Shown: piece after piece, positions 1-48,946 of the stretch
How the letters are laid out: each line of letters opens with the position of its first letter
How positions within the stretch are numbered: the first letter of the stretch is position 1
From: Solirubrobacterales bacterium
GTDB taxonomy: Bacteria > Actinomycetota > Thermoleophilia > Solirubrobacterales > 70-9
Assembly (NCBI GenBank): GCA_013821475.1
Contig: JACDGU010000003.1
Span: 1-48,946 of the forward strand
Direction of reading: 5' to 3'
Length of the DNA: 48,946 bases
Made by a program: the position numbers and the translations under genes
Notes under the pieces: generated by a model
Seen by the model: the letters and a program-made list of their open reading frames with translations, nothing else
The model's database searches: none
Told to the model about the DNA's origin: nothing

Positions 1-506
1 ACCTCGAGGAGCGCGTGGCGGCGCACCTGCCGCGGGTCAGGGTCGCTGCGCGCGGCCAGGTCTGCCACCTGGCTGTCGCCGCTGACCCCGATGGGTTCGA
101 GGCGGCGGCAGCAGCGCTGACGGTGGCTCGGGGCGCGCTCGCCGTGGTTCATGCGCCGCAGGGCTCGGTCCCGCAGCTGCTCGGGGAGCGAATTGGATCG
201 CGGCTCTCGGGGGCCATGCTGCGCGCCGACGTCGATGCCGACCGGCCGCTGCTGGCCCTGACCGTCGCCGATCTCCAGGCTCGGGCGCTCAGCGTCGGCG
301 TCCTCAAGCGGCGCCTCGCCTGGGTCGCCGAGCGCCGCGCCCTGTTTGGATCCCTGGCGCCAGATGCCGCCGGCGGGCTGCCGGTCTCGCTCGTCAACCG
401 CCTGTCGCACGGGTGCTACGCTGGACCCCGAGATGACGCGGGAGCTGACCCAACGCGAGTTGCGCAACGAGAGCGGAGAGATCATGCGGGCATTGGATCG
501 TGGTGA
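1..506 (+). CDS. 3' part of a hypothetical protein (5' end outside window)
   Basis: Frame open from the window edge; Ala/Arg-rich protein with no motif recognised. Its last ~25 codons overlap the next gene, so the true end is uncertain. Confidence 0.4.
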   Translation, partial: LEERVAAHLPRVRVAARGQVCHLAVAADPDGFEAAAAALTVARGALAVVHAPQGSVPQLLGERIGSRLSGAMLRADVDADRPLLALTVADLQARALSVGVLKRRLAWVAERRALFGSLAPDAAGGLPVSLVNRLSHGCYAGPRDDAGADPTRVAQRERRDHAGIGSW

Positions 507-693
507 GGAGTTCATCGTCACCCGCAACGGCGTCCCCGTTGGGGAGCTGCGCCCGATCGGGAGCCGCTACTTCGTCCCCACCGCAACCTTCAAGGCTGCC
601 ATGGAAAGCGCCCCCCACGTTGATCACAAGCAGCTCCGAGCAGACCTCGACGCCATCGTCGATCCGAGCGCTCGTGAGTGGCCCGAGCCCTGA
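433..693 (+). CDS. Phd/YefM-type antitoxin
   Basis: MTRELTQRELRNESGEIMRALDRGEEFIVTRNGVPVGELRP is the classic Phd/YefM N-terminus; a PIN toxin follows with overlap. Confidence 0.85.
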   Translation: MTRELTQRELRNESGEIMRALDRGEEFIVTRNGVPVGELRPIGSRYFVPTATFKAAMESAPHVDHKQLRADLDAIVDPSAREWPEP

Positions 694-1087
694 ACGCGGG
701 CTGCTCGACACCTCGGTGGCGATCGAGCTGGAGTCCATCGAGCTGACCCGGCTGCCGAAGATCTCGGCGATCTCCTCGCTGACTCTCGCCGAGCTCTCGG
801 CCGGGCCCCATGCCGCGACCAGCCCTCGCGAGCGGGCGCGGCGCCAGGACAACCTGCAGAAAATCGAGTCGATGCTCCAAGCACTCCCCTTCGATTCTCG
901 CTGCGCTCGGGCGTACGGCAGTGTTTACGCCCTGGTTGCGAGTGCCGGCCGCAAGCCCCACGGGTCTCGCGCTGTCGATCTGATGATCGCGGCGACGGCC
1001 CTGGCCAACGATCTGCCGCTCTACACCCTCAACGCCTCCGACCTGCGCGGGCTCGAGGGCCTGGTTGAGGTTGTCGATCTCGGATAG
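674..1087 (+). CDS. PIN-domain toxin (VapC-like)
   Basis: GTG start overlapping the antitoxin end; LLDTSVAIELE...SSLTLAELSAG...AVDLMIAATALANDLPLYTLNASDL carries PIN acidic motifs. Confidence 0.85.
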   Translation: MSGPSPERGLLDTSVAIELESIELTRLPKISAISSLTLAELSAGPHAATSPRERARRQDNLQKIESMLQALPFDSRCARAYGSVYALVASAGRKPHGSRAVDLMIAATALANDLPLYTLNASDLRGLEGLVEVVDLG

Positions 1088-1101
1088 GGGCGGAACCTCC
1101 G

Positions 1102-1617
1102 CTAATACGGGTACGGCTGTTCGGGTGTGGGCTGCGGTTGCGGCGTCGGCTGCATCGCGAGCTTGCCGAGGCTCGCGGCGTGCCAGGAGCCGACGTCCCT
1201 GATCCCCTCGCCGTTGGCTTCGCCGCTCTTCGCGTCGCCGGCGAAGCTGTAGAGGGGGCGGCCCTTGAAGCTGACCTGGGTCCTGCCGTCGGGGCGTTCG
1301 ATCGTCCCGAGCTTGGCCGGTCCCGTCGGCTTCACGCCGGCGGCGACCACCAGCGGGTGCCAGGTTGAGAGGCAGGCGCCGGTGCAGATGAACCTGCCGC
1401 TGGTCTCGGCGCTGAGGCTGTAGAGGGTGCGGTTCTTGGTGGTGGTGAGGACCGTCTCGCCAAGGGCCTGGCTCGGCGCCCTTTTGGCGACGACCTTCGT
1501 CGTCTGGCCGGCGCCGGCGCTCGCCGGGATCAGCAGGGCGGCAAGCGCGAGTCCCAGTGCCAGCAACGCGAGGCGGATCGGCTGGGTTCTGGGCGCGGCA
1601 GGTGCGGACTGCGGCAT
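1102..1617 (-). CDS. Secreted protein with COG4315/lipoprotein_15-type repeats
   Basis: Signal peptide plus LTTTKNRTLYSLSAETSGRFICTGACLSTWHPLVV and GRPLYSFAGDAKSGEANGEG repeats. Confidence 0.8.
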   Translation of the reverse strand: MPQSAPAAPRTQPIRLALLALGLALAALLIPASAGAGQTTKVVAKRAPSQALGETVLTTTKNRTLYSLSAETSGRFICTGACLSTWHPLVVAAGVKPTGPAKLGTIERPDGRTQVSFKGRPLYSFAGDAKSGEANGEGIRDVGSWHAASLGKLAMQPTPQPQPTPEQPYPY

Positions 1618-1772
1618 GGACGTCTCCTCCGTTCGAAGCTTGGTCGACCGGACTACGGACCGGCGGCGCAAAAGGTTCGGTCCGGTCAGGTCTGAGTGCG
1701 GTGAGCTCGATCTGCGGGAATCGTTCGATTCCCCGCACCACGGGTCGGTGATCGCTCGCCAGGGTGGGAGGC

Positions 1773-3137
1773 ATGGCAGGCGGCGAGATCAAGAGTGGGG
1801 AGGCCCGGGCCGCGACCCGGCTCGACGGCGAGTCGGGGCAGGCCCTGCTCCTCGCTCTCGGCGGTGCCCTCGGGCTGATCGCCGCTGCCCTGGCACTGGT
1901 TGCGATAGCCGGCGCGGTGACGGGCAAGGGCCGGGTCCAGCGGGCGGCGGACTTGGCGGCGATCTCAGCCGCACGCTCGATGAAGGACGAGCTGTCGGCG
2001 CTGACCGCGCCGCCGCTGCTGCCTGACGGCGAGTCGAATCCCGCCCACATCGAAAAGCTGGTCTACCTGGCCCGCGCGCGTGAGGCGGCGATCGCGGCGG
2101 CCGGCGCCAACGGCGTCGCCGCCGAGCGCCTGCGAGTCACCTTCCCCGATCTCGCCTCCTTCGCCCCGGTACAGGTCAGGACGACGATCGTCGCCGGCCT
2201 CGTCGGCGCCGCGGACGCCAAGGTGGAAGCCTCGGCCGTGGCGGAAGCGGGAGCGGTCTCGAGCGGCTCGGCGGGGATGCCGGCGATGGCCAGCGGCGGC
2301 GGCTACAGCGGCCCCCTCGTCTACAGGACGGGGGAGGGGATGCGCCCCGACGTCGCCGCCGCCTTCGACCGCATGGCCGCCGCCGCCCAGGCTGACGGCC
2401 TCTCGCTCCTGGTCGTCTCCGGCTTCCGCTCCGACGCCGAACAGGCCGTCCTCTTCGCCGCCCATCCCGACCCGAAATGGGTCGCGCCCCCGGGCCACTC
2501 GCTGCACCGTTGCGCGACCGAGCTCGACCTCGGGCCCGAAACCGCCTACGCCTGGCTCGCCGCCAACGCGGGCCGCTTCGGCTTCGTCCAGCGCTACTCG
2601 TGGGAGGCCTGGCACTACGGCTACGACGCCGGCCCGCCGCCTTGCTCGGAGGCCGGCAACTCGGTCGGCCCCGGCAGTGACGGCGCCCTCTCCGGCCAGA
2701 CCCTGCCCTCCTTTGTCCCGGAGCAGTTCCGCGAGATGATCCTCCACGCCGCCGCCCACTGGAACGTCTCCGCGGCGCTGCTCGCCGGCCAGGAGATGGC
2801 CGAGTCGGGCTTCGATCCCAATGCCGGCTCGCCGGCCGGGGCGGCCGGCATTGCCCAGTTCATGCCGGGCACCGCCGCCTCCTACGGCCTGCGCGATCCC
2901 TTCGACCCGGCCGAAGCGATCGACGCCGAGGCCCACCTGATGTCGGACCTGATCGGCCAGTTCGGCTCCCCCGAACTCGCCCTCGCCGCCTACAACGCCG
3001 GTCCTGCCCCGGTCGAAGCCTGTCACTGCATCCCGCCCTACCCCGAGACCCAGGCCTACGTCACCCGCATCCTTGCCCTGCTTGGGGGGGCCGGGGCACT
3101 GGCGGCGCCGAGCTTCGAGGTCAGGTTGGTGGCGTGA
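1773..3137 (+). CDS. Pilin-like N-terminus fused to VanY-type D,D-carboxypeptidase and SLT lytic transglycosylase domains
   Basis: GQALLLALGGALGLIAAALALVAIAGAVTGKGRVQRAADLAAISAARS (TadE/Rv3654c-like); VVSGFRSDAEQAVLF...GHSLHRCATELDLG...EAWHYGY (M15/VanY); GQEMAESGFDPNAGSPAGAAGIAQFMPGTAASYG...LALAAYNAGP (SLT). Confidence 0.85.
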   Translation: MAGGEIKSGEARAATRLDGESGQALLLALGGALGLIAAALALVAIAGAVTGKGRVQRAADLAAISAARSMKDELSALTAPPLLPDGESNPAHIEKLVYLARAREAAIAAAGANGVAAERLRVTFPDLASFAPVQVRTTIVAGLVGAADAKVEASAVAEAGAVSSGSAGMPAMASGGGYSGPLVYRTGEGMRPDVAAAFDRMAAAAQADGLSLLVVSGFRSDAEQAVLFAAHPDPKWVAPPGHSLHRCATELDLGPETAYAWLAANAGRFGFVQRYSWEAWHYGYDAGPPPCSEAGNSVGPGSDGALSGQTLPSFVPEQFREMILHAAAHWNVSAALLAGQEMAESGFDPNAGSPAGAAGIAQFMPGTAASYGLRDPFDPAEAIDAEAHLMSDLIGQFGSPELALAAYNAGPAPVEACHCIPPYPETQAYVTRILALLGGAGALAAPSFEVRLVA

Positions 3138-3194
3138 GTGGTGGTCGGCGCATTCGAGAAGGTAATGCATGCGAATGCTAGGATGCAGGTACGC

Positions 3195-3458
3195 ATGCGG
3201 ACCACGATCGAGCTCAGCGATCGAACTTACGCCCGCCTCCGGGCAAGAGCGGCGGAGCGAGGAATGCGCGGCTTCTCGGCAATCGTCGAGGAAGCCCTCG
3301 AGCGCTTGCTCGAGTCGAACGCGGAGGGCGATCTCGCCTCGGCCTTGGTTGAGGCCGAGGGGGCCTGGACTGCAGATGACGCCGCAGATTGGGAGCGCGA
3401 TCGCAGGGAGGCATGGGCAACTTGGCCGGCGGACCCGCACTCGACTCCGACGTCCTGA
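3195..3458 (+). CDS. Ribbon-helix-helix antitoxin (VapB-like)
   Basis: MRTTIELSDRTYARLRARAAERGMRGFSAIVEEALERLL; PIN toxin overlaps downstream. Confidence 0.8.
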   Translation: MRTTIELSDRTYARLRARAAERGMRGFSAIVEEALERLLESNAEGDLASALVEAEGAWTADDAADWERDRREAWATWPADPHSTPTS

Positions 3459-3820
3459 TCGACTACCTGCGTGGCGCCGGTCCAGGCCGCGAGCTGGTTC
3501 GTGCCCTGATTCGAGGCTCTGGCTATCGGGTGACGGCGGTGACCGCGTTTGAGCTTGCGCTGGGCCGCGCCTATCGCGATAACCCGCGACCCGTCCACGC
3601 GCTGCTGGCCGCGCCCCTGCTGACCCTGACCCGCAGGGCGGGGCTTCGCGGCGGAGAACTGCTCGGCGAGCTGAGGCGAAGGGGAGATCCGATCGGCGTC
3701 CGCGATGCGATGCAGGCCGGCATCTGCCTCGAGACCGGAGCCACCCTGGTGACTCGCAACCTCTCTCATTTCGAGCGGGTCCCGGGCCTCGTGGTCAGTC
3801 ATCCCGTCGAGTTGATCTGA
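3413..3820 (+). CDS. PIN-domain toxin (VapC-like)
   Basis: ALDSDVLIDYLRG...AVTAFELALG...DPIGVRDAMQAGICLETGATLVTRNLSHFERVPGL. Confidence 0.85.
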   Translation: MGNLAGGPALDSDVLIDYLRGAGPGRELVRALIRGSGYRVTAVTAFELALGRAYRDNPRPVHALLAAPLLTLTRRAGLRGGELLGELRRRGDPIGVRDAMQAGICLETGATLVTRNLSHFERVPGLVVSHPVELI

Positions 3821-4119
3821 CCCCACTGCACCGGCGGATTCGAGATGCCCGCGCTGAGGGTCACTCCCGGGACTCGTCGTAGTCGGTCGGATCGCGGTAT
3901 CGAACAGATCCGCCACGACGCTCAGAACCGTCTTTCGGGCTCGGACGACGTGCCGATCCCGGCGACCTTCGGGATGCTTGGTTTCGAGTCGCCACCGCCC
4001 CCAGTTCCGCCGACCGCATGACGCCGCTGCTGAAGCCGGGGTGAGGAGTGGATGCTTGCCGCGCGCCCACCCGGGTAGCTGGCCCGTGGGAAGCTGGCTG
4101 GACCGCGATTGAGGAGGGC

Positions 4120-4482
4120 ATGATGGCCACGCCGCACACGCACAAGAAACTCACCGACGTCAAGGATTCCGCGCCTGAATTCGGGCTCGAGGAAAACGGC
4201 GAGGCGCGATTTGCCAAGTACGACCTCGACGCCGAGCAGACCGGAGTCAGCCACCACCGTCTCAAACCGGGGAAACGGCAGCCGTTCGGCCACCGTCACG
4301 AGAAGTGCGAGGAGGTCTACGTCGTCCTCGGCGGCTCCGGGCGGATCAAACTCGACGCAATCCGGATGGCGCCCGGCGTAACCCGCGCCTTCGAGGCCGG
4401 CCCGGCGGGGATCGAGATCCTCGCCTTCGGCCCGCGCGTGGACGGTGACGGCGAGCTGATCCAGGAGTGGTGGACCGACTAG
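4120..4482 (+). CDS. Cupin-domain protein
   Basis: PGKRQPFGHRHEKCEEVYVVLGGSGRIKLDAIRMAPGVTRAFEAGPAGIEILAFGP. Confidence 0.8.
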   Translation: MMATPHTHKKLTDVKDSAPEFGLEENGEARFAKYDLDAEQTGVSHHRLKPGKRQPFGHRHEKCEEVYVVLGGSGRIKLDAIRMAPGVTRAFEAGPAGIEILAFGPRVDGDGELIQEWWTD

Positions 4483-4505
4483 CGAGGCAATAGACTGGCG
4501 CCCGG

Positions 4506-4979
4506 ATGGCATCGGTAGAGGTACAGGGAGTCGAGGGAATGCAGGCGCTGGTCGGCCAGGAGGTCGGCCCCAGCGAGTGGCGTACGGTCACCCAGGCCGA
4601 TATCGACTCATTCGCCGAGCTCTCGGGCGATCACCAGTGGATCCACGTCGACGCCGAGCGGGCCAAGAGCGACAGCCCCTATGGGACGACTATCGCTCAC
4701 GGCAACCTCACCCTCTCGATGGTCGACGGCTTCCGCGACCAGCTGATCTCCTCCACGGGCTTCGCCCTCGGCGTCAACTACGGCTGGAACAAGATCCGCT
4801 TTCCCGCACCCGTTCCGGTCGACTCCAGAGTTCGCGCCAAGGCCGAGGTCGTCTCCGTGGACGAGATCGGAGGCGGCTGGTGGCAGGTCGTCACCCGCTT
4901 CACGCTCGAGGTCGAGGGCAACGAGAAGCCGTGCTTCGTCGGTGATTCCGTCACCCGCGTGATGGCTCCCGCCGCCTGA
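4506..4979 (+). CDS. MaoC-like dehydratase
   Basis: FAELSGDHQWIHVDAERAKSDSPYGTTIAHGNLTLS hotdog/hydratase-2 motif. Confidence 0.88.
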   Translation: MASVEVQGVEGMQALVGQEVGPSEWRTVTQADIDSFAELSGDHQWIHVDAERAKSDSPYGTTIAHGNLTLSMVDGFRDQLISSTGFALGVNYGWNKIRFPAPVPVDSRVRAKAEVVSVDEIGGGWWQVVTRFTLEVEGNEKPCFVGDSVTRVMAPAA

Positions 4980-4997
4980 CTCCGCGCGTGTTCTCCC

Positions 4998-5747
4998 TCA
5001 CCCGTGGGCCGCGACAGCGAACACCGCCAGCAGCGGCACTGCCACCGCCAGCCCCTTGAGGGCGCCGTCGAGTGGGGCGGACATCGTCGCCCGGTCGAGC
5101 TCGCGAACCGTGCCGTCGGTCATCCGCTGCTCGCCTTCCAGCGAGGCGGTGCGGCGGCGCAGCTCGCGGACAGGGGTCGAGAGCCGGCGCTGGACGCTGA
5201 CCAGGAAGGTGCAGGCGAGGATCGCGGCGGCGGCGGCGATCGCTTCGCGGAGGGAGTGGATGCCGAGGGCGTTGACCCACCAGCCGGTGAAAGCCGAGAA
5301 GCCGGCCCAGGAGGCGGCGAGCCAGAAGTCGGTGTGGAAATGGCCGCCAAACCACTCGAGGTTGTAGGCGGGGGCGATGAAGGCGCCGAAGAGGATCAGC
5401 GGGATCAGGGTGGGGGAGACGACGAAGATGCCGACGACGCCGATTGCCAGCGCCCCGGCCATGCCGCCGACCGAGAGGCCAACGAGGGTGCGGCGGGAGA
5501 GCTGGGTGCCCAGCGGCCGGCCGTGGAGCTCGTCCATCGCGTGGGCGCCGATTCCGACCGCGAGGAAGAAGGCCGCCATCGCCGCGATCAGCCGCACGGC
5601 GTAGATGTTGGGCGCCGCCGCGGCTCCGATCGCGACGTTGCTGACATTCCACAGCGTGTAGGGCGGGTGCATCACCGTCACCAGGTCGCGCCAGCCTCCG
5701 GGGCGCAGGGCGTAGAAGGCGGGCCGCTGGTCCGGCTCAGGCGCCAA
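4998..5747 (-). CDS. UbiA-like prenyltransferase-family membrane protein
   Basis: Multi-TM protein with GIGAHAMDELHGRPLGT (UbiA-like Asp motif region); overlaps the 3' end of a UbiE-type methyltransferase. Confidence 0.6.
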   Translation of the reverse strand: MAPEPDQRPAFYALRPGGWRDLVTVMHPPYTLWNVSNVAIGAAAAPNIYAVRLIAAMAAFFLAVGIGAHAMDELHGRPLGTQLSRRTLVGLSVGGMAGALAIGVVGIFVVSPTLIPLILFGAFIAPAYNLEWFGGHFHTDFWLAASWAGFSAFTGWWVNALGIHSLREAIAAAAAILACTFLVSVQRRLSTPVRELRRRTASLEGEQRMTDGTVRELDRATMSAPLDGALKGLAVAVPLLAVFAVAAHG

Positions 5748-6426
5748 CGGTGCCCCAGATCACGATGCCGCCGCCGAGGCTCATGCGCCGGCTCGTGACC
5801 GAGCCGATTCCGGCCTCTCCCCACAGCTGCAGCTGGCGCTCGAGCGGGTAGCGCCCGTAGAAGCCCTCGATGCTTGGGCCGAGGAAGCGGCCGGCCTCGC
5901 ACCACTGGCGCGAGCTGAGCCGGCCCAGCGCCGGCAGTCCGACCCGGGTGTAAAGGCGCCAGGGCCAGAACCACGGGCCCCGCGGGAGGCAGAACTCGAG
6001 GCAGGCGACCCGGCCCCCCGGCTTCACCACCCGGGCCAGCTCGCGCAGCGTCGCCGCCGGGTCGTCGACGTAGCGCAGCAGGTAGGTGAAGGTCAGCTGG
6101 TCGAACTCGGCGTCGCCGAAGGGCAGGCTCTCGGCCTCGCCCTCGACCAGCTCGATCCGCTCGGCCAGCCGCGGGTCGGCGGCGAGCTTGGCGCGGGCGC
6201 CGGCGAGCATTGGCGCGCTCTGGTCGATCCCCACCACCCGGCAGCCGTAGCGGCGGACCAGGTCCCTGGCGACCAGGCCGGTGCCGGTGGCGACATCGAG
6301 GACGCGGTCCTCGGACCCCGCTTCGACCGCGGCCACCATCGCCCGGCGCCAGCGCGGGTCCTGGAAGAAGCTGAGCGCCGCGCCCAGCTCGTCGTAGCGC
6401 TGCGGCAGCTCCTCGAACAGCGCCAG
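5737..6426 (-). CDS. UbiE/MenG-type class I methyltransferase
   Basis: FEELPQRYDELGAALSFFQDPRWRRAMVAAVEAGSEDRVLDVATGTGLVARDL. The family N-terminus lies upstream of the only in-frame ATG (6339). Proposed CTG start at 6426 with AAGGAG 6 nt upstream (see findings). Confidence 0.8.
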   Translation of the reverse strand: MALFEELPQRYDELGAALSFFQDPRWRRAMVAAVEAGSEDRVLDVATGTGLVARDLVRRYGCRVVGIDQSAPMLAGARAKLAADPRLAERIELVEGEAESLPFGDAEFDQLTFTYLLRYVDDPAATLRELARVVKPGGRVACLEFCLPRGPWFWPWRLYTRVGLPALGRLSSRQWCEAGRFLGPSIEGFYGRYPLERQLQLWGEAGIGSVTSRRMSLGGGIVIWGTVGA

Positions 6427-6442
6427 CGCCTGCTCCTTGCGG

Positions 6443-6910
6443 TTACTTGACGGTAAGGGTGCCTTCCATGCCCGCTTCCCGGTGCCCGGGGACGGTGCAG
6501 AAGTAGGTGTAGGTGCCCGGCTTCAGTTCGACTTCGGTCGATTCCGAGCCTTCGCTGGTCAGTTCGGTCTGGCCGACGACTTCGCCGCCGGAGTCTTCGA
6601 TCGCGACGTCGTGGGGGATCGCCTGCGAGTTGGTGAAGTCGACGGTCACCATCCCGGCCTTGGCGGTCGCCGATTTGCTGCTGTAGGCAAGGCCGCTGGA
6701 GGCCGTTTCGATGTCGAGCGCCGAGGCGCTGCCGGCCGAGCCGCCTTCGGCTTCCTGGCCGGCACCTTCTTCACCCCCGGCCGCGGCGCCGCTTTCAGAG
6801 GTCGTTTCGGGACTCGTCGATTCGGAGCTGCTGGAGGAGCTGCTGCTCCCACAGGCAACCAGGGCAAGCGATGTGAGGACGAGAGCGAATGCGACTGCGA
6901 CCTTCTTCAT
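6443..6910 (-). CDS. Cupredoxin-domain lipoprotein
   Basis: Lipobox LALVACGSSSS; type I copper-like TYTYFCTVPGHREAGMEGTLTV. Confidence 0.85.
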   Translation of the reverse strand: MKKVAVAFALVLTSLALVACGSSSSSSSSESTSPETTSESGAAAGGEEGAGQEAEGGSAGSASALDIETASSGLAYSSKSATAKAGMVTVDFTNSQAIPHDVAIEDSGGEVVGQTELTSEGSESTEVELKPGTYTYFCTVPGHREAGMEGTLTVK

Positions 6911-6978
6911 GGCGGTCCTTTCCCGAGTGAACGGTCTTGATGACTGTAACCGTCCTACGACGCAACGGCGTATTGGGT

Positions 6979-7803
6979 TCAGCGACCGCGAAACTCGGTT
7001 TTCTCACCGGCGAAGAAGGCCTCGACGCCGCCGCGCAAATCCTCGGTCGCCATGCTGTCGGCGATTCCGTGCCGCTCCAGCTGCAAGTGCTCGGTGAGGC
7101 TGTTCTCGATGCTGACCCCGCAGAGCAGCTTCGCCATCCGCACGTAGTGCGGCGCCATCGCGCCCAGCTTCTCGGCCTTGGCGCGGGCCACCGCGGGCAG
7201 CTCTCCGGCGGGGACGACCTCGGTCACGAGGCGCTCGGCGAGGGCGTCCTGGGCGTTCATGTTGGGGTCCTCGAGCAGGATCTCCAGCGCCCGGCTGGGG
7301 CCGACCACCCGCGGCAGGAAGTAGGTCATGCCGCCGTCGGGCGAGGCGCCGATGCGCCCGTAGGCGGGGGCGAAGAAGGCGGTCTCGGAGGCGATCCGGG
7401 TGTCACAGGCGAGCGCCAGCGAGAAGCCGGCGCCGGCGGCGGGCCCGTTGATCGCCGCGATCACCGGGTAGGGGATCCGGCGCAGGTCGACGATCGCCTG
7501 GTGCAGCGCCTCGGCGCCGCGGCGGACCTCGGAGGGCAGGTCGATCTCGTCGGACTCGACGCCTTTGCGGAACCAGGTGACGTCGCCGCCGGCGCAGAAG
7601 GCCTTGCCGGCGCCGGTCACGATCAGCGCCCGCAGCGGCGCCCGGTCTGCCAGCCAGGCGAAGGCGACAGTCATCTCGCCGATCATTTCCGGGCTCATCG
7701 CGTTGAAGGCGTCGGGCCGGTCGAGGGTCAGGGTCCCGATCTCCCCGTCGATCTCGATCCGCATGGTGTTGAGCTCCGGGGGGCTCAGGGTCTGGCTGGT
7801 CAT
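6979..7803 (-). CDS. Enoyl-CoA hydratase/isomerase family protein
   Basis: MRIEIDGEIGTLTLDRPDAFNAMS...GAGKAFCAGGDV...NGPAAGAGFSLALACDTRIASETAFFAPAYGRIGASPDGGMTYFLPRVVG. Confidence 0.92.
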   Translation of the reverse strand: MTSQTLSPPELNTMRIEIDGEIGTLTLDRPDAFNAMSPEMIGEMTVAFAWLADRAPLRALIVTGAGKAFCAGGDVTWFRKGVESDEIDLPSEVRRGAEALHQAIVDLRRIPYPVIAAINGPAAGAGFSLALACDTRIASETAFFAPAYGRIGASPDGGMTYFLPRVVGPSRALEILLEDPNMNAQDALAERLVTEVVPAGELPAVARAKAEKLGAMAPHYVRMAKLLCGVSIENSLTEHLQLERHGIADSMATEDLRGGVEAFFAGEKTEFRGR

Positions 7804-7860
7804 AGCTCTCCCGTGTTGGCGCGAGGTTGGCTGAGTGACCGGCAGCCTACCCTTCATCGA

Positions 7861-9756
7861 ATGGCGCAAGCGGCCGAAAACGACCCCCTCACGCGCGCCG
7901 AGCGGATCGCCGAGCAGCGCCGGACGCTGCCCGACTCCCCGGGCGTCTACCTCTTCTACGGCAAGGACGGCGCTCTGCTCTACGTCGGCAAGGCGCGCTC
8001 GATCCGCAAACGCGTCGCCTCGCACTTCTCCGCCGGCAACCGCCGCCTGACCTCGCGGATCGACCGCATCGACACCCTCGTCACCGCGACCGAGGCCGAG
8101 GCGCTGCTCGCCGAGCAGAGCTTCATCAAGCGCCACCGACCCCACTTCAACATCCGCCTGCGCGACGACAAGTCCTACCCCTACGTCTGCGTCAGCCTGG
8201 ACGAGGACTACCCCCGCGTCTACTTCACCCGCGAGAAGCACCGCGCCCACCGCGTCTACTTCGGCCCCTTCTCCAGCGCCAAGCGCGTGCGCGAGACGCT
8301 CGACCTGCTCGGCAAGCTGTTCCAGTTCCGCACCTGCGAGGGCGCCGAGCCCGGCCGTCGCTCCGGCAGCCCCTGCCTCGATTACTACATCAAGCGCTGT
8401 GGGGCGCCCTGCGTCGGCCACATCAGCCGCGATGAGTACCGCCACAACATCGACGCGATCATCGACTTCCTCTCCGGCCGCTACCGCCAGGTCGAAGACG
8501 AGGAGGTGGCGAAAATGGAGGCCGCGGCGGCGGCCGAGGAATTCGAGCGCGCGGCGCTGCACCGCGACCGCCTGAAAGCGATCCGCTCGCTGTTCGAGCG
8601 CCAGCGCGTCGCCGGCGGCTCGGTCGGCACCGCCGACCTGATCGGGGTCGCGGCCGAGGGCGCCGACGCCAACGCTCAGGTCTTCCAGGTCCGTGACGGG
8701 ATCCTCGCCGAGCGCCAGAGCTTCTACCTCGAGAACCAGGGCGAGCGCGACCTCGCCGAGGTCGCCGAGGAGTTCATCGGCCAGTACTACTCGGCCTCGC
8801 CGGCGATGCCGCCGATGATCGTCGTCGGCCCCTACCTGCGCGACCGCACCGAGGTCCTCTCGCAGGCGCTGAGCGAGCGGCGCGGCTCGCCGGTCGAGGT
8901 CCGCGCCGCCGAGCGCGGCGACAAACGCCGGCTGCGCGAGCTGGCCGAGCGCAACGCCCAGCTCGCCCTCGACCAGGACCGGCTGCGGCGCGAGCACCGG
9001 CGGGCGCGGCGGGTCGAGTCGCTGGCCTCGCTGCGCGAGGTGCTGGGGATGGAGGAGCTGCCGGTCCGGATCGAGGGCTTCGACATCTCCAACCTCGGCG
9101 GCGAGCACACGGTCGCCTCGATGGTCGTCTTCGAGGGCGGCGCGACGAAGAAGTCCGATTACCGGCGCTTCAAGGTCCGCGGCGAGAGCGGCAACGGGCG
9201 CGAGGGTGGGCCCGACGACTTCGCCTCGATGGAGGAGGTCCTCGGCCGGCGGATGAACCGCTACCTCGAACAGGCCGACCTCTCGCCCCACGACGGCAAG
9301 CGCGACGACAGCTTCGCCTCGCTGCCCTCACTGATCCTGATCGACGGCGGCAAAGGCCAGCTCGCCGCCGGGATGCGGGCGCTGACCCCGTTCACCGAGC
9401 GCGGCGTGACCGTGATCAGCCTCGCCAAGAAGCTCGAGGAGGTCTACCTGCCTGGGCGCTCGGCGCCGCTCGACCTCGCCGCCGACAGCGAGGCCTCGCA
9501 GCTGCTGCAGCGGGTCCGCGACGAGGCCCATCGCTTTGCGATCGGCCACCATCGCGGCCGCCGCGACCAGGCGATGACGGTCTCGGTGCTCGACGAGCTG
9601 AAGGGGATCGGGCCCGCCCGCAAGCGCGCCCTGCTCCAGCATTTCGGCTCTCCAGAGCGGTTTCTGGCCGCGACGCGGGAGGAGCTCGAGGCGGTGCCCG
9701 GCCTGCCTGGCAAAGTAGGGCGCGAGATCCACGAGCAGTTGAACAGGACGAGCTGA
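7861..9756 (+). CDS. uvrC: Excinuclease ABC subunit C
   Basis: LPDSPGVYLFYGKDGALLYVGKARSIRKRVASHF; EGFDISNLGGEHTVASMVVFEGG; C-terminal HhH GIGPARKRALLQHFGSPERFLAATREELEAVPGL. Confidence 0.97.
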   Translation: MAQAAENDPLTRAERIAEQRRTLPDSPGVYLFYGKDGALLYVGKARSIRKRVASHFSAGNRRLTSRIDRIDTLVTATEAEALLAEQSFIKRHRPHFNIRLRDDKSYPYVCVSLDEDYPRVYFTREKHRAHRVYFGPFSSAKRVRETLDLLGKLFQFRTCEGAEPGRRSGSPCLDYYIKRCGAPCVGHISRDEYRHNIDAIIDFLSGRYRQVEDEEVAKMEAAAAAEEFERAALHRDRLKAIRSLFERQRVAGGSVGTADLIGVAAEGADANAQVFQVRDGILAERQSFYLENQGERDLAEVAEEFIGQYYSASPAMPPMIVVGPYLRDRTEVLSQALSERRGSPVEVRAAERGDKRRLRELAERNAQLALDQDRLRREHRRARRVESLASLREVLGMEELPVRIEGFDISNLGGEHTVASMVVFEGGATKKSDYRRFKVRGESGNGREGGPDDFASMEEVLGRRMNRYLEQADLSPHDGKRDDSFASLPSLILIDGGKGQLAAGMRALTPFTERGVTVISLAKKLEEVYLPGRSAPLDLAADSEASQLLQRVRDEAHRFAIGHHRGRRDQAMTVSVLDELKGIGPARKRALLQHFGSPERFLAATREELEAVPGLPGKVGREIHEQLNRTS

Positions 9757-9759
9757 GGG

Positions 9760-10665
9760 ATGGCAAAGGCGGCGAAGGCAGAGCGGGATCCGGCCCAGGG
9801 CGAGATGACCCTGGTCGTGATCACCGGCCACTCCGGCGCCGGCAAGTCGGAAGCGATCGCCGCCTTCGAGGACGGTGGCTACTTCTGCGTCGACAACCTG
9901 CCGCCGCGGATGATCGGCAGCCTCGGCGAGCTCTTCCGCCACGAGGGCAGCGGCGTCGAGCGCGCCGCGATCGTCTCCGACGTGCGCGGCGGCGAGTACT
10001 TCGACGACCTGATCCAGGTGATGGACGAGCTCGAGGCCGACGGCCTGAAGCCGACGGTCCTCTTCCTCGAGGCCGACGAGGAGACGCTGCTCGACCGCTA
10101 CAAGGAGACCCGCCGCCGCCACCCGCTGGCGCCGGAAGGGCGGATCGTCGACGGGATCCGCGCCGAGCGGGCGCTGCTGGCGCCGCTGCGCGAGCGCGCC
10201 GACATGGTGATGGACACCAGCGACCTCACCGGCGGTGAGCTGCAGCGACGGATCAGCGACGAGATGCTCGGCCAGGAGGAGGGCGGCAAGCTGGCGCTGA
10301 CGCTGCTCACCTTCGGCTTCAAGAACGGGCCGCCGCGCGACGCCGATCTGACCCTCGACGTCCGCTTCCTGCCCAACCCCCATTACGACGATCAGCTGCG
10401 GCCGCTGACCGGGATCGACGAGGTCGTCCGCGCCTACGTCGAGTCGGGGACCCAGGCCGGCGAGTTCTACGGCCGGCTGCTGCCGCTGCTCGAGTTCCTC
10501 GTCCCCGCCTACGTCGCCGAGGGCAAGAGCCACCTGACGATCGCGATCGGCTGCACCGGCGGCCGCCACCGCTCGGTCACCGTCGCCGACCGCATTCGCC
10601 GCGATCTCGGCAATCGCGAGGACGTCATCGTCCGCGTCAAGCATCGGGACGTGGAGCTTGCCTGA
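9760..10665 (+). CDS. rapZ: RNase adapter RapZ / YvcJ-family nucleotide-binding protein
   Basis: LVVITGHSGAGKSEAIAAFEDGGYFCVDNLPPRM; HLTIAIGCTGGRHRSVTVADRI; immediately downstream of uvrC. Confidence 0.95.
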   Translation: MAKAAKAERDPAQGEMTLVVITGHSGAGKSEAIAAFEDGGYFCVDNLPPRMIGSLGELFRHEGSGVERAAIVSDVRGGEYFDDLIQVMDELEADGLKPTVLFLEADEETLLDRYKETRRRHPLAPEGRIVDGIRAERALLAPLRERADMVMDTSDLTGGELQRRISDEMLGQEEGGKLALTLLTFGFKNGPPRDADLTLDVRFLPNPHYDDQLRPLTGIDEVVRAYVESGTQAGEFYGRLLPLLEFLVPAYVAEGKSHLTIAIGCTGGRHRSVTVADRIRRDLGNREDVIVRVKHRDVELA

Positions 10666-10733
10666 GAAGGGACGGGGAAGCCTCGCCCTCGCAACAGCGG
10701 GGAGGCTCGGTTGAGGCTTCCCCGTCCCTTCTC
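10664..10733. repeat. Long perfect inverted repeat (element A)
   Basis: 21-bp arms GAGAAGGGACGGGGAAGCCTC / GAGGCTTCCCCGTCCCTTCTC, 28-nt loop; left arm overlaps the rapZ stop codon. Confidence 0.9.
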
Positions 10734-10752
10734 GGCCTAGACTCTCCGTTCC

Positions 10753-11612
10753 TTGGCTGAGTCAGTTATCTCGATAGGCGGTCTTCGTATGAGCTACGGA
10801 GACCATGAAGCCGTGCGTGGCATCGACCTCCAGGTCGAGGCCGGAGAGGTCTTCGCCTTCCTCGGCCCCAACGGCGCCGGCAAGACGACGACGGTCGAGA
10901 TCCTCGAGGGCTACCGCCAGCGGAGCGGGGGAGAGGTCAGCGTCCTCGGCGAGGACCCGCAGCGAGCCGGGCGCGAGTGGCGGGAGCGGATCGGGATCGT
11001 CCTCCAGGAAGGTCGCCTCGACCCCTACCTGACGGTGCGCGAGTCGCTCGGCCTCTACGCCGGCTACTTCCAGGCGCCGCGGCCGATCGACGAGGTGATC
11101 GAGCTGGTCGGGCTGGGGGGCAAAGCGGACGAGCGCGCGCGCAAGCTCTCCGGCGGCCAGCAGCGCCGCCTGGACGTCGGCATGGCGCTGGTCGGCGACC
11201 CCGAGCTGCTCTTCCTCGACGAGCCGACGACCGGTTTCGACCCCTCGGCGCGGCGCCAGTTCTGGGACGTGATCGCCGGCCTGCGGGACCTCGGCAAGAC
11301 CGTCTTTCTCACCACCCATTACATGGAGGAGGCGCAGCGGCTGGCCGACCGGGTGACGATCATCGCCGCCGGCGAGATAGTCGCCCGCGGCACCCCCGAG
11401 GATCTCGGCGAACGCGACCACCAGGCGGCGACGATCCACTACCGCGACGGTGGCCGCGAGATCAAGGTCGAGACCACGACCCTGGTCCAGACGCTGCACG
11501 AGCTGACCGGCGCGGCGCTCGCCCGCGGCGAGGACCTCGAAGGCCTGGAAGTCACCCGGCCGACGCTCGAGGACGTCTATCTGGAGCTGACCGCCGGCAC
11601 GGAGGCCGCCGA

Positions 11613-11616
<4 letters not shown>
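10753..11616 (+). CDS. ABC transporter ATP-binding protein
   Basis: TTG start; Walker A GPNGAGKTTTVEIL, signature LSGGQQRRLDV, Walker B LLFLDEPTTGFDP. Confidence 0.95.
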
Positions 11617-13876
<2,260 letters not shown>

Positions 13877-13898
13877 GCCCCGCGGGGAGCAGCGAAAA

Positions 13899-15104
13899 AT
13901 GAGCTTCTCGAAGGCAAGCGTCCGCGACGCCGAGGTGGCGGGTCGGCGGGTACTGCTGCGGGCCGACCTCAACGTGCCGCTGGCCGACGGCGAGGTGGCG
14001 GACGAGATGCGGATCCGGGCCGCGCTGCCGACGATCGAACTGCTGCGCGAACGCGGAGCGGCGCTGGTCGTCGCCTCGCACCTGGGCCGTCCCGGCGGCA
14101 AGCGCGACGAGTCACTGTCGCTGGCGCCGGTGGCCAAGCGGCTGGGAGAGCTGCTGGGCATCGAGGTGAAGATGGCGACCGGGGTGATCGAGGACAGCGT
14201 CGACCTCGACTGCGGCGCGCTCGGACCCGGCGACGTCCTGCTGCTCGAGAACACCCGCTTCGAGGCAGGGGAGACCGAGAACGACCCGAGGCTCGCCGAA
14301 GCGCTCGCGACCCTCGCCGACATCTACGTCAACGATGCCTTCGGAGCCGCCCACCGCGCCCACGCCAGCACCGAGGGCGTGGCCCACCAGCTGCCGGCCT
14401 ACGCCGGGCTGCTGCTGGAGAAGGAGATGAACGAGCTGACCGCGGTGGTCGAGTCGCCCCGCAAGCCGCTGGTCGTGATCCTCGGCGGTTCCAAGGTCTC
14501 CGACAAGATCGACGTGATCGATCGCTTCCTCGAGATCGCCGACCAGATCCTGATCGGCGGCGCGATGTGCTTCAGCTTCTTCCGCGCCCAGGGGGTCTCC
14601 ACCGGCGATTCGCTGGTCGAGGAGAAGGGGATCGAACTCGCCGCCGAGGCGCTGGAGCGGGCCCAGGATTCCGCCTGCGAGCTGCGGCTGCCGGTCGACC
14701 TCGTGCTCGGTGAGAGCTTCGACGCGGATACCGAGCGGCGCGAGACCGATTGCGTCGAGGTGCCGGACGGCTGGATGGGTCTCGATATCGGTGCGAAGAC
14801 GGCGGCGGTCTACGCGAAGGCGATCGCTGCCGCCGGGACCGTGCTCTGGAACGGGCCGCTGGGCGCCTTCGAGATGGAGCCGTTCGCCGCCGGCACCCGG
14901 ACCGTCGCCGAGGCGGTTGCCGCCGCGCCCGGGACGACCGTGATCGGCGGCGGCGACTCGGTCGCGGCGTTGCGCAAATTCGGCCTCGACGACGAGGTGG
15001 ACTGGCTCTCGACCGGAGGAGGAGCATCCTTGGAGCTGCTGGAGGGAAAGGCGCTGCCCGGAGTCGAGGCCCTGATGGACGCGGAGGATTCAAACGATGC
15101 CTGA
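13899..15104 (+). CDS. pgk: Phosphoglycerate kinase
   Basis: VLLRADLNVPL; HLGRPGGKRDESLSLAPVAKRL; LENTRFEAGE; LGGSKVSDKI; WNGPLGAFE. Confidence 0.97.
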   Translation: MSFSKASVRDAEVAGRRVLLRADLNVPLADGEVADEMRIRAALPTIELLRERGAALVVASHLGRPGGKRDESLSLAPVAKRLGELLGIEVKMATGVIEDSVDLDCGALGPGDVLLLENTRFEAGETENDPRLAEALATLADIYVNDAFGAAHRAHASTEGVAHQLPAYAGLLLEKEMNELTAVVESPRKPLVVILGGSKVSDKIDVIDRFLEIADQILIGGAMCFSFFRAQGVSTGDSLVEEKGIELAAEALERAQDSACELRLPVDLVLGESFDADTERRETDCVEVPDGWMGLDIGAKTAAVYAKAIAAAGTVLWNGPLGAFEMEPFAAGTRTVAEAVAAAPGTTVIGGGDSVAALRKFGLDDEVDWLSTGGGASLELLEGKALPGVEALMDAEDSNDA

Positions 15105-15849
15105 TCGCACCCCCTACATCGCCGCCAACTGGAAGATGAACAAGACCGTCGCCGAGGCGGCCGAGTTCGTCGACGCGCTGCTGCCGCGGATCGCCGCGAC
15201 CCAGTGCGACGTCGTCCTCTGCCCCTCCTTCATCGCCCTGAACGAGGTCGTAGAGCGCCGCCGTGGCACCGCCGTCCGGGTCGCCGCCCAGAACATGCAC
15301 GAGGCCGAGTCCGGCGCCTTCACCGGCGAGATCTCGGCGGCGATGTTGGTCGAGCTCGACGTCGAGGCGGTCGTCCTCGGCCACTCCGAGCGCCGCCAGT
15401 ACTTCGGCGAGACCGACGAGGCGCTGGCCCGCAAGGTGCCGGCGGCGCTGGCGGCGGGCCTCGAGCCGATCCTCTGCGTCGGCGAGAGCGCCGAGGCGCG
15501 CGCGGGCGGCGAAACCGAGACCGTGCTCGAGCGCCAGCTGCAGGCCGACCTCGCCGGCGTCGAGCCGGCCGACCTCGCCGGCGTCGTGATCGCCTACGAG
15601 CCGATCTGGGCGATCGGCACCGGCGCCACCGCCACCCCCGAGCAGGCCCAGGACGCGTGCGCCTTCATCCGCGACGTGGTCGGCATGCGCGGCGCTGCCG
15701 CCGACCGGATCCGGATCCTCTACGGCGGCTCGGTCAAGGCGGCGAACGCCGCCGAGCTGCTCTCCAAGCCCGACGTCGACGGCGCCCTGGTCGGCGGTGC
15801 CGCGCTCGACCCGGAGGAGTTCGCCGGGATCGTGGAAGCGGCCGGTTGA
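15097..15849 (+). CDS. tpiA: Triosephosphate isomerase
   Basis: IAANWKMNKT; VLGHSERRQYFGE; VIAYEPIWAIGTG; ILYGGSVKAAN. Confidence 0.97.
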   Translation: MPDRTPYIAANWKMNKTVAEAAEFVDALLPRIAATQCDVVLCPSFIALNEVVERRRGTAVRVAAQNMHEAESGAFTGEISAAMLVELDVEAVVLGHSERRQYFGETDEALARKVPAALAAGLEPILCVGESAEARAGGETETVLERQLQADLAGVEPADLAGVVIAYEPIWAIGTGATATPEQAQDACAFIRDVVGMRGAAADRIRILYGGSVKAANAAELLSKPDVDGALVGGAALDPEEFAGIVEAAG

Positions 15850-17363
15850 CGGCGCTCGTCCCCTCGCTGGCGCTGATCATCCTCGACGGCTGGGGCCTGG
15901 CCGAGCCGGGCCCGGGCAACGCGATCTCGCTCGCCGACACCCCCGTCTTCGACCGCCTCTGGAGCGAGTATCCCCACACCCAGCTCTCGGCCCAGGGCCG
16001 CGACGTCGGCCTGCCCGAGGGACAGATGGGCAACTCCGAGGTCGGCCACCTCAACCTCGGCGCCGGCGCGATCGTCAAGCAGGACCTGGCCCGGATCGAC
16101 GACGCCGTCGCCGACGGCAGTTTCTTCGACAACGAGGTGCTGCTGGCGGCCTGCGAGCGGGCGCGGAACAGCCCCCGCGGTCGCCTGCACCTGCTCGGCC
16201 TGGTCTCCGACGGCGGCGTCCACTCCGGCTGGGAGCACATCGAGGCATGCATCGAGCTCGCCTCGCAGGAGGGCGTGCCCGACGTCGTCGTCCACGCCTT
16301 CACCGACGGCCGCGACACGCTTCCGCACGGCGGCCGCGGCTACCTCGAGGAGCTCGAGCGCTGGCTGCGCCAGGCCGGGCGGATCGCCACCGTCAGCGGC
16401 CGCTACTACGCGATGGACCGCGACACCCGCTGGGAGCGGACCAAGCTCGCCTACGACGCGATCGTCCACGGCCGCGGCCTGCACGCGCCCAGCGCCGCCG
16501 AGGCGATCGAGGCCTCCTATGAGCGGGACCAGACTGATGAGTTCGTTGTGCCGACGGTGATCGGCGACTACGACGGCGCCGCCGAGGGCGACGTCGCGCT
16601 GTTCTTCAACTTCCGCCCCGACCGCGCCCGGGAGATGACCAGGGTACTGTCGGAGCCGGGCTTCGACGAGTTCCCCCGGGCCGGCGGCGCGCCGCTCGAC
16701 CTGACGACGATGACCGCGTACCGCAAGGGCTGGCCCTACCCCGTCGCCTTCCCCGAGCGGCGCCCGGAGACGACCCTGGCGAAGACGATCGCCGAGTCCG
16801 GCGGCCGCCAGCTGCACGTCGCCGAGACCGAGAAGTACGCCCACGTCACCTACTTCTTCAACGGCGGCCAGGAGCAGGAGTACGCGGGCGAGGAACACTT
16901 CCTGGTCGAGTCGCCGCGCGACGTGCCGACCTACGACCTCAAGCCGGAGATGAGCGCCGCCGCCGCCGCGGCGACCTTCATCGAGCACTGGGGGGAGGGC
17001 GCCTACCGCTTCGGGATCATCAACTTCGCCAACCCCGACATGGTCGGCCACACCGGCGTGATCCCGGCCGCGGTCGCCGCGGTCGAGGCCGTCGACAAGT
17101 TGCTCGGCAACGTCGTTTCGGCGGTGCTCGCCAAGGGCGGCGCCTGCATCGTCACCGCCGACCACGGCAACTGCGACCACATGCTCGAGCCCGACGGCTC
17201 GCCCAACACGGCGCACTCGCTGAACCCGGTGCCGCTGATCGTCACCGCCGAGGGCTTGGAGCTGCGCGACGGTGGCATCCTCGCCGACGTCGCCCCGACC
17301 GCGCTCGAGCTGCTCGGCATCCCCCAGCCGGGGCCGATGACCGGCCGCTCGCTGATCTCTTGA
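15846..17363 (+). CDS. gpmI: 2,3-bisphosphoglycerate-independent phosphoglycerate mutase
   Basis: TTG start overlapping the tpiA TGA (TTGA). ALIILDGWGLAEPGPGNAIS; GNSEVGHLNLGAG; TDGRDTLP; NFANPDMVGHTG; TADHGNCDHM. Confidence 0.95.
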   Translation: MTALVPSLALIILDGWGLAEPGPGNAISLADTPVFDRLWSEYPHTQLSAQGRDVGLPEGQMGNSEVGHLNLGAGAIVKQDLARIDDAVADGSFFDNEVLLAACERARNSPRGRLHLLGLVSDGGVHSGWEHIEACIELASQEGVPDVVVHAFTDGRDTLPHGGRGYLEELERWLRQAGRIATVSGRYYAMDRDTRWERTKLAYDAIVHGRGLHAPSAAEAIEASYERDQTDEFVVPTVIGDYDGAAEGDVALFFNFRPDRAREMTRVLSEPGFDEFPRAGGAPLDLTTMTAYRKGWPYPVAFPERRPETTLAKTIAESGGRQLHVAETEKYAHVTYFFNGGQEQEYAGEEHFLVESPRDVPTYDLKPEMSAAAAAATFIEHWGEGAYRFGIINFANPDMVGHTGVIPAAVAAVEAVDKLLGNVVSAVLAKGGACIVTADHGNCDHMLEPDGSPNTAHSLNPVPLIVTAEGLELRDGGILADVAPTALELLGIPQPGPMTGRSLIS

Positions 17364-18577
17364 GGGTCGAGTCGGAGCGCTTGCGCTTCGAGATCGGGGC
17401 GCGGGATGGAGCGGCGCGCGCCGGCACGATCCACACCGCTCACGGGCCGATCGCGACGCCGGCCTTCATCCCGCTGGCGACCAAGGGGACGGTGCGCGGG
17501 CTCGAATCGGCCGAGGTCGCCGAGCTCGGCTACGAGCTGATCCTCGGCAACACCTACCACCTGTTCGTCTCACCCGGCCCCGACCGGATCGCCGCCGCCG
17601 GCGGCCTCCACGGCTTCATCGGCTGGGAGGGGGCGCTGATCACCGACTCCGGCGGCTTCCAGGTCTTCTCGCTCGCCCACGGCGGCGTCGCCAACGAGGT
17701 CAAGGGCAGCGGTCGCTCGGGCGGCGAGAAGGGGTCGGAGGTGAAGATCACCGAGCAGGGTGCGCGCTTCCGTTCCTACCGCGACGGCTCGGAGCTGTTC
17801 ATCTCGCCCGAGGTCTCGATGCAGGTGCAGGCGGCGCTCGGCTCCGACATCGCCCTCGTCTTCGACGAGTGCACGCCGTTCCACGCCGACCGCGAGTACA
17901 CGGCCCGCTCGACCGAGCGCACCCACCGCTGGCTCGACCGTTGCCTCGAGTGGCACCGTCAAAACGGGTCCGAGCATCAGGCCGTGTTCGGGATCGTCCA
18001 GGGCGGCGTCCACGAGGACCTGCGGCGGGAATCGGCGCAGCGCGTCTCCGAGGCGCCGGTCGACGGCATCGCGATCGGCGGCACCCTCGGCCGCGACAAG
18101 GCCGAGATGCACGGGGTCCTGGCGATGACCGCCCCGCTGCTGCCGGAGGCGGCGCCCAAGCACCTGCTCGGGATCGGTGAGGTCGACGACCTGCTCGGCG
18201 GCATCGCCCTCGGCCTCGACGTCTTCGACTGCGCCGTGCCCACCCGTCTCGCCCGCCACGGCGTCGCTCTCTGCCCGAACCCCGACAAGCGCTGGCGCCT
18301 CGACCTGCGCAAGTCGGGCTGGGTCGGCAACCGCGAACCGCTCGTCGACGGCTGCCCCTGTCCCGCCTGCCGACACCACGACCGCGACTACGTCAGCTAC
18401 CTCTCCCGCGCCGAGGAGCTGACCGCCGTCCGCCTGATCGTCGTCCACAACCTCACCTACATGCACCAGCTGACGACCCACGCCCGCGCCGCGATCGAAG
18501 CCGGCACCTTCGCCGCCTACCGCACCGCCGTCCTCGCCGGAGCGTCTCCATGGGACGCTGCGAAGTCAGCCACCTGA
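17360..18577 (+). CDS. tgt: tRNA-guanine transglycosylase
   Basis: TTG start overlapping the gpmI TGA. PIATPAFIPLATKGTVRGL; ILGNTYHLFVSPG; ITDSGGFQVFSLA; zinc motif CPCPACRHHDRDYVSYL. Confidence 0.95.
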   Translation: MRVESERLRFEIGARDGAARAGTIHTAHGPIATPAFIPLATKGTVRGLESAEVAELGYELILGNTYHLFVSPGPDRIAAAGGLHGFIGWEGALITDSGGFQVFSLAHGGVANEVKGSGRSGGEKGSEVKITEQGARFRSYRDGSELFISPEVSMQVQAALGSDIALVFDECTPFHADREYTARSTERTHRWLDRCLEWHRQNGSEHQAVFGIVQGGVHEDLRRESAQRVSEAPVDGIAIGGTLGRDKAEMHGVLAMTAPLLPEAAPKHLLGIGEVDDLLGGIALGLDVFDCAVPTRLARHGVALCPNPDKRWRLDLRKSGWVGNREPLVDGCPCPACRHHDRDYVSYLSRAEELTAVRLIVVHNLTYMHQLTTHARAAIEAGTFAAYRTAVLAGASPWDAAKSAT

Positions 18578-18595
18578 GCCGGAGTGGCGGCTCGT

Positions 18596-18715
18596 GAGGA
18601 GGGGGCGGGGTACCCCTCCGAACGTTTTGCGCCGCTGGCCCAAAAGCCACCTCGGACGGCCCCCATGCGATCCAGCCAGTCAGGCGAGTGAGGAGGGGTA
18701 CCCCGCCCCCTCCTC
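18596..18715. repeat. Long perfect inverted repeat (element C) between convergent tgt and kinase genes
   Basis: 24-bp arms GAGGAGGGGGCGGGGTACCCCTCC / GGAGGGGTACCCCGCCCCCTCCTC, 72-nt loop. Confidence 0.9.
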
Positions 18716-18723
18716 GCCTGCGC

Positions 18724-19959
18724 CTATTCGGAGTTCTTCTGAACCAAGCCCTTCAGTTCTTCGACGACCTTGTCCACCGTTTCGCCGGCGACCTTGCTGA
18801 CGTGGACGCCCGCCGCCTTGTCGGTGGTGATGATCACGGCGGTGGCGACGGCGCCGGCGACCAGCACCAGGGCAATCAGGGCGAGGACGAAGCGGACGAA
18901 GCGTGAGAAGCCGCCACGCTTCTTCGTCGACTTGTCCGCGCGCGGGACGGGCGCGACGGGCGGGGGAGGGGCGACCCGGGGCTGGGGGCGCCGGGTCGGC
19001 GAGTCGGCCGGGCGGTACTCGGTCCGGGCGGTGCCGCGATCGAGGTGGCGGGTGGCGGCGGTGTCGCTGTCGAGGTAGCGGGTCGGCGTCCCCTCGCCGT
19101 CCTCGGGCAGGGTGACGTCCTCGCCTTCGAGGCCCAGGTGCAGCCCGCTGGCGAGCTCGTCGGCGCTGGCGTAGCGCCGGTTCGGGTCGCCCTCGAGCGC
19201 CCGCAGCACGGCCGAGCCGAGCGGGGTCGGGACGTCTTCGTTGTAGGTGCTCGGCGGCAGCGGCGTCTCGTTCTGCTGGCGCACCGCCAGCTCCGCCAGC
19301 GAGGAGCCCTCGTAGGGCAGCCGGCCGGTGAGGAACTGGTAGAGGACGACGCCGAGCGCGTAGACGTCGGTGGCCGGAGTCGCCTCCTCGCCGCGGACCT
19401 GCTCGGGGGCGAGATAGGCGGCGGTGCCGACGACCGAGCCGACCTGAGTGATCCGCGTCTGCTCGATCGCCCGGGCGATGCCGAAGTCGGTCAGCTTGAT
19501 GGTGAGCTGGGCGCCGCCGCCGACCGGGCCGCCGGTGACCATCAGGTTGCCGGGCTTGACGTCGCGGTGGATGATCCCGCGGCGGTGAGCGTAGTCGAGC
19601 CCGGCGCAGGCCTGGATCCCGATCTCGGCGGCGGTCTCGGCCTCGACCGGACCGCTGCGCTGCAGGATCTGGGCGCCGGAGCGGCCCTGGACGTACTCCA
19701 TGACGATGTAGTGGCGGCCGTCGTCGACGCCGGTGTCGTAGACCTGGACGATGTTCGGGTGGATCAGCTTCGCCACCGCGAGCGCCTCGCGGCGGAAGCG
19801 GGCGACGAAGCGCTCGTCGTCGGAGAGGTGCTCGGCGAGGATCTTCACCGCGACCGTGCGCTCGAGGATCTTGTCGGTCGCCTTGTAGACGTTCGACATC
19901 CCGCCCGAGCCCAGTCGCTCGGCGGTTTCGTAGCGGCCCGAGAGGGTTCCGGCCTCCAT
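18724..19959 (-). CDS. Ser/Thr protein kinase with one C-terminal TM segment
   Basis: LGSGGMSNVYKATD...VAVKIL; IIHRDVKPGNLMV; LTDFGIARA; APEQVRGEEATPATDVYALG. Confidence 0.95.
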   Translation of the reverse strand: MEAGTLSGRYETAERLGSGGMSNVYKATDKILERTVAVKILAEHLSDDERFVARFRREALAVAKLIHPNIVQVYDTGVDDGRHYIVMEYVQGRSGAQILQRSGPVEAETAAEIGIQACAGLDYAHRRGIIHRDVKPGNLMVTGGPVGGGAQLTIKLTDFGIARAIEQTRITQVGSVVGTAAYLAPEQVRGEEATPATDVYALGVVLYQFLTGRLPYEGSSLAELAVRQQNETPLPPSTYNEDVPTPLGSAVLRALEGDPNRRYASADELASGLHLGLEGEDVTLPEDGEGTPTRYLDSDTAATRHLDRGTARTEYRPADSPTRRPQPRVAPPPPVAPVPRADKSTKKRGGFSRFVRFVLALIALVLVAGAVATAVIITTDKAAGVHVSKVAGETVDKVVEELKGLVQKNSE

Positions 19960-20522
19960 CAGCTTTCTCCCGCCGGGGCACCAGGGCCGACTCCGCCCGA
20001 TCCCGTTTCGCCGCCCGGTTCGGTCGGCGGAATTTCTTCTTCTTTTTCTTCTGCAGGCGGTTCGGGCGTCTTCACCGGCGGTTCCTTTTCTTCCTTCGAC
20101 TGTTCCTTTTCTTCAGCCTTCTCAGCCTTTTCGGCGGCCTTTTCTTCAGTCTTTTCGGACTTCTCCGTTGCCTTCTGTTCGGCTTCGAATTCCTCTTCTT
20201 CTTCGGCTTCCCGGGCTTCTTCGGCTTCGGCTTCGGAGTCTTCTTCGCAGCTGGTGACGACTTCGTTCAGCCGCGCCGCGCCTTCGCCCAGCGCCTGCTT
20301 CAGCTTCTTGTCGACCCCGTTCAGCCCGTCGACCTGTTCGCTGACCGCGCTCGCCGCGTTCTCGGCGCCGATGCATTCGCCTTCGGCGGCCAGCCGGCGG
20401 ACTTCTTCGAGGTTGGCCGTGATCTGGCTCGCGGTCGCGCCCGGGAGCAGCTTGGCGTTGTCGCTGCTGCCGCAGGCGGCCAGCGCCGTCGCGCAGGCGA
20501 CGGCGAGGAAGAGGGCAAGCAT
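19959..20522 (-). CDS. Putative lipoprotein with Glu/Lys/Pro low-complexity C-terminus
   Basis: MLALFLAVACATALAACGSSDNAKLL lipobox; EEKAAEKAEKAEEKEQSKEEKEPPVKTPEPPAEEKEEE. Abuts the kinase gene. Confidence 0.8.
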   Translation of the reverse strand: MLALFLAVACATALAACGSSDNAKLLPGATASQITANLEEVRRLAAEGECIGAENAASAVSEQVDGLNGVDKKLKQALGEGAARLNEVVTSCEEDSEAEAEEAREAEEEEEFEAEQKATEKSEKTEEKAAEKAEKAEEKEQSKEEKEPPVKTPEPPAEEKEEEIPPTEPGGETGSGGVGPGAPAGES

Positions 20523-20595
20523 GGATGCGCTCAGACGGCCGATGATTCGAGTCTAGACAACGGCCCGCGGGCCGGATTTGCCCTGCATTTCGGCA

Positions 20596-21339
20596 TCAGC
20601 GGCCGACCTGGAGGCGTTCGGCGAGCGAGGCCGGCAGGCCGGCGGCGAGAATCGATCCGGCGGCGGCGGCGACGTCGTAGGGGACCCGGTGAAAGCGCGC
20701 CGTCCACTCCTCCAGGTCTAGCTCCAGCCAGCCGGCGCGGGGATCGCCGTCGCGCGGCTGGCCGACGCTGCCGGGATTGATCAGCCAGCCGCCGTCGTCG
20801 ATGTCGAGCAGCGCCCCGTCGCCGGCCTGGGCCCCGTGCGCGTAGCCGCGGCGAGGCCCACCTTCGGGCCTGGTGAAGAAGAGCGAGATGTGCGAGTGGC
20901 CGATCAGGCTGATTCGCTCGACGGCGGCGTCGAGCCCGGCTTCGGCCTGGTCGATCGAGAGCACGTACTCCCAGATCGGGTCACGCGGGGAGGCGTGGAA
21001 GAGCCCGATGCCGGCGTAGTCCATCGCCGGCACCAGGCCCCGCAGGAACTCGAGGGTCTCGGCGCTCGCCTCCCTGGCGGTCCAGCCGGCGGCCTCCCTG
21101 GCGGTCTCCGAGAAGGCGGAGACGTCGAGCTCGCCGAGCACCGCGAGGTCGTGGTTGCCGATCAGGCAGACGTCGCAGCGTTGCCGGATCAGGGTCGTGC
21201 AGGCGTCGGGATCGGCGCCGTAGCCGACCACGTCGCCGAGGCACCAGAGCTGCTCGACGCCCGCCGAGTCGACGGCCCCGAGGACGGTCTCGAGGGCGGG
21301 CAGGTTGGAGTGGACATCGCTGAGGACGGCTACACGCAA
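20596..21339 (-). CDS. Calcineurin-like metallophosphoesterase
   Basis: TTG start; RVAVLSDVHSNLPALETVL...LGDVVGYGADPDAC...GNHDLAVLG...LIGHSHISLFF. Confidence 0.9.
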   Translation of the reverse strand: MRVAVLSDVHSNLPALETVLGAVDSAGVEQLWCLGDVVGYGADPDACTTLIRQRCDVCLIGNHDLAVLGELDVSAFSETAREAAGWTAREASAETLEFLRGLVPAMDYAGIGLFHASPRDPIWEYVLSIDQAEAGLDAAVERISLIGHSHISLFFTRPEGGPRRGYAHGAQAGDGALLDIDDGGWLINPGSVGQPRDGDPRAGWLELDLEEWTARFHRVPYDVAAAAGSILAAGLPASLAERLQVGR

Positions 21340-21384
21340 GCGGGCAGCGTACCCCGCGCCAGCCCCGGTCCATACGATTGACCT

Positions 21385-23028
21385 GTGACCGCCACCGATT
21401 CGATCAGCGAGCTCCGCGGCGCCGTCGAGGAGGCCGCCCGGGCCCTGCGCGACGGCGAGCGGACCGAGCCCCCGCCCACGCTCGACCGGCCGCCGAAGCC
21501 GGAGCTCGGCGACTACAGCTCCAACGCGGCGATGCTGCTCGCCGGCCCGCTCGGCGACAATCCGCGCGCCGTTGCCGAGCGCCTGCGGGCCGAGCTCGAG
21601 GGCAGCCTCGGCGACGGCGGCGACATCGACCGGATCGAGGTCGCCGGTCCTGGCTTCGTCAACCTCTTCCTCTCCGACGCCTGGTACCGGCGCGCGCTGG
21701 CCGCGCTGGCCGGTTCGGGGGATGCGCTTGCCGCCGTGGCCACCGACGCGCCCGAGCGGGTCCTGGTCGAGGGTCCCTCCGCCAATCCAACCGGGCCGCT
21801 GCACGTCGGCGGCGGCCGCCTCGCCGCCTACGGCGACGCCGTCGTCAGGCTGCTGGAGGCGGTCGGCCACGAGGTCGAGCGCGAGTACTACGTCAACGAC
21901 GCCGGTGCCCAGGTCGGCACCTTCGCCGACTCGATCGGCGCCCGGATGAAGGGCGAGGGGCCGCCCGAGAACGGCTACGGCGGTGAGTACGTGAGCGAGC
22001 TGGCGGAGCGGATCGCCGCCGAGGGAATCGGCCCCGAGGACCGCGAGGCGCTCGGCCTGCGCGGGATCGAGCTGATGCTCGAGGGGGTGCGGGAGACGCT
22101 CGGGCGCTTCGGCGTCGGCATCGACACCTTCGCCTCCGAGCGGGCGATCTACGCCCGCGGCGAGGTCGAGTCGGCGCTCGCCAGGCTCGACGCCGGCGGC
22201 CACACCTACCGCAGCGACGACGCCCTCTGGCTACGCACGACCAGCTTCGGCGACGACAAGGACCGGGTCCTGATCAAGTCCGACGGCGAGCCGACCTACC
22301 TGACCGCCGACGTCGCCTACCACTGGGACAAGCTGCAGCGCGGGTTCGACCGCCTGATCGACGTCCTCGGCGCCGACCACCACGGCTACGTCGGCCGGAT
22401 CCGGGCGGCGATCGCCGCCCTCGGCGGCGACCCCGACGCCTTCGAGGCGCAGATCATGAACCTGGTCCACGTCGTCGAAGGCGGGGAACGGGTGCAGATG
22501 TCCAAGCGCAGCGGCGACTTCGTCTCGCTCGACGACCTGCTCGACGACATCGGCGTCGACGCCACCCGCTGGTTCATGCTCTGGCGCAGCCACGAGACGA
22601 CCGTCGACCTCGACCTCGAGCTGGCCCGCAGCCAGTCGAGCGACAACCCCGTCTATTACGTGCAGTATGCGCACGCCCGGATCGCCAGCATCCTGCGCAA
22701 AGCGGAGGGGTCCGCCGCCGGTGCCGCCGGGGGGGACGGCGGCGATCGCATCGTGCCGCTGGAGCCGGGCGAGAAGGCGCTGATCAAGCGCCTGCTGCAG
22801 TTCCCCGACGAAGTTCGCGAGTCGGCCGCGCGCCGCGCCCCGCACCGGATCTGCGCCTACTCGACCGCGGTCGCCGCCGACTTCCACTCCTTCTACCGCG
22901 ACTGCCAGGTGGTCGGCGCCGAGGGCGAGGGCGTTGAGCGCTCGCGGCTGGCGCTCTGCCGGGCGGCCAAGCGGACGATCGCCGAAGCCCTCGGCCTGCT
23001 CGGGATCTCGGCCCCCGAGCGGATGTGA
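21385..23028 (+). CDS. argS: Arginyl-tRNA synthetase
   Basis: GTG start; VEGPSANPTGPLHVGGGRLAAYGD (HIGH-like region); ADHHGYVGRIRAA; MSKRSGDFVSLDDLL; anticodon-binding C-terminus. Confidence 0.95.
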   Translation: MTATDSISELRGAVEEAARALRDGERTEPPPTLDRPPKPELGDYSSNAAMLLAGPLGDNPRAVAERLRAELEGSLGDGGDIDRIEVAGPGFVNLFLSDAWYRRALAALAGSGDALAAVATDAPERVLVEGPSANPTGPLHVGGGRLAAYGDAVVRLLEAVGHEVEREYYVNDAGAQVGTFADSIGARMKGEGPPENGYGGEYVSELAERIAAEGIGPEDREALGLRGIELMLEGVRETLGRFGVGIDTFASERAIYARGEVESALARLDAGGHTYRSDDALWLRTTSFGDDKDRVLIKSDGEPTYLTADVAYHWDKLQRGFDRLIDVLGADHHGYVGRIRAAIAALGGDPDAFEAQIMNLVHVVEGGERVQMSKRSGDFVSLDDLLDDIGVDATRWFMLWRSHETTVDLDLELARSQSSDNPVYYVQYAHARIASILRKAEGSAAGAAGGDGGDRIVPLEPGEKALIKRLLQFPDEVRESAARRAPHRICAYSTAVAADFHSFYRDCQVVGAEGEGVERSRLALCRAAKRTIAEALGLLGISAPERM

Positions 23029-23705
23029 TGCGGGGCGGGCGCGCCAAGCTGCCCGTCCTCGCCGGCATCTCCGGTCCGGTTCCCGGCGAGGGCCGGCCCT
23101 GGGCGCTGCGTCGGGAGGACTTTGAGCAGCTCGTCGTGCTCGGCGACCGGCTCGTCGGGCACAGCGCCGTACTGGTCACCGGCTGGGGGGGCCATGGACG
23201 CGACCTCGCGATCGCGGTCGCTGCGACCGCCTGCTCGGCGGGACGCCGAACCGTCCTGCTCGAGTGCGACCTGGCGCGCCCGCGGCTGGCTGCCGACCTC
23301 GGCCTCCCGCAGTCGCCGGGCCTGCACGAGTACCTGCGCTGGGAGGCGACGCCGGCCGAGGTCCTGCAGCCGCTGAGCCTCGCCGGCTCGGCCGCGTCCG
23401 GGGCCTCCGAGCCGTTGGTCTGCATCACGGCCGGTCGCCAGGGCGCCGATCCGGTCACCCTGTTCGGGCTCGGCAGCTTCAGCCACATGACCGCGAAGCT
23501 GCGCGGCGCCTATGAGCTGGTCGTGCTCAGCGGCCCCGATCTCGGCACTGAACCGGCCTCGCTGGAAGCGGTCGCGCCGCACGCGGACTGCGTGCTGGCG
23601 GCGATCTCATCGGCGCAGAGGGGCGGTAGCGACGGGCGCGCGGTGAGGAACGCGCTCTCCGCCCTGCCGATGGCTGCACTGGGCACCGTCGTCGTCGGCG
23701 AGTAG
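23025..23705 (+). CDS. P-loop/CpsD-like protein with degenerate Walker A
   Basis: VLVTGWGGHGRDLAIAVAATACSAGRRTVLLECDLARPRLAADLGLPQSPGLHEYLRWEA resembles BY-kinase/ParA-like ATPases, but the Walker A GK[ST] is replaced. Confidence 0.65.
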   Translation: MMRGGRAKLPVLAGISGPVPGEGRPWALRREDFEQLVVLGDRLVGHSAVLVTGWGGHGRDLAIAVAATACSAGRRTVLLECDLARPRLAADLGLPQSPGLHEYLRWEATPAEVLQPLSLAGSAASGASEPLVCITAGRQGADPVTLFGLGSFSHMTAKLRGAYELVVLSGPDLGTEPASLEAVAPHADCVLAAISSAQRGGSDGRAVRNALSALPMAALGTVVVGE

Positions 23706-23722
23706 TCGCTTCGAGTCCCTCC

Positions 23723-24199
23723 CTAGAGGTCGTAGCGGGCGAGGTCGGCGTCGAGCCGCTCGGAGTCCTCGGCGCTCGGCCCGGCGGGAGCCGAGTCGTC
23801 GGGATCCGCGTCGCCGCCGGCCCGCCGCCATTTCGCCACGCCGCAGGCAAGCGCGATCACGGCGATTACGAAGGCGACGATCGGGACCAGGTAGGCGGAG
23901 AGGCTGAAGCCCGAGCCCTGCGGCAGCGCCAGCACCGCGTCGCCGTACTCGGCGACCAGCGCGTCCTTGATTTCGCCCTTGCTCTTGCCGGCCCGGACGA
24001 GGCGTTCGACGAAGACTTTCTCGCGCTGGGCCTGCGGCGATTCGGCCAGCTCGAGCAGGGTGCCGCAGACCGGGCACATCACTTCCGACTCGATCTCGGT
24101 CAGCGAGGTCTGCGGCGTCGCCGCGCTGGCCCCGCCCAGCGGCACCGCGACGAGCAACGCCACGGCCAGCACGGCGACGCTTGCCGCGCGCCTCCTCAC
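23723..24199 (-). CDS. ccmH: CcmH-family cytochrome c maturation protein
   Basis: GTG start overlapping the upstream TGA; EIESEVMCPVCGTLLELAESPQAQREKVFVERLVRAGKSKGEIKDALVAEYGDAVLA. Confidence 0.9.
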   Translation of the reverse strand: MRRRAASVAVLAVALLVAVPLGGASAATPQTSLTEIESEVMCPVCGTLLELAESPQAQREKVFVERLVRAGKSKGEIKDALVAEYGDAVLALPQGSGFSLSAYLVPIVAFVIAVIALACGVAKWRRAGGDADPDDSAPAGPSAEDSERLDADLARYDL

Positions 24200-24720
24200 G
24201 AGCGAGTGTCGGGGAGGTACGGTGCCACCGCTTCGCGCAGGTACTGGCCGTCGACCGGCCCGCGCAGCAGCCAGCGCAGCTTCCCCTGTGGGTCGATCAG
24301 GAAGTTCTCCGGGACCCCGGTGGTGCCGAAGTCGTGGGCGGTGTCGCCGTTGCCGTCGCGCAGCTGCGGGTAGCGGAGCCCGTACTTCTCGACGAAGTCC
24401 TTGCCATCGCCGCTGAGGTCGCGGGTGTCGATCCCGAGCACGGTGAAGTCCCGGCCGCCGTGCTGGTGCTGGAAGCGCTCGAGGGCGGGCGCCTCCTGCC
24501 GGCAGGGGACACACCACGAGGCCCAGAAGTTGACCAGTACCCAGCGCCCCCGGTAGGCAGCCAGCGAGCCTTCGCCGCCGCCACCGAGGTCCGGCATCGT
24601 CGGTGCCGGGGCGACTTCCCCGAGCGAGACGCCGGAGGAGCCCTTGCTGAGCAGGCCGTAGGTGAGCAGGCCGACGGCGGCCAGCACGGCAAGGACGGCA
24701 ATCGAGGAACGGATGCTCAT
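24196..24720 (-). CDS. ccmG: Thiol:disulfide interchange protein (CcmG/ResA/TlpA-like)
   Basis: VLVNFWASWCVPCRQEAPALERF; GVPENFLIDPQGKL. Confidence 0.88.
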   Translation of the reverse strand: MSIRSSIAVLAVLAAVGLLTYGLLSKGSSGVSLGEVAPAPTMPDLGGGGEGSLAAYRGRWVLVNFWASWCVPCRQEAPALERFQHQHGGRDFTVLGIDTRDLSGDGKDFVEKYGLRYPQLRDGNGDTAHDFGTTGVPENFLIDPQGKLRWLLRGPVDGQYLREAVAPYLPDTRS

Positions 24721-24788
24721 CGGCCTGCGGGAGGTTAGATCGCGGAGCCTCCCGGCAACGGCCCGGCGGTCATAGAATCAGCCGCGAC

Positions 24789-24861
24789 GCGGACGTAGCT
24801 CAGTTGGTAGAGCGCAAGCTTCCCAAGCTTGAGGTCGCGGGTTCGAACCCCGTCGTCCGCT
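24789..24861 (+). tRNA. tRNA-Gly(CCC)
   Basis: Cloverleaf folded by eye: acceptor GCGGACG/CGTCCGC, anticodon arm CAAGC-TTCCCAA-GCTTG, T-arm GCGGGTTCGAACCCCG; CCA not encoded. Confidence 0.95.
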
Positions 24862-24892
24862 TCGGCGGCCGCGCTCGCCCAGCGAGCCGGCG

Positions 24893-25147
24893 CTAGCGGA
24901 GCTCGTCGAGCGAGACGACCTCGAGGTCGAATGGTTCGTCGGCCGCGCGCCGGCGCCGGTAGGGCGAGACGGTGACTCGGTGGACCTCGCCGCAGAGGCA
25001 GGGGACCTCGATCGGTCGCGTGTCGGCGGCTGGGTCGGTGTCGACTTTGAGGCGGCGCAGGACCCCCTCGGTTTTGCAGCCGAAGGAGATCACCCAGCCG
25101 TAGTCCTCGGTCTCCGTTTGTTTTTTCGAGCGGCGCGGTTGCGGCAT
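24893..25147 (-). CDS. Small hypothetical protein (84 aa)
   Basis: MPQPRRSKKQTETEDYGWVISFGCKTEGVLRRLKVDTDP...VEVPCLCGEVHRV; single ORF, no family named. Confidence 0.55.
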   Translation of the reverse strand: MPQPRRSKKQTETEDYGWVISFGCKTEGVLRRLKVDTDPAADTRPIEVPCLCGEVHRVTVSPYRRRRAADEPFDLEVVSLDELR

Positions 25148-25229
25148 CCGCCCATCCTCTCGGATTGGGCGTCCGCGATGTCGCCGCGTGGTCCGAAGGT
25201 CTAAACCGGGTCCGGGCCCCCCGGGTGGT

Positions 25230-25646
25230 TCAGGCAGCCTCGTGCAGCGCGGGCTCGAGTGCCGCGAGCGGCGTCTCCGCCGCGTGGCCGTCGCCGTTGG
25301 CGAGGCCATTGCCGTTGGTGGCGGGGGCCTGGGTCTGGAGCCGGTAGAAGTGCTCTGTGGCACCGCGAACCTGGCGCTGCCTGACCAGCACGATCAGGTC
25401 TGCTTTGTGGAGCTCGGTGACGTGGTAGTTGGTATTGCTGAGCGGAATCTGGAGCTCCTGGCTGAGGTCGCTGGGGGAGAGGGTGCGACCGCCGTCGAGC
25501 CCGAGGATTTCGAGGATCGAGACCCGCAGCGGGTGCGCCGTGGCTCGCGCCAGGTGCTCCCAATCCACCGGTATGGACCGCGGTCCGTTTCCAATCGCGC
25601 GGGCGGCGCCATTGCCATTCGCTGAGTGACCGTTGAGAGTGTCCAT
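25230..25646 (-). CDS. ArsR-like winged-helix transcriptional regulator
   Basis: LARATAHPLRVSILEILGLDGGRTLSPSDLSQELQIPLSNTNYHVTELHKADLIVLVRQRQVRGATEHFYRL; divergent from the paralog array. Confidence 0.85.
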   Translation of the reverse strand: MDTLNGHSANGNGAARAIGNGPRSIPVDWEHLARATAHPLRVSILEILGLDGGRTLSPSDLSQELQIPLSNTNYHVTELHKADLIVLVRQRQVRGATEHFYRLQTQAPATNGNGLANGDGHAAETPLAALEPALHEAA

Positions 25647-25668
25647 GGCACGACTTTACCAAAAAATG

Positions 25669-25698
25669 TTGACGTGGGTCATCGAAATCGGGTATAAG
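25669..25698 (+). promoter_or_regulatory. Candidate sigma70-type promoter for paralog 1
   Basis: TTGACG (25669-25674), 18-bp spacer, TATAAG (25693-25698); ATG follows at 25708. Confidence 0.55.
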
Positions 25699-25707
25699 TC
25701 CAACGGG

Positions 25708-28599
25708 ATGTTTCCTTGGAGGGGAAATGCAACTGGCGCAAGCTGGGGCCGTATCGCGATTGCCGCGATCGCGATGAGCCTGCTCATGGCGAGTCCGGCG
25801 CTGGCCAACACGGGCACGATCATCGCCCCGCAGCACCCGCCGGCCTACACGGCGACGGACGGTTGGCAGGCGGGCACCTGCAAGAAAGACACGCCGACAT
25901 GCAGCGTCGACACCCCCGAACAGTTCTTCGAACAGGCGGCGGGGCATCCCCCCGTCGGCTTCACCCAGTTCATCGTCGAACACACGACCACCACGGTCGG
26001 GCCGCTGACGTTCGAACAGCCGGTGGGGGAACTGGAGACCGTCCGCGTCGATCTCCCCGTCGGCCTCAGCGTCAATCCCGGCGCCACCGAACGCTGCCCC
26101 CTGGCGACCTTCGAAGCCGGTGCCAGCGGTTGTCCGGCCGGATCGAAAGTCGGCGAAAGCGCGGTCACGGCTGCGGCACCGCCGCTCGGGCTGCCAACGG
26201 AACCGGTTCCGGGGGTCACCTTGGTTCCCGTCTACAACGTGATTCCGTCCGCCGGCGAATCGGCCCGCTTCGGCCTCGAACTCGGCGGCAGTGAAGTCTT
26301 CCTCAAAGGCGACGTGGCCTGGGACGGCGACTATCACGAGGGATTCACGATCGCCGTTCCCAAAGCCCTGCCGGCGGCCGTCGAAGGCCTGATCCTCAAG
26401 AACCGACTCGTCTTCAACGGCCAGGCCGGGGACGGGACCTTCATCACCACGCCCAGCACCTGCCTTGGCGCCTCGACGCCGGGTCCATCGGGCAGCCTCT
26501 ACTCGACCTTCCTGCTTGCGGCTTCTTATGAAGAAGAGGCGCAGGCCGGCTATCAGTTCCCGCAGAGCGCCGAGCCGGCATTCGAGTCGCCGATTCCGCC
26601 GGGAACCTCGCCGAAAGAGTGCAACACGATCCCCTACGCGCCGACGGTCGCCGTCCAGCCGGGGACCGCCGAAACCGACTCGCCCGCCGGTGCTCAGGTC
26701 GAGGTCGACGTCCCCCACATCCTCGGCAAAGAAAACCAGGACAGCTCGACGACGCGGAGCGCGTCGGTGACCCTGCCGGGTGGGATGGGGATCAATCCCT
26801 CGGCGGCGAACGGGCTGGCCACCTGCACCGACGCGCAGTTCGCCAAGGGGACCAAAAACCCGATTGCCTGCCCAGCGGCCTCGCGGGTGGGGACGGTTAC
26901 GATCGAGTCCCCGGCACTGCCGGAAGGCAACCTCGAAGGCCCGGTTTTCGTCGGCCAGCAGCTCAGCCGCGACCCGACCTCCGGCCAGGAGTACCGCGTC
27001 TTCGTCGACGCCGAGTCGGCGCGCTACGGGATCTCCGTCCGCCTGGTCGGCAACGTCAGCGCCAACCCGGTGAGCGGGCAGCTGACGACGACCTTTGGCG
27101 AAACCCCGCAGGTCCCGTTCAGCGCCTTCCGGCTGAAGTTCGATCCGGGCGCGCGCGCCGTCCTCAGCAGCCCGCCGATCTGCGGCCCCAACACCACGGC
27201 GACCAAGCTCACCCCGTGGTCCGGCAATCCGGCGGCCAGCCCTTCGCGGACCTTCGCGCTGACCAAGGCGCCCGGCGGTGGTGCCTGCGCGAAGACGATG
27301 GCCGAACGGCCCTTCGCGCCGAGCTTCGCGGCGGCGCCGAAGAAGACCACCGCCGGCGCCTTCAGCCCGCTCTCGATCCACCTCGTCAGGCCCCCCGGGC
27401 AGCAGGAGCTGAAGGGGATCGACATCGAGCTGGCGCCGGGGATGACCGGCAAGCTCGCCGGGATTCCATATTGCAAAGGCCCGGCGCTGGCCGCTGCGGC
27501 GGCGCACTCCGGAGTGGTCGAGCAGGCCAGCTCGAGCTGCCCGGACAAGAGCCTCGTCGGCAGCGCTTCGATCGCAGCCGGGACCGGCACCGCGCCGCTG
27601 AAGATCGCCGGCAATGTCTTCCTCTCAGGCCCCTACCACGGGGCTCCTCTCTCCCTGGCAGTCGTCACCCCTGCCACGGCCGGGCCGTTCGATCTCGGCA
27701 CGACCGTGGTCAGGGTAGCGCTGTTCGTCGATCCCGAAACCGCCCGGATCGACGCTATCTCCGACCCGGTCCCGGACGTCTTCGGTGGCACCAAGCTCAG
27801 CATCCGCTCCGTCGACATCGAGATCAACCGCCCCAACTTCACCCTCAACCCGACCAGCTGTGACCCCCTCGCGACCGAAGCCGTCCTCCACGGCGGCGGC
27901 GCCGACCCCGCCAACCCGGCGGCCTTCAGCGCCTTCCCGGTCAGCGTCCCGTTCCAGACCTCCGACTGCGGGGCGCTGCGCTTCCGGCCGAAGCTCTACA
28001 CGCGGTTGTTCGGCGGGCGCAAGAAGACGAAACGCTCGCAGTTCCCCAAATTCCGCGCCGTCCTCCTCGCCCGCGAAGGCGACGCGAACATCGGCCGCGT
28101 CGCGCTCACCCTGCCCCACTCGGAGTTCCTCGAACAGGGCCACATCGGCACCATCTGCACCCGCGTCCAGCTGGCCGCCGCGGACTGCCCGGCGCGCTCG
28201 ATCTACGGCTACGCGACGGCGCAGACGCCGCTGCTCGACGACGAACTCTCCGGCCCGGTCTACCTGACCTCCTCCAGCCACGAACTGCCGGACCTGCTGG
28301 TCGACCTCAAGGGCCAGGTGGACGTCCGCCTGCGCGGCGTGATCAGCGCCACCAAGGCGAGGATCAAGACCGTCTTCAGCACCGTGCCGGACGTCCCGGT
28401 GAGCAAGTTCACGCTGACCATGCTGGGCGGCAAGCGCGGCCTGCTGGTCAACTCGCGCGATCTCTGCGCCCGGCCCTCTTTCTCCTTCCTCAACTTCAAA
28501 GCCCAGAACGGCAAGCGCTTGCGCAAGAAGCGGCTGCCGTTGAGAATGCCCGCCTGTAGCCGGCACCGTGGCGCGAAGAAGCGCAGCGGCGGCGATTGA
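25708..28599 (+). CDS. Large secreted repeat protein, paralog 1 (unknown function)
   Basis: Signal peptide MFPWRGNATGASWGRIAIAAIAMSLLMASPALA; FFEQAAGHPPVGFT motif; four internal repeats; collinear with the next two ORFs. Confidence 0.85.
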   Translation: MFPWRGNATGASWGRIAIAAIAMSLLMASPALANTGTIIAPQHPPAYTATDGWQAGTCKKDTPTCSVDTPEQFFEQAAGHPPVGFTQFIVEHTTTTVGPLTFEQPVGELETVRVDLPVGLSVNPGATERCPLATFEAGASGCPAGSKVGESAVTAAAPPLGLPTEPVPGVTLVPVYNVIPSAGESARFGLELGGSEVFLKGDVAWDGDYHEGFTIAVPKALPAAVEGLILKNRLVFNGQAGDGTFITTPSTCLGASTPGPSGSLYSTFLLAASYEEEAQAGYQFPQSAEPAFESPIPPGTSPKECNTIPYAPTVAVQPGTAETDSPAGAQVEVDVPHILGKENQDSSTTRSASVTLPGGMGINPSAANGLATCTDAQFAKGTKNPIACPAASRVGTVTIESPALPEGNLEGPVFVGQQLSRDPTSGQEYRVFVDAESARYGISVRLVGNVSANPVSGQLTTTFGETPQVPFSAFRLKFDPGARAVLSSPPICGPNTTATKLTPWSGNPAASPSRTFALTKAPGGGACAKTMAERPFAPSFAAAPKKTTAGAFSPLSIHLVRPPGQQELKGIDIELAPGMTGKLAGIPYCKGPALAAAAAHSGVVEQASSSCPDKSLVGSASIAAGTGTAPLKIAGNVFLSGPYHGAPLSLAVVTPATAGPFDLGTTVVRVALFVDPETARIDAISDPVPDVFGGTKLSIRSVDIEINRPNFTLNPTSCDPLATEAVLHGGGADPANPAAFSAFPVSVPFQTSDCGALRFRPKLYTRLFGGRKKTKRSQFPKFRAVLLAREGDANIGRVALTLPHSEFLEQGHIGTICTRVQLAAADCPARSIYGYATAQTPLLDDELSGPVYLTSSSHELPDLLVDLKGQVDVRLRGVISATKARIKTVFSTVPDVPVSKFTLTMLGGKRGLLVNSRDLCARPSFSFLNFKAQNGKRLRKKRLPLRMPACSRHRGAKKRSGGD

Positions 28600-28687
28600 T
28601 CCAAGCCGGCAGCGGGTACGTTGTGGCCAGGGGTTGGCAACGCCGACGATGAGACGCAGGTATGGGACAACTGCAGAAGGAGATTCG

Positions 28688-31510
28688 ATGAGCAGCAGGA
28701 CCGGGATTCTGGGTGCGATCATGGCGTTGGTCGCGTTGTCGCTTGCCGTGAGCGCTCCGGCGGCCGGCGCCGTCGACATCATCGAAGTTCAGTCAGAAAC
28801 GGCGCAGGCCGGTTGGCAGGCCGGAACCTGCCAGCTCGATCCCACCAATGAATGTTCCCCGGCCAAACCATCGCTCTTCTTCACGCAGGCGGCAGGGCAT
28901 CCGCCGGTGGGCTTCACTCAAATCATCGTCAAACACGGCACCGGCGCCGGGGAACCGCCGGTGGGGGACCTGAAAACCGTGCGCGTCGACCTGCCGCCCG
29001 GCCTCAGCGTCAACCCGCAGGCCACGGAACAGTGCTCGGTAGCCAATTTCAAAGCCAGTACCTGCCCGATCGGCTCAAAAGTCGGCGAAAGCTTCGTCAC
29101 CGCGAGCGCGCCGCCAATCACCGTGCCACTGACGGCGGCCGTCTACAACATCCAACCGGTGAACGGAGAACCGGCCCGGTTCGGGTTCATCCTCGCCGGC
29201 ACCGAAGTGATCCTCGAAGCCGGGGTCTCCTGGAGCACCGACTATCACGAGTACTTCACGATCCACGTCTCCAAAGTCGAACTGCCGCTGGGGCTGCTCG
29301 AAGCGCTGATCCCGGTGAAGATCCTCAAAAATCGTCTGGTCTTCAACGGCACCACTGGCCAGGGCGGTGCAGGCGGGGCCTTCCTCACGACCCCGAGCAC
29401 CTGCTTCAACCCGGAAGCGGATCCGTACCGGCACATCTACTCCACCTTCCTTCGCGCCGACTCCTACCAGGAACCTGCCGCGGGCTTCCCGGCCGGCTCC
29501 CAGGAACTCGAGGCTCCGCTGCCGAAAGGGGTGAAACCGACTGGCTGCGCCAACGTCCCGTTCAAGCCCTCGGTCGCTGCCGTGCCGGCGACTGTGCAGA
29601 CGGATTCGCCGGACGGACCGACGGTGGAAGTCGGCGTGCCCTTCGAAAGCGCCGCCGCGATCGCCAACTCGAACCTCCGCACCGCCCGGGTCTCGCTGCC
29701 CGTGGGCGAGGGCCTCAACCCTTCCGCCGCGACGGGGCTGCAGGCCTGCACCGACGCCCAGTTCGGCAAAGGGACGACCGCTGCGGTGGCATGTCCGGCC
29801 CCCTCGGAAGTCGGCACCGTCGCGATCCAGACGCCGGTGCTGCCGCCCAACTCCCTCACCGGCAAGGTCTATCTCGGCCAGCAGCTCAGCCGCGATCCAA
29901 CCTCAGGCAACGAGTACCGGATCTTCATCGACGCCGAGTCGGCGCGCTATGGCCAGTCCGTGCGCCTCGTCGGCAACGTCAGCGCGAATCCGAAAACGGG
30001 GCAGCTGACGGCAACGGTCAGTGAGGCACCGCAACTCCCGTTCACCTCGGTGAGCGTCAAGTTCAGCGGCACCAAAGGCGTTCTCACCAGCCCGCCGACC
30101 TGCGGCCCCAACCGCACGACTGGACTGCTGACGCCCTGGTCGGGCACCGCCGACGCCAGCATCGCCGACAAAGGCTTCACCCTGACCAAAGCGCCCGGCG
30201 GCGGCGCCTGCGCGAAGACGATGGCCCAGCGGCCCTTCGCACCGGGCTTCACCGCCCAGCCCGGGACCGGTGCGGCACTTGCCTACACGCCGTTCTCCGT
30301 CCACATCACCCGGCCCCAGGGTCAGCAGGAGCTGAAAGGCGTCGACCTGACGCTGCCCCCGGGGGCGACGGCAAAGCTCGCCGGCGTTCCCTACTGCCCG
30401 CCCTCCGACTTCAACGCGGCGGCGACCAAGTCGGGTGCCGCCGAGAAGAAAAATCCCAGCTGTCCCAACGACAGCAAGGTCGGTGTCGCCACGATTCAGG
30501 CCGGCACCGGCGCCATCCCGCTGGAGATCGAAGGCACCGCCTACCTCGCCGGCCCTTATAAAGGTGCCCCGCTCTCGATCGTCGTAGTCACCCCGGCCCT
30601 GGCGGGCCCGTTCGACCTCGGCACGGTCGTCGTCCGGGTGGCGCTGTTCCTCGATCCGGAAACGGCACAGATCCACCCGGTCGCGGAAATCCCCGACGTC
30701 TTCGGCGGTGCCAAGCTCGACATCCGCTCGATCGCCGTCAACGTCAACCGCAAGGAATTCACCCTCAACGGGACCAACTGCCAGAAAGGCGCGACCGCGG
30801 GTGTGCTGCGCGGGGGCGGGGCGGATCCGACCAACCCGGCGGCCTTCTCCTCGGCGCCGGTCTCCGACGCCTTCCAGGGGACCGGCTGTAAGCCGCTCAA
30901 GTTCAAGCCGAAGCTGAAGCTGCGGCTGTTCGGCGCGACCAAGCGCAACAAGAACCCGCGCCTGCGGGCGGCCCTCAACACCAAGCCCGGCAACGCCAAC
31001 CTGGCGCGGGTCTCGGTTGCACTGCCGCACGCGCTGTTCCTCGACCAGGCGAGCCTCTCGAAGGTCTGCACCCGGGTCCAGTTCGCCGCCCAGAATTGTC
31101 CGAAGAAGTCGATCTACGGCCACGCCCGCGCCTTCTCACCGCTGCTCGGCAAGCCGCTCGAAGGGCCGGTCTACCTGCGCTCCTCGAACAACCTGCTGCC
31201 GGACATGGTCGCCCACCTCGAAGGCCAGGTAGACATCGATCTGGACGGTCGGATCGACAGCTACAAGGGCGGCATCCGCACCACCTTCGACCGCGTCCCC
31301 GACGTCCCGGTGAGCAAATTCGTGCTGACGCTCCCCGGCGGCAAGCACGGCCTCCTCGTCGCCTCGACCAACCTCTGCAAGAAACCGGTGAAGGCGATCG
31401 TCCAGCTCAAAGGACAGAACGGCAAGAAGGCCAACCGGCACATGAAAGTGCGCACCCCCTGCGGCAAAAAGCACAAGAAGCAGGGGAAGCACAAGCAGCA
31501 CAAGCACTGA
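28688..31510 (+). CDS. Large secreted repeat protein, paralog 2 (unknown function)
   Basis: RBS AAGGAG upstream of ATG; signal peptide MSSRTGILGAIMALVALSLAVSAPAAGA; FFTQAAGHPPVGFT; four internal repeats. Confidence 0.9.
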   Translation: MSSRTGILGAIMALVALSLAVSAPAAGAVDIIEVQSETAQAGWQAGTCQLDPTNECSPAKPSLFFTQAAGHPPVGFTQIIVKHGTGAGEPPVGDLKTVRVDLPPGLSVNPQATEQCSVANFKASTCPIGSKVGESFVTASAPPITVPLTAAVYNIQPVNGEPARFGFILAGTEVILEAGVSWSTDYHEYFTIHVSKVELPLGLLEALIPVKILKNRLVFNGTTGQGGAGGAFLTTPSTCFNPEADPYRHIYSTFLRADSYQEPAAGFPAGSQELEAPLPKGVKPTGCANVPFKPSVAAVPATVQTDSPDGPTVEVGVPFESAAAIANSNLRTARVSLPVGEGLNPSAATGLQACTDAQFGKGTTAAVACPAPSEVGTVAIQTPVLPPNSLTGKVYLGQQLSRDPTSGNEYRIFIDAESARYGQSVRLVGNVSANPKTGQLTATVSEAPQLPFTSVSVKFSGTKGVLTSPPTCGPNRTTGLLTPWSGTADASIADKGFTLTKAPGGGACAKTMAQRPFAPGFTAQPGTGAALAYTPFSVHITRPQGQQELKGVDLTLPPGATAKLAGVPYCPPSDFNAAATKSGAAEKKNPSCPNDSKVGVATIQAGTGAIPLEIEGTAYLAGPYKGAPLSIVVVTPALAGPFDLGTVVVRVALFLDPETAQIHPVAEIPDVFGGAKLDIRSIAVNVNRKEFTLNGTNCQKGATAGVLRGGGADPTNPAAFSSAPVSDAFQGTGCKPLKFKPKLKLRLFGATKRNKNPRLRAALNTKPGNANLARVSVALPHALFLDQASLSKVCTRVQFAAQNCPKKSIYGHARAFSPLLGKPLEGPVYLRSSNNLLPDMVAHLEGQVDIDLDGRIDSYKGGIRTTFDRVPDVPVSKFVLTLPGGKHGLLVASTNLCKKPVKAIVQLKGQNGKKANRHMKVRTPCGKKHKKQGKHKQHKH

Positions 31511-31516
31511 GCCGCG

Positions 31517-31533
31517 AGCGCCGCTGGGGCGCT
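31517..31533 (+). terminator. Candidate hairpin after paralog 2
   Basis: AGCGCC-GCTGG-GGCGCT followed by TTT. Confidence 0.5.
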
Positions 31534-31678
31534 TTGAACCGGATCTCCAATCCATACCGGACTTGATTCTTGGTCGTGTGACCAGCTAGTCTCGCCAGTG
31601 GGAACAGTCCTGGGAAGGCTGTGAGTAGCGTCATGCAGGGGCGGCGTTGTCCGCTCATTGGGGAATACAGGAGGGTTT

Positions 31679-34465
31679 ATGGCTAGGCGCTTGTTGCTCG
31701 TGTTTGCCGTGATGGCTTTGGGTGCCGTTTTCGTGGCGCCCGCTGCGCACGCGGCTTTCGGGATCGAAAAATGGGAATCGCTCACCTGCAACGCAGATGA
31801 AGAGACCCCGAAAGTCGGTGAAGAACCAATTGTCGGCAAACCGCCGTTGCCGCCCCCGGCGGGTCGCTGCACTGGGGCCACCGCCGGCAAATTCTTCACT
31901 CAAGCCGCCGGCCACCCGGACTTCGGGATCACCGACTTCACCCTCAATACCATCGCCACTCCAGGAGCAATCGGCTTCCCCGAAGGCTTCATTAAAAGAA
32001 TCGTCGTGAACACGCCCGAAGGATTGAGCGTCAATCCGGAAGCGGTGCCACAGTGCTCGCTCGCTCAGCTGAGCATCAACAAATGCCCGGCTGCGTCCCA
32101 GGTGGGAGTCAACTACCTGACGTTTGCGGCTCAGACGCCGCCCTGTACGGTGCCCTTCGCGGGCAAATGCGCGAACGGCCGAGTGGCGCTCCCGGTCTTC
32201 AACATGGTTCCGTTCGAAGGCGTGCCATCGATGGTGACGTTCCTGACCGAAACGGGAGCGACCTTCATCGTCGGTTCGCTCGACCCGGTTGATCAGCATG
32301 TCATCTTCACGATCGACCCGGTGCACCTGCCTCAGGCCGGGCCGCCGAAAAGCCCCCCTGTGGTCGGATCGAGGTTGGTCTTCAACGGCAAAGCTGGCAA
32401 CGGCACCTATCTGACGATGCCGAGCAACTGCGCCGGCGGTCAGATCACGAAACTCAACGTCAACTCCTACGAAGGTGGGGCCGACGAAGAATCGTATGAA
32501 ACGTCGGTCGGAGCCGAAGGCTGCGAAAACGTGCCCTTCAAACCGACGATCGCCGTCACGCCTCAGGGCGGCGCTGTCGACTCGCCGGAAGCGACCACCG
32601 TCAACGTGGGGATTCCGTTTGACGCGACGAAAGCAATCGCCAACTCGTACCTGAAAGAAGCGAAAGTGACGCTGCCCGAAGGGATGGGCCTGAATCCGGC
32701 TTCGGCCAACGGGCTCGTCGCCTGCACCGATGCGCAGTTCGGCTACCACACGAACAACCCGATCGCCTGCCCGGTCGCATCGCAGATCGGCACCGTCGAG
32801 GTCCAGACCCCGTCGCTGCCGGCTGACTCGCTGACCGGTGAGGTCTACGTCGGCCAGCCGAAAAGCAACGACCCGAGCAGCGGCGAACAGTTCCGGATCT
32901 TCATCCACGCCGGATCCACCCGCTACGGGGTCAACGTGCGCCTGATCGGGCACGTGTTCCCGAACCTGGCGACCGGTCAGCTGACCGCCGTCGTGCCGGA
33001 AAACCCGCAGGCGACGTTCAGCTCCTTCAAGCTCCGCTTCTTCGGCGGCGCCAAAGGCACGCTGACCTCGCCCCCCACCTGCGGTCCCAACGTCACGACG
33101 ACGTTGATGACCCCGTGGTCGGGTCACGCCGACGCGAACACCCCGACCGGGAGCTTCGTGCTCACCAGCGATCCGAGCGGCGGCAGCTGCCCGGCGACGC
33201 TGGGCGCGCGTCCGTTCAATCCCGGCTACACGGCAAAGTCGAACAGCAGCGCGGCCCGGGCCTACAGCCCGTTCACGGTGCACATCGGGCGCGCCGACGG
33301 GCAGCAGGAGCTGAAAGCGGTCAACGTGACCCTGCCGAAGGGTCTCGTCGGCAACCTCAGCGGCATCCCCTACTGCTCCGCAGGCGCCCTCGCGGCGGCG
33401 GCGGCCAGCAGCGGTGTGGCTCAGCTCGCCAATTACAGCTGTCCCGCGGCAAGCGAAATCGGCACCACGACGACCGCCGCCGGCAGTGGCAGCGGCCCGA
33501 TCAAGATCGCCGGCAAGGCATTCCTCGCCGGTCCTTACAAGGGGGCGCCGCTGTCGATGGCGATCATCACCCCGGGTGTCGCCGGTCCTTACGACGTCGG
33601 CACGATTGTCGTCCGGGTGGCGCTCAACGTGAATCCCGAAACCGCCCAGATCAACGCGGTCTCGGATCCGATTCCGAACGTGTTCGGCGGGGTCAAGCTG
33701 GACATCCGCTCGATCGACGTCAACGTCGACAGGACGAAGTTCATGCTCAACCCGACCAGTTGCGCGGCCCAGGCAACGACCGGTGCGATCAACGGTGGCG
33801 GCTCCAACCCCGCCAACCCGGCCGCGTTCAGCTCCTACGCGGTCAGCGATCCGTACTCGGCGACGGGCTGTGACAGCCTGAAGTTCAAGCCGAAGCTGCA
33901 CGTCCGGCTCAAGGGCGGGACGACGAGGAACAAGAACCCGCAGCTGCGGGCCGTGCTGGAAGCACGGGAAGGCGACGCCAACATCAGCCGCACCGCGTTG
34001 ACGATGCCGCACTCGCTGTTCCTCGATCAAAGCCACATCGGCACCGTCTGCACCCGGCCGCAGCTGGCCACGCAGACCTGCCCGGCCGCGTCGATCTACG
34101 GCAAGGCGGAAGCGGTGACGCCGCTGCTCAGCGAAAAGCTGAAGGGCAACGTCTACCTCGTCTCCTCCGACCACAAATTGCCGGACCTGCTCGCCGATCT
34201 GCGCGGTCAGGTGAACATCCAGTTGCGCGGCGTCATCAGCTCCCAGAAAGGCGGGCTGAAGACGGTGTTCAACTCGGTGCCGGACGTGCCGGTGAAGAAG
34301 TTCGTGCTCAACATGAACGGCGGCAAGAAGAGCCTGTTGGTCAACTCGACCAACACCTGCAAGGGCAAGCAGTTCGCCGTGCTCAACATCAAGGGGCAGA
34401 ACGGCGCTCAGGTCAAGAACAACAAGTTCGGCCTGAACATCGCCTCCTGCGGCAAGAAGAAGTAA
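31679..34465 (+). CDS. Large secreted repeat protein, paralog 3 (unknown function)
   Basis: RBS CAGGAGGG; signal peptide MARRLLLVFAVMALGAVFVAPAAHA; FFTQAAGHPDFGIT; four internal repeats. Confidence 0.9.
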   Translation: MARRLLLVFAVMALGAVFVAPAAHAAFGIEKWESLTCNADEETPKVGEEPIVGKPPLPPPAGRCTGATAGKFFTQAAGHPDFGITDFTLNTIATPGAIGFPEGFIKRIVVNTPEGLSVNPEAVPQCSLAQLSINKCPAASQVGVNYLTFAAQTPPCTVPFAGKCANGRVALPVFNMVPFEGVPSMVTFLTETGATFIVGSLDPVDQHVIFTIDPVHLPQAGPPKSPPVVGSRLVFNGKAGNGTYLTMPSNCAGGQITKLNVNSYEGGADEESYETSVGAEGCENVPFKPTIAVTPQGGAVDSPEATTVNVGIPFDATKAIANSYLKEAKVTLPEGMGLNPASANGLVACTDAQFGYHTNNPIACPVASQIGTVEVQTPSLPADSLTGEVYVGQPKSNDPSSGEQFRIFIHAGSTRYGVNVRLIGHVFPNLATGQLTAVVPENPQATFSSFKLRFFGGAKGTLTSPPTCGPNVTTTLMTPWSGHADANTPTGSFVLTSDPSGGSCPATLGARPFNPGYTAKSNSSAARAYSPFTVHIGRADGQQELKAVNVTLPKGLVGNLSGIPYCSAGALAAAAASSGVAQLANYSCPAASEIGTTTTAAGSGSGPIKIAGKAFLAGPYKGAPLSMAIITPGVAGPYDVGTIVVRVALNVNPETAQINAVSDPIPNVFGGVKLDIRSIDVNVDRTKFMLNPTSCAAQATTGAINGGGSNPANPAAFSSYAVSDPYSATGCDSLKFKPKLHVRLKGGTTRNKNPQLRAVLEAREGDANISRTALTMPHSLFLDQSHIGTVCTRPQLATQTCPAASIYGKAEAVTPLLSEKLKGNVYLVSSDHKLPDLLADLRGQVNIQLRGVISSQKGGLKTVFNSVPDVPVKKFVLNMNGGKKSLLVNSTNTCKGKQFAVLNIKGQNGAQVKNNKFGLNIASCGKKK

Positions 34466-34466
34466 C

Positions 34467-34483
34467 ACCGCGGTTCTCGCGGT
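34467..34483 (+). terminator. Candidate hairpin after paralog 3
   Basis: ACCGCG-GTTCT-CGCGGT directly after the stop codon; no U-tract. Confidence 0.45.
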
Positions 34484-34493
34484 AACGGCGCAA

Positions 34494-34533
34494 GCACCGA
34501 CGCGGAAGGCCAATTAGCCTCCCGCGTCGGTGC
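34494..34533. repeat. Strong 17-bp-arm inverted repeat overlapping the GT2 start codon
   Basis: GCACCGACGCGGAAGGC-CAATTA-GCCTCCCGCGTCGGTGC, one mismatch. Confidence 0.8.
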
Positions 34534-35573
34534 AACCGTCGCTCTCAATCCTGATCGTCGCCTGGAACAGCCGTGAGGAGCTGAACCGGACGATTCCGGC
34601 GCTGCTCCCGGAGCTGGGCGACGGCGACGAGCTGGTGATCGTGGACAACGATTCCAGCGACGGCACAACCGAGGCCCTGCTCGAGCTGGCGCCCAAGGCA
34701 CGGATCCTGCAGATGGGGCGCAACGCCGGCTTCGCCGCCGCCTGCAACGCCGGCGCCGCCGTGGCCATGGGAGGCCTGCTCGTCATCCTCAATCCCGATG
34801 CGGCGCCGCTGCCGGGCTTCGGCGAGGCGATCCGCAGGCCCTGGCTCGAAGGCCGCGACTGGGCCGCGTGGCAGGCGCTGGTCGCCGAGGAGGGGGGGAC
34901 GCGGATCAACTCAGTCGGCAACCCGGTCCACTTCACCGGGATCGTCTGGGCCGGCGGCCACGGGCGCCCGCTCGCCGAGGCTCCCCCGGCCGGCGAGGTC
35001 ATCGCCCTCTCCGGCGCCTGTCTGGCGATCCCGCTCGCGACCTGGCGCCAGCTCGGCGGCTTCCCCGAGCATTTCTTCCTCTACCACGAGGACGTCGACC
35101 TCTCGCTGCGGCTGCGGCTGCGCGGCGACACCCTCGGGATCGAACCGGCGGCGGTCGTCGCCCACGACTACGAGTTCGGCGCCAGCACCCAGAAGTGGCG
35201 CTGGCTGGAGCGCAACCGCCTCGCCTTCCTCGTCCGCGTCTACCCGGCCCCGTTGCTGGTCCTGCTGGCGCCGATGCTGCTGGCAACCGAGCTGGCCCTG
35301 TTCGTCGTCTCGAGTCGCCGCGGCTGGGGAGGCCAGAAGTTGACCGCCGACCGCGAAGCGCTGCGCTGGCTGCCGCGGCTGCTGCGCGAGCGCCGCCAGA
35401 TCCAGCGCACCCGCGCCGTCAGCAGCGCCGAGTTCGCCTCCTGGCTTACTCCCGATCTCGACTCGCCCTACATCGCCGCCGCCGCCCGCTCGGGGCCCGC
35501 CCGCCTGCTCCTGCGCGGCTACTGGCGCGCAGTCCGGCTCCTGCTCGGCCGCGGCCATTCCATGGTTCCTTAA
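34530..35573 (+). CDS. Glycosyltransferase family 2 (rhamnosyltransferase-like)
   Basis: SLSILIVAWNSREELNRTIPAL...LVIVDNDSSDGTTEAL...GRNAGFAAACNAGAA...LNPDAAP...FFLYHEDVDLSLRLRLRG. Confidence 0.93.
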   Translation: MQPSLSILIVAWNSREELNRTIPALLPELGDGDELVIVDNDSSDGTTEALLELAPKARILQMGRNAGFAAACNAGAAVAMGGLLVILNPDAAPLPGFGEAIRRPWLEGRDWAAWQALVAEEGGTRINSVGNPVHFTGIVWAGGHGRPLAEAPPAGEVIALSGACLAIPLATWRQLGGFPEHFFLYHEDVDLSLRLRLRGDTLGIEPAAVVAHDYEFGASTQKWRWLERNRLAFLVRVYPAPLLVLLAPMLLATELALFVVSSRRGWGGQKLTADREALRWLPRLLRERRQIQRTRAVSSAEFASWLTPDLDSPYIAAAARSGPARLLLRGYWRAVRLLLGRGHSMVP

Positions 35574-35598
35574 GCACTCAGGTCGTGCAAAAGGAACC
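35564..35598. terminator. Bidirectional terminator-like hairpin between convergent GT2 and SDR genes
   Basis: GGTTCCTT-AA-GCAC-tcaggtc-GTGC-AA-AAGGAACC; the GT2 stop codon lies in the left arm. Confidence 0.6.
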
Positions 35599-35607
35599 GC
35601 GGGATCG

Positions 35608-36321
35608 CTAACCCTGGCCGGTGGGGCGGATCAGGATCTCGTTGACGTCGACGCCGGGGCGCTGTTCGAGGGCGTAGATCACGGCCTTGGCGATGTCGAT
35701 GTCGCGCAGGGCCGAGTCGCCGGGGCTGTTGTCGAAGAACGGCGTGTCGACCATCCCCGGCTCGATCAGCGTCACCTTGATCGCGTGGTTGTCGTGCATC
35801 TGACGCAGCTCCCCGCGAAGCGACTCGCCGAGCGCGGTCACCGCCCACTTGGTCGCCGAGTAGAGCGAGCCGGGGAGTGCGGTGCGGCCGGCGACGGAGC
35901 TGGTGAGGATGAAGTGGCCCTCGCCGCGCTCGAGCAGGTGGGGGAGGGTGGCGCGGATCGTCAGCGCCGCGCCGTAGACGTTGGTCAGGACCATCGAGCG
36001 CCAGTGCTCTACCGACTCCTCGAGGAAGCCGCGGCTGGCGCCGAAGCCGGCGTTGGCAAAGACGGCGTCGATGCGGCCGAAGCCCTCCAGCGCGGTCGCG
36101 GCGAGCGCCTGGACCTGGTCCCACTCGGTGACGTCGCACCGGACGGCGAGCGCGCGCTCGGCGCCACCGAGCTCGGTCGCCAGCGCTTCGAGCTCGTCCC
36201 GGCGCCTGGCGGCGAGGACCAGCCGGTGGGTCGGAGAGGCGGCCCGGGCGGTTGCGGCGCCGATTCCACTGCTGGCTCCGGTGATCAGCAGGACCGGCTG
36301 ATCTGAGGCGGGATCGGGCAC
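35608..36321 (-). CDS. Short-chain dehydrogenase/reductase
   Basis: LLITGASSGIGAATARA; VFANAGFGASRGF; YSATKWAVTALGESLRGEL. Confidence 0.93.
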   Translation of the reverse strand: MPDPASDQPVLLITGASSGIGAATARAASPTHRLVLAARRRDELEALATELGGAERALAVRCDVTEWDQVQALAATALEGFGRIDAVFANAGFGASRGFLEESVEHWRSMVLTNVYGAALTIRATLPHLLERGEGHFILTSSVAGRTALPGSLYSATKWAVTALGESLRGELRQMHDNHAIKVTLIEPGMVDTPFFDNSPGDSALRDIDIAKAVIYALEQRPGVDVNEILIRPTGQG

Positions 36322-36395
36322 CCGGCGATTCTCGCAGACGGCCCTATGGGGCCTTTAATCGGCACAGAGGCCCGGCTTGCGATAATCCATCCGTC

Positions 36396-36798
36396 GTGGA
36401 CCCCCAACGCAAGCGCAAGATCCGACTGGTCGTCGCGCTCAGCGTGGCCGTGCTGCTGGCGGTCGCGCTGATCTACACGTCGTTCTCCGCCTCGACCCAG
36501 GCCAAGGAGCCCTCGCAGCTGCTCAACGCAGCGCCGGGGACGAACTACGAGATGACCGGCACGGTCGTCCCGGGCACGATCCGCAAGCGGGGCGAGGGCA
36601 TCGCCTTCCGGGTCAGCGACCGCGAAGGCGAAAAGACCGCAGCAGAGAGCATCCCGGTGACCTACCACGGCACCGTCCCCGACCCGTTCCGCGGCGGCCG
36701 CGAGATCGTCCTGACGGGGGCGATGCAGAGCGGCACCTTCGTCGGCGAACCCGAGACCCTGATCACGAAGTGCCCGTCGAAGTTCACGACCAAGACCA

Positions 36799-36806
<8 letters not shown>
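36396..36806 (+). CDS. ccmE: Cytochrome c maturation protein CcmE
   Basis: GTG start; N-terminal TM then YEMTGTVVPGTIRKRGEGIAFRVSD...IPVTYHGTVPDPFRGGREIVLTGAMQSGTFVGEPETLITKCPSKF. Confidence 0.9.
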
Positions 36807-39240
<2,434 letters not shown>

Positions 39241-39252
39241 ACTTTCCAAACC

Positions 39253-39477
39253 ATGTACACGTTCCTCAGCGTCATCCAAGTGATCATGTCGGTGATCCTG
39301 ATCTTCCTGATCTTGCTCCACTCGGGCAAAGACGCGGGTCTTTCGGGCGCCTTCGGCATCGGCGGCGGCGGCAGCTCCCTCGGCGGCGGCTCGATGGTCG
39401 AGCGCAATCTCGACCGCGCCACCGTCTTCTTCGCGCTCCTCTGGGTCGCGAACACCTTCGTGCTGCTGAAGATCTAG
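39253..39477 (+). CDS. secG: Preprotein translocase subunit SecG
   Basis: MYTFLSVIQVIMSVILIFLILLHSGKDAGLSGAFGIGGGGSSLGGGSMVERNLDRATVFFALLW. Confidence 0.93.
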   Translation: MYTFLSVIQVIMSVILIFLILLHSGKDAGLSGAFGIGGGGSSLGGGSMVERNLDRATVFFALLWVANTFVLLKI

Positions 39478-39564
39478 CGAGGCGTCCACTCGCTCCTCCG
39501 GCCCGGTGGGCCGCTTTGCGTTGCCGGATCGGCTGGCGTCATCTTTCCCTGCGCTGCGACCGCT

Positions 39565-39591
39565 GTTGACAAATCTTGGATCTGTGTCAAC
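39565..39591. promoter_or_regulatory. Candidate operator upstream of alkB
   Basis: Perfect 7-bp inverted repeat GTTGACA-N13-TGTCAAC ahead of alkB; a TetR gene lies in the same cluster. Confidence 0.45.
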
Positions 39592-39629
39592 CTACGGAAC
39601 AACAGCAAGGGTTTTGACAAGGAGGGGCT

Positions 39630-40823
39630 GTGGAGGCTCACGTAGAACACGCGCATCATCACCACGACGAGGTCGAGGTCAACCCGGCGACCTGGACCGA
39701 TCCCAAGCGCTACGCCTGGCTGCTGGGGATCATCGTGCCGCTGGCGCCGTTCATGGCCTGGGGGGCGGTCGCGGCCAGCGGCTTCGAGGGCTTCTGGCTG
39801 CTCGGGCCGCTGCTCGTCTTCGTCGCCTTCCCGCTGCTCGACATCGCCGTCGGCGTCGATCCAACCAACCCGCCCGACAGCGTCCTCAAGTTCCTCGAGC
39901 AGGACCGCTATTACCGCTGGTGCACCTACGTCTTCATCCCGGTCCAGTACGCCGGTCTCGTCCTCGCCTGCTGGCTCTGGTCCAACGGCGAGCTGTCGGT
40001 GCTGGACAGCATCGGCCTCGCCTTCACCGTCGGCGTCGTCGGCGGGATCGCGATCAACACCGCCCACGAGCTCGGCCACAAGCGCGCCAGCTCGGAGAAG
40101 TGGCTGAGTCGGGTGGCGCTGGCGCAGACCGGCTACGGGCACTTCTTCATCGAGCACAACCGCGGCCACCACGTTCGCGTCGCCACCCTCGAGGACCCGG
40201 CCAGCTCGCGGCTGGGGGAGAGCTTCTGGGCCTTCCTGCCGCGCACCGTCTCCGGCAGCCTGCGCTCGGCCTGGGGGATCGAGGCCACCCGGCTCGACCG
40301 GGTCGGCAAGTCCCCCTGGAGCTGGCGCAACGACATTCTCGGCGCCTGGGCGATGACCGTCGTCCTCTTCGCGGTGCTGGCGGTCGTCTTCGGCCCCGTC
40401 GTCCTGCCCTACCTCGCGATCCAGGCGGTGATCGGCTTCTCCCTGCTCGAGGTCGTCAACTACCTCGAGCACTATGGCCTGCTGCGACAGAAGCGTGAGG
40501 ACGGTCGCTACGAGCGCTGCCAGCCCGAGCACAGCTGGAACAGCAACAACGTCGCCTCCAACGTCCTCCTGTACCACCTCCAGCGCCACAGCGACCACCA
40601 CGCCAACCCGACCCGCCGCTACCAGGCGCTGCGCCACGTCGAAGAAGCGCCGCAGCTGCCGACCGGCTACGCGGGGATGATCGTCCTCGCCTGGTTCCCG
40701 CCGCTCTGGCGGCGGGTGATGGACCCGCGGCTCGTCGCCCACTTCGACGGCGACCTCAGCCGCGCCAACATCCAGCCCCGCAAGCGCGACCGGATCCTCG
40801 CCCGCCACGGAGCCGCCGCGTGA
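39630..40823 (+). CDS. alkB: Alkane 1-monooxygenase
   Basis: GTG start; His boxes HELGHK, EHNRGHH, LQRHSDHH; NYLEHYGLLRQ. Confidence 0.93.
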   Translation: MEAHVEHAHHHHDEVEVNPATWTDPKRYAWLLGIIVPLAPFMAWGAVAASGFEGFWLLGPLLVFVAFPLLDIAVGVDPTNPPDSVLKFLEQDRYYRWCTYVFIPVQYAGLVLACWLWSNGELSVLDSIGLAFTVGVVGGIAINTAHELGHKRASSEKWLSRVALAQTGYGHFFIEHNRGHHVRVATLEDPASSRLGESFWAFLPRTVSGSLRSAWGIEATRLDRVGKSPWSWRNDILGAWAMTVVLFAVLAVVFGPVVLPYLAIQAVIGFSLLEVVNYLEHYGLLRQKREDGRYERCQPEHSWNSNNVASNVLLYHLQRHSDHHANPTRRYQALRHVEEAPQLPTGYAGMIVLAWFPPLWRRVMDPRLVAHFDGDLSRANIQPRKRDRILARHGAAA

Positions 40824-40993
40824 GCGCCTGGCGCTGCCCCGGCTGCGGCTACGCCTACGACGAGGACGCCGGCCACCCGCGCGAGGGCTTTCCCGCCGGC
40901 ACGCCCTGGAGCGCGGTGCCCGACGACTGGGTCTGCCCGGACTGCGGCGTCCGCGACAAGGTCGACTTCGTGCCCGACGGGGACGACGACTGA
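40820..40993 (+). CDS. Rubredoxin
   Basis: Not in the ORF track; read directly: VSAWRCPGCGYAYDEDAGHPREGFPAGTPWSAVPDDWVCPDCGVRDKVDFVPDGDDD, two CPxCG knuckles. Coordinates +/-1. Confidence 0.92.
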   Translation: MSAWRCPGCGYAYDEDAGHPREGFPAGTPWSAVPDDWVCPDCGVRDKVDFVPDGDDD

Positions 40994-41010
40994 CCGCTGC
41001 CGCTGCGACG

Positions 41011-41625
41011 ATGGGGGCGATGGCGAGCGCGCGCACCCCCTATCAGGAGGCCACCCGGGAGCTGCTGCGCAGGACCCTGTTCGCCGCCGCCCGCGAGCAG
41101 CTCGGGCAGCGGGCCTGGTCAGAGGTGACGATGTCCGACATCGCCGCCGCCGCCGGGGTCAGCCGCCAGACCCTCTACAAGGAGTTCGGCAACCGCAACG
41201 AGTTCGGCCTGGCCTTCGTGATCGACGTCGGCGAGGCCTTCCTCGACGAGGTCGAGGCCGCGGTCAAGCAGCACCTCGACGATCCGCGGGCCGCGGTCGG
41301 TGCCGCCCTCGAGCTGTTTCTGCGCACCGCCGGCGAGGACCCGCTGATCCGGATGCTGCTCAGCGACGACGGCACCGGTGGCATGCTGCCCTTCGTCACC
41401 ACCCAGGGGATGCCGGTCGTCCAGTGGGCCACCTTTCGCCTTGGCGGCGTGATCGAGGAAGGCTGGCCGCAGGCGCCCAAATCCGACGTCCACCTGCTCG
41501 CCGAATCGCTGGTCCGGCTGGCGATCAGCTACATCACGGCGCCGACAGAGACCCCGGGGACGACCGCCAACGCGGTCGCCGAACTGCTCGGCCCGTTCAT
41601 CGACAAGGCCCTGGGCAGCGGCTAG
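41011..41625 (+). CDS. TetR-family regulator
   Basis: [51 protein letters not shown]. Confidence 0.93.
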
Positions 41626-43196
41626 GCGAGCCCCAGCTCGGCGCTCGCCAGCGGTACCGCGCCCCTGATCAGGTCGGCGGCGCGCTCGGCGATCGCGATC
41701 ACCGGAGCGTTGGTGTTGCCGCGGGGCACGACCGGCATCACCGAGGCGTCGACGACGCGGATGCCCTCGAGGCCCTCGACCCGGAGGTCGGCGTCGAGCA
41801 CCGAGCCGATCGCGCAGGTCCCGACCGGGTGGTAGATCGGGAAGGTGGTGGCGGCGACGTGGGCGCGGCGGGCGTCCTCGCTCTCGCCGGCAGGGCCGGT
41901 GAAGGGCTCGGCGCAGTAGGGCGCCATCGCCGGCTGGGCGCAGATCTCCTCCATCAGCGCCACCGCGGCGGTCATTCGCGGCATGTCCTCCTCGGCAGTG
42001 AAGAAGGCATTGCGGACGACCGGCTTGGCGCTGGGGTCGTTGGAGGCGAGCCGGACCGAGCCGCGGCTGGCCGGCGTCAGCAGGCAGGGGGAGACCCAGA
42101 CGCCGTGGGCCTGCGGGTCGCCCATCCCTTCTTCGACGATCTGGACCGGGGCGACGTGGAACTGGGTGTCGGGCGCCTCGGCGCCGGCCTCGACCCGGGC
42201 GAAGGCGCCCGACTCGGCCAGGTTGGAGGCGAAGGGACCGGTCTGGGTCGCGGTGAACTCCGCCAGCGCCGCCGGCTCCAGCGCCGCCAGCAGGCTCTCG
42301 GGCTCCGGCGTCGTCCAGACGGCGAAGCTGGCGGCGTGGTCGCTGAGGTTGGCGCCGACCGCCGGCTGGTCGAGCAGCAGCTCGACCTCGCGCATCGCCA
42401 GGTGCTCGGCCGGGCCGACCCCGGAGAGCATCAGCAGCTGTGGCGAGTTGTAGGCACCGGCGCTGAGGATCACCTCGCGCTCGGCCCGCAGCTCCTGCGG
42501 CCGGCCCAGCTGACTGGCCTCGACGCCGACCGCCCGGGTGCCCTCGAAGAGGATGCGGCTGACCTGCATGAACGGCATCACGGTCAGGTTCGGCCGATCG
42601 ATCGCCGGGTGCAGGTAGGCGACGGCGGCGCTGGCGCGCATGCCTCCGCGCTGGGTCAGCTGGTACATCCCGGCCCCGTCCTGGTGCTCGGCGTTGAAGT
42701 CCTCGTTGCGGGAGAGGCCGGCTGCGACCGCCGCCTCGACGAAGGCGGGCGTGATCACGTTGCCCGAGCGCTGGTCGGAGACCGGCAGCGGCCCGCCGAC
42801 CCGGTGCCAGGATGAGGCTCCGCGCTCGTTGTCCTCGGCCTTGAGGAAGTAGGGGAAGAGGTCGTCCCAACCCCAGCCGGCGGCGCCCCAGCCGTCGTAG
42901 TCGGCGCGGTTGCCGCGGATGTAGATCATCGCGTTGACCGACGAGGAGCCGCCGAGCACCTTGCCGCGGGGGATCGGCAGCCGCCGGCCGTTGCAGTTCG
43001 CTTCCGGCGCGGTGCAGTAGTCCCAGTCGACGTCGGTCCTCGCCAGCTGCAGGTAACCGAGCGGGACGTGGATGTTCTCCTTCGCGTCCGGTGGTCCGGC
43101 CTCGAGCAGCAGCACCTTGACGTCGGGGTCCTCGGAGAGCCGCGCCGCGAGGACGCATCCGGCCGAGCCCGCGCCGACGATCACGTAGTCGTACAT
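41622..43196 (-). CDS. GMC-family oxidoreductase (choline/alcohol dehydrogenase-like)
   Basis: [86 protein letters not shown]. Confidence 0.95.
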
Positions 43197-43285
43197 CGCT
43201 CCTCCTCCTGGGTTGGCGCCGATCCCACTCGGCCGCTCATCCAGCCTACCCGGCATCCCCGAGCCACTCGAATTATTCTCTGGCG

Positions 43286-43864
43286 GTGAGCGCGGAGGAC
43301 CCGATACGCGAGCTGGGCCGCTGGATCGAGCAGGCCCGCGAGGCCGGCGCGCCGCACCCGGCCGCGGTCGCCTTCGTCACGGTCGGCGCCGAGGGCCGAC
43401 CCTCGGCCCGCACGGTGACCCTGAAGCGCCTCGAGGACGAGGCGCTGATCTTCACCTCGGCCCTGTGGACGCGGAAGGCACGCGAGCTGGCCGCCAACCC
43501 TCAGGTTGCACTGCTTTTCCACTGGCCCTCGCTCGGTCGCCAGGTCCACATCACGGGAGAGGCTGAGCTCGCCGAGCGTGCCCTGGCCGAGGAGCTGTTC
43601 GACGCCCGCGACCCGGCGCACCGGATGCAGACGATCGTCTCCCGCCAGGGAGAACAGATCGAGAGCCTCGACCCCCTGCGCGATCGTCTCGGGCACCTGG
43701 CCCGGGTGCAGGAGGCGCCGCCACGCTGTCCCGAGGACTGGGGTGCGCTGCGGGTGCGGCCAACGACGATCGAGTTCTGGGCCGAGGCCGAGGACAGGCT
43801 GCACGAGCGGCGGCTCTTCGAGCGGGCGGGCGAGGGATGGGCCTCGTCGCTGCTGGCGCCTTAG
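43286..43864 (+). CDS. pdxH: Pyridoxamine 5'-phosphate oxidase
   Basis: [87 protein letters not shown]. Confidence 0.93.
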
Positions 43865-43935
43865 TCCCCCCGGCGCAGCGCAGGCCGGTGGGGCGTCATC
43901 CCGGGGCCGCGTTATGATGCGTTACCATGATGCAC

Positions 43936-44133
43936 ATGACCCGCACCACTGTTGATGTAGACGACCTCGCCCTGGATGCTGCGCGTCGGGAGCTGGGGAC
44001 GGAGGGCCTCAGCGAAACGGTCAACGCGGCGCTCCGCGATGCCGCACGCCGTCGGACCCTGAAGGGCTTCGACGTGATTCGGGACGTGGACGGCACGCCG
44101 CAAGAGGTCGCCGCCGGTCGCGAACGCGACTAG
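43936..44133 (+). CDS. VapB-type antitoxin
   Basis: TRTTVDVDDLALDAARRELGTEGLSETVNAALRDAARRRTLKGFDVIRD; adjacent PIN toxin. Confidence 0.88.
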   Translation: MTRTTVDVDDLALDAARRELGTEGLSETVNAALRDAARRRTLKGFDVIRDVDGTPQEVAAGRERD

Positions 44134-44138
44134 GCGCC

Positions 44139-44588
44139 GTGGCCGGTCTGACTCTGCTTCGCCTCGATCGACCCGCTCTCTTCGACACCGGTGCCTGGAC
44201 CTGGGTGCGCGATCGCCGGTTTCCGGAGCTCGCAGCTTGGTTCAATGCCGCCGTCGAGACCGGGCAGGTTCTGGTCTGCGATCTGGTCATTCTCGAGCTC
44301 ACCCGCCTTGCGCCCAATGAGGCGCGCGCTCATCAGGTCGCCGACCGCCTCGCCGCCTTCGAATCGATTCCGATGCCGGCTGAGCTCTGGACTCGAGCGA
44401 GGCAAACTCAACTGGCGCTGGCTGCGAGCGGCGATCACCGCCGAGTTCCGCCGGCGGATCTCCTCCTCGCGGGCGCAGCTGAAGAGGCAGACGTGGCCCT
44501 TGTCCACTACGACCGCGACTATCAGCGGATCGGAGCGGTCAGTGGCCTCCGCCAAGAATGGCTGGTGCCGGACGGAACCCTCGCCTGA
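44139..44588 (+). CDS. VapC-type PIN toxin
   Basis: LFDTGAWTWVRD...VLVCDLVILELTRLAPN...VPPADLLLAGAAEEADVALVHYDRDYQRI. Confidence 0.9.
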   Translation: MAGLTLLRLDRPALFDTGAWTWVRDRRFPELAAWFNAAVETGQVLVCDLVILELTRLAPNEARAHQVADRLAAFESIPMPAELWTRARQTQLALAASGDHRRVPPADLLLAGAAEEADVALVHYDRDYQRIGAVSGLRQEWLVPDGTLA

Positions 44589-44607
44589 GGGTCGGGCGGT
44601 CCGACCC
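44589..44607 (+). terminator. Hairpin after vapC
   Basis: GGGTCGG-GCGGT-CCGACCC directly after the stop codon. Confidence 0.5.
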
Positions 44608-44627
44608 GTTCCCTCCCTCCCGGACAG

Positions 44628-44650
44628 GCGGCCGAATGGAGTCGACCATT
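44628..44650 (-). repeat. Partial copy of the tRNA-Leu 3' end
   Basis: GCGGCCGAATGGAGTCGA matches 45085-45102 exactly (18 nt), then CCAT versus ACCAT (1-nt gap). Confidence 0.75.
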
Positions 44651-44662
44651 GCGACATGGAGG

Positions 44663-45019
44663 CAACGCTGATGGGTCGTTGCTCGCACGGCCTATCCAGA
44701 TGTCTTCCACATTGAGATCCGGGATTCGGCGGGGGAGCTGTGGCGGTTGGCGACCCAGGATGCCGAGTGGTCGCCAACGGATCCGGCCGAGCTGGTCGGC
44801 AAGTCGGTCGAGGACGCCGAGATCGACGAGGGGACCGGCGAGTTGCGCTGCCACCTCTCGGGCGGCTCGCTGCTCGACGTGAAGCCCGCCCCGCAAGAGC
44901 CGAACGACGATCCGCCGATTTGGGAGCTGATCACCCCGGGCGGGGTGCTGCTGGAGTTCGGGCCGGGGGTGCGCTGGCAGATCAGCAGCGCCACCGATCC
45001 GGTTTCGGCGCGGCGCTGA
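44663..45019 (+). pseudogene. Small ORF lacking an obvious start, possibly 5'-truncated
   Basis: In-frame WVVARTAYPDVFHIEIRDSAGELWRLATQDAEWSPTDPAELVGKSVEDAEIDEG...; no ATG/GTG between the TGA at ~44660 and the conserved-looking start of the protein. Confidence 0.45.
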
Positions 45020-45055
45020 CCGAGGACGCCTTTCTATAACTGCCCTCGGAAACGA

Positions 45056-45081
45056 AAAGCCCCCGCGCGCGGGGGCTTTTC
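45056..45081 (-). terminator. Rho-independent terminator for tRNA-Leu
   Basis: AAAAGCCCCCGCGCGCGGGGGCTTTT, perfect palindrome just 3' of the tRNA. Confidence 0.85.
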
Positions 45082-45083
45082 GA

Positions 45084-45169
<86 letters not shown>

Positions 45170-45268
45170 GGGAGGGGCGCCGATTCTAGATGTTTGGCGG
45201 CAGGGACCTTGCGCGCCCGCTTGCATCCGCTCAGCGTCTTGCAGCCATCCGAACGAGGCGCTAGCCTG

Positions 45269-45282
45269 CGAACAAGTGTTCG
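45269..45282. promoter_or_regulatory. LexA/SOS box
   Basis: CGAACAAGTGTTCG, matches the Gram-positive/actinobacterial CGAAC-N4-GTTCG consensus, ~70 bp upstream of lexA. Confidence 0.9.
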
Positions 45283-45348
45283 GCTGTAAATTGGCCTGCA
45301 AATCGAGATGCGCATCGACCCGGCAAACGGAGGGGAACGAGACCATTG

Positions 45349-45963
45349 ATGGTTGACCTTGACCTGACCAAGCGGCAGAAGGAGATCTTCGACTTCATCG
45401 GCAAGTACGCCGCCAAGACCGGCTACCCGCCGACCGTGCGCGAGATCGGCAAAGCGGTCGGCCTGCACTCCTCTTCGACGGTCCACGCGCACCTGGCGAA
45501 CCTGGAGAAGATCGGGCTGCTGCGGCGCGATCCTTCGAAGCCACGGGCGATCGAGCTGCTGTTCGACAAGGCGAAGCGGACGATCAGCCCCGGTAGCGGA
45601 CTGCCGTTGGTCGGCCAGGTCGCTGCCGGCGAGCCGATCCTCGCCGAGGAGAACATCGAGGAGTATCTCGAGATCCCCGACGTGATCGGCGGCGAGGACG
45701 GCGACTACATCCTGCAGATCCGCGGCGAAAGCATGAAGAACGCCGGCATCATCGAAGCCGACTACGTCGTCGTGCGTCCGGCCGACATCGCAGCCGACGG
45801 CGAGATCGTCGTCGCCCTGATCGGCGAAGAGGCCACCGTCAAGCGCTTCTTCCGCGAGGCCGACCACATCCGCCTGCAGCCCGAGAACGACGAGATGGAT
45901 CCGATCCTCACCACCGAGGCAAAAGTCCTGGGCAAGGTCGTAGGAGTCTTCAGGAAGGTTTAA
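45349..45963 (+). CDS. lexA: LexA repressor
   Basis: LTKRQKEIFDFIGKYAAKTGYPPTVREIGKAVGLHSSSTVHAHL; cleavage region VGQVAAGEPILAEENIE; S24 GESMKNAGIIEADYVVVR. Confidence 0.97.
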   Translation: MVDLDLTKRQKEIFDFIGKYAAKTGYPPTVREIGKAVGLHSSSTVHAHLANLEKIGLLRRDPSKPRAIELLFDKAKRTISPGSGLPLVGQVAAGEPILAEENIEEYLEIPDVIGGEDGDYILQIRGESMKNAGIIEADYVVVRPADIAADGEIVVALIGEEATVKRFFREADHIRLQPENDEMDPILTTEAKVLGKVVGVFRKV

Positions 45964-46808
45964 CCGCTCTCCTTGGGCCACTTGCCCGAGGCGATCAGCT
46001 TCTTGTAGCGCCGCTGTTTCCGCCGCGCGTCCCACATCACCAGTGGGATCAGGCGCAGGCCGAGGCGGGGGAAGAGGTCGAAGCTGCGCAGGACCGGGCC
46101 GCGCCAGCGAGGGACGATCGCGATCGGGCGCGGGCGCTCGGTCAGCTTGCCCGCCTCGCGGGCCACCTGCTCCGGGGTGAGGAGCTGGCCCGAGAAGGAG
46201 CCGGCGGCGTCGAGGTCGTCCAGCTTGTCTTCCAGCATCGGGGTCCAGATTCCGTCGGGACAGAGCGCCGAGAGATGGATCTCGCGGTGGCCGGCGCGGC
46301 GCAGGTCGAACAGGGTGCCGAGCGTGAAGGCCATCGCCGCGTGCTTGCTTGCCGCGTAGGTGACCTCTCCCGGCGCGGCGACGATGCCGGCCAGCGAGAC
46401 GACGTTGATCACCTGGCCGCGACCGGCCGGCACCATCTGCTCGAGTGCGGCGACGGTGCCGTTGATCGTGCCGGTGGCGTTGATCGCCAGCATCGAGGCC
46501 CGCGTGGGCTCGTCCTGCTCCCAGGAGAGGCCGGTGCGCAGGACGCCGGCGTTGTTGACCCAGAGGTCGAGCAAGCCGTGCTCGGCGACGACCGCGGCGG
46601 CCAGCGCGCGGCAGGCCGCCTCCTCGCGAACGTCCAATACCGACGAGCTGGCCGCGTCGCCGATCAGCGCCGCCGTCGCCGCGGCGGCCCCACCGTCGAT
46701 GTCGCTGACCGCGACCGCGTAGCCGCGCCCGGCGAGCTCGATCGCGATCGCCCGGCCCAGCCCACCGCCCGCTCCGGTTACGACCGCGGTCCGCATCCCC
46801 GCCACCAT
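45960..46808 (-). CDS. Short-chain dehydrogenase/reductase
   Basis: RTAVVTGAGGGLGRAIAIELA; WVNNAGVLRTG; VTYAASKHAAMAFT. Start could also be 46796. Confidence 0.92.
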   Translation of the reverse strand: MVAGMRTAVVTGAGGGLGRAIAIELAGRGYAVAVSDIDGGAAAATAALIGDAASSSVLDVREEAACRALAAAVVAEHGLLDLWVNNAGVLRTGLSWEQDEPTRASMLAINATGTINGTVAALEQMVPAGRGQVINVVSLAGIVAAPGEVTYAASKHAAMAFTLGTLFDLRRAGHREIHLSALCPDGIWTPMLEDKLDDLDAAGSFSGQLLTPEQVAREAGKLTERPRPIAIVPRWRGPVLRSFDLFPRLGLRLIPLVMWDARRKQRRYKKLIASGKWPKESG

Positions 46809-46852
46809 ATCCGCCGCGGAGTAGCCGATCCCGGCGTCTCGGGCTACCATCG

Positions 46853-47225
46853 CCGAGCGGGCCGAGCGGACCGCGGGGGGAGAGAAAACCCCTCGAGGAA
46901 AGTCCGGACACCACAGGGCAGGGCGGTGGGTAACGCCCACCCGGGGAAACCCGCGGGAAAGTGCCACAGAAATACACAGCCGATGGCGCGGCCGCACGTG
47001 AGTCGCGTACAGGCAATGGTGAAATGGTGCGGTAAGAGCGCACCGGCGTCGCGGTGACGCGGCGGCCAGGCAAACCCCGCCCGGTGCAAGGCCAAGCAGG
47101 ACCGTCGACCCGGCTCGGCGAGGTCCAGGTGGGTCGCAGGGCGCCCTCGGGCGCCCCTCCGGGGCTCCGGCCCCGGTGAGATAGATGTCCGCTCACGACA
47201 GGATCCGGCTTACAGGCCCGCTAAA
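46853..47225 (+). ncRNA. rnpB: RNase P RNA (bacterial type A-like)
   Basis: GAGGAAAGTCCGGACACCACAGGGCAGGG...GGGAAAGTGCCACAGAAATACACAGCC...ACAGGATCCGGCTTACAGGCCCGCT; P1 AGCGGGCC/GGCCCGCT. Ends approximate. Confidence 0.96.
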
Positions 47226-47253
47226 GGAAAGGCCCTCGAGAGGGGGCCTTTCC
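47226..47253 (+). terminator. rnpB terminator
   Basis: GGAAAGGCCC...GGGCCTTTCC hairpin directly after rnpB. Confidence 0.75.
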
Positions 47254-47382
47254 CATGCCCGCGGCCCTCTCCGTGCATATCTTGCCAACCGGCGCCCAGG
47301 CGTCGATTGGTGGGAATGGACAACGCCTTCGACGCCCGCCTGCCTTTTCCTGTCTTAGCGTTTGCTAATCTGCTGCCAACTT

Positions 47383-47516
47383 CCGCTGAATCTCCGCCTA
47401 CATACCGCGGGGAGCGGGGGACCCAATTAGTTGGGGCGAATCGCCGGCATCAGCCGCGTAGCGCAGCTCTTTCAGCGCGAGCCCGACAGCTAACCCCGTA
47501 AGCGCTTGGAAAGAGC
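47383..47516 (+). ncRNA. c-di-AMP (ydaO-yuaA class) riboswitch
   Basis: GCTGAATCTCCGCC...CGGGGAGCGGGGGACCCAATTAGTTGGGGCGAATCGCCGG...GCGCGAGCCCGACAGCTAACCCCGTAAGCGCTTGGAAAGAGC has ydaO conserved blocks, immediately 5' of an RlpA-like gene. Ends approximate. Confidence 0.85.
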
Positions 47517-48038
47517 ATGAGAACAGCGATAGACCGCCATGCGCGGATAGTTGATTCACGACGCGCGCTCGGGCCCGAGCGAGGCTCCAGCCGAGCACTT
47601 CGCTGCGCCGCCGCCGCGGCCGTCGCCGCGATCCTGGCGCTGAGCGCAGCCTCCGCCCAGGCGTCGACCGGCGGCGCCTCGAGCTTCACCACCACCGCTG
47701 CCGCCACCGAAGGCGGCGAATTCACCTTCAGCCCGATGAAGGTCGCCGGCGCCAGTTGGTACGGACCCGGCCTGTGGGGCAACAAAACGGCCTGCGGCGA
47801 GACCCTGCGCCCGGAAACCCTCGGGGTCGCCAACAAGACGTTGCCCTGCGGCACCACGGTCAAGTTCGTCTACCACGGGCAGGCGCTGATCACCCAGGTG
47901 ATCGACCGCGGTCCCTTCGTCAAAGGCCGGGCCTGGGACCTCACCGCCGCCGCCGGCGAAGCTCTCGGCTTCGAAGGGGTCGGCCTGGTCCGCTATGCGA
48001 TCGCGACCAGCCTCGCCCGCCCCAGCTCCGCTCACTGA
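47517..48038 (+). CDS. RlpA-like double-psi beta-barrel secreted protein
   Basis: Signal peptide; VAGASWYGPGLWGNKTACGETLRPETLGVANKTLPCGTTVKFVYHGQALITQVIDRGPFVKGRAWDLTAAAGEAL. Confidence 0.9.
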   Translation: MRTAIDRHARIVDSRRALGPERGSSRALRCAAAAAVAAILALSAASAQASTGGASSFTTTAAATEGGEFTFSPMKVAGASWYGPGLWGNKTACGETLRPETLGVANKTLPCGTTVKFVYHGQALITQVIDRGPFVKGRAWDLTAAAGEALGFEGVGLVRYAIATSLARPSSAH

Positions 48039-48145
48039 GCCGCTGGCATAGCTCCTGATGCAGCGACCCTCGCGAACGCGACGGCCGCTGCGAGGGCTAA
48101 CCTGCCGTGTTCAGGAGTGCCTAAATGACGAGAGGAGCAGCACAT

Positions 48146-48874
48146 ATGTCGAGGTCGTCGGACGAAAGACAGCGCGCAGGCAGGCCGCGGAGAGGGCGCT
48201 GGCTGGCGCTGGCGGTCCTCGCGGGCTCGGTCGTTCTCGCCGTCGCCCTCACCGCCGGCTCCAGCGCCGCTCCGGTCACCAAGACCACCGTGACCCTCGG
48301 CAACACCGCCACCCAGCCGGACCCCTCCTGCCCGGAGCTGCCCTGCCAGGCGGTCGGCAGCGTCACCGGCTTCCAGGTCAACAACGGCCAGACCAGCCTG
48401 CCCTTCCTGGTGCCGAAGGACGGCACGATCAAGGCCTGGACGCTGACCCTGGCGCAGCCGACCAACTCGCAGCGCTCGTTCTTCAACGGCTTCTTCGGCA
48501 CTCCGCCGGAGGCGCGCCTGGCGGTCCTGCGGCGAGTGCCGGGCAGCAACCCGCCCCGCTACAACCTGCGCAGCCAGGGCGCGATCAAGGTCCTCTCGCC
48601 CTACCTCGGCCAGACGGTCAAGTTCGGCTCCAATCTCGAAGTCGAAAAGGGCGACATCATCGGCATCACCGTCCCGACCTGGGCCCCGACCTTCGCCCAG
48701 GGCCTGGCCTCCAACGACATCTGGCGCGCCAGCCGGGCCCCCGGGACCTGCACCAACTCGACCGACATCCGCCAGGGCGAACCGCAGCAGAAGGTCGGCC
48801 GACGGGCCACCTACGGCTGCCGGTACACGACTGCCAGGCTGCTCTACACCGCGACCCTGGTCGAGGGCGAATAG
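48146..48874 (+). CDS. Secreted hypothetical protein
   Basis: RBS GAGGAG before ATG; signal peptide/TM WLALAVLAGSVVLAVALTAGSSAAP; unrecognised mature region. Confidence 0.75.
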   Translation: MSRSSDERQRAGRPRRGRWLALAVLAGSVVLAVALTAGSSAAPVTKTTVTLGNTATQPDPSCPELPCQAVGSVTGFQVNNGQTSLPFLVPKDGTIKAWTLTLAQPTNSQRSFFNGFFGTPPEARLAVLRRVPGSNPPRYNLRSQGAIKVLSPYLGQTVKFGSNLEVEKGDIIGITVPTWAPTFAQGLASNDIWRASRAPGTCTNSTDIRQGEPQQKVGRRATYGCRYTTARLLYTATLVEGE

Positions 48875-48914
48875 CTCTTCCTGGGTCCTCGTTTGGGGGT
48901 CCAGGGGGAGGGGT

Positions 48915-48946
48915 CCGGTGGAGCAACAGCGGGGAGGCTCCACCGG
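48915..48946. repeat. Inverted repeat truncated by window end (element B)
   Basis: CCGGTGGAG-CAACAGCGGGGAGG-CTCCACCGG; contains GCAACAGCGGGGAGGCTC, shared with element A's loop. Confidence 0.8.

What the first reader, a model, noticed from the sequence alone, without database searches (positions are those of the whole stretch)
25708..34465. Tandem array of three giant secreted paralogs of unknown function
Three consecutive same-strand ORFs encode ~930-960 aa proteins with signal peptides and collinear similarity throughout. All share a FF[TE]QAAGHPxxG[FI]T motif after a short N-terminal region, and strings such as 'DPTSGxEYRxFxDAESARYG', 'VRLVGNVSANP', 'SPPxCGPN', 'AGPFDLGTxVVRVAL', 'DPETA' and 'VPDVPVSKFxLT'. 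I recognise no catalytic, anchoring or named adhesin domain. Tandem triplication of ~2.8-kb secreted genes next to a dedicated-looking regulator is the best candidate here for an undescribed surface/exported system.
Basis: partly seen in the sequence, partly recalled or inferred. Interest (0 to 1): 0.85.

Follow-up and report, generated by a model that had tools for sequence, protein, structure and literature searches.

The report
Modular secreted rod-protein gene array
Three neighbouring genes in a soil actinobacterium make exported proteins built from four repeated, disulfide-rich Ig-like modules; they belong to a large protein family, absent from the databases tested here, that is restricted to one bacterial order, grows by adding module pairs, and probably forms rods on the cell surface.

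Summary
In detail: three collinear, exported paralogs (A 963, B 943, C 928 aa; 48-55% identical) with no Pfam, NCBIfam or PDB sequence match. (1) Each protein is four related ~220-aa Ig-like beta-sandwich modules with two conserved Cys pairs each; AlphaFold models are confident (pLDDT 91-92). (2) The family follows a strict grammar, M1-(M2-M3)n-M4: n=0 (~600 aa), n=1 (here), n=9, 11 and 15 (4,643-7,223 aa). (3) This is one locus among many: about 21 genes in its 2.7-Mb genome (~2.5% of it). The family occurs in half of the genomes sampled from its order (Solirubrobacterales) and in none sampled elsewhere in the phylum. (4) The triplet is old: A, B and C form positional ortholog clades in the same ccm gene neighbourhood in related genomes, behind a divergent winged-helix regulator and a palindromic promoter-operator that occurs once per genome. 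Most likely function (inferred): disulfide-stabilised surface or matrix rods, like fibrillar-adhesin stalks, with a variable N-terminal head and a basic C-terminal tail that may hold them to the wall. Location, ligand and anchoring are untested. A new family of a known functional kind, with an unusually clean repeat grammar.

The parts
25230..25646 (-). winged-helix regulator (HTH_20, ArsR/MarR-like), divergent from gene A
   Evidence: Pfam HTH_20 1.5e-9; ortholog at the same place in 8 other genomes
25657..25694 (+). palindromic promoter-operator TACCAAAAAATGTTGACGTGGGTCATCGAAATCGGGTA; contains -35 TTGACG, and -10 TATAAG starts at 25693
   Evidence: conserved in 9 genomes; one match in the own genome with up to 3 mismatches; one site per genome in 9 of 12 relatives, reversed-pattern control 0
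25708..28599 (+). gene A: exported protein M1-M2-M3-M4, 963 aa
   Evidence: ATG is about 9 nt after the -10, possibly leaderless (inference)
28679..31510 (+). gene B: exported protein M1-M2-M3-M4, 943 aa, Lys/His-rich C-tail
31679..34465 (+). gene C: exported protein M1-M2-M3-M4, 928 aa
   Evidence: AlphaFold2 pLDDT 91.3, pTM 0.84
31874..32524 (+). gene C module M1 (N-cap, residues 66-282), most variable module
32525..33190 (+). gene C module M2 (residues 283-504), modelled alone
   Evidence: AlphaFold2 pLDDT 92.5, pTM 0.89
33191..33871 (+). gene C module M3 (residues 505-731), most conserved module
33872..34462 (+). gene C module M4 (C-cap, residues 732-928) plus basic tail
34530..35573 (+). 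family 2 glycosyltransferase, next gene downstream; kept next to C in related genomes
   Evidence: Pfam Glycos_transf_2 2.6e-16; synteny. Role in the array is unproven

Best explanation
The three genes encode members of an undescribed family, specific to the order Solirubrobacterales, of exported modular rod proteins. Shown by computation: each is a string of four related Ig-like beta-sandwich modules with two conserved Cys pairs per module, following the grammar M1 (N-cap), n copies of the alternating pair M2-M3, M4 (C-cap). The proteins are predicted to be exported. Many paralogs carry extra N-terminal domains, some DUF11-like or Fn3-like. Most have a Lys/Arg-rich C-terminus with no sortase motif or apparent membrane anchor. 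Inferred: the modules stack into a stiff disulfide-locked rod whose length is set by n; the fast-evolving M1 end or the added N-terminal domains face outwards and bind or interlock; the basic tail holds the protein to anionic wall polymers. The family would work like a fibrillar-adhesin stalk or matrix fibre. The A-B-C cassette is a set of three specialised, co-oriented versions under one divergent winged-helix regulator acting on one palindromic promoter.
For: Internal four-fold repeat: hhalign probability 95-99.6 for all module pairs, against at most 4.1 for reversed and at most 0.3 for column-shuffled controls. Sixteen invariant or near-invariant Cys, four per module. Confident all-beta models. 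Grammar without exception in the complete giants and two-module forms and 85 ORFs with n=1; the single odd string is the ORF L069:4804-8538. Fold neighbours are mainly cell-surface Ig-like proteins: MSCRAMM collagen-binding domains, pilin backbones, integrin alpha, fibrillar-adhesin CLIPPER domain, BslA hydrophobin. M1 is the most variable module, mean pairwise identity 0.30 versus 0.40-0.47. C-tails have a median of 8 K/R and 0 D/E in the last 25 residues. Cassette: synteny, ortholog clades A/B/C with SH-aLRT 99-100, unique operator.
Against: No fold match is strong: single-module E at least 3.7e-3 with TM up to 0.62 of the short target, and full-length TM at most 0.16, so the adhesin-like reading rests on a generic fold. 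No known adhesive or anchoring domain was found. No expression or localisation data. Several polar residues conserved in M3 (R538, D639, R646, R677) are unexplained.
Confidence: 0.6

Rival explanations
1. Bulk coat or biofilm-matrix protein: the family self-assembles into a surface layer or hydrophobic film (BslA- or S-layer-like) rather than acting as individual adhesive stalks.
For: About 2.5% of the genome is spent on it; BslA is among the better single-module fold neighbours (prob 1.00, TMt 0.62); one dedicated promoter for the cassette.
Against: Many divergent paralogs with different N-terminal domains fit specialised binders better than one bulk coat; BslA shows only a generic Ig-like topology; no S-layer domain was reported by Pfam.
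Confidence: 0.2
2. Secreted carbohydrate- or nutrient-binding scaffold: the modules bind polysaccharides or peptides, perhaps with secreted hydrolases.
For: Cohesin modules appear among fold neighbours; in one clade a predicted secreted S15/CocE-like peptidase gene sits between B and C.
Against: No carbohydrate-binding or dockerin family matched; the peptidase is absent from the window and from several other arrays.
Confidence: 0.12
3. The proteins take part in cytochrome c maturation or extracellular redox chemistry, since they sit among ccmH, tlpA/ccmG, ccmE and ccmF.
For: Position inside the ccm neighbourhood is conserved; each protein has 18-20 Cys.
Against: No CxxCH heme site in A, B or C; Cys sit at fixed, evenly repeated module positions as for structural disulfides; the other family genes of this genome lie on other contigs.
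Confidence: 0.03
4. An unrecognised enzyme family.
For: A few polar residues are nearly invariant in M3 and M4 (R538, D639, R646, R677, D869).
Against: Invariant positions are mostly Gly, Pro and Cys, no catalytic family matched, and tandem expansion to 15 M2-M3 pairs suits a structural role.
Confidence: 0.05

Closest known systems
Fibrillar adhesins (FA-like proteins; PMC9210967)
   Same: Long exported proteins, repeated Ig-like stalk modules, variable repeat number, extra N-terminal domains
   Different: No known adhesive domain or sortase anchor; modules match no Pfam stalk family; alternating two-type repeat between dedicated caps; two conserved Cys pairs per module
DUF11 / collagen-binding MSCRAMM Ig-like domains (CNA, CNM, Ace)
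   Same: Similar Ig-like beta-sandwich topology by Foldseek; a DUF11 protein is the top viral-library hit
   Different: No Pfam match; profile comparison of the modules with the DUF11-like N-terminal domains of this same family gave only 0.1-3.7% probability; modules are ~220 aa with two Cys pairs
Giant1-5 surface proteins of Apilactobacillus kunkeei (PMC12863079)
   Same: Consecutive genes for large extracellular proteins, with positional homologs, taking a notable share of the genome
   Different: Giant1-4 carry an N-terminal beta-solenoid domain; no module of that kind here; different phylum
BslA biofilm hydrophobin
   Same: Ig-like fold neighbour of one module (prob 1.00, TMt 0.62)

Membership tests
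Fibrillar adhesin (PMC9210967) | large exported protein | tested here: met
   signal-peptide-like N-termini; about 900-1,800 aa, up to 7,223 aa
Fibrillar adhesin (PMC9210967) | rod-like repetitive region of stalk domains | tested here: met
   module repeats by hhalign with controls, M1-(M2-M3)n-M4. The repeat is shown; the rod shape itself is inferred
Fibrillar adhesin (PMC9210967) | known adhesive domain | tested here: not met
   no Pfam match in A, B, C; only weak Fn3 and an Ig_2 match in N-extensions of paralogs
Fibrillar adhesin (PMC9210967) | cell-surface anchor | tested here: inconclusive
   no LPxTG in A, B, C; basic C-tail in most members. The paper itself finds an anchor in only about half of its training set
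DUF11 (PF01345) | match to the Pfam model | tested here: not met
   no Pfam hit up to E=1; modules versus DUF11-like extension at most 3.7%
S-layer protein | two-dimensional lattice on cells | not testable with these tools
   needs electron microscopy
Multiheme cytochrome | CxxCH heme-binding motifs | tested here: not met
   none in A, B, C

The most novel reading that the evidence does not exclude
A new, order-specific class of extracellular fibre: disulfide-locked rods built by a cap-(alternating pair)n-cap grammar, whose length has been tuned by evolution from 2 to 32 modules and which forms a major, paralog-rich surface of Solirubrobacterales, with a dedicated single-operator switch for one ancestral three-member cassette.
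Probability: 0.35. Interest if true: 0.75.

Novelty: new variant of a known kind. Interest (0 to 1): 0.58.

Why it matters
Solirubrobacterales are common but poorly cultivated soil actinobacteria. A family absent from Pfam and NCBIfam that takes about 2.5% of a genome, is found in half of the sampled genomes of the order and in none sampled outside it, is a good candidate for a major part of their unknown cell surface. The clean grammar makes a test of how repeat number sets rod length directly possible, and the single palindromic operator makes the regulation directly testable.

Tried and rejected
Pfam and NCBIfam up to E=1: nothing for A, B, C. PDB by sequence: none; by profile only antibody light chains at E 0.18 or worse, treated as chance. 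Full-length Foldseek against PDB and viral models gave only generic multi-Ig proteins with low TM. Homology of the modules to DUF11 by profile was not supported. Heme or ccm function rejected for lack of CxxCH. The first operator pattern was too strict for the window's own copy, then relaxed. One large alignment had no stretch conserved enough for a collection scan. Literature searches found no description of the family. The Thermoleophilia signature-protein paper (PMC6544083) lists a 993-aa protein of unknown function; whether it belongs here could not be tested. A viral origin was rejected: the one IMG/VR hit (L091) carries the bacterial A-B-C array.

Full report
OBSERVATION. From the likely ATG starts they are 963, 943 and 928 aa, collinear and 48-55% identical, each with a signal-peptide-like N-terminus. 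Orthologs evolve under purifying selection, dN/dS 0.20-0.41.

KNOWN FAMILIES. Pfam and NCBIfam give nothing up to E=1. The PDB gives nothing by single sequence and only chance-level antibody light chains by profile.

ANATOMY. An alignment of 69 relatives shows 16 invariant or nearly invariant cysteines falling into four groups of four: 126/136 and 251/282; 349/364 and 468/504; 566/588 and 695/731; 791/801 and 894/924, in numbering of C from 31679. Splitting the alignment into four pieces and comparing their profiles gives 95-99.6% probability for every pair; reversed and column-shuffled controls stay at or below 4.1%. So each protein is a four-fold repeat, M1-M2-M3-M4. The pairing of the cysteines into disulfides is inferred, not shown.

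GRAMMAR. Module profiles show that other members obey M1-(M2-M3)n-M4. Two-module proteins of 577-676 aa are M1-M4, n=0. 85 ORFs in the fetched loci are n=1, most of the rest being cut by contig ends. Giants in one genus have n=9 (4,643 aa, G190), n=11 (5,628 aa, G170) and n=15 (7,223 aa, G173) in single open frames. Within the G170 and G173 giants, repeats of one type are 0.24-0.71 identical, so these are not assembly duplications of one unit. One ORF, L069:4804-8538, gave M1-M2-M2-M3-M4, with one M2 match possibly split. In the L089 locus and in the second family member of L054 (11562-14454) the family gene is split between overlapping frames.

STRUCTURE. AlphaFold2 of C with 69 sequences: pLDDT 91.3, pTM 0.84, almost all beta. 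M2 alone: pLDDT 92.5, pTM 0.89. Foldseek of the whole model finds only strings of Ig-like domains (integrin alpha, alpha2-macroglobulin, adhesins) with TM at most 0.16 in the listed PDB hits with E up to 0.001, apart from short targets. The single module finds, weakly (best E 3.7e-3), MSCRAMM collagen-binding domains, integrin alpha, pilin backbones, a fibrillar-adhesin CLIPPER domain, cohesins and BslA (TMt up to 0.62). I read this as a generic Ig-like surface-protein fold without a specific homolog. The top viral-library hit is a DUF11 protein, but a profile test against the DUF11-like N-terminal domains found in this same family gave 3.7% at best.

GENOME AND TAXON RANGE. The window's genome (2.72 Mb, 89.6% complete) has 18 complete four-module genes, three cut at contig ends and two M4 fragments; together 68.8 kb of open frame, about 2.5%. 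Many carry N-terminal extensions of up to several hundred residues. Named relatives are Solirubrobacterales: Conexibacter, Patulibacter and many MAGs; a single hit in a 'Phenylobacterium' MAG is probably a mis-binned contig. In the own order 81 of 158 genomes are positive. In a phylum-wide draw of 397 genomes all 10 positives are in the own order, as are all 14 of a 149-genome class draw. Distant forms below this sensitivity are not excluded.

THE CASSETTE. In seven other genomes the HTH gene and A-B-C keep the same order, followed by the glycosyltransferase, usually a short-chain dehydrogenase, then ccmE and ccmF where the contig reaches that far; where the other side is covered, tlpA, ccmH and argS lie beyond the HTH gene. 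A genome of another genus (L099) has the HTH gene and a single family gene between it and SDR-ccmE-ccmF. A tree puts the first, second and third genes of each array into separate clades with SH-aLRT 100, 99 and 99; some non-array genes fall in the third clade. The triplication is therefore older than the sampled genus members and has been kept. In one clade a gene for a predicted secreted S15/CocE-like peptidase (recognised by eye, not by a family search) lies between B and C.

REGULATION. Between the divergent HTH gene and A lies a conserved palindrome, TACCnAAAA...TTTCGGGTA, which overlaps a -35 (TTGA) and a -10. In the own genome a 38-base pattern with up to 3 mismatches finds only this copy, at 25657-25694. 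In 9 of 12 relatives a similar pattern finds exactly one site, and the reversed-pattern control finds none; in the arrays read here it lies directly upstream of gene A. That the HTH protein binds it is inference from position and symmetry. The conserved ATG about 9 nt after the -10 suggests a near-leaderless transcript for A (inference).

FUNCTION. Export, repeat grammar, conserved Cys pairs, Ig-like fold, most variable M1 (mean identity 0.30 versus 0.40-0.47 for the others), added N-terminal domains and a basic C-tail (median 8 K/R, 0 D/E in the last 25 residues) together point to a rod presented at the surface with an outward N-terminus and a wall-facing C-terminus. Fibrillar adhesins are described as having an adhesive region, a rod-like repeat region and an anchor (PMC9210967). 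Here the repeat criterion is met, a known adhesive domain is not, and the anchor is unclear. So it may work like such a stalk, but I do not file it as a member.

NOVELTY. No description of the family was found in the papers searched; most subscription journals and preprints are not covered. I rate it a new variant of a known kind.

Noticed in passing
L128:2695-16623(-), L102:2088-18971(+), L103+L104 (G173:C7): Single open frames of 4,643, 5,628 and 7,223 aa made of 9, 11 and 15 alternating M2-M3 pairs between an M1 and an M4 cap.
   Followed up: yes
L105:5606-7384(-), L106:5807-7537(+), L107:5214-7016(-), L108:5610-7637(-): Two-module (M1-M4) family members of 577-676 aa with a further basic C-terminal region, in other genera of the order.
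   Followed up: partly
L095:10963-13407, L098:7479-9812, L038:1097-3583, L093:7803-10166(-): A predicted secreted S15/CocE-like peptidase gene inserted between B and C in one clade (recognised by eye only).
   Followed up: partly
L014:6815-11197(-), L014:1282-5904(-), L063:3274-8694, L059:3670-8589: N-terminal extensions of paralogs look DUF11-like, Fn3-like or Ig-like; Pfam supports only weak Fn3-type matches and one Ig_2 match.
   Followed up: partly
L091: A contig in the viral collection (IMGVR_UViG_3300043481_000001) carries this bacterial A-B-C array, so it is probably misclassified bacterial DNA.
   Followed up: no
L086: A 'Phenylobacterium' MAG contig encodes a family member; probably a mis-binned Solirubrobacterales contig.
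   Followed up: no
L089:1-2836, L054:11562-14454: Family genes split between two overlapping frames, which suggests a frameshift (sequencing error or real decay).
   Followed up: no
window:23025-23705: A gene next to argS without any Pfam match, kept at the same place in two other genomes.
   Followed up: no

What the first reader, a model, noticed from the sequence alone, without database searches (positions are those of the whole stretch)
26040..28470. Four internal copies of one ~220-240 aa domain inside each paralog
Each protein breaks into four units opening with a beta-strand motif xVxLPxG (P1: VRVDLPVGLSVNP, ASVTLPGGMGINP, IDIELAPGMTGKL, VALTLPHSEFLEQ). Each unit continues with a Cys, then 10-30 aa later 'CP..S.VG/YG' (CPAGSKVGES, CPAASRVGTV, CPDKSLVGSA, CPARSIYGYA), then 'LxGxV[YF]', and ends with a Cys (PSTC, PPIC, NPTSC, SRDLC). 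Unit starts in P1 are ~26040, 26761, 27418 and 28099. P2 (~28979, 29686, 30343, 31011) and P3 (~32000, 32662, 33325, 33994) have the same layout. Reading: an ancestral extracellular beta-domain with conserved cysteines quadruplicated, then the whole gene triplicated, giving 12 copies in 8.7 kb.
Basis: seen in the sequence. Interest (0 to 1): 0.8.

Follow-up and report, generated by a model that had tools for sequence, protein, structure and literature searches.

The report
Modular bacterial surface proteins, repeated domains
Three neighbouring genes of a soil actinobacterium each encode a secreted protein made of two alternating, related beta-domains (A-B-A-B); they belong to an undescribed, order-restricted family whose members range from 2 to 32 such domains and are usually paired with a beta-propeller protein, so they look like adjustable-length surface scaffolds.

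Summary
P1, P2 and P3 (window 25708-34465) are secreted paralogs (46-55% identical), each with four homologous ~190-240 aa beta units. All six unit-unit profile comparisons succeed (scores 50-131; reversed/shuffled controls at most 30), and a predicted structure (pLDDT 85.8) gives all four the same strand order. Two refinements. First, the units are of two alternating types: U1 and U3 group together, as do U2 and U4 (100/99), so the protein is (A-B)2. Relatives have one pair (~500-600 aa) or up to 16 pairs (32 units, 7223 aa), always alternating. Second, the gene triplication predates the genus; the same site carries one copy in two sister-genus genomes. The family has at least 21 copies in this 2.7 Mb genome, occurs in 117 of 232 genomes of the order, and was not found in samples from outside it. 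It matched no Pfam, NCBIfam, PHROG or PDB sequence model. Each unit has an invariant Cys pair plus a second pair that appears to staple consecutive units. In this genome 16 of 21 copies lie directly downstream of a secreted beta-propeller/Fn3-like protein. Best explanation: a modular surface or matrix scaffold (stalk), with the partner as likely binding head. Architecture is shown; function is inferred.

The parts
25708..28599 (+). P1, 963 aa, secreted four-unit protein (start codon uncertain)
   Evidence: ORF and homology; model
25903..26619 (+). P1 unit U1 (type A, N-terminal cap)
   Evidence: unit HMM
26620..27285 (+). P1 unit U2 (type B)
27286..27966 (+). P1 unit U3 (type A)
27967..28542 (+). 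P1 unit U4 (type B, C-terminal cap), followed by basic tail
28688..31510 (+). P2, 940 aa, secreted four-unit protein
28856..29545 (+). P2 unit U1 (A)
29546..30208 (+). P2 unit U2 (B)
30209..30886 (+). P2 unit U3 (A)
30887..31450 (+). P2 unit U4 (B), followed by Lys/His-rich tail
31679..34465 (+). P3, 928 aa, secreted four-unit protein
31871..32521 (+). P3 unit U1 (A)
32522..33187 (+). P3 unit U2 (B)
33188..33868 (+). P3 unit U3 (A)
33869..34432 (+). P3 unit U4 (B)
34530..35573 (+). Glycosyltransferase family 2, directly downstream of the trio in the window and in three genus relatives (L077, L078, L079)
   Evidence: Pfam; synteny

Best explanation
P1-P3 are members of a family of Sec-exported surface or matrix proteins built as N-cap, [B-A]n, C-cap, that is (A-B)n+1, from two related beta-domain types; here n = 1. 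Shown: the repeats, the strict A/B alternation, the size series from 2 to 32 units, the Cys conservation, the gene expansion and the partner gene. Inferred: the chain is an extended rod whose length is set by the number of A-B pairs; one disulfide closes each unit (Cys a-b) and a second (Cys c-d) staples a unit's end to the start of the next; the basic C-terminus holds the protein on the anionic cell wall or matrix; and in most family loci of this genome the rod works with the co-encoded NHL/PD40 propeller and Fn3-like protein, which would be the ligand- or glycan-binding head. Likely outcome: adhesion, aggregation or matrix building in soil.
For: Unit homology against controls; U1+U3 versus U2+U4 split 100/99 and position-wise clustering; two-unit, four-unit and 20- to 32-unit relatives, always alternating; model with four like units, pLDDT 85.8; Cys a present in 401/401 and b in 400/401 units, and all 13 B units lacking Cys c also lack Cys d; positively charged C-terminal tails in most members; at least 21 paralogs in the genome; 16 of 21 paralogs directly downstream of the partner (Pfam), and 16 of 17 partner loci next to a family member; best structural neighbours of U3 and U4 are Gram-positive adhesin and pilin domains, Z 7.7-8.6.
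Against: No ligand, localisation or expression data. Z of 7-9 is near the background given for such models, and U2 alone matched nothing above Z 5.1 (that model was weak, pLDDT 71). No sortase motif or membrane anchor seen. The window trio itself lacks the propeller partner. Disulfides are inferred from conservation and co-loss, and the co-losses include orthologous giants, so perhaps six or seven independent events.
Confidence: 0.5

Rival explanations
1. Structural coat: the proteins form an S-layer-like or wall-coating lattice and many paralogs are variants of the coat, with no specific ligand.
For: High copy number, regular Cys-rich beta units, basic tails.
Against: Paralogs are highly divergent (37-53% identity) and members range from 2 to 32 units; coat proteins are usually one or few. 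Pairing with propeller proteins suggests ligand recognition.
Confidence: 0.2
2. Secreted capture or processing pair: the A-B units bind a polymer or nutrient (glycan, metal, heme) and the propeller partner processes it, with paralogs tuned to different substrates.
For: The two-gene cassette is repeated about 16 times with divergent members, like substrate-specific uptake pairs; an HtaA-domain gene lies next to one member.
Against: No catalytic residues recognised, no transporter genes seen in the cassette, and no Pfam match in the units.
Confidence: 0.2
3. The four segments are unrelated beta-domains that share only a compositional motif.
For: BLASTP finds no internal similarity.
Against: All profile comparisons exceed the controls, secondary structure matches, and units are freely repeated in giant relatives.
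Confidence: 0.02

Closest known systems
Giant Ig-like repeat adhesins (Mobiluncus mulieris 7651-residue adhesin with 51 Ig-like domains, PMC10619420)
   Same: Secreted chains of tandem beta-domains of variable number, with covalent cross-links, in Actinomycetota; similar extreme length.
   Different: That protein has an N-terminal adhesin domain, isopeptide/ester bonds and a C-terminal LPxTG anchor; here two strictly alternating domain types, only Cys-based links (inferred), a basic tail and no LPxTG seen. No sequence similarity was found by the searches run here.
MSCRAMM-type collagen adhesins (Cna, Ace) and sortase pilins
   Same: Best structural neighbours of U3/U4, about 125-146 residues aligned, Z 7.3-8.6.
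   Different: 4-10% identity, Z near background, no LPxTG; the unit is longer, has its own four-Cys pattern and comes as A-B pairs.
DUF11 (PF01345)
   Same: A weak match to the N-terminal extension of one paralog.
   Different: Concerns only an added N-terminal domain absent from P1-P3; below the gathering score.

Membership tests
MSCRAMM / Cna-like adhesin | DEv-IgG fold of the binding domains | tested here: inconclusive
   Best Z 8.6, rmsd 4.8, 141 residues aligned to Ace on U4; U2 alone Z at most 5.1
MSCRAMM / Cna-like adhesin | C-terminal LPXTG sortase signal with membrane segment | tested here: not met
   P1-P3 end in a Cys followed by a Lys/Arg/His-rich tail; other members likewise or with a basic C-terminal region
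MSCRAMM / Cna-like adhesin | Ligand binding (collagen, fibrinogen) | not testable with these tools
   needs binding assay
Giant Ig-like repeat adhesins | Tandem array of many copies of one beta-domain in one secreted chain | tested here: met
   4 units here; 20-32 in relatives
Giant Ig-like repeat adhesins | Intramolecular isopeptide or ester cross-links | not tested
Any Pfam / NCBIfam / PHROG family | Match of P1-P3 to a library profile | tested here: not met
   0 families; no PDB sequence relative of P3

The most novel reading that the evidence does not exclude
A lineage-specific two-gene surface system of Solirubrobacterales: an (A-B)n disulfide-stapled rod of adjustable length plus a propeller/Fn3 head protein, present in about 16 divergent cassettes in this genome, acting as a new kind of non-sortase, electrostatically held surface appendage.
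Probability: 0.3. Interest if true: 0.78.

Novelty: new variant of a known kind. Interest (0 to 1): 0.6.

Why it matters
Solirubrobacterales are common in soil yet poorly characterised at the bench, and a large secreted family in half of the order's genomes appears to lack any named domain. In this assembly the family open frames plus their partners add up to about 4-5% of the bases (upper estimate, from the open-frame lengths). The 2-to-32 unit series with strict A/B alternation is also a clean natural case of length evolution by copying a two-domain cassette, and the two alternating types, the predicted inter-unit disulfides and the partner are directly testable.

Tried and rejected
BLASTP self-comparison found nothing and is too weak here. 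Pfam, NCBIfam, PHROG and PDB-sequence scans were empty; plasmids empty. Foldseek on the whole model gave only partial matches to multi-domain beta chains such as integrins, complement and fimbriae, with TM-scores of 0.2 or less, judged to be general beta-sandwich similarity. U2 folded alone gave a weaker model (pLDDT 71) and no useful neighbour; this does not show that its fold is new. Idea that the family is tied to the cytochrome c maturation genes flanking the trio: rejected, because the other paralogs lie elsewhere with a different, conserved neighbour. Literature searches found no description of the family.

Full report
What is there. Three ORFs in tandem on the + strand, P1 (25708-28599, 963 aa), P2 (28688-31510, 940 aa) and P3 (31679-34465, 928 aa), are 46-55% identical end to end. 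By reading, each starts with a Sec-type signal peptide ending in an AxA-like site; each ends in a Cys followed by a short basic tail. P2 and P3 have clear ribosome-binding sites (by reading); the start of P1 is less sure.

The repeat. BLASTP sees no internal similarity. With 46 homologs, profile-profile alignment links all six unit pairs (scores 50-131), against at most 22 for reversed and at most 30 for 60 shuffled comparisons. The AlphaFold model of P1 (pLDDT 85.8, pTM 0.74) has the same succession of strands and short helices in all four units. The coordinates could not be taken out, so a superposition was not made.

Two alternating types. In a tree of 95 units, U1 with U3 and U2 with U4 are separated by a 100/99 branch, and the four positions need only the minimum of three changes (shuffled mean 50.5). 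A second tree with other families of the order gives the same split. Some branches are long, so the placement of individual giant units is unsure.

Size series. Unit HMMs on relatives show: two-unit proteins (~500-600 aa) in five genomes of the same family, whose domains group with U1 and with U4; four-unit proteins in the window and in most relatives; and giants. One giant of 7223 aa in another family of the order has 32 units, U1-(U2-U3)x15-U4; another of 4643 aa has 20. Alternation is strict in these, so the copied module is a two-domain cassette. Whether the two-unit form is ancestral or reduced is not settled.

Cysteines. Each unit has an invariant pair, a and b (401/401 and 400/401). Cys c ends the unit and Cys d is the first Cys of the next unit or of the tail. 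All 13 B units without c also lack d, while three more units lack d only. This fits an a-b and a c-d disulfide, the second stapling neighbours. It is inference, and related giants share some of the losses.

Gene history. The site lies between ccmH/thioredoxin-like genes and an SDR and ccmF gene (Pfam). Genus relatives carry two or three copies there; two sister-genus genomes carry one. P1 and P2 each form a supported clade across the genus (100/100 and 100/99), and the third gene falls in two related subclades. The triplication therefore predates the genus.

Family. The own genome (89.6% complete) has at least 21 members. In the order 117 of 232 genomes have a match. In the class sample all 49 positive genomes belong to this order, and the phylum sample gave none outside it (few candidates scored per genome, so distant members could be missed). 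Named relatives are Solirubrobacterales or other actinobacterial MAGs.

Partner. Directly upstream, on the same strand and nearly overlapping, 16 of 21 paralogs have a ~1000-1600 aa protein (shorter where cut by a contig end) with NHL or PD40 propeller and Fn3/Pur_ac_phosph_N-like matches and a Lys/Arg/His-rich end (one scanned partner gave no Pfam match but aligns to the others). Conversely 16 of 17 places with such a protein adjoin a family member; the exception lies near a contig end. The window trio, its closest relative on C89 and one other member lack it.

Function. Secretion signals, tandem Cys-rich beta units, variable length, basic tails and a propeller partner point to a surface or matrix scaffold. 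Structural neighbours (Ace, Cna, pilins; Z up to 8.6) agree but are near background. The closest working analogue is the giant Ig-like repeat adhesin of Mobiluncus (PMC10619420). The specific role is inference, at about 0.5.

Noticed in passing
L043-L057 (own-genome paralog loci), e.g. L053:389-4363 with L053:4129-7173: Recurrent two-gene cassette: secreted NHL/PD40 propeller + Fn3-like protein with basic C-terminus immediately upstream of a four-unit protein, about 16 times in the genome.
   Followed up: yes
L071/L072 (G042:C7:252500-280500), L127, L128, L129: Giant proteins of 4600-7200 aa built from the same units in one genus of another family of the order.
   Followed up: yes
L044:9096-10301 (-): HtaA-domain (PF04213) protein upstream of a family member that lacks the propeller partner; neighbours at L044:8276-9160, L045:454-1281 and L052:255-1172 share a similar C-terminal ending.
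   Followed up: partly
L043, L044, L046, L047, L048, L052: Several paralogs carry an extra N-terminal domain (DUF11-like by weak match or by eye, one Fn3-like by eye) before unit 1.
   Followed up: partly
window 23723-24720 and 36799-39240: CcmH, thioredoxin-like and CcmF cytochrome c maturation genes flank the array.
   Followed up: partly
G651: A 3.3 Mb genome with 104 first-look candidates, possibly the largest expansion of the family.
   Followed up: no
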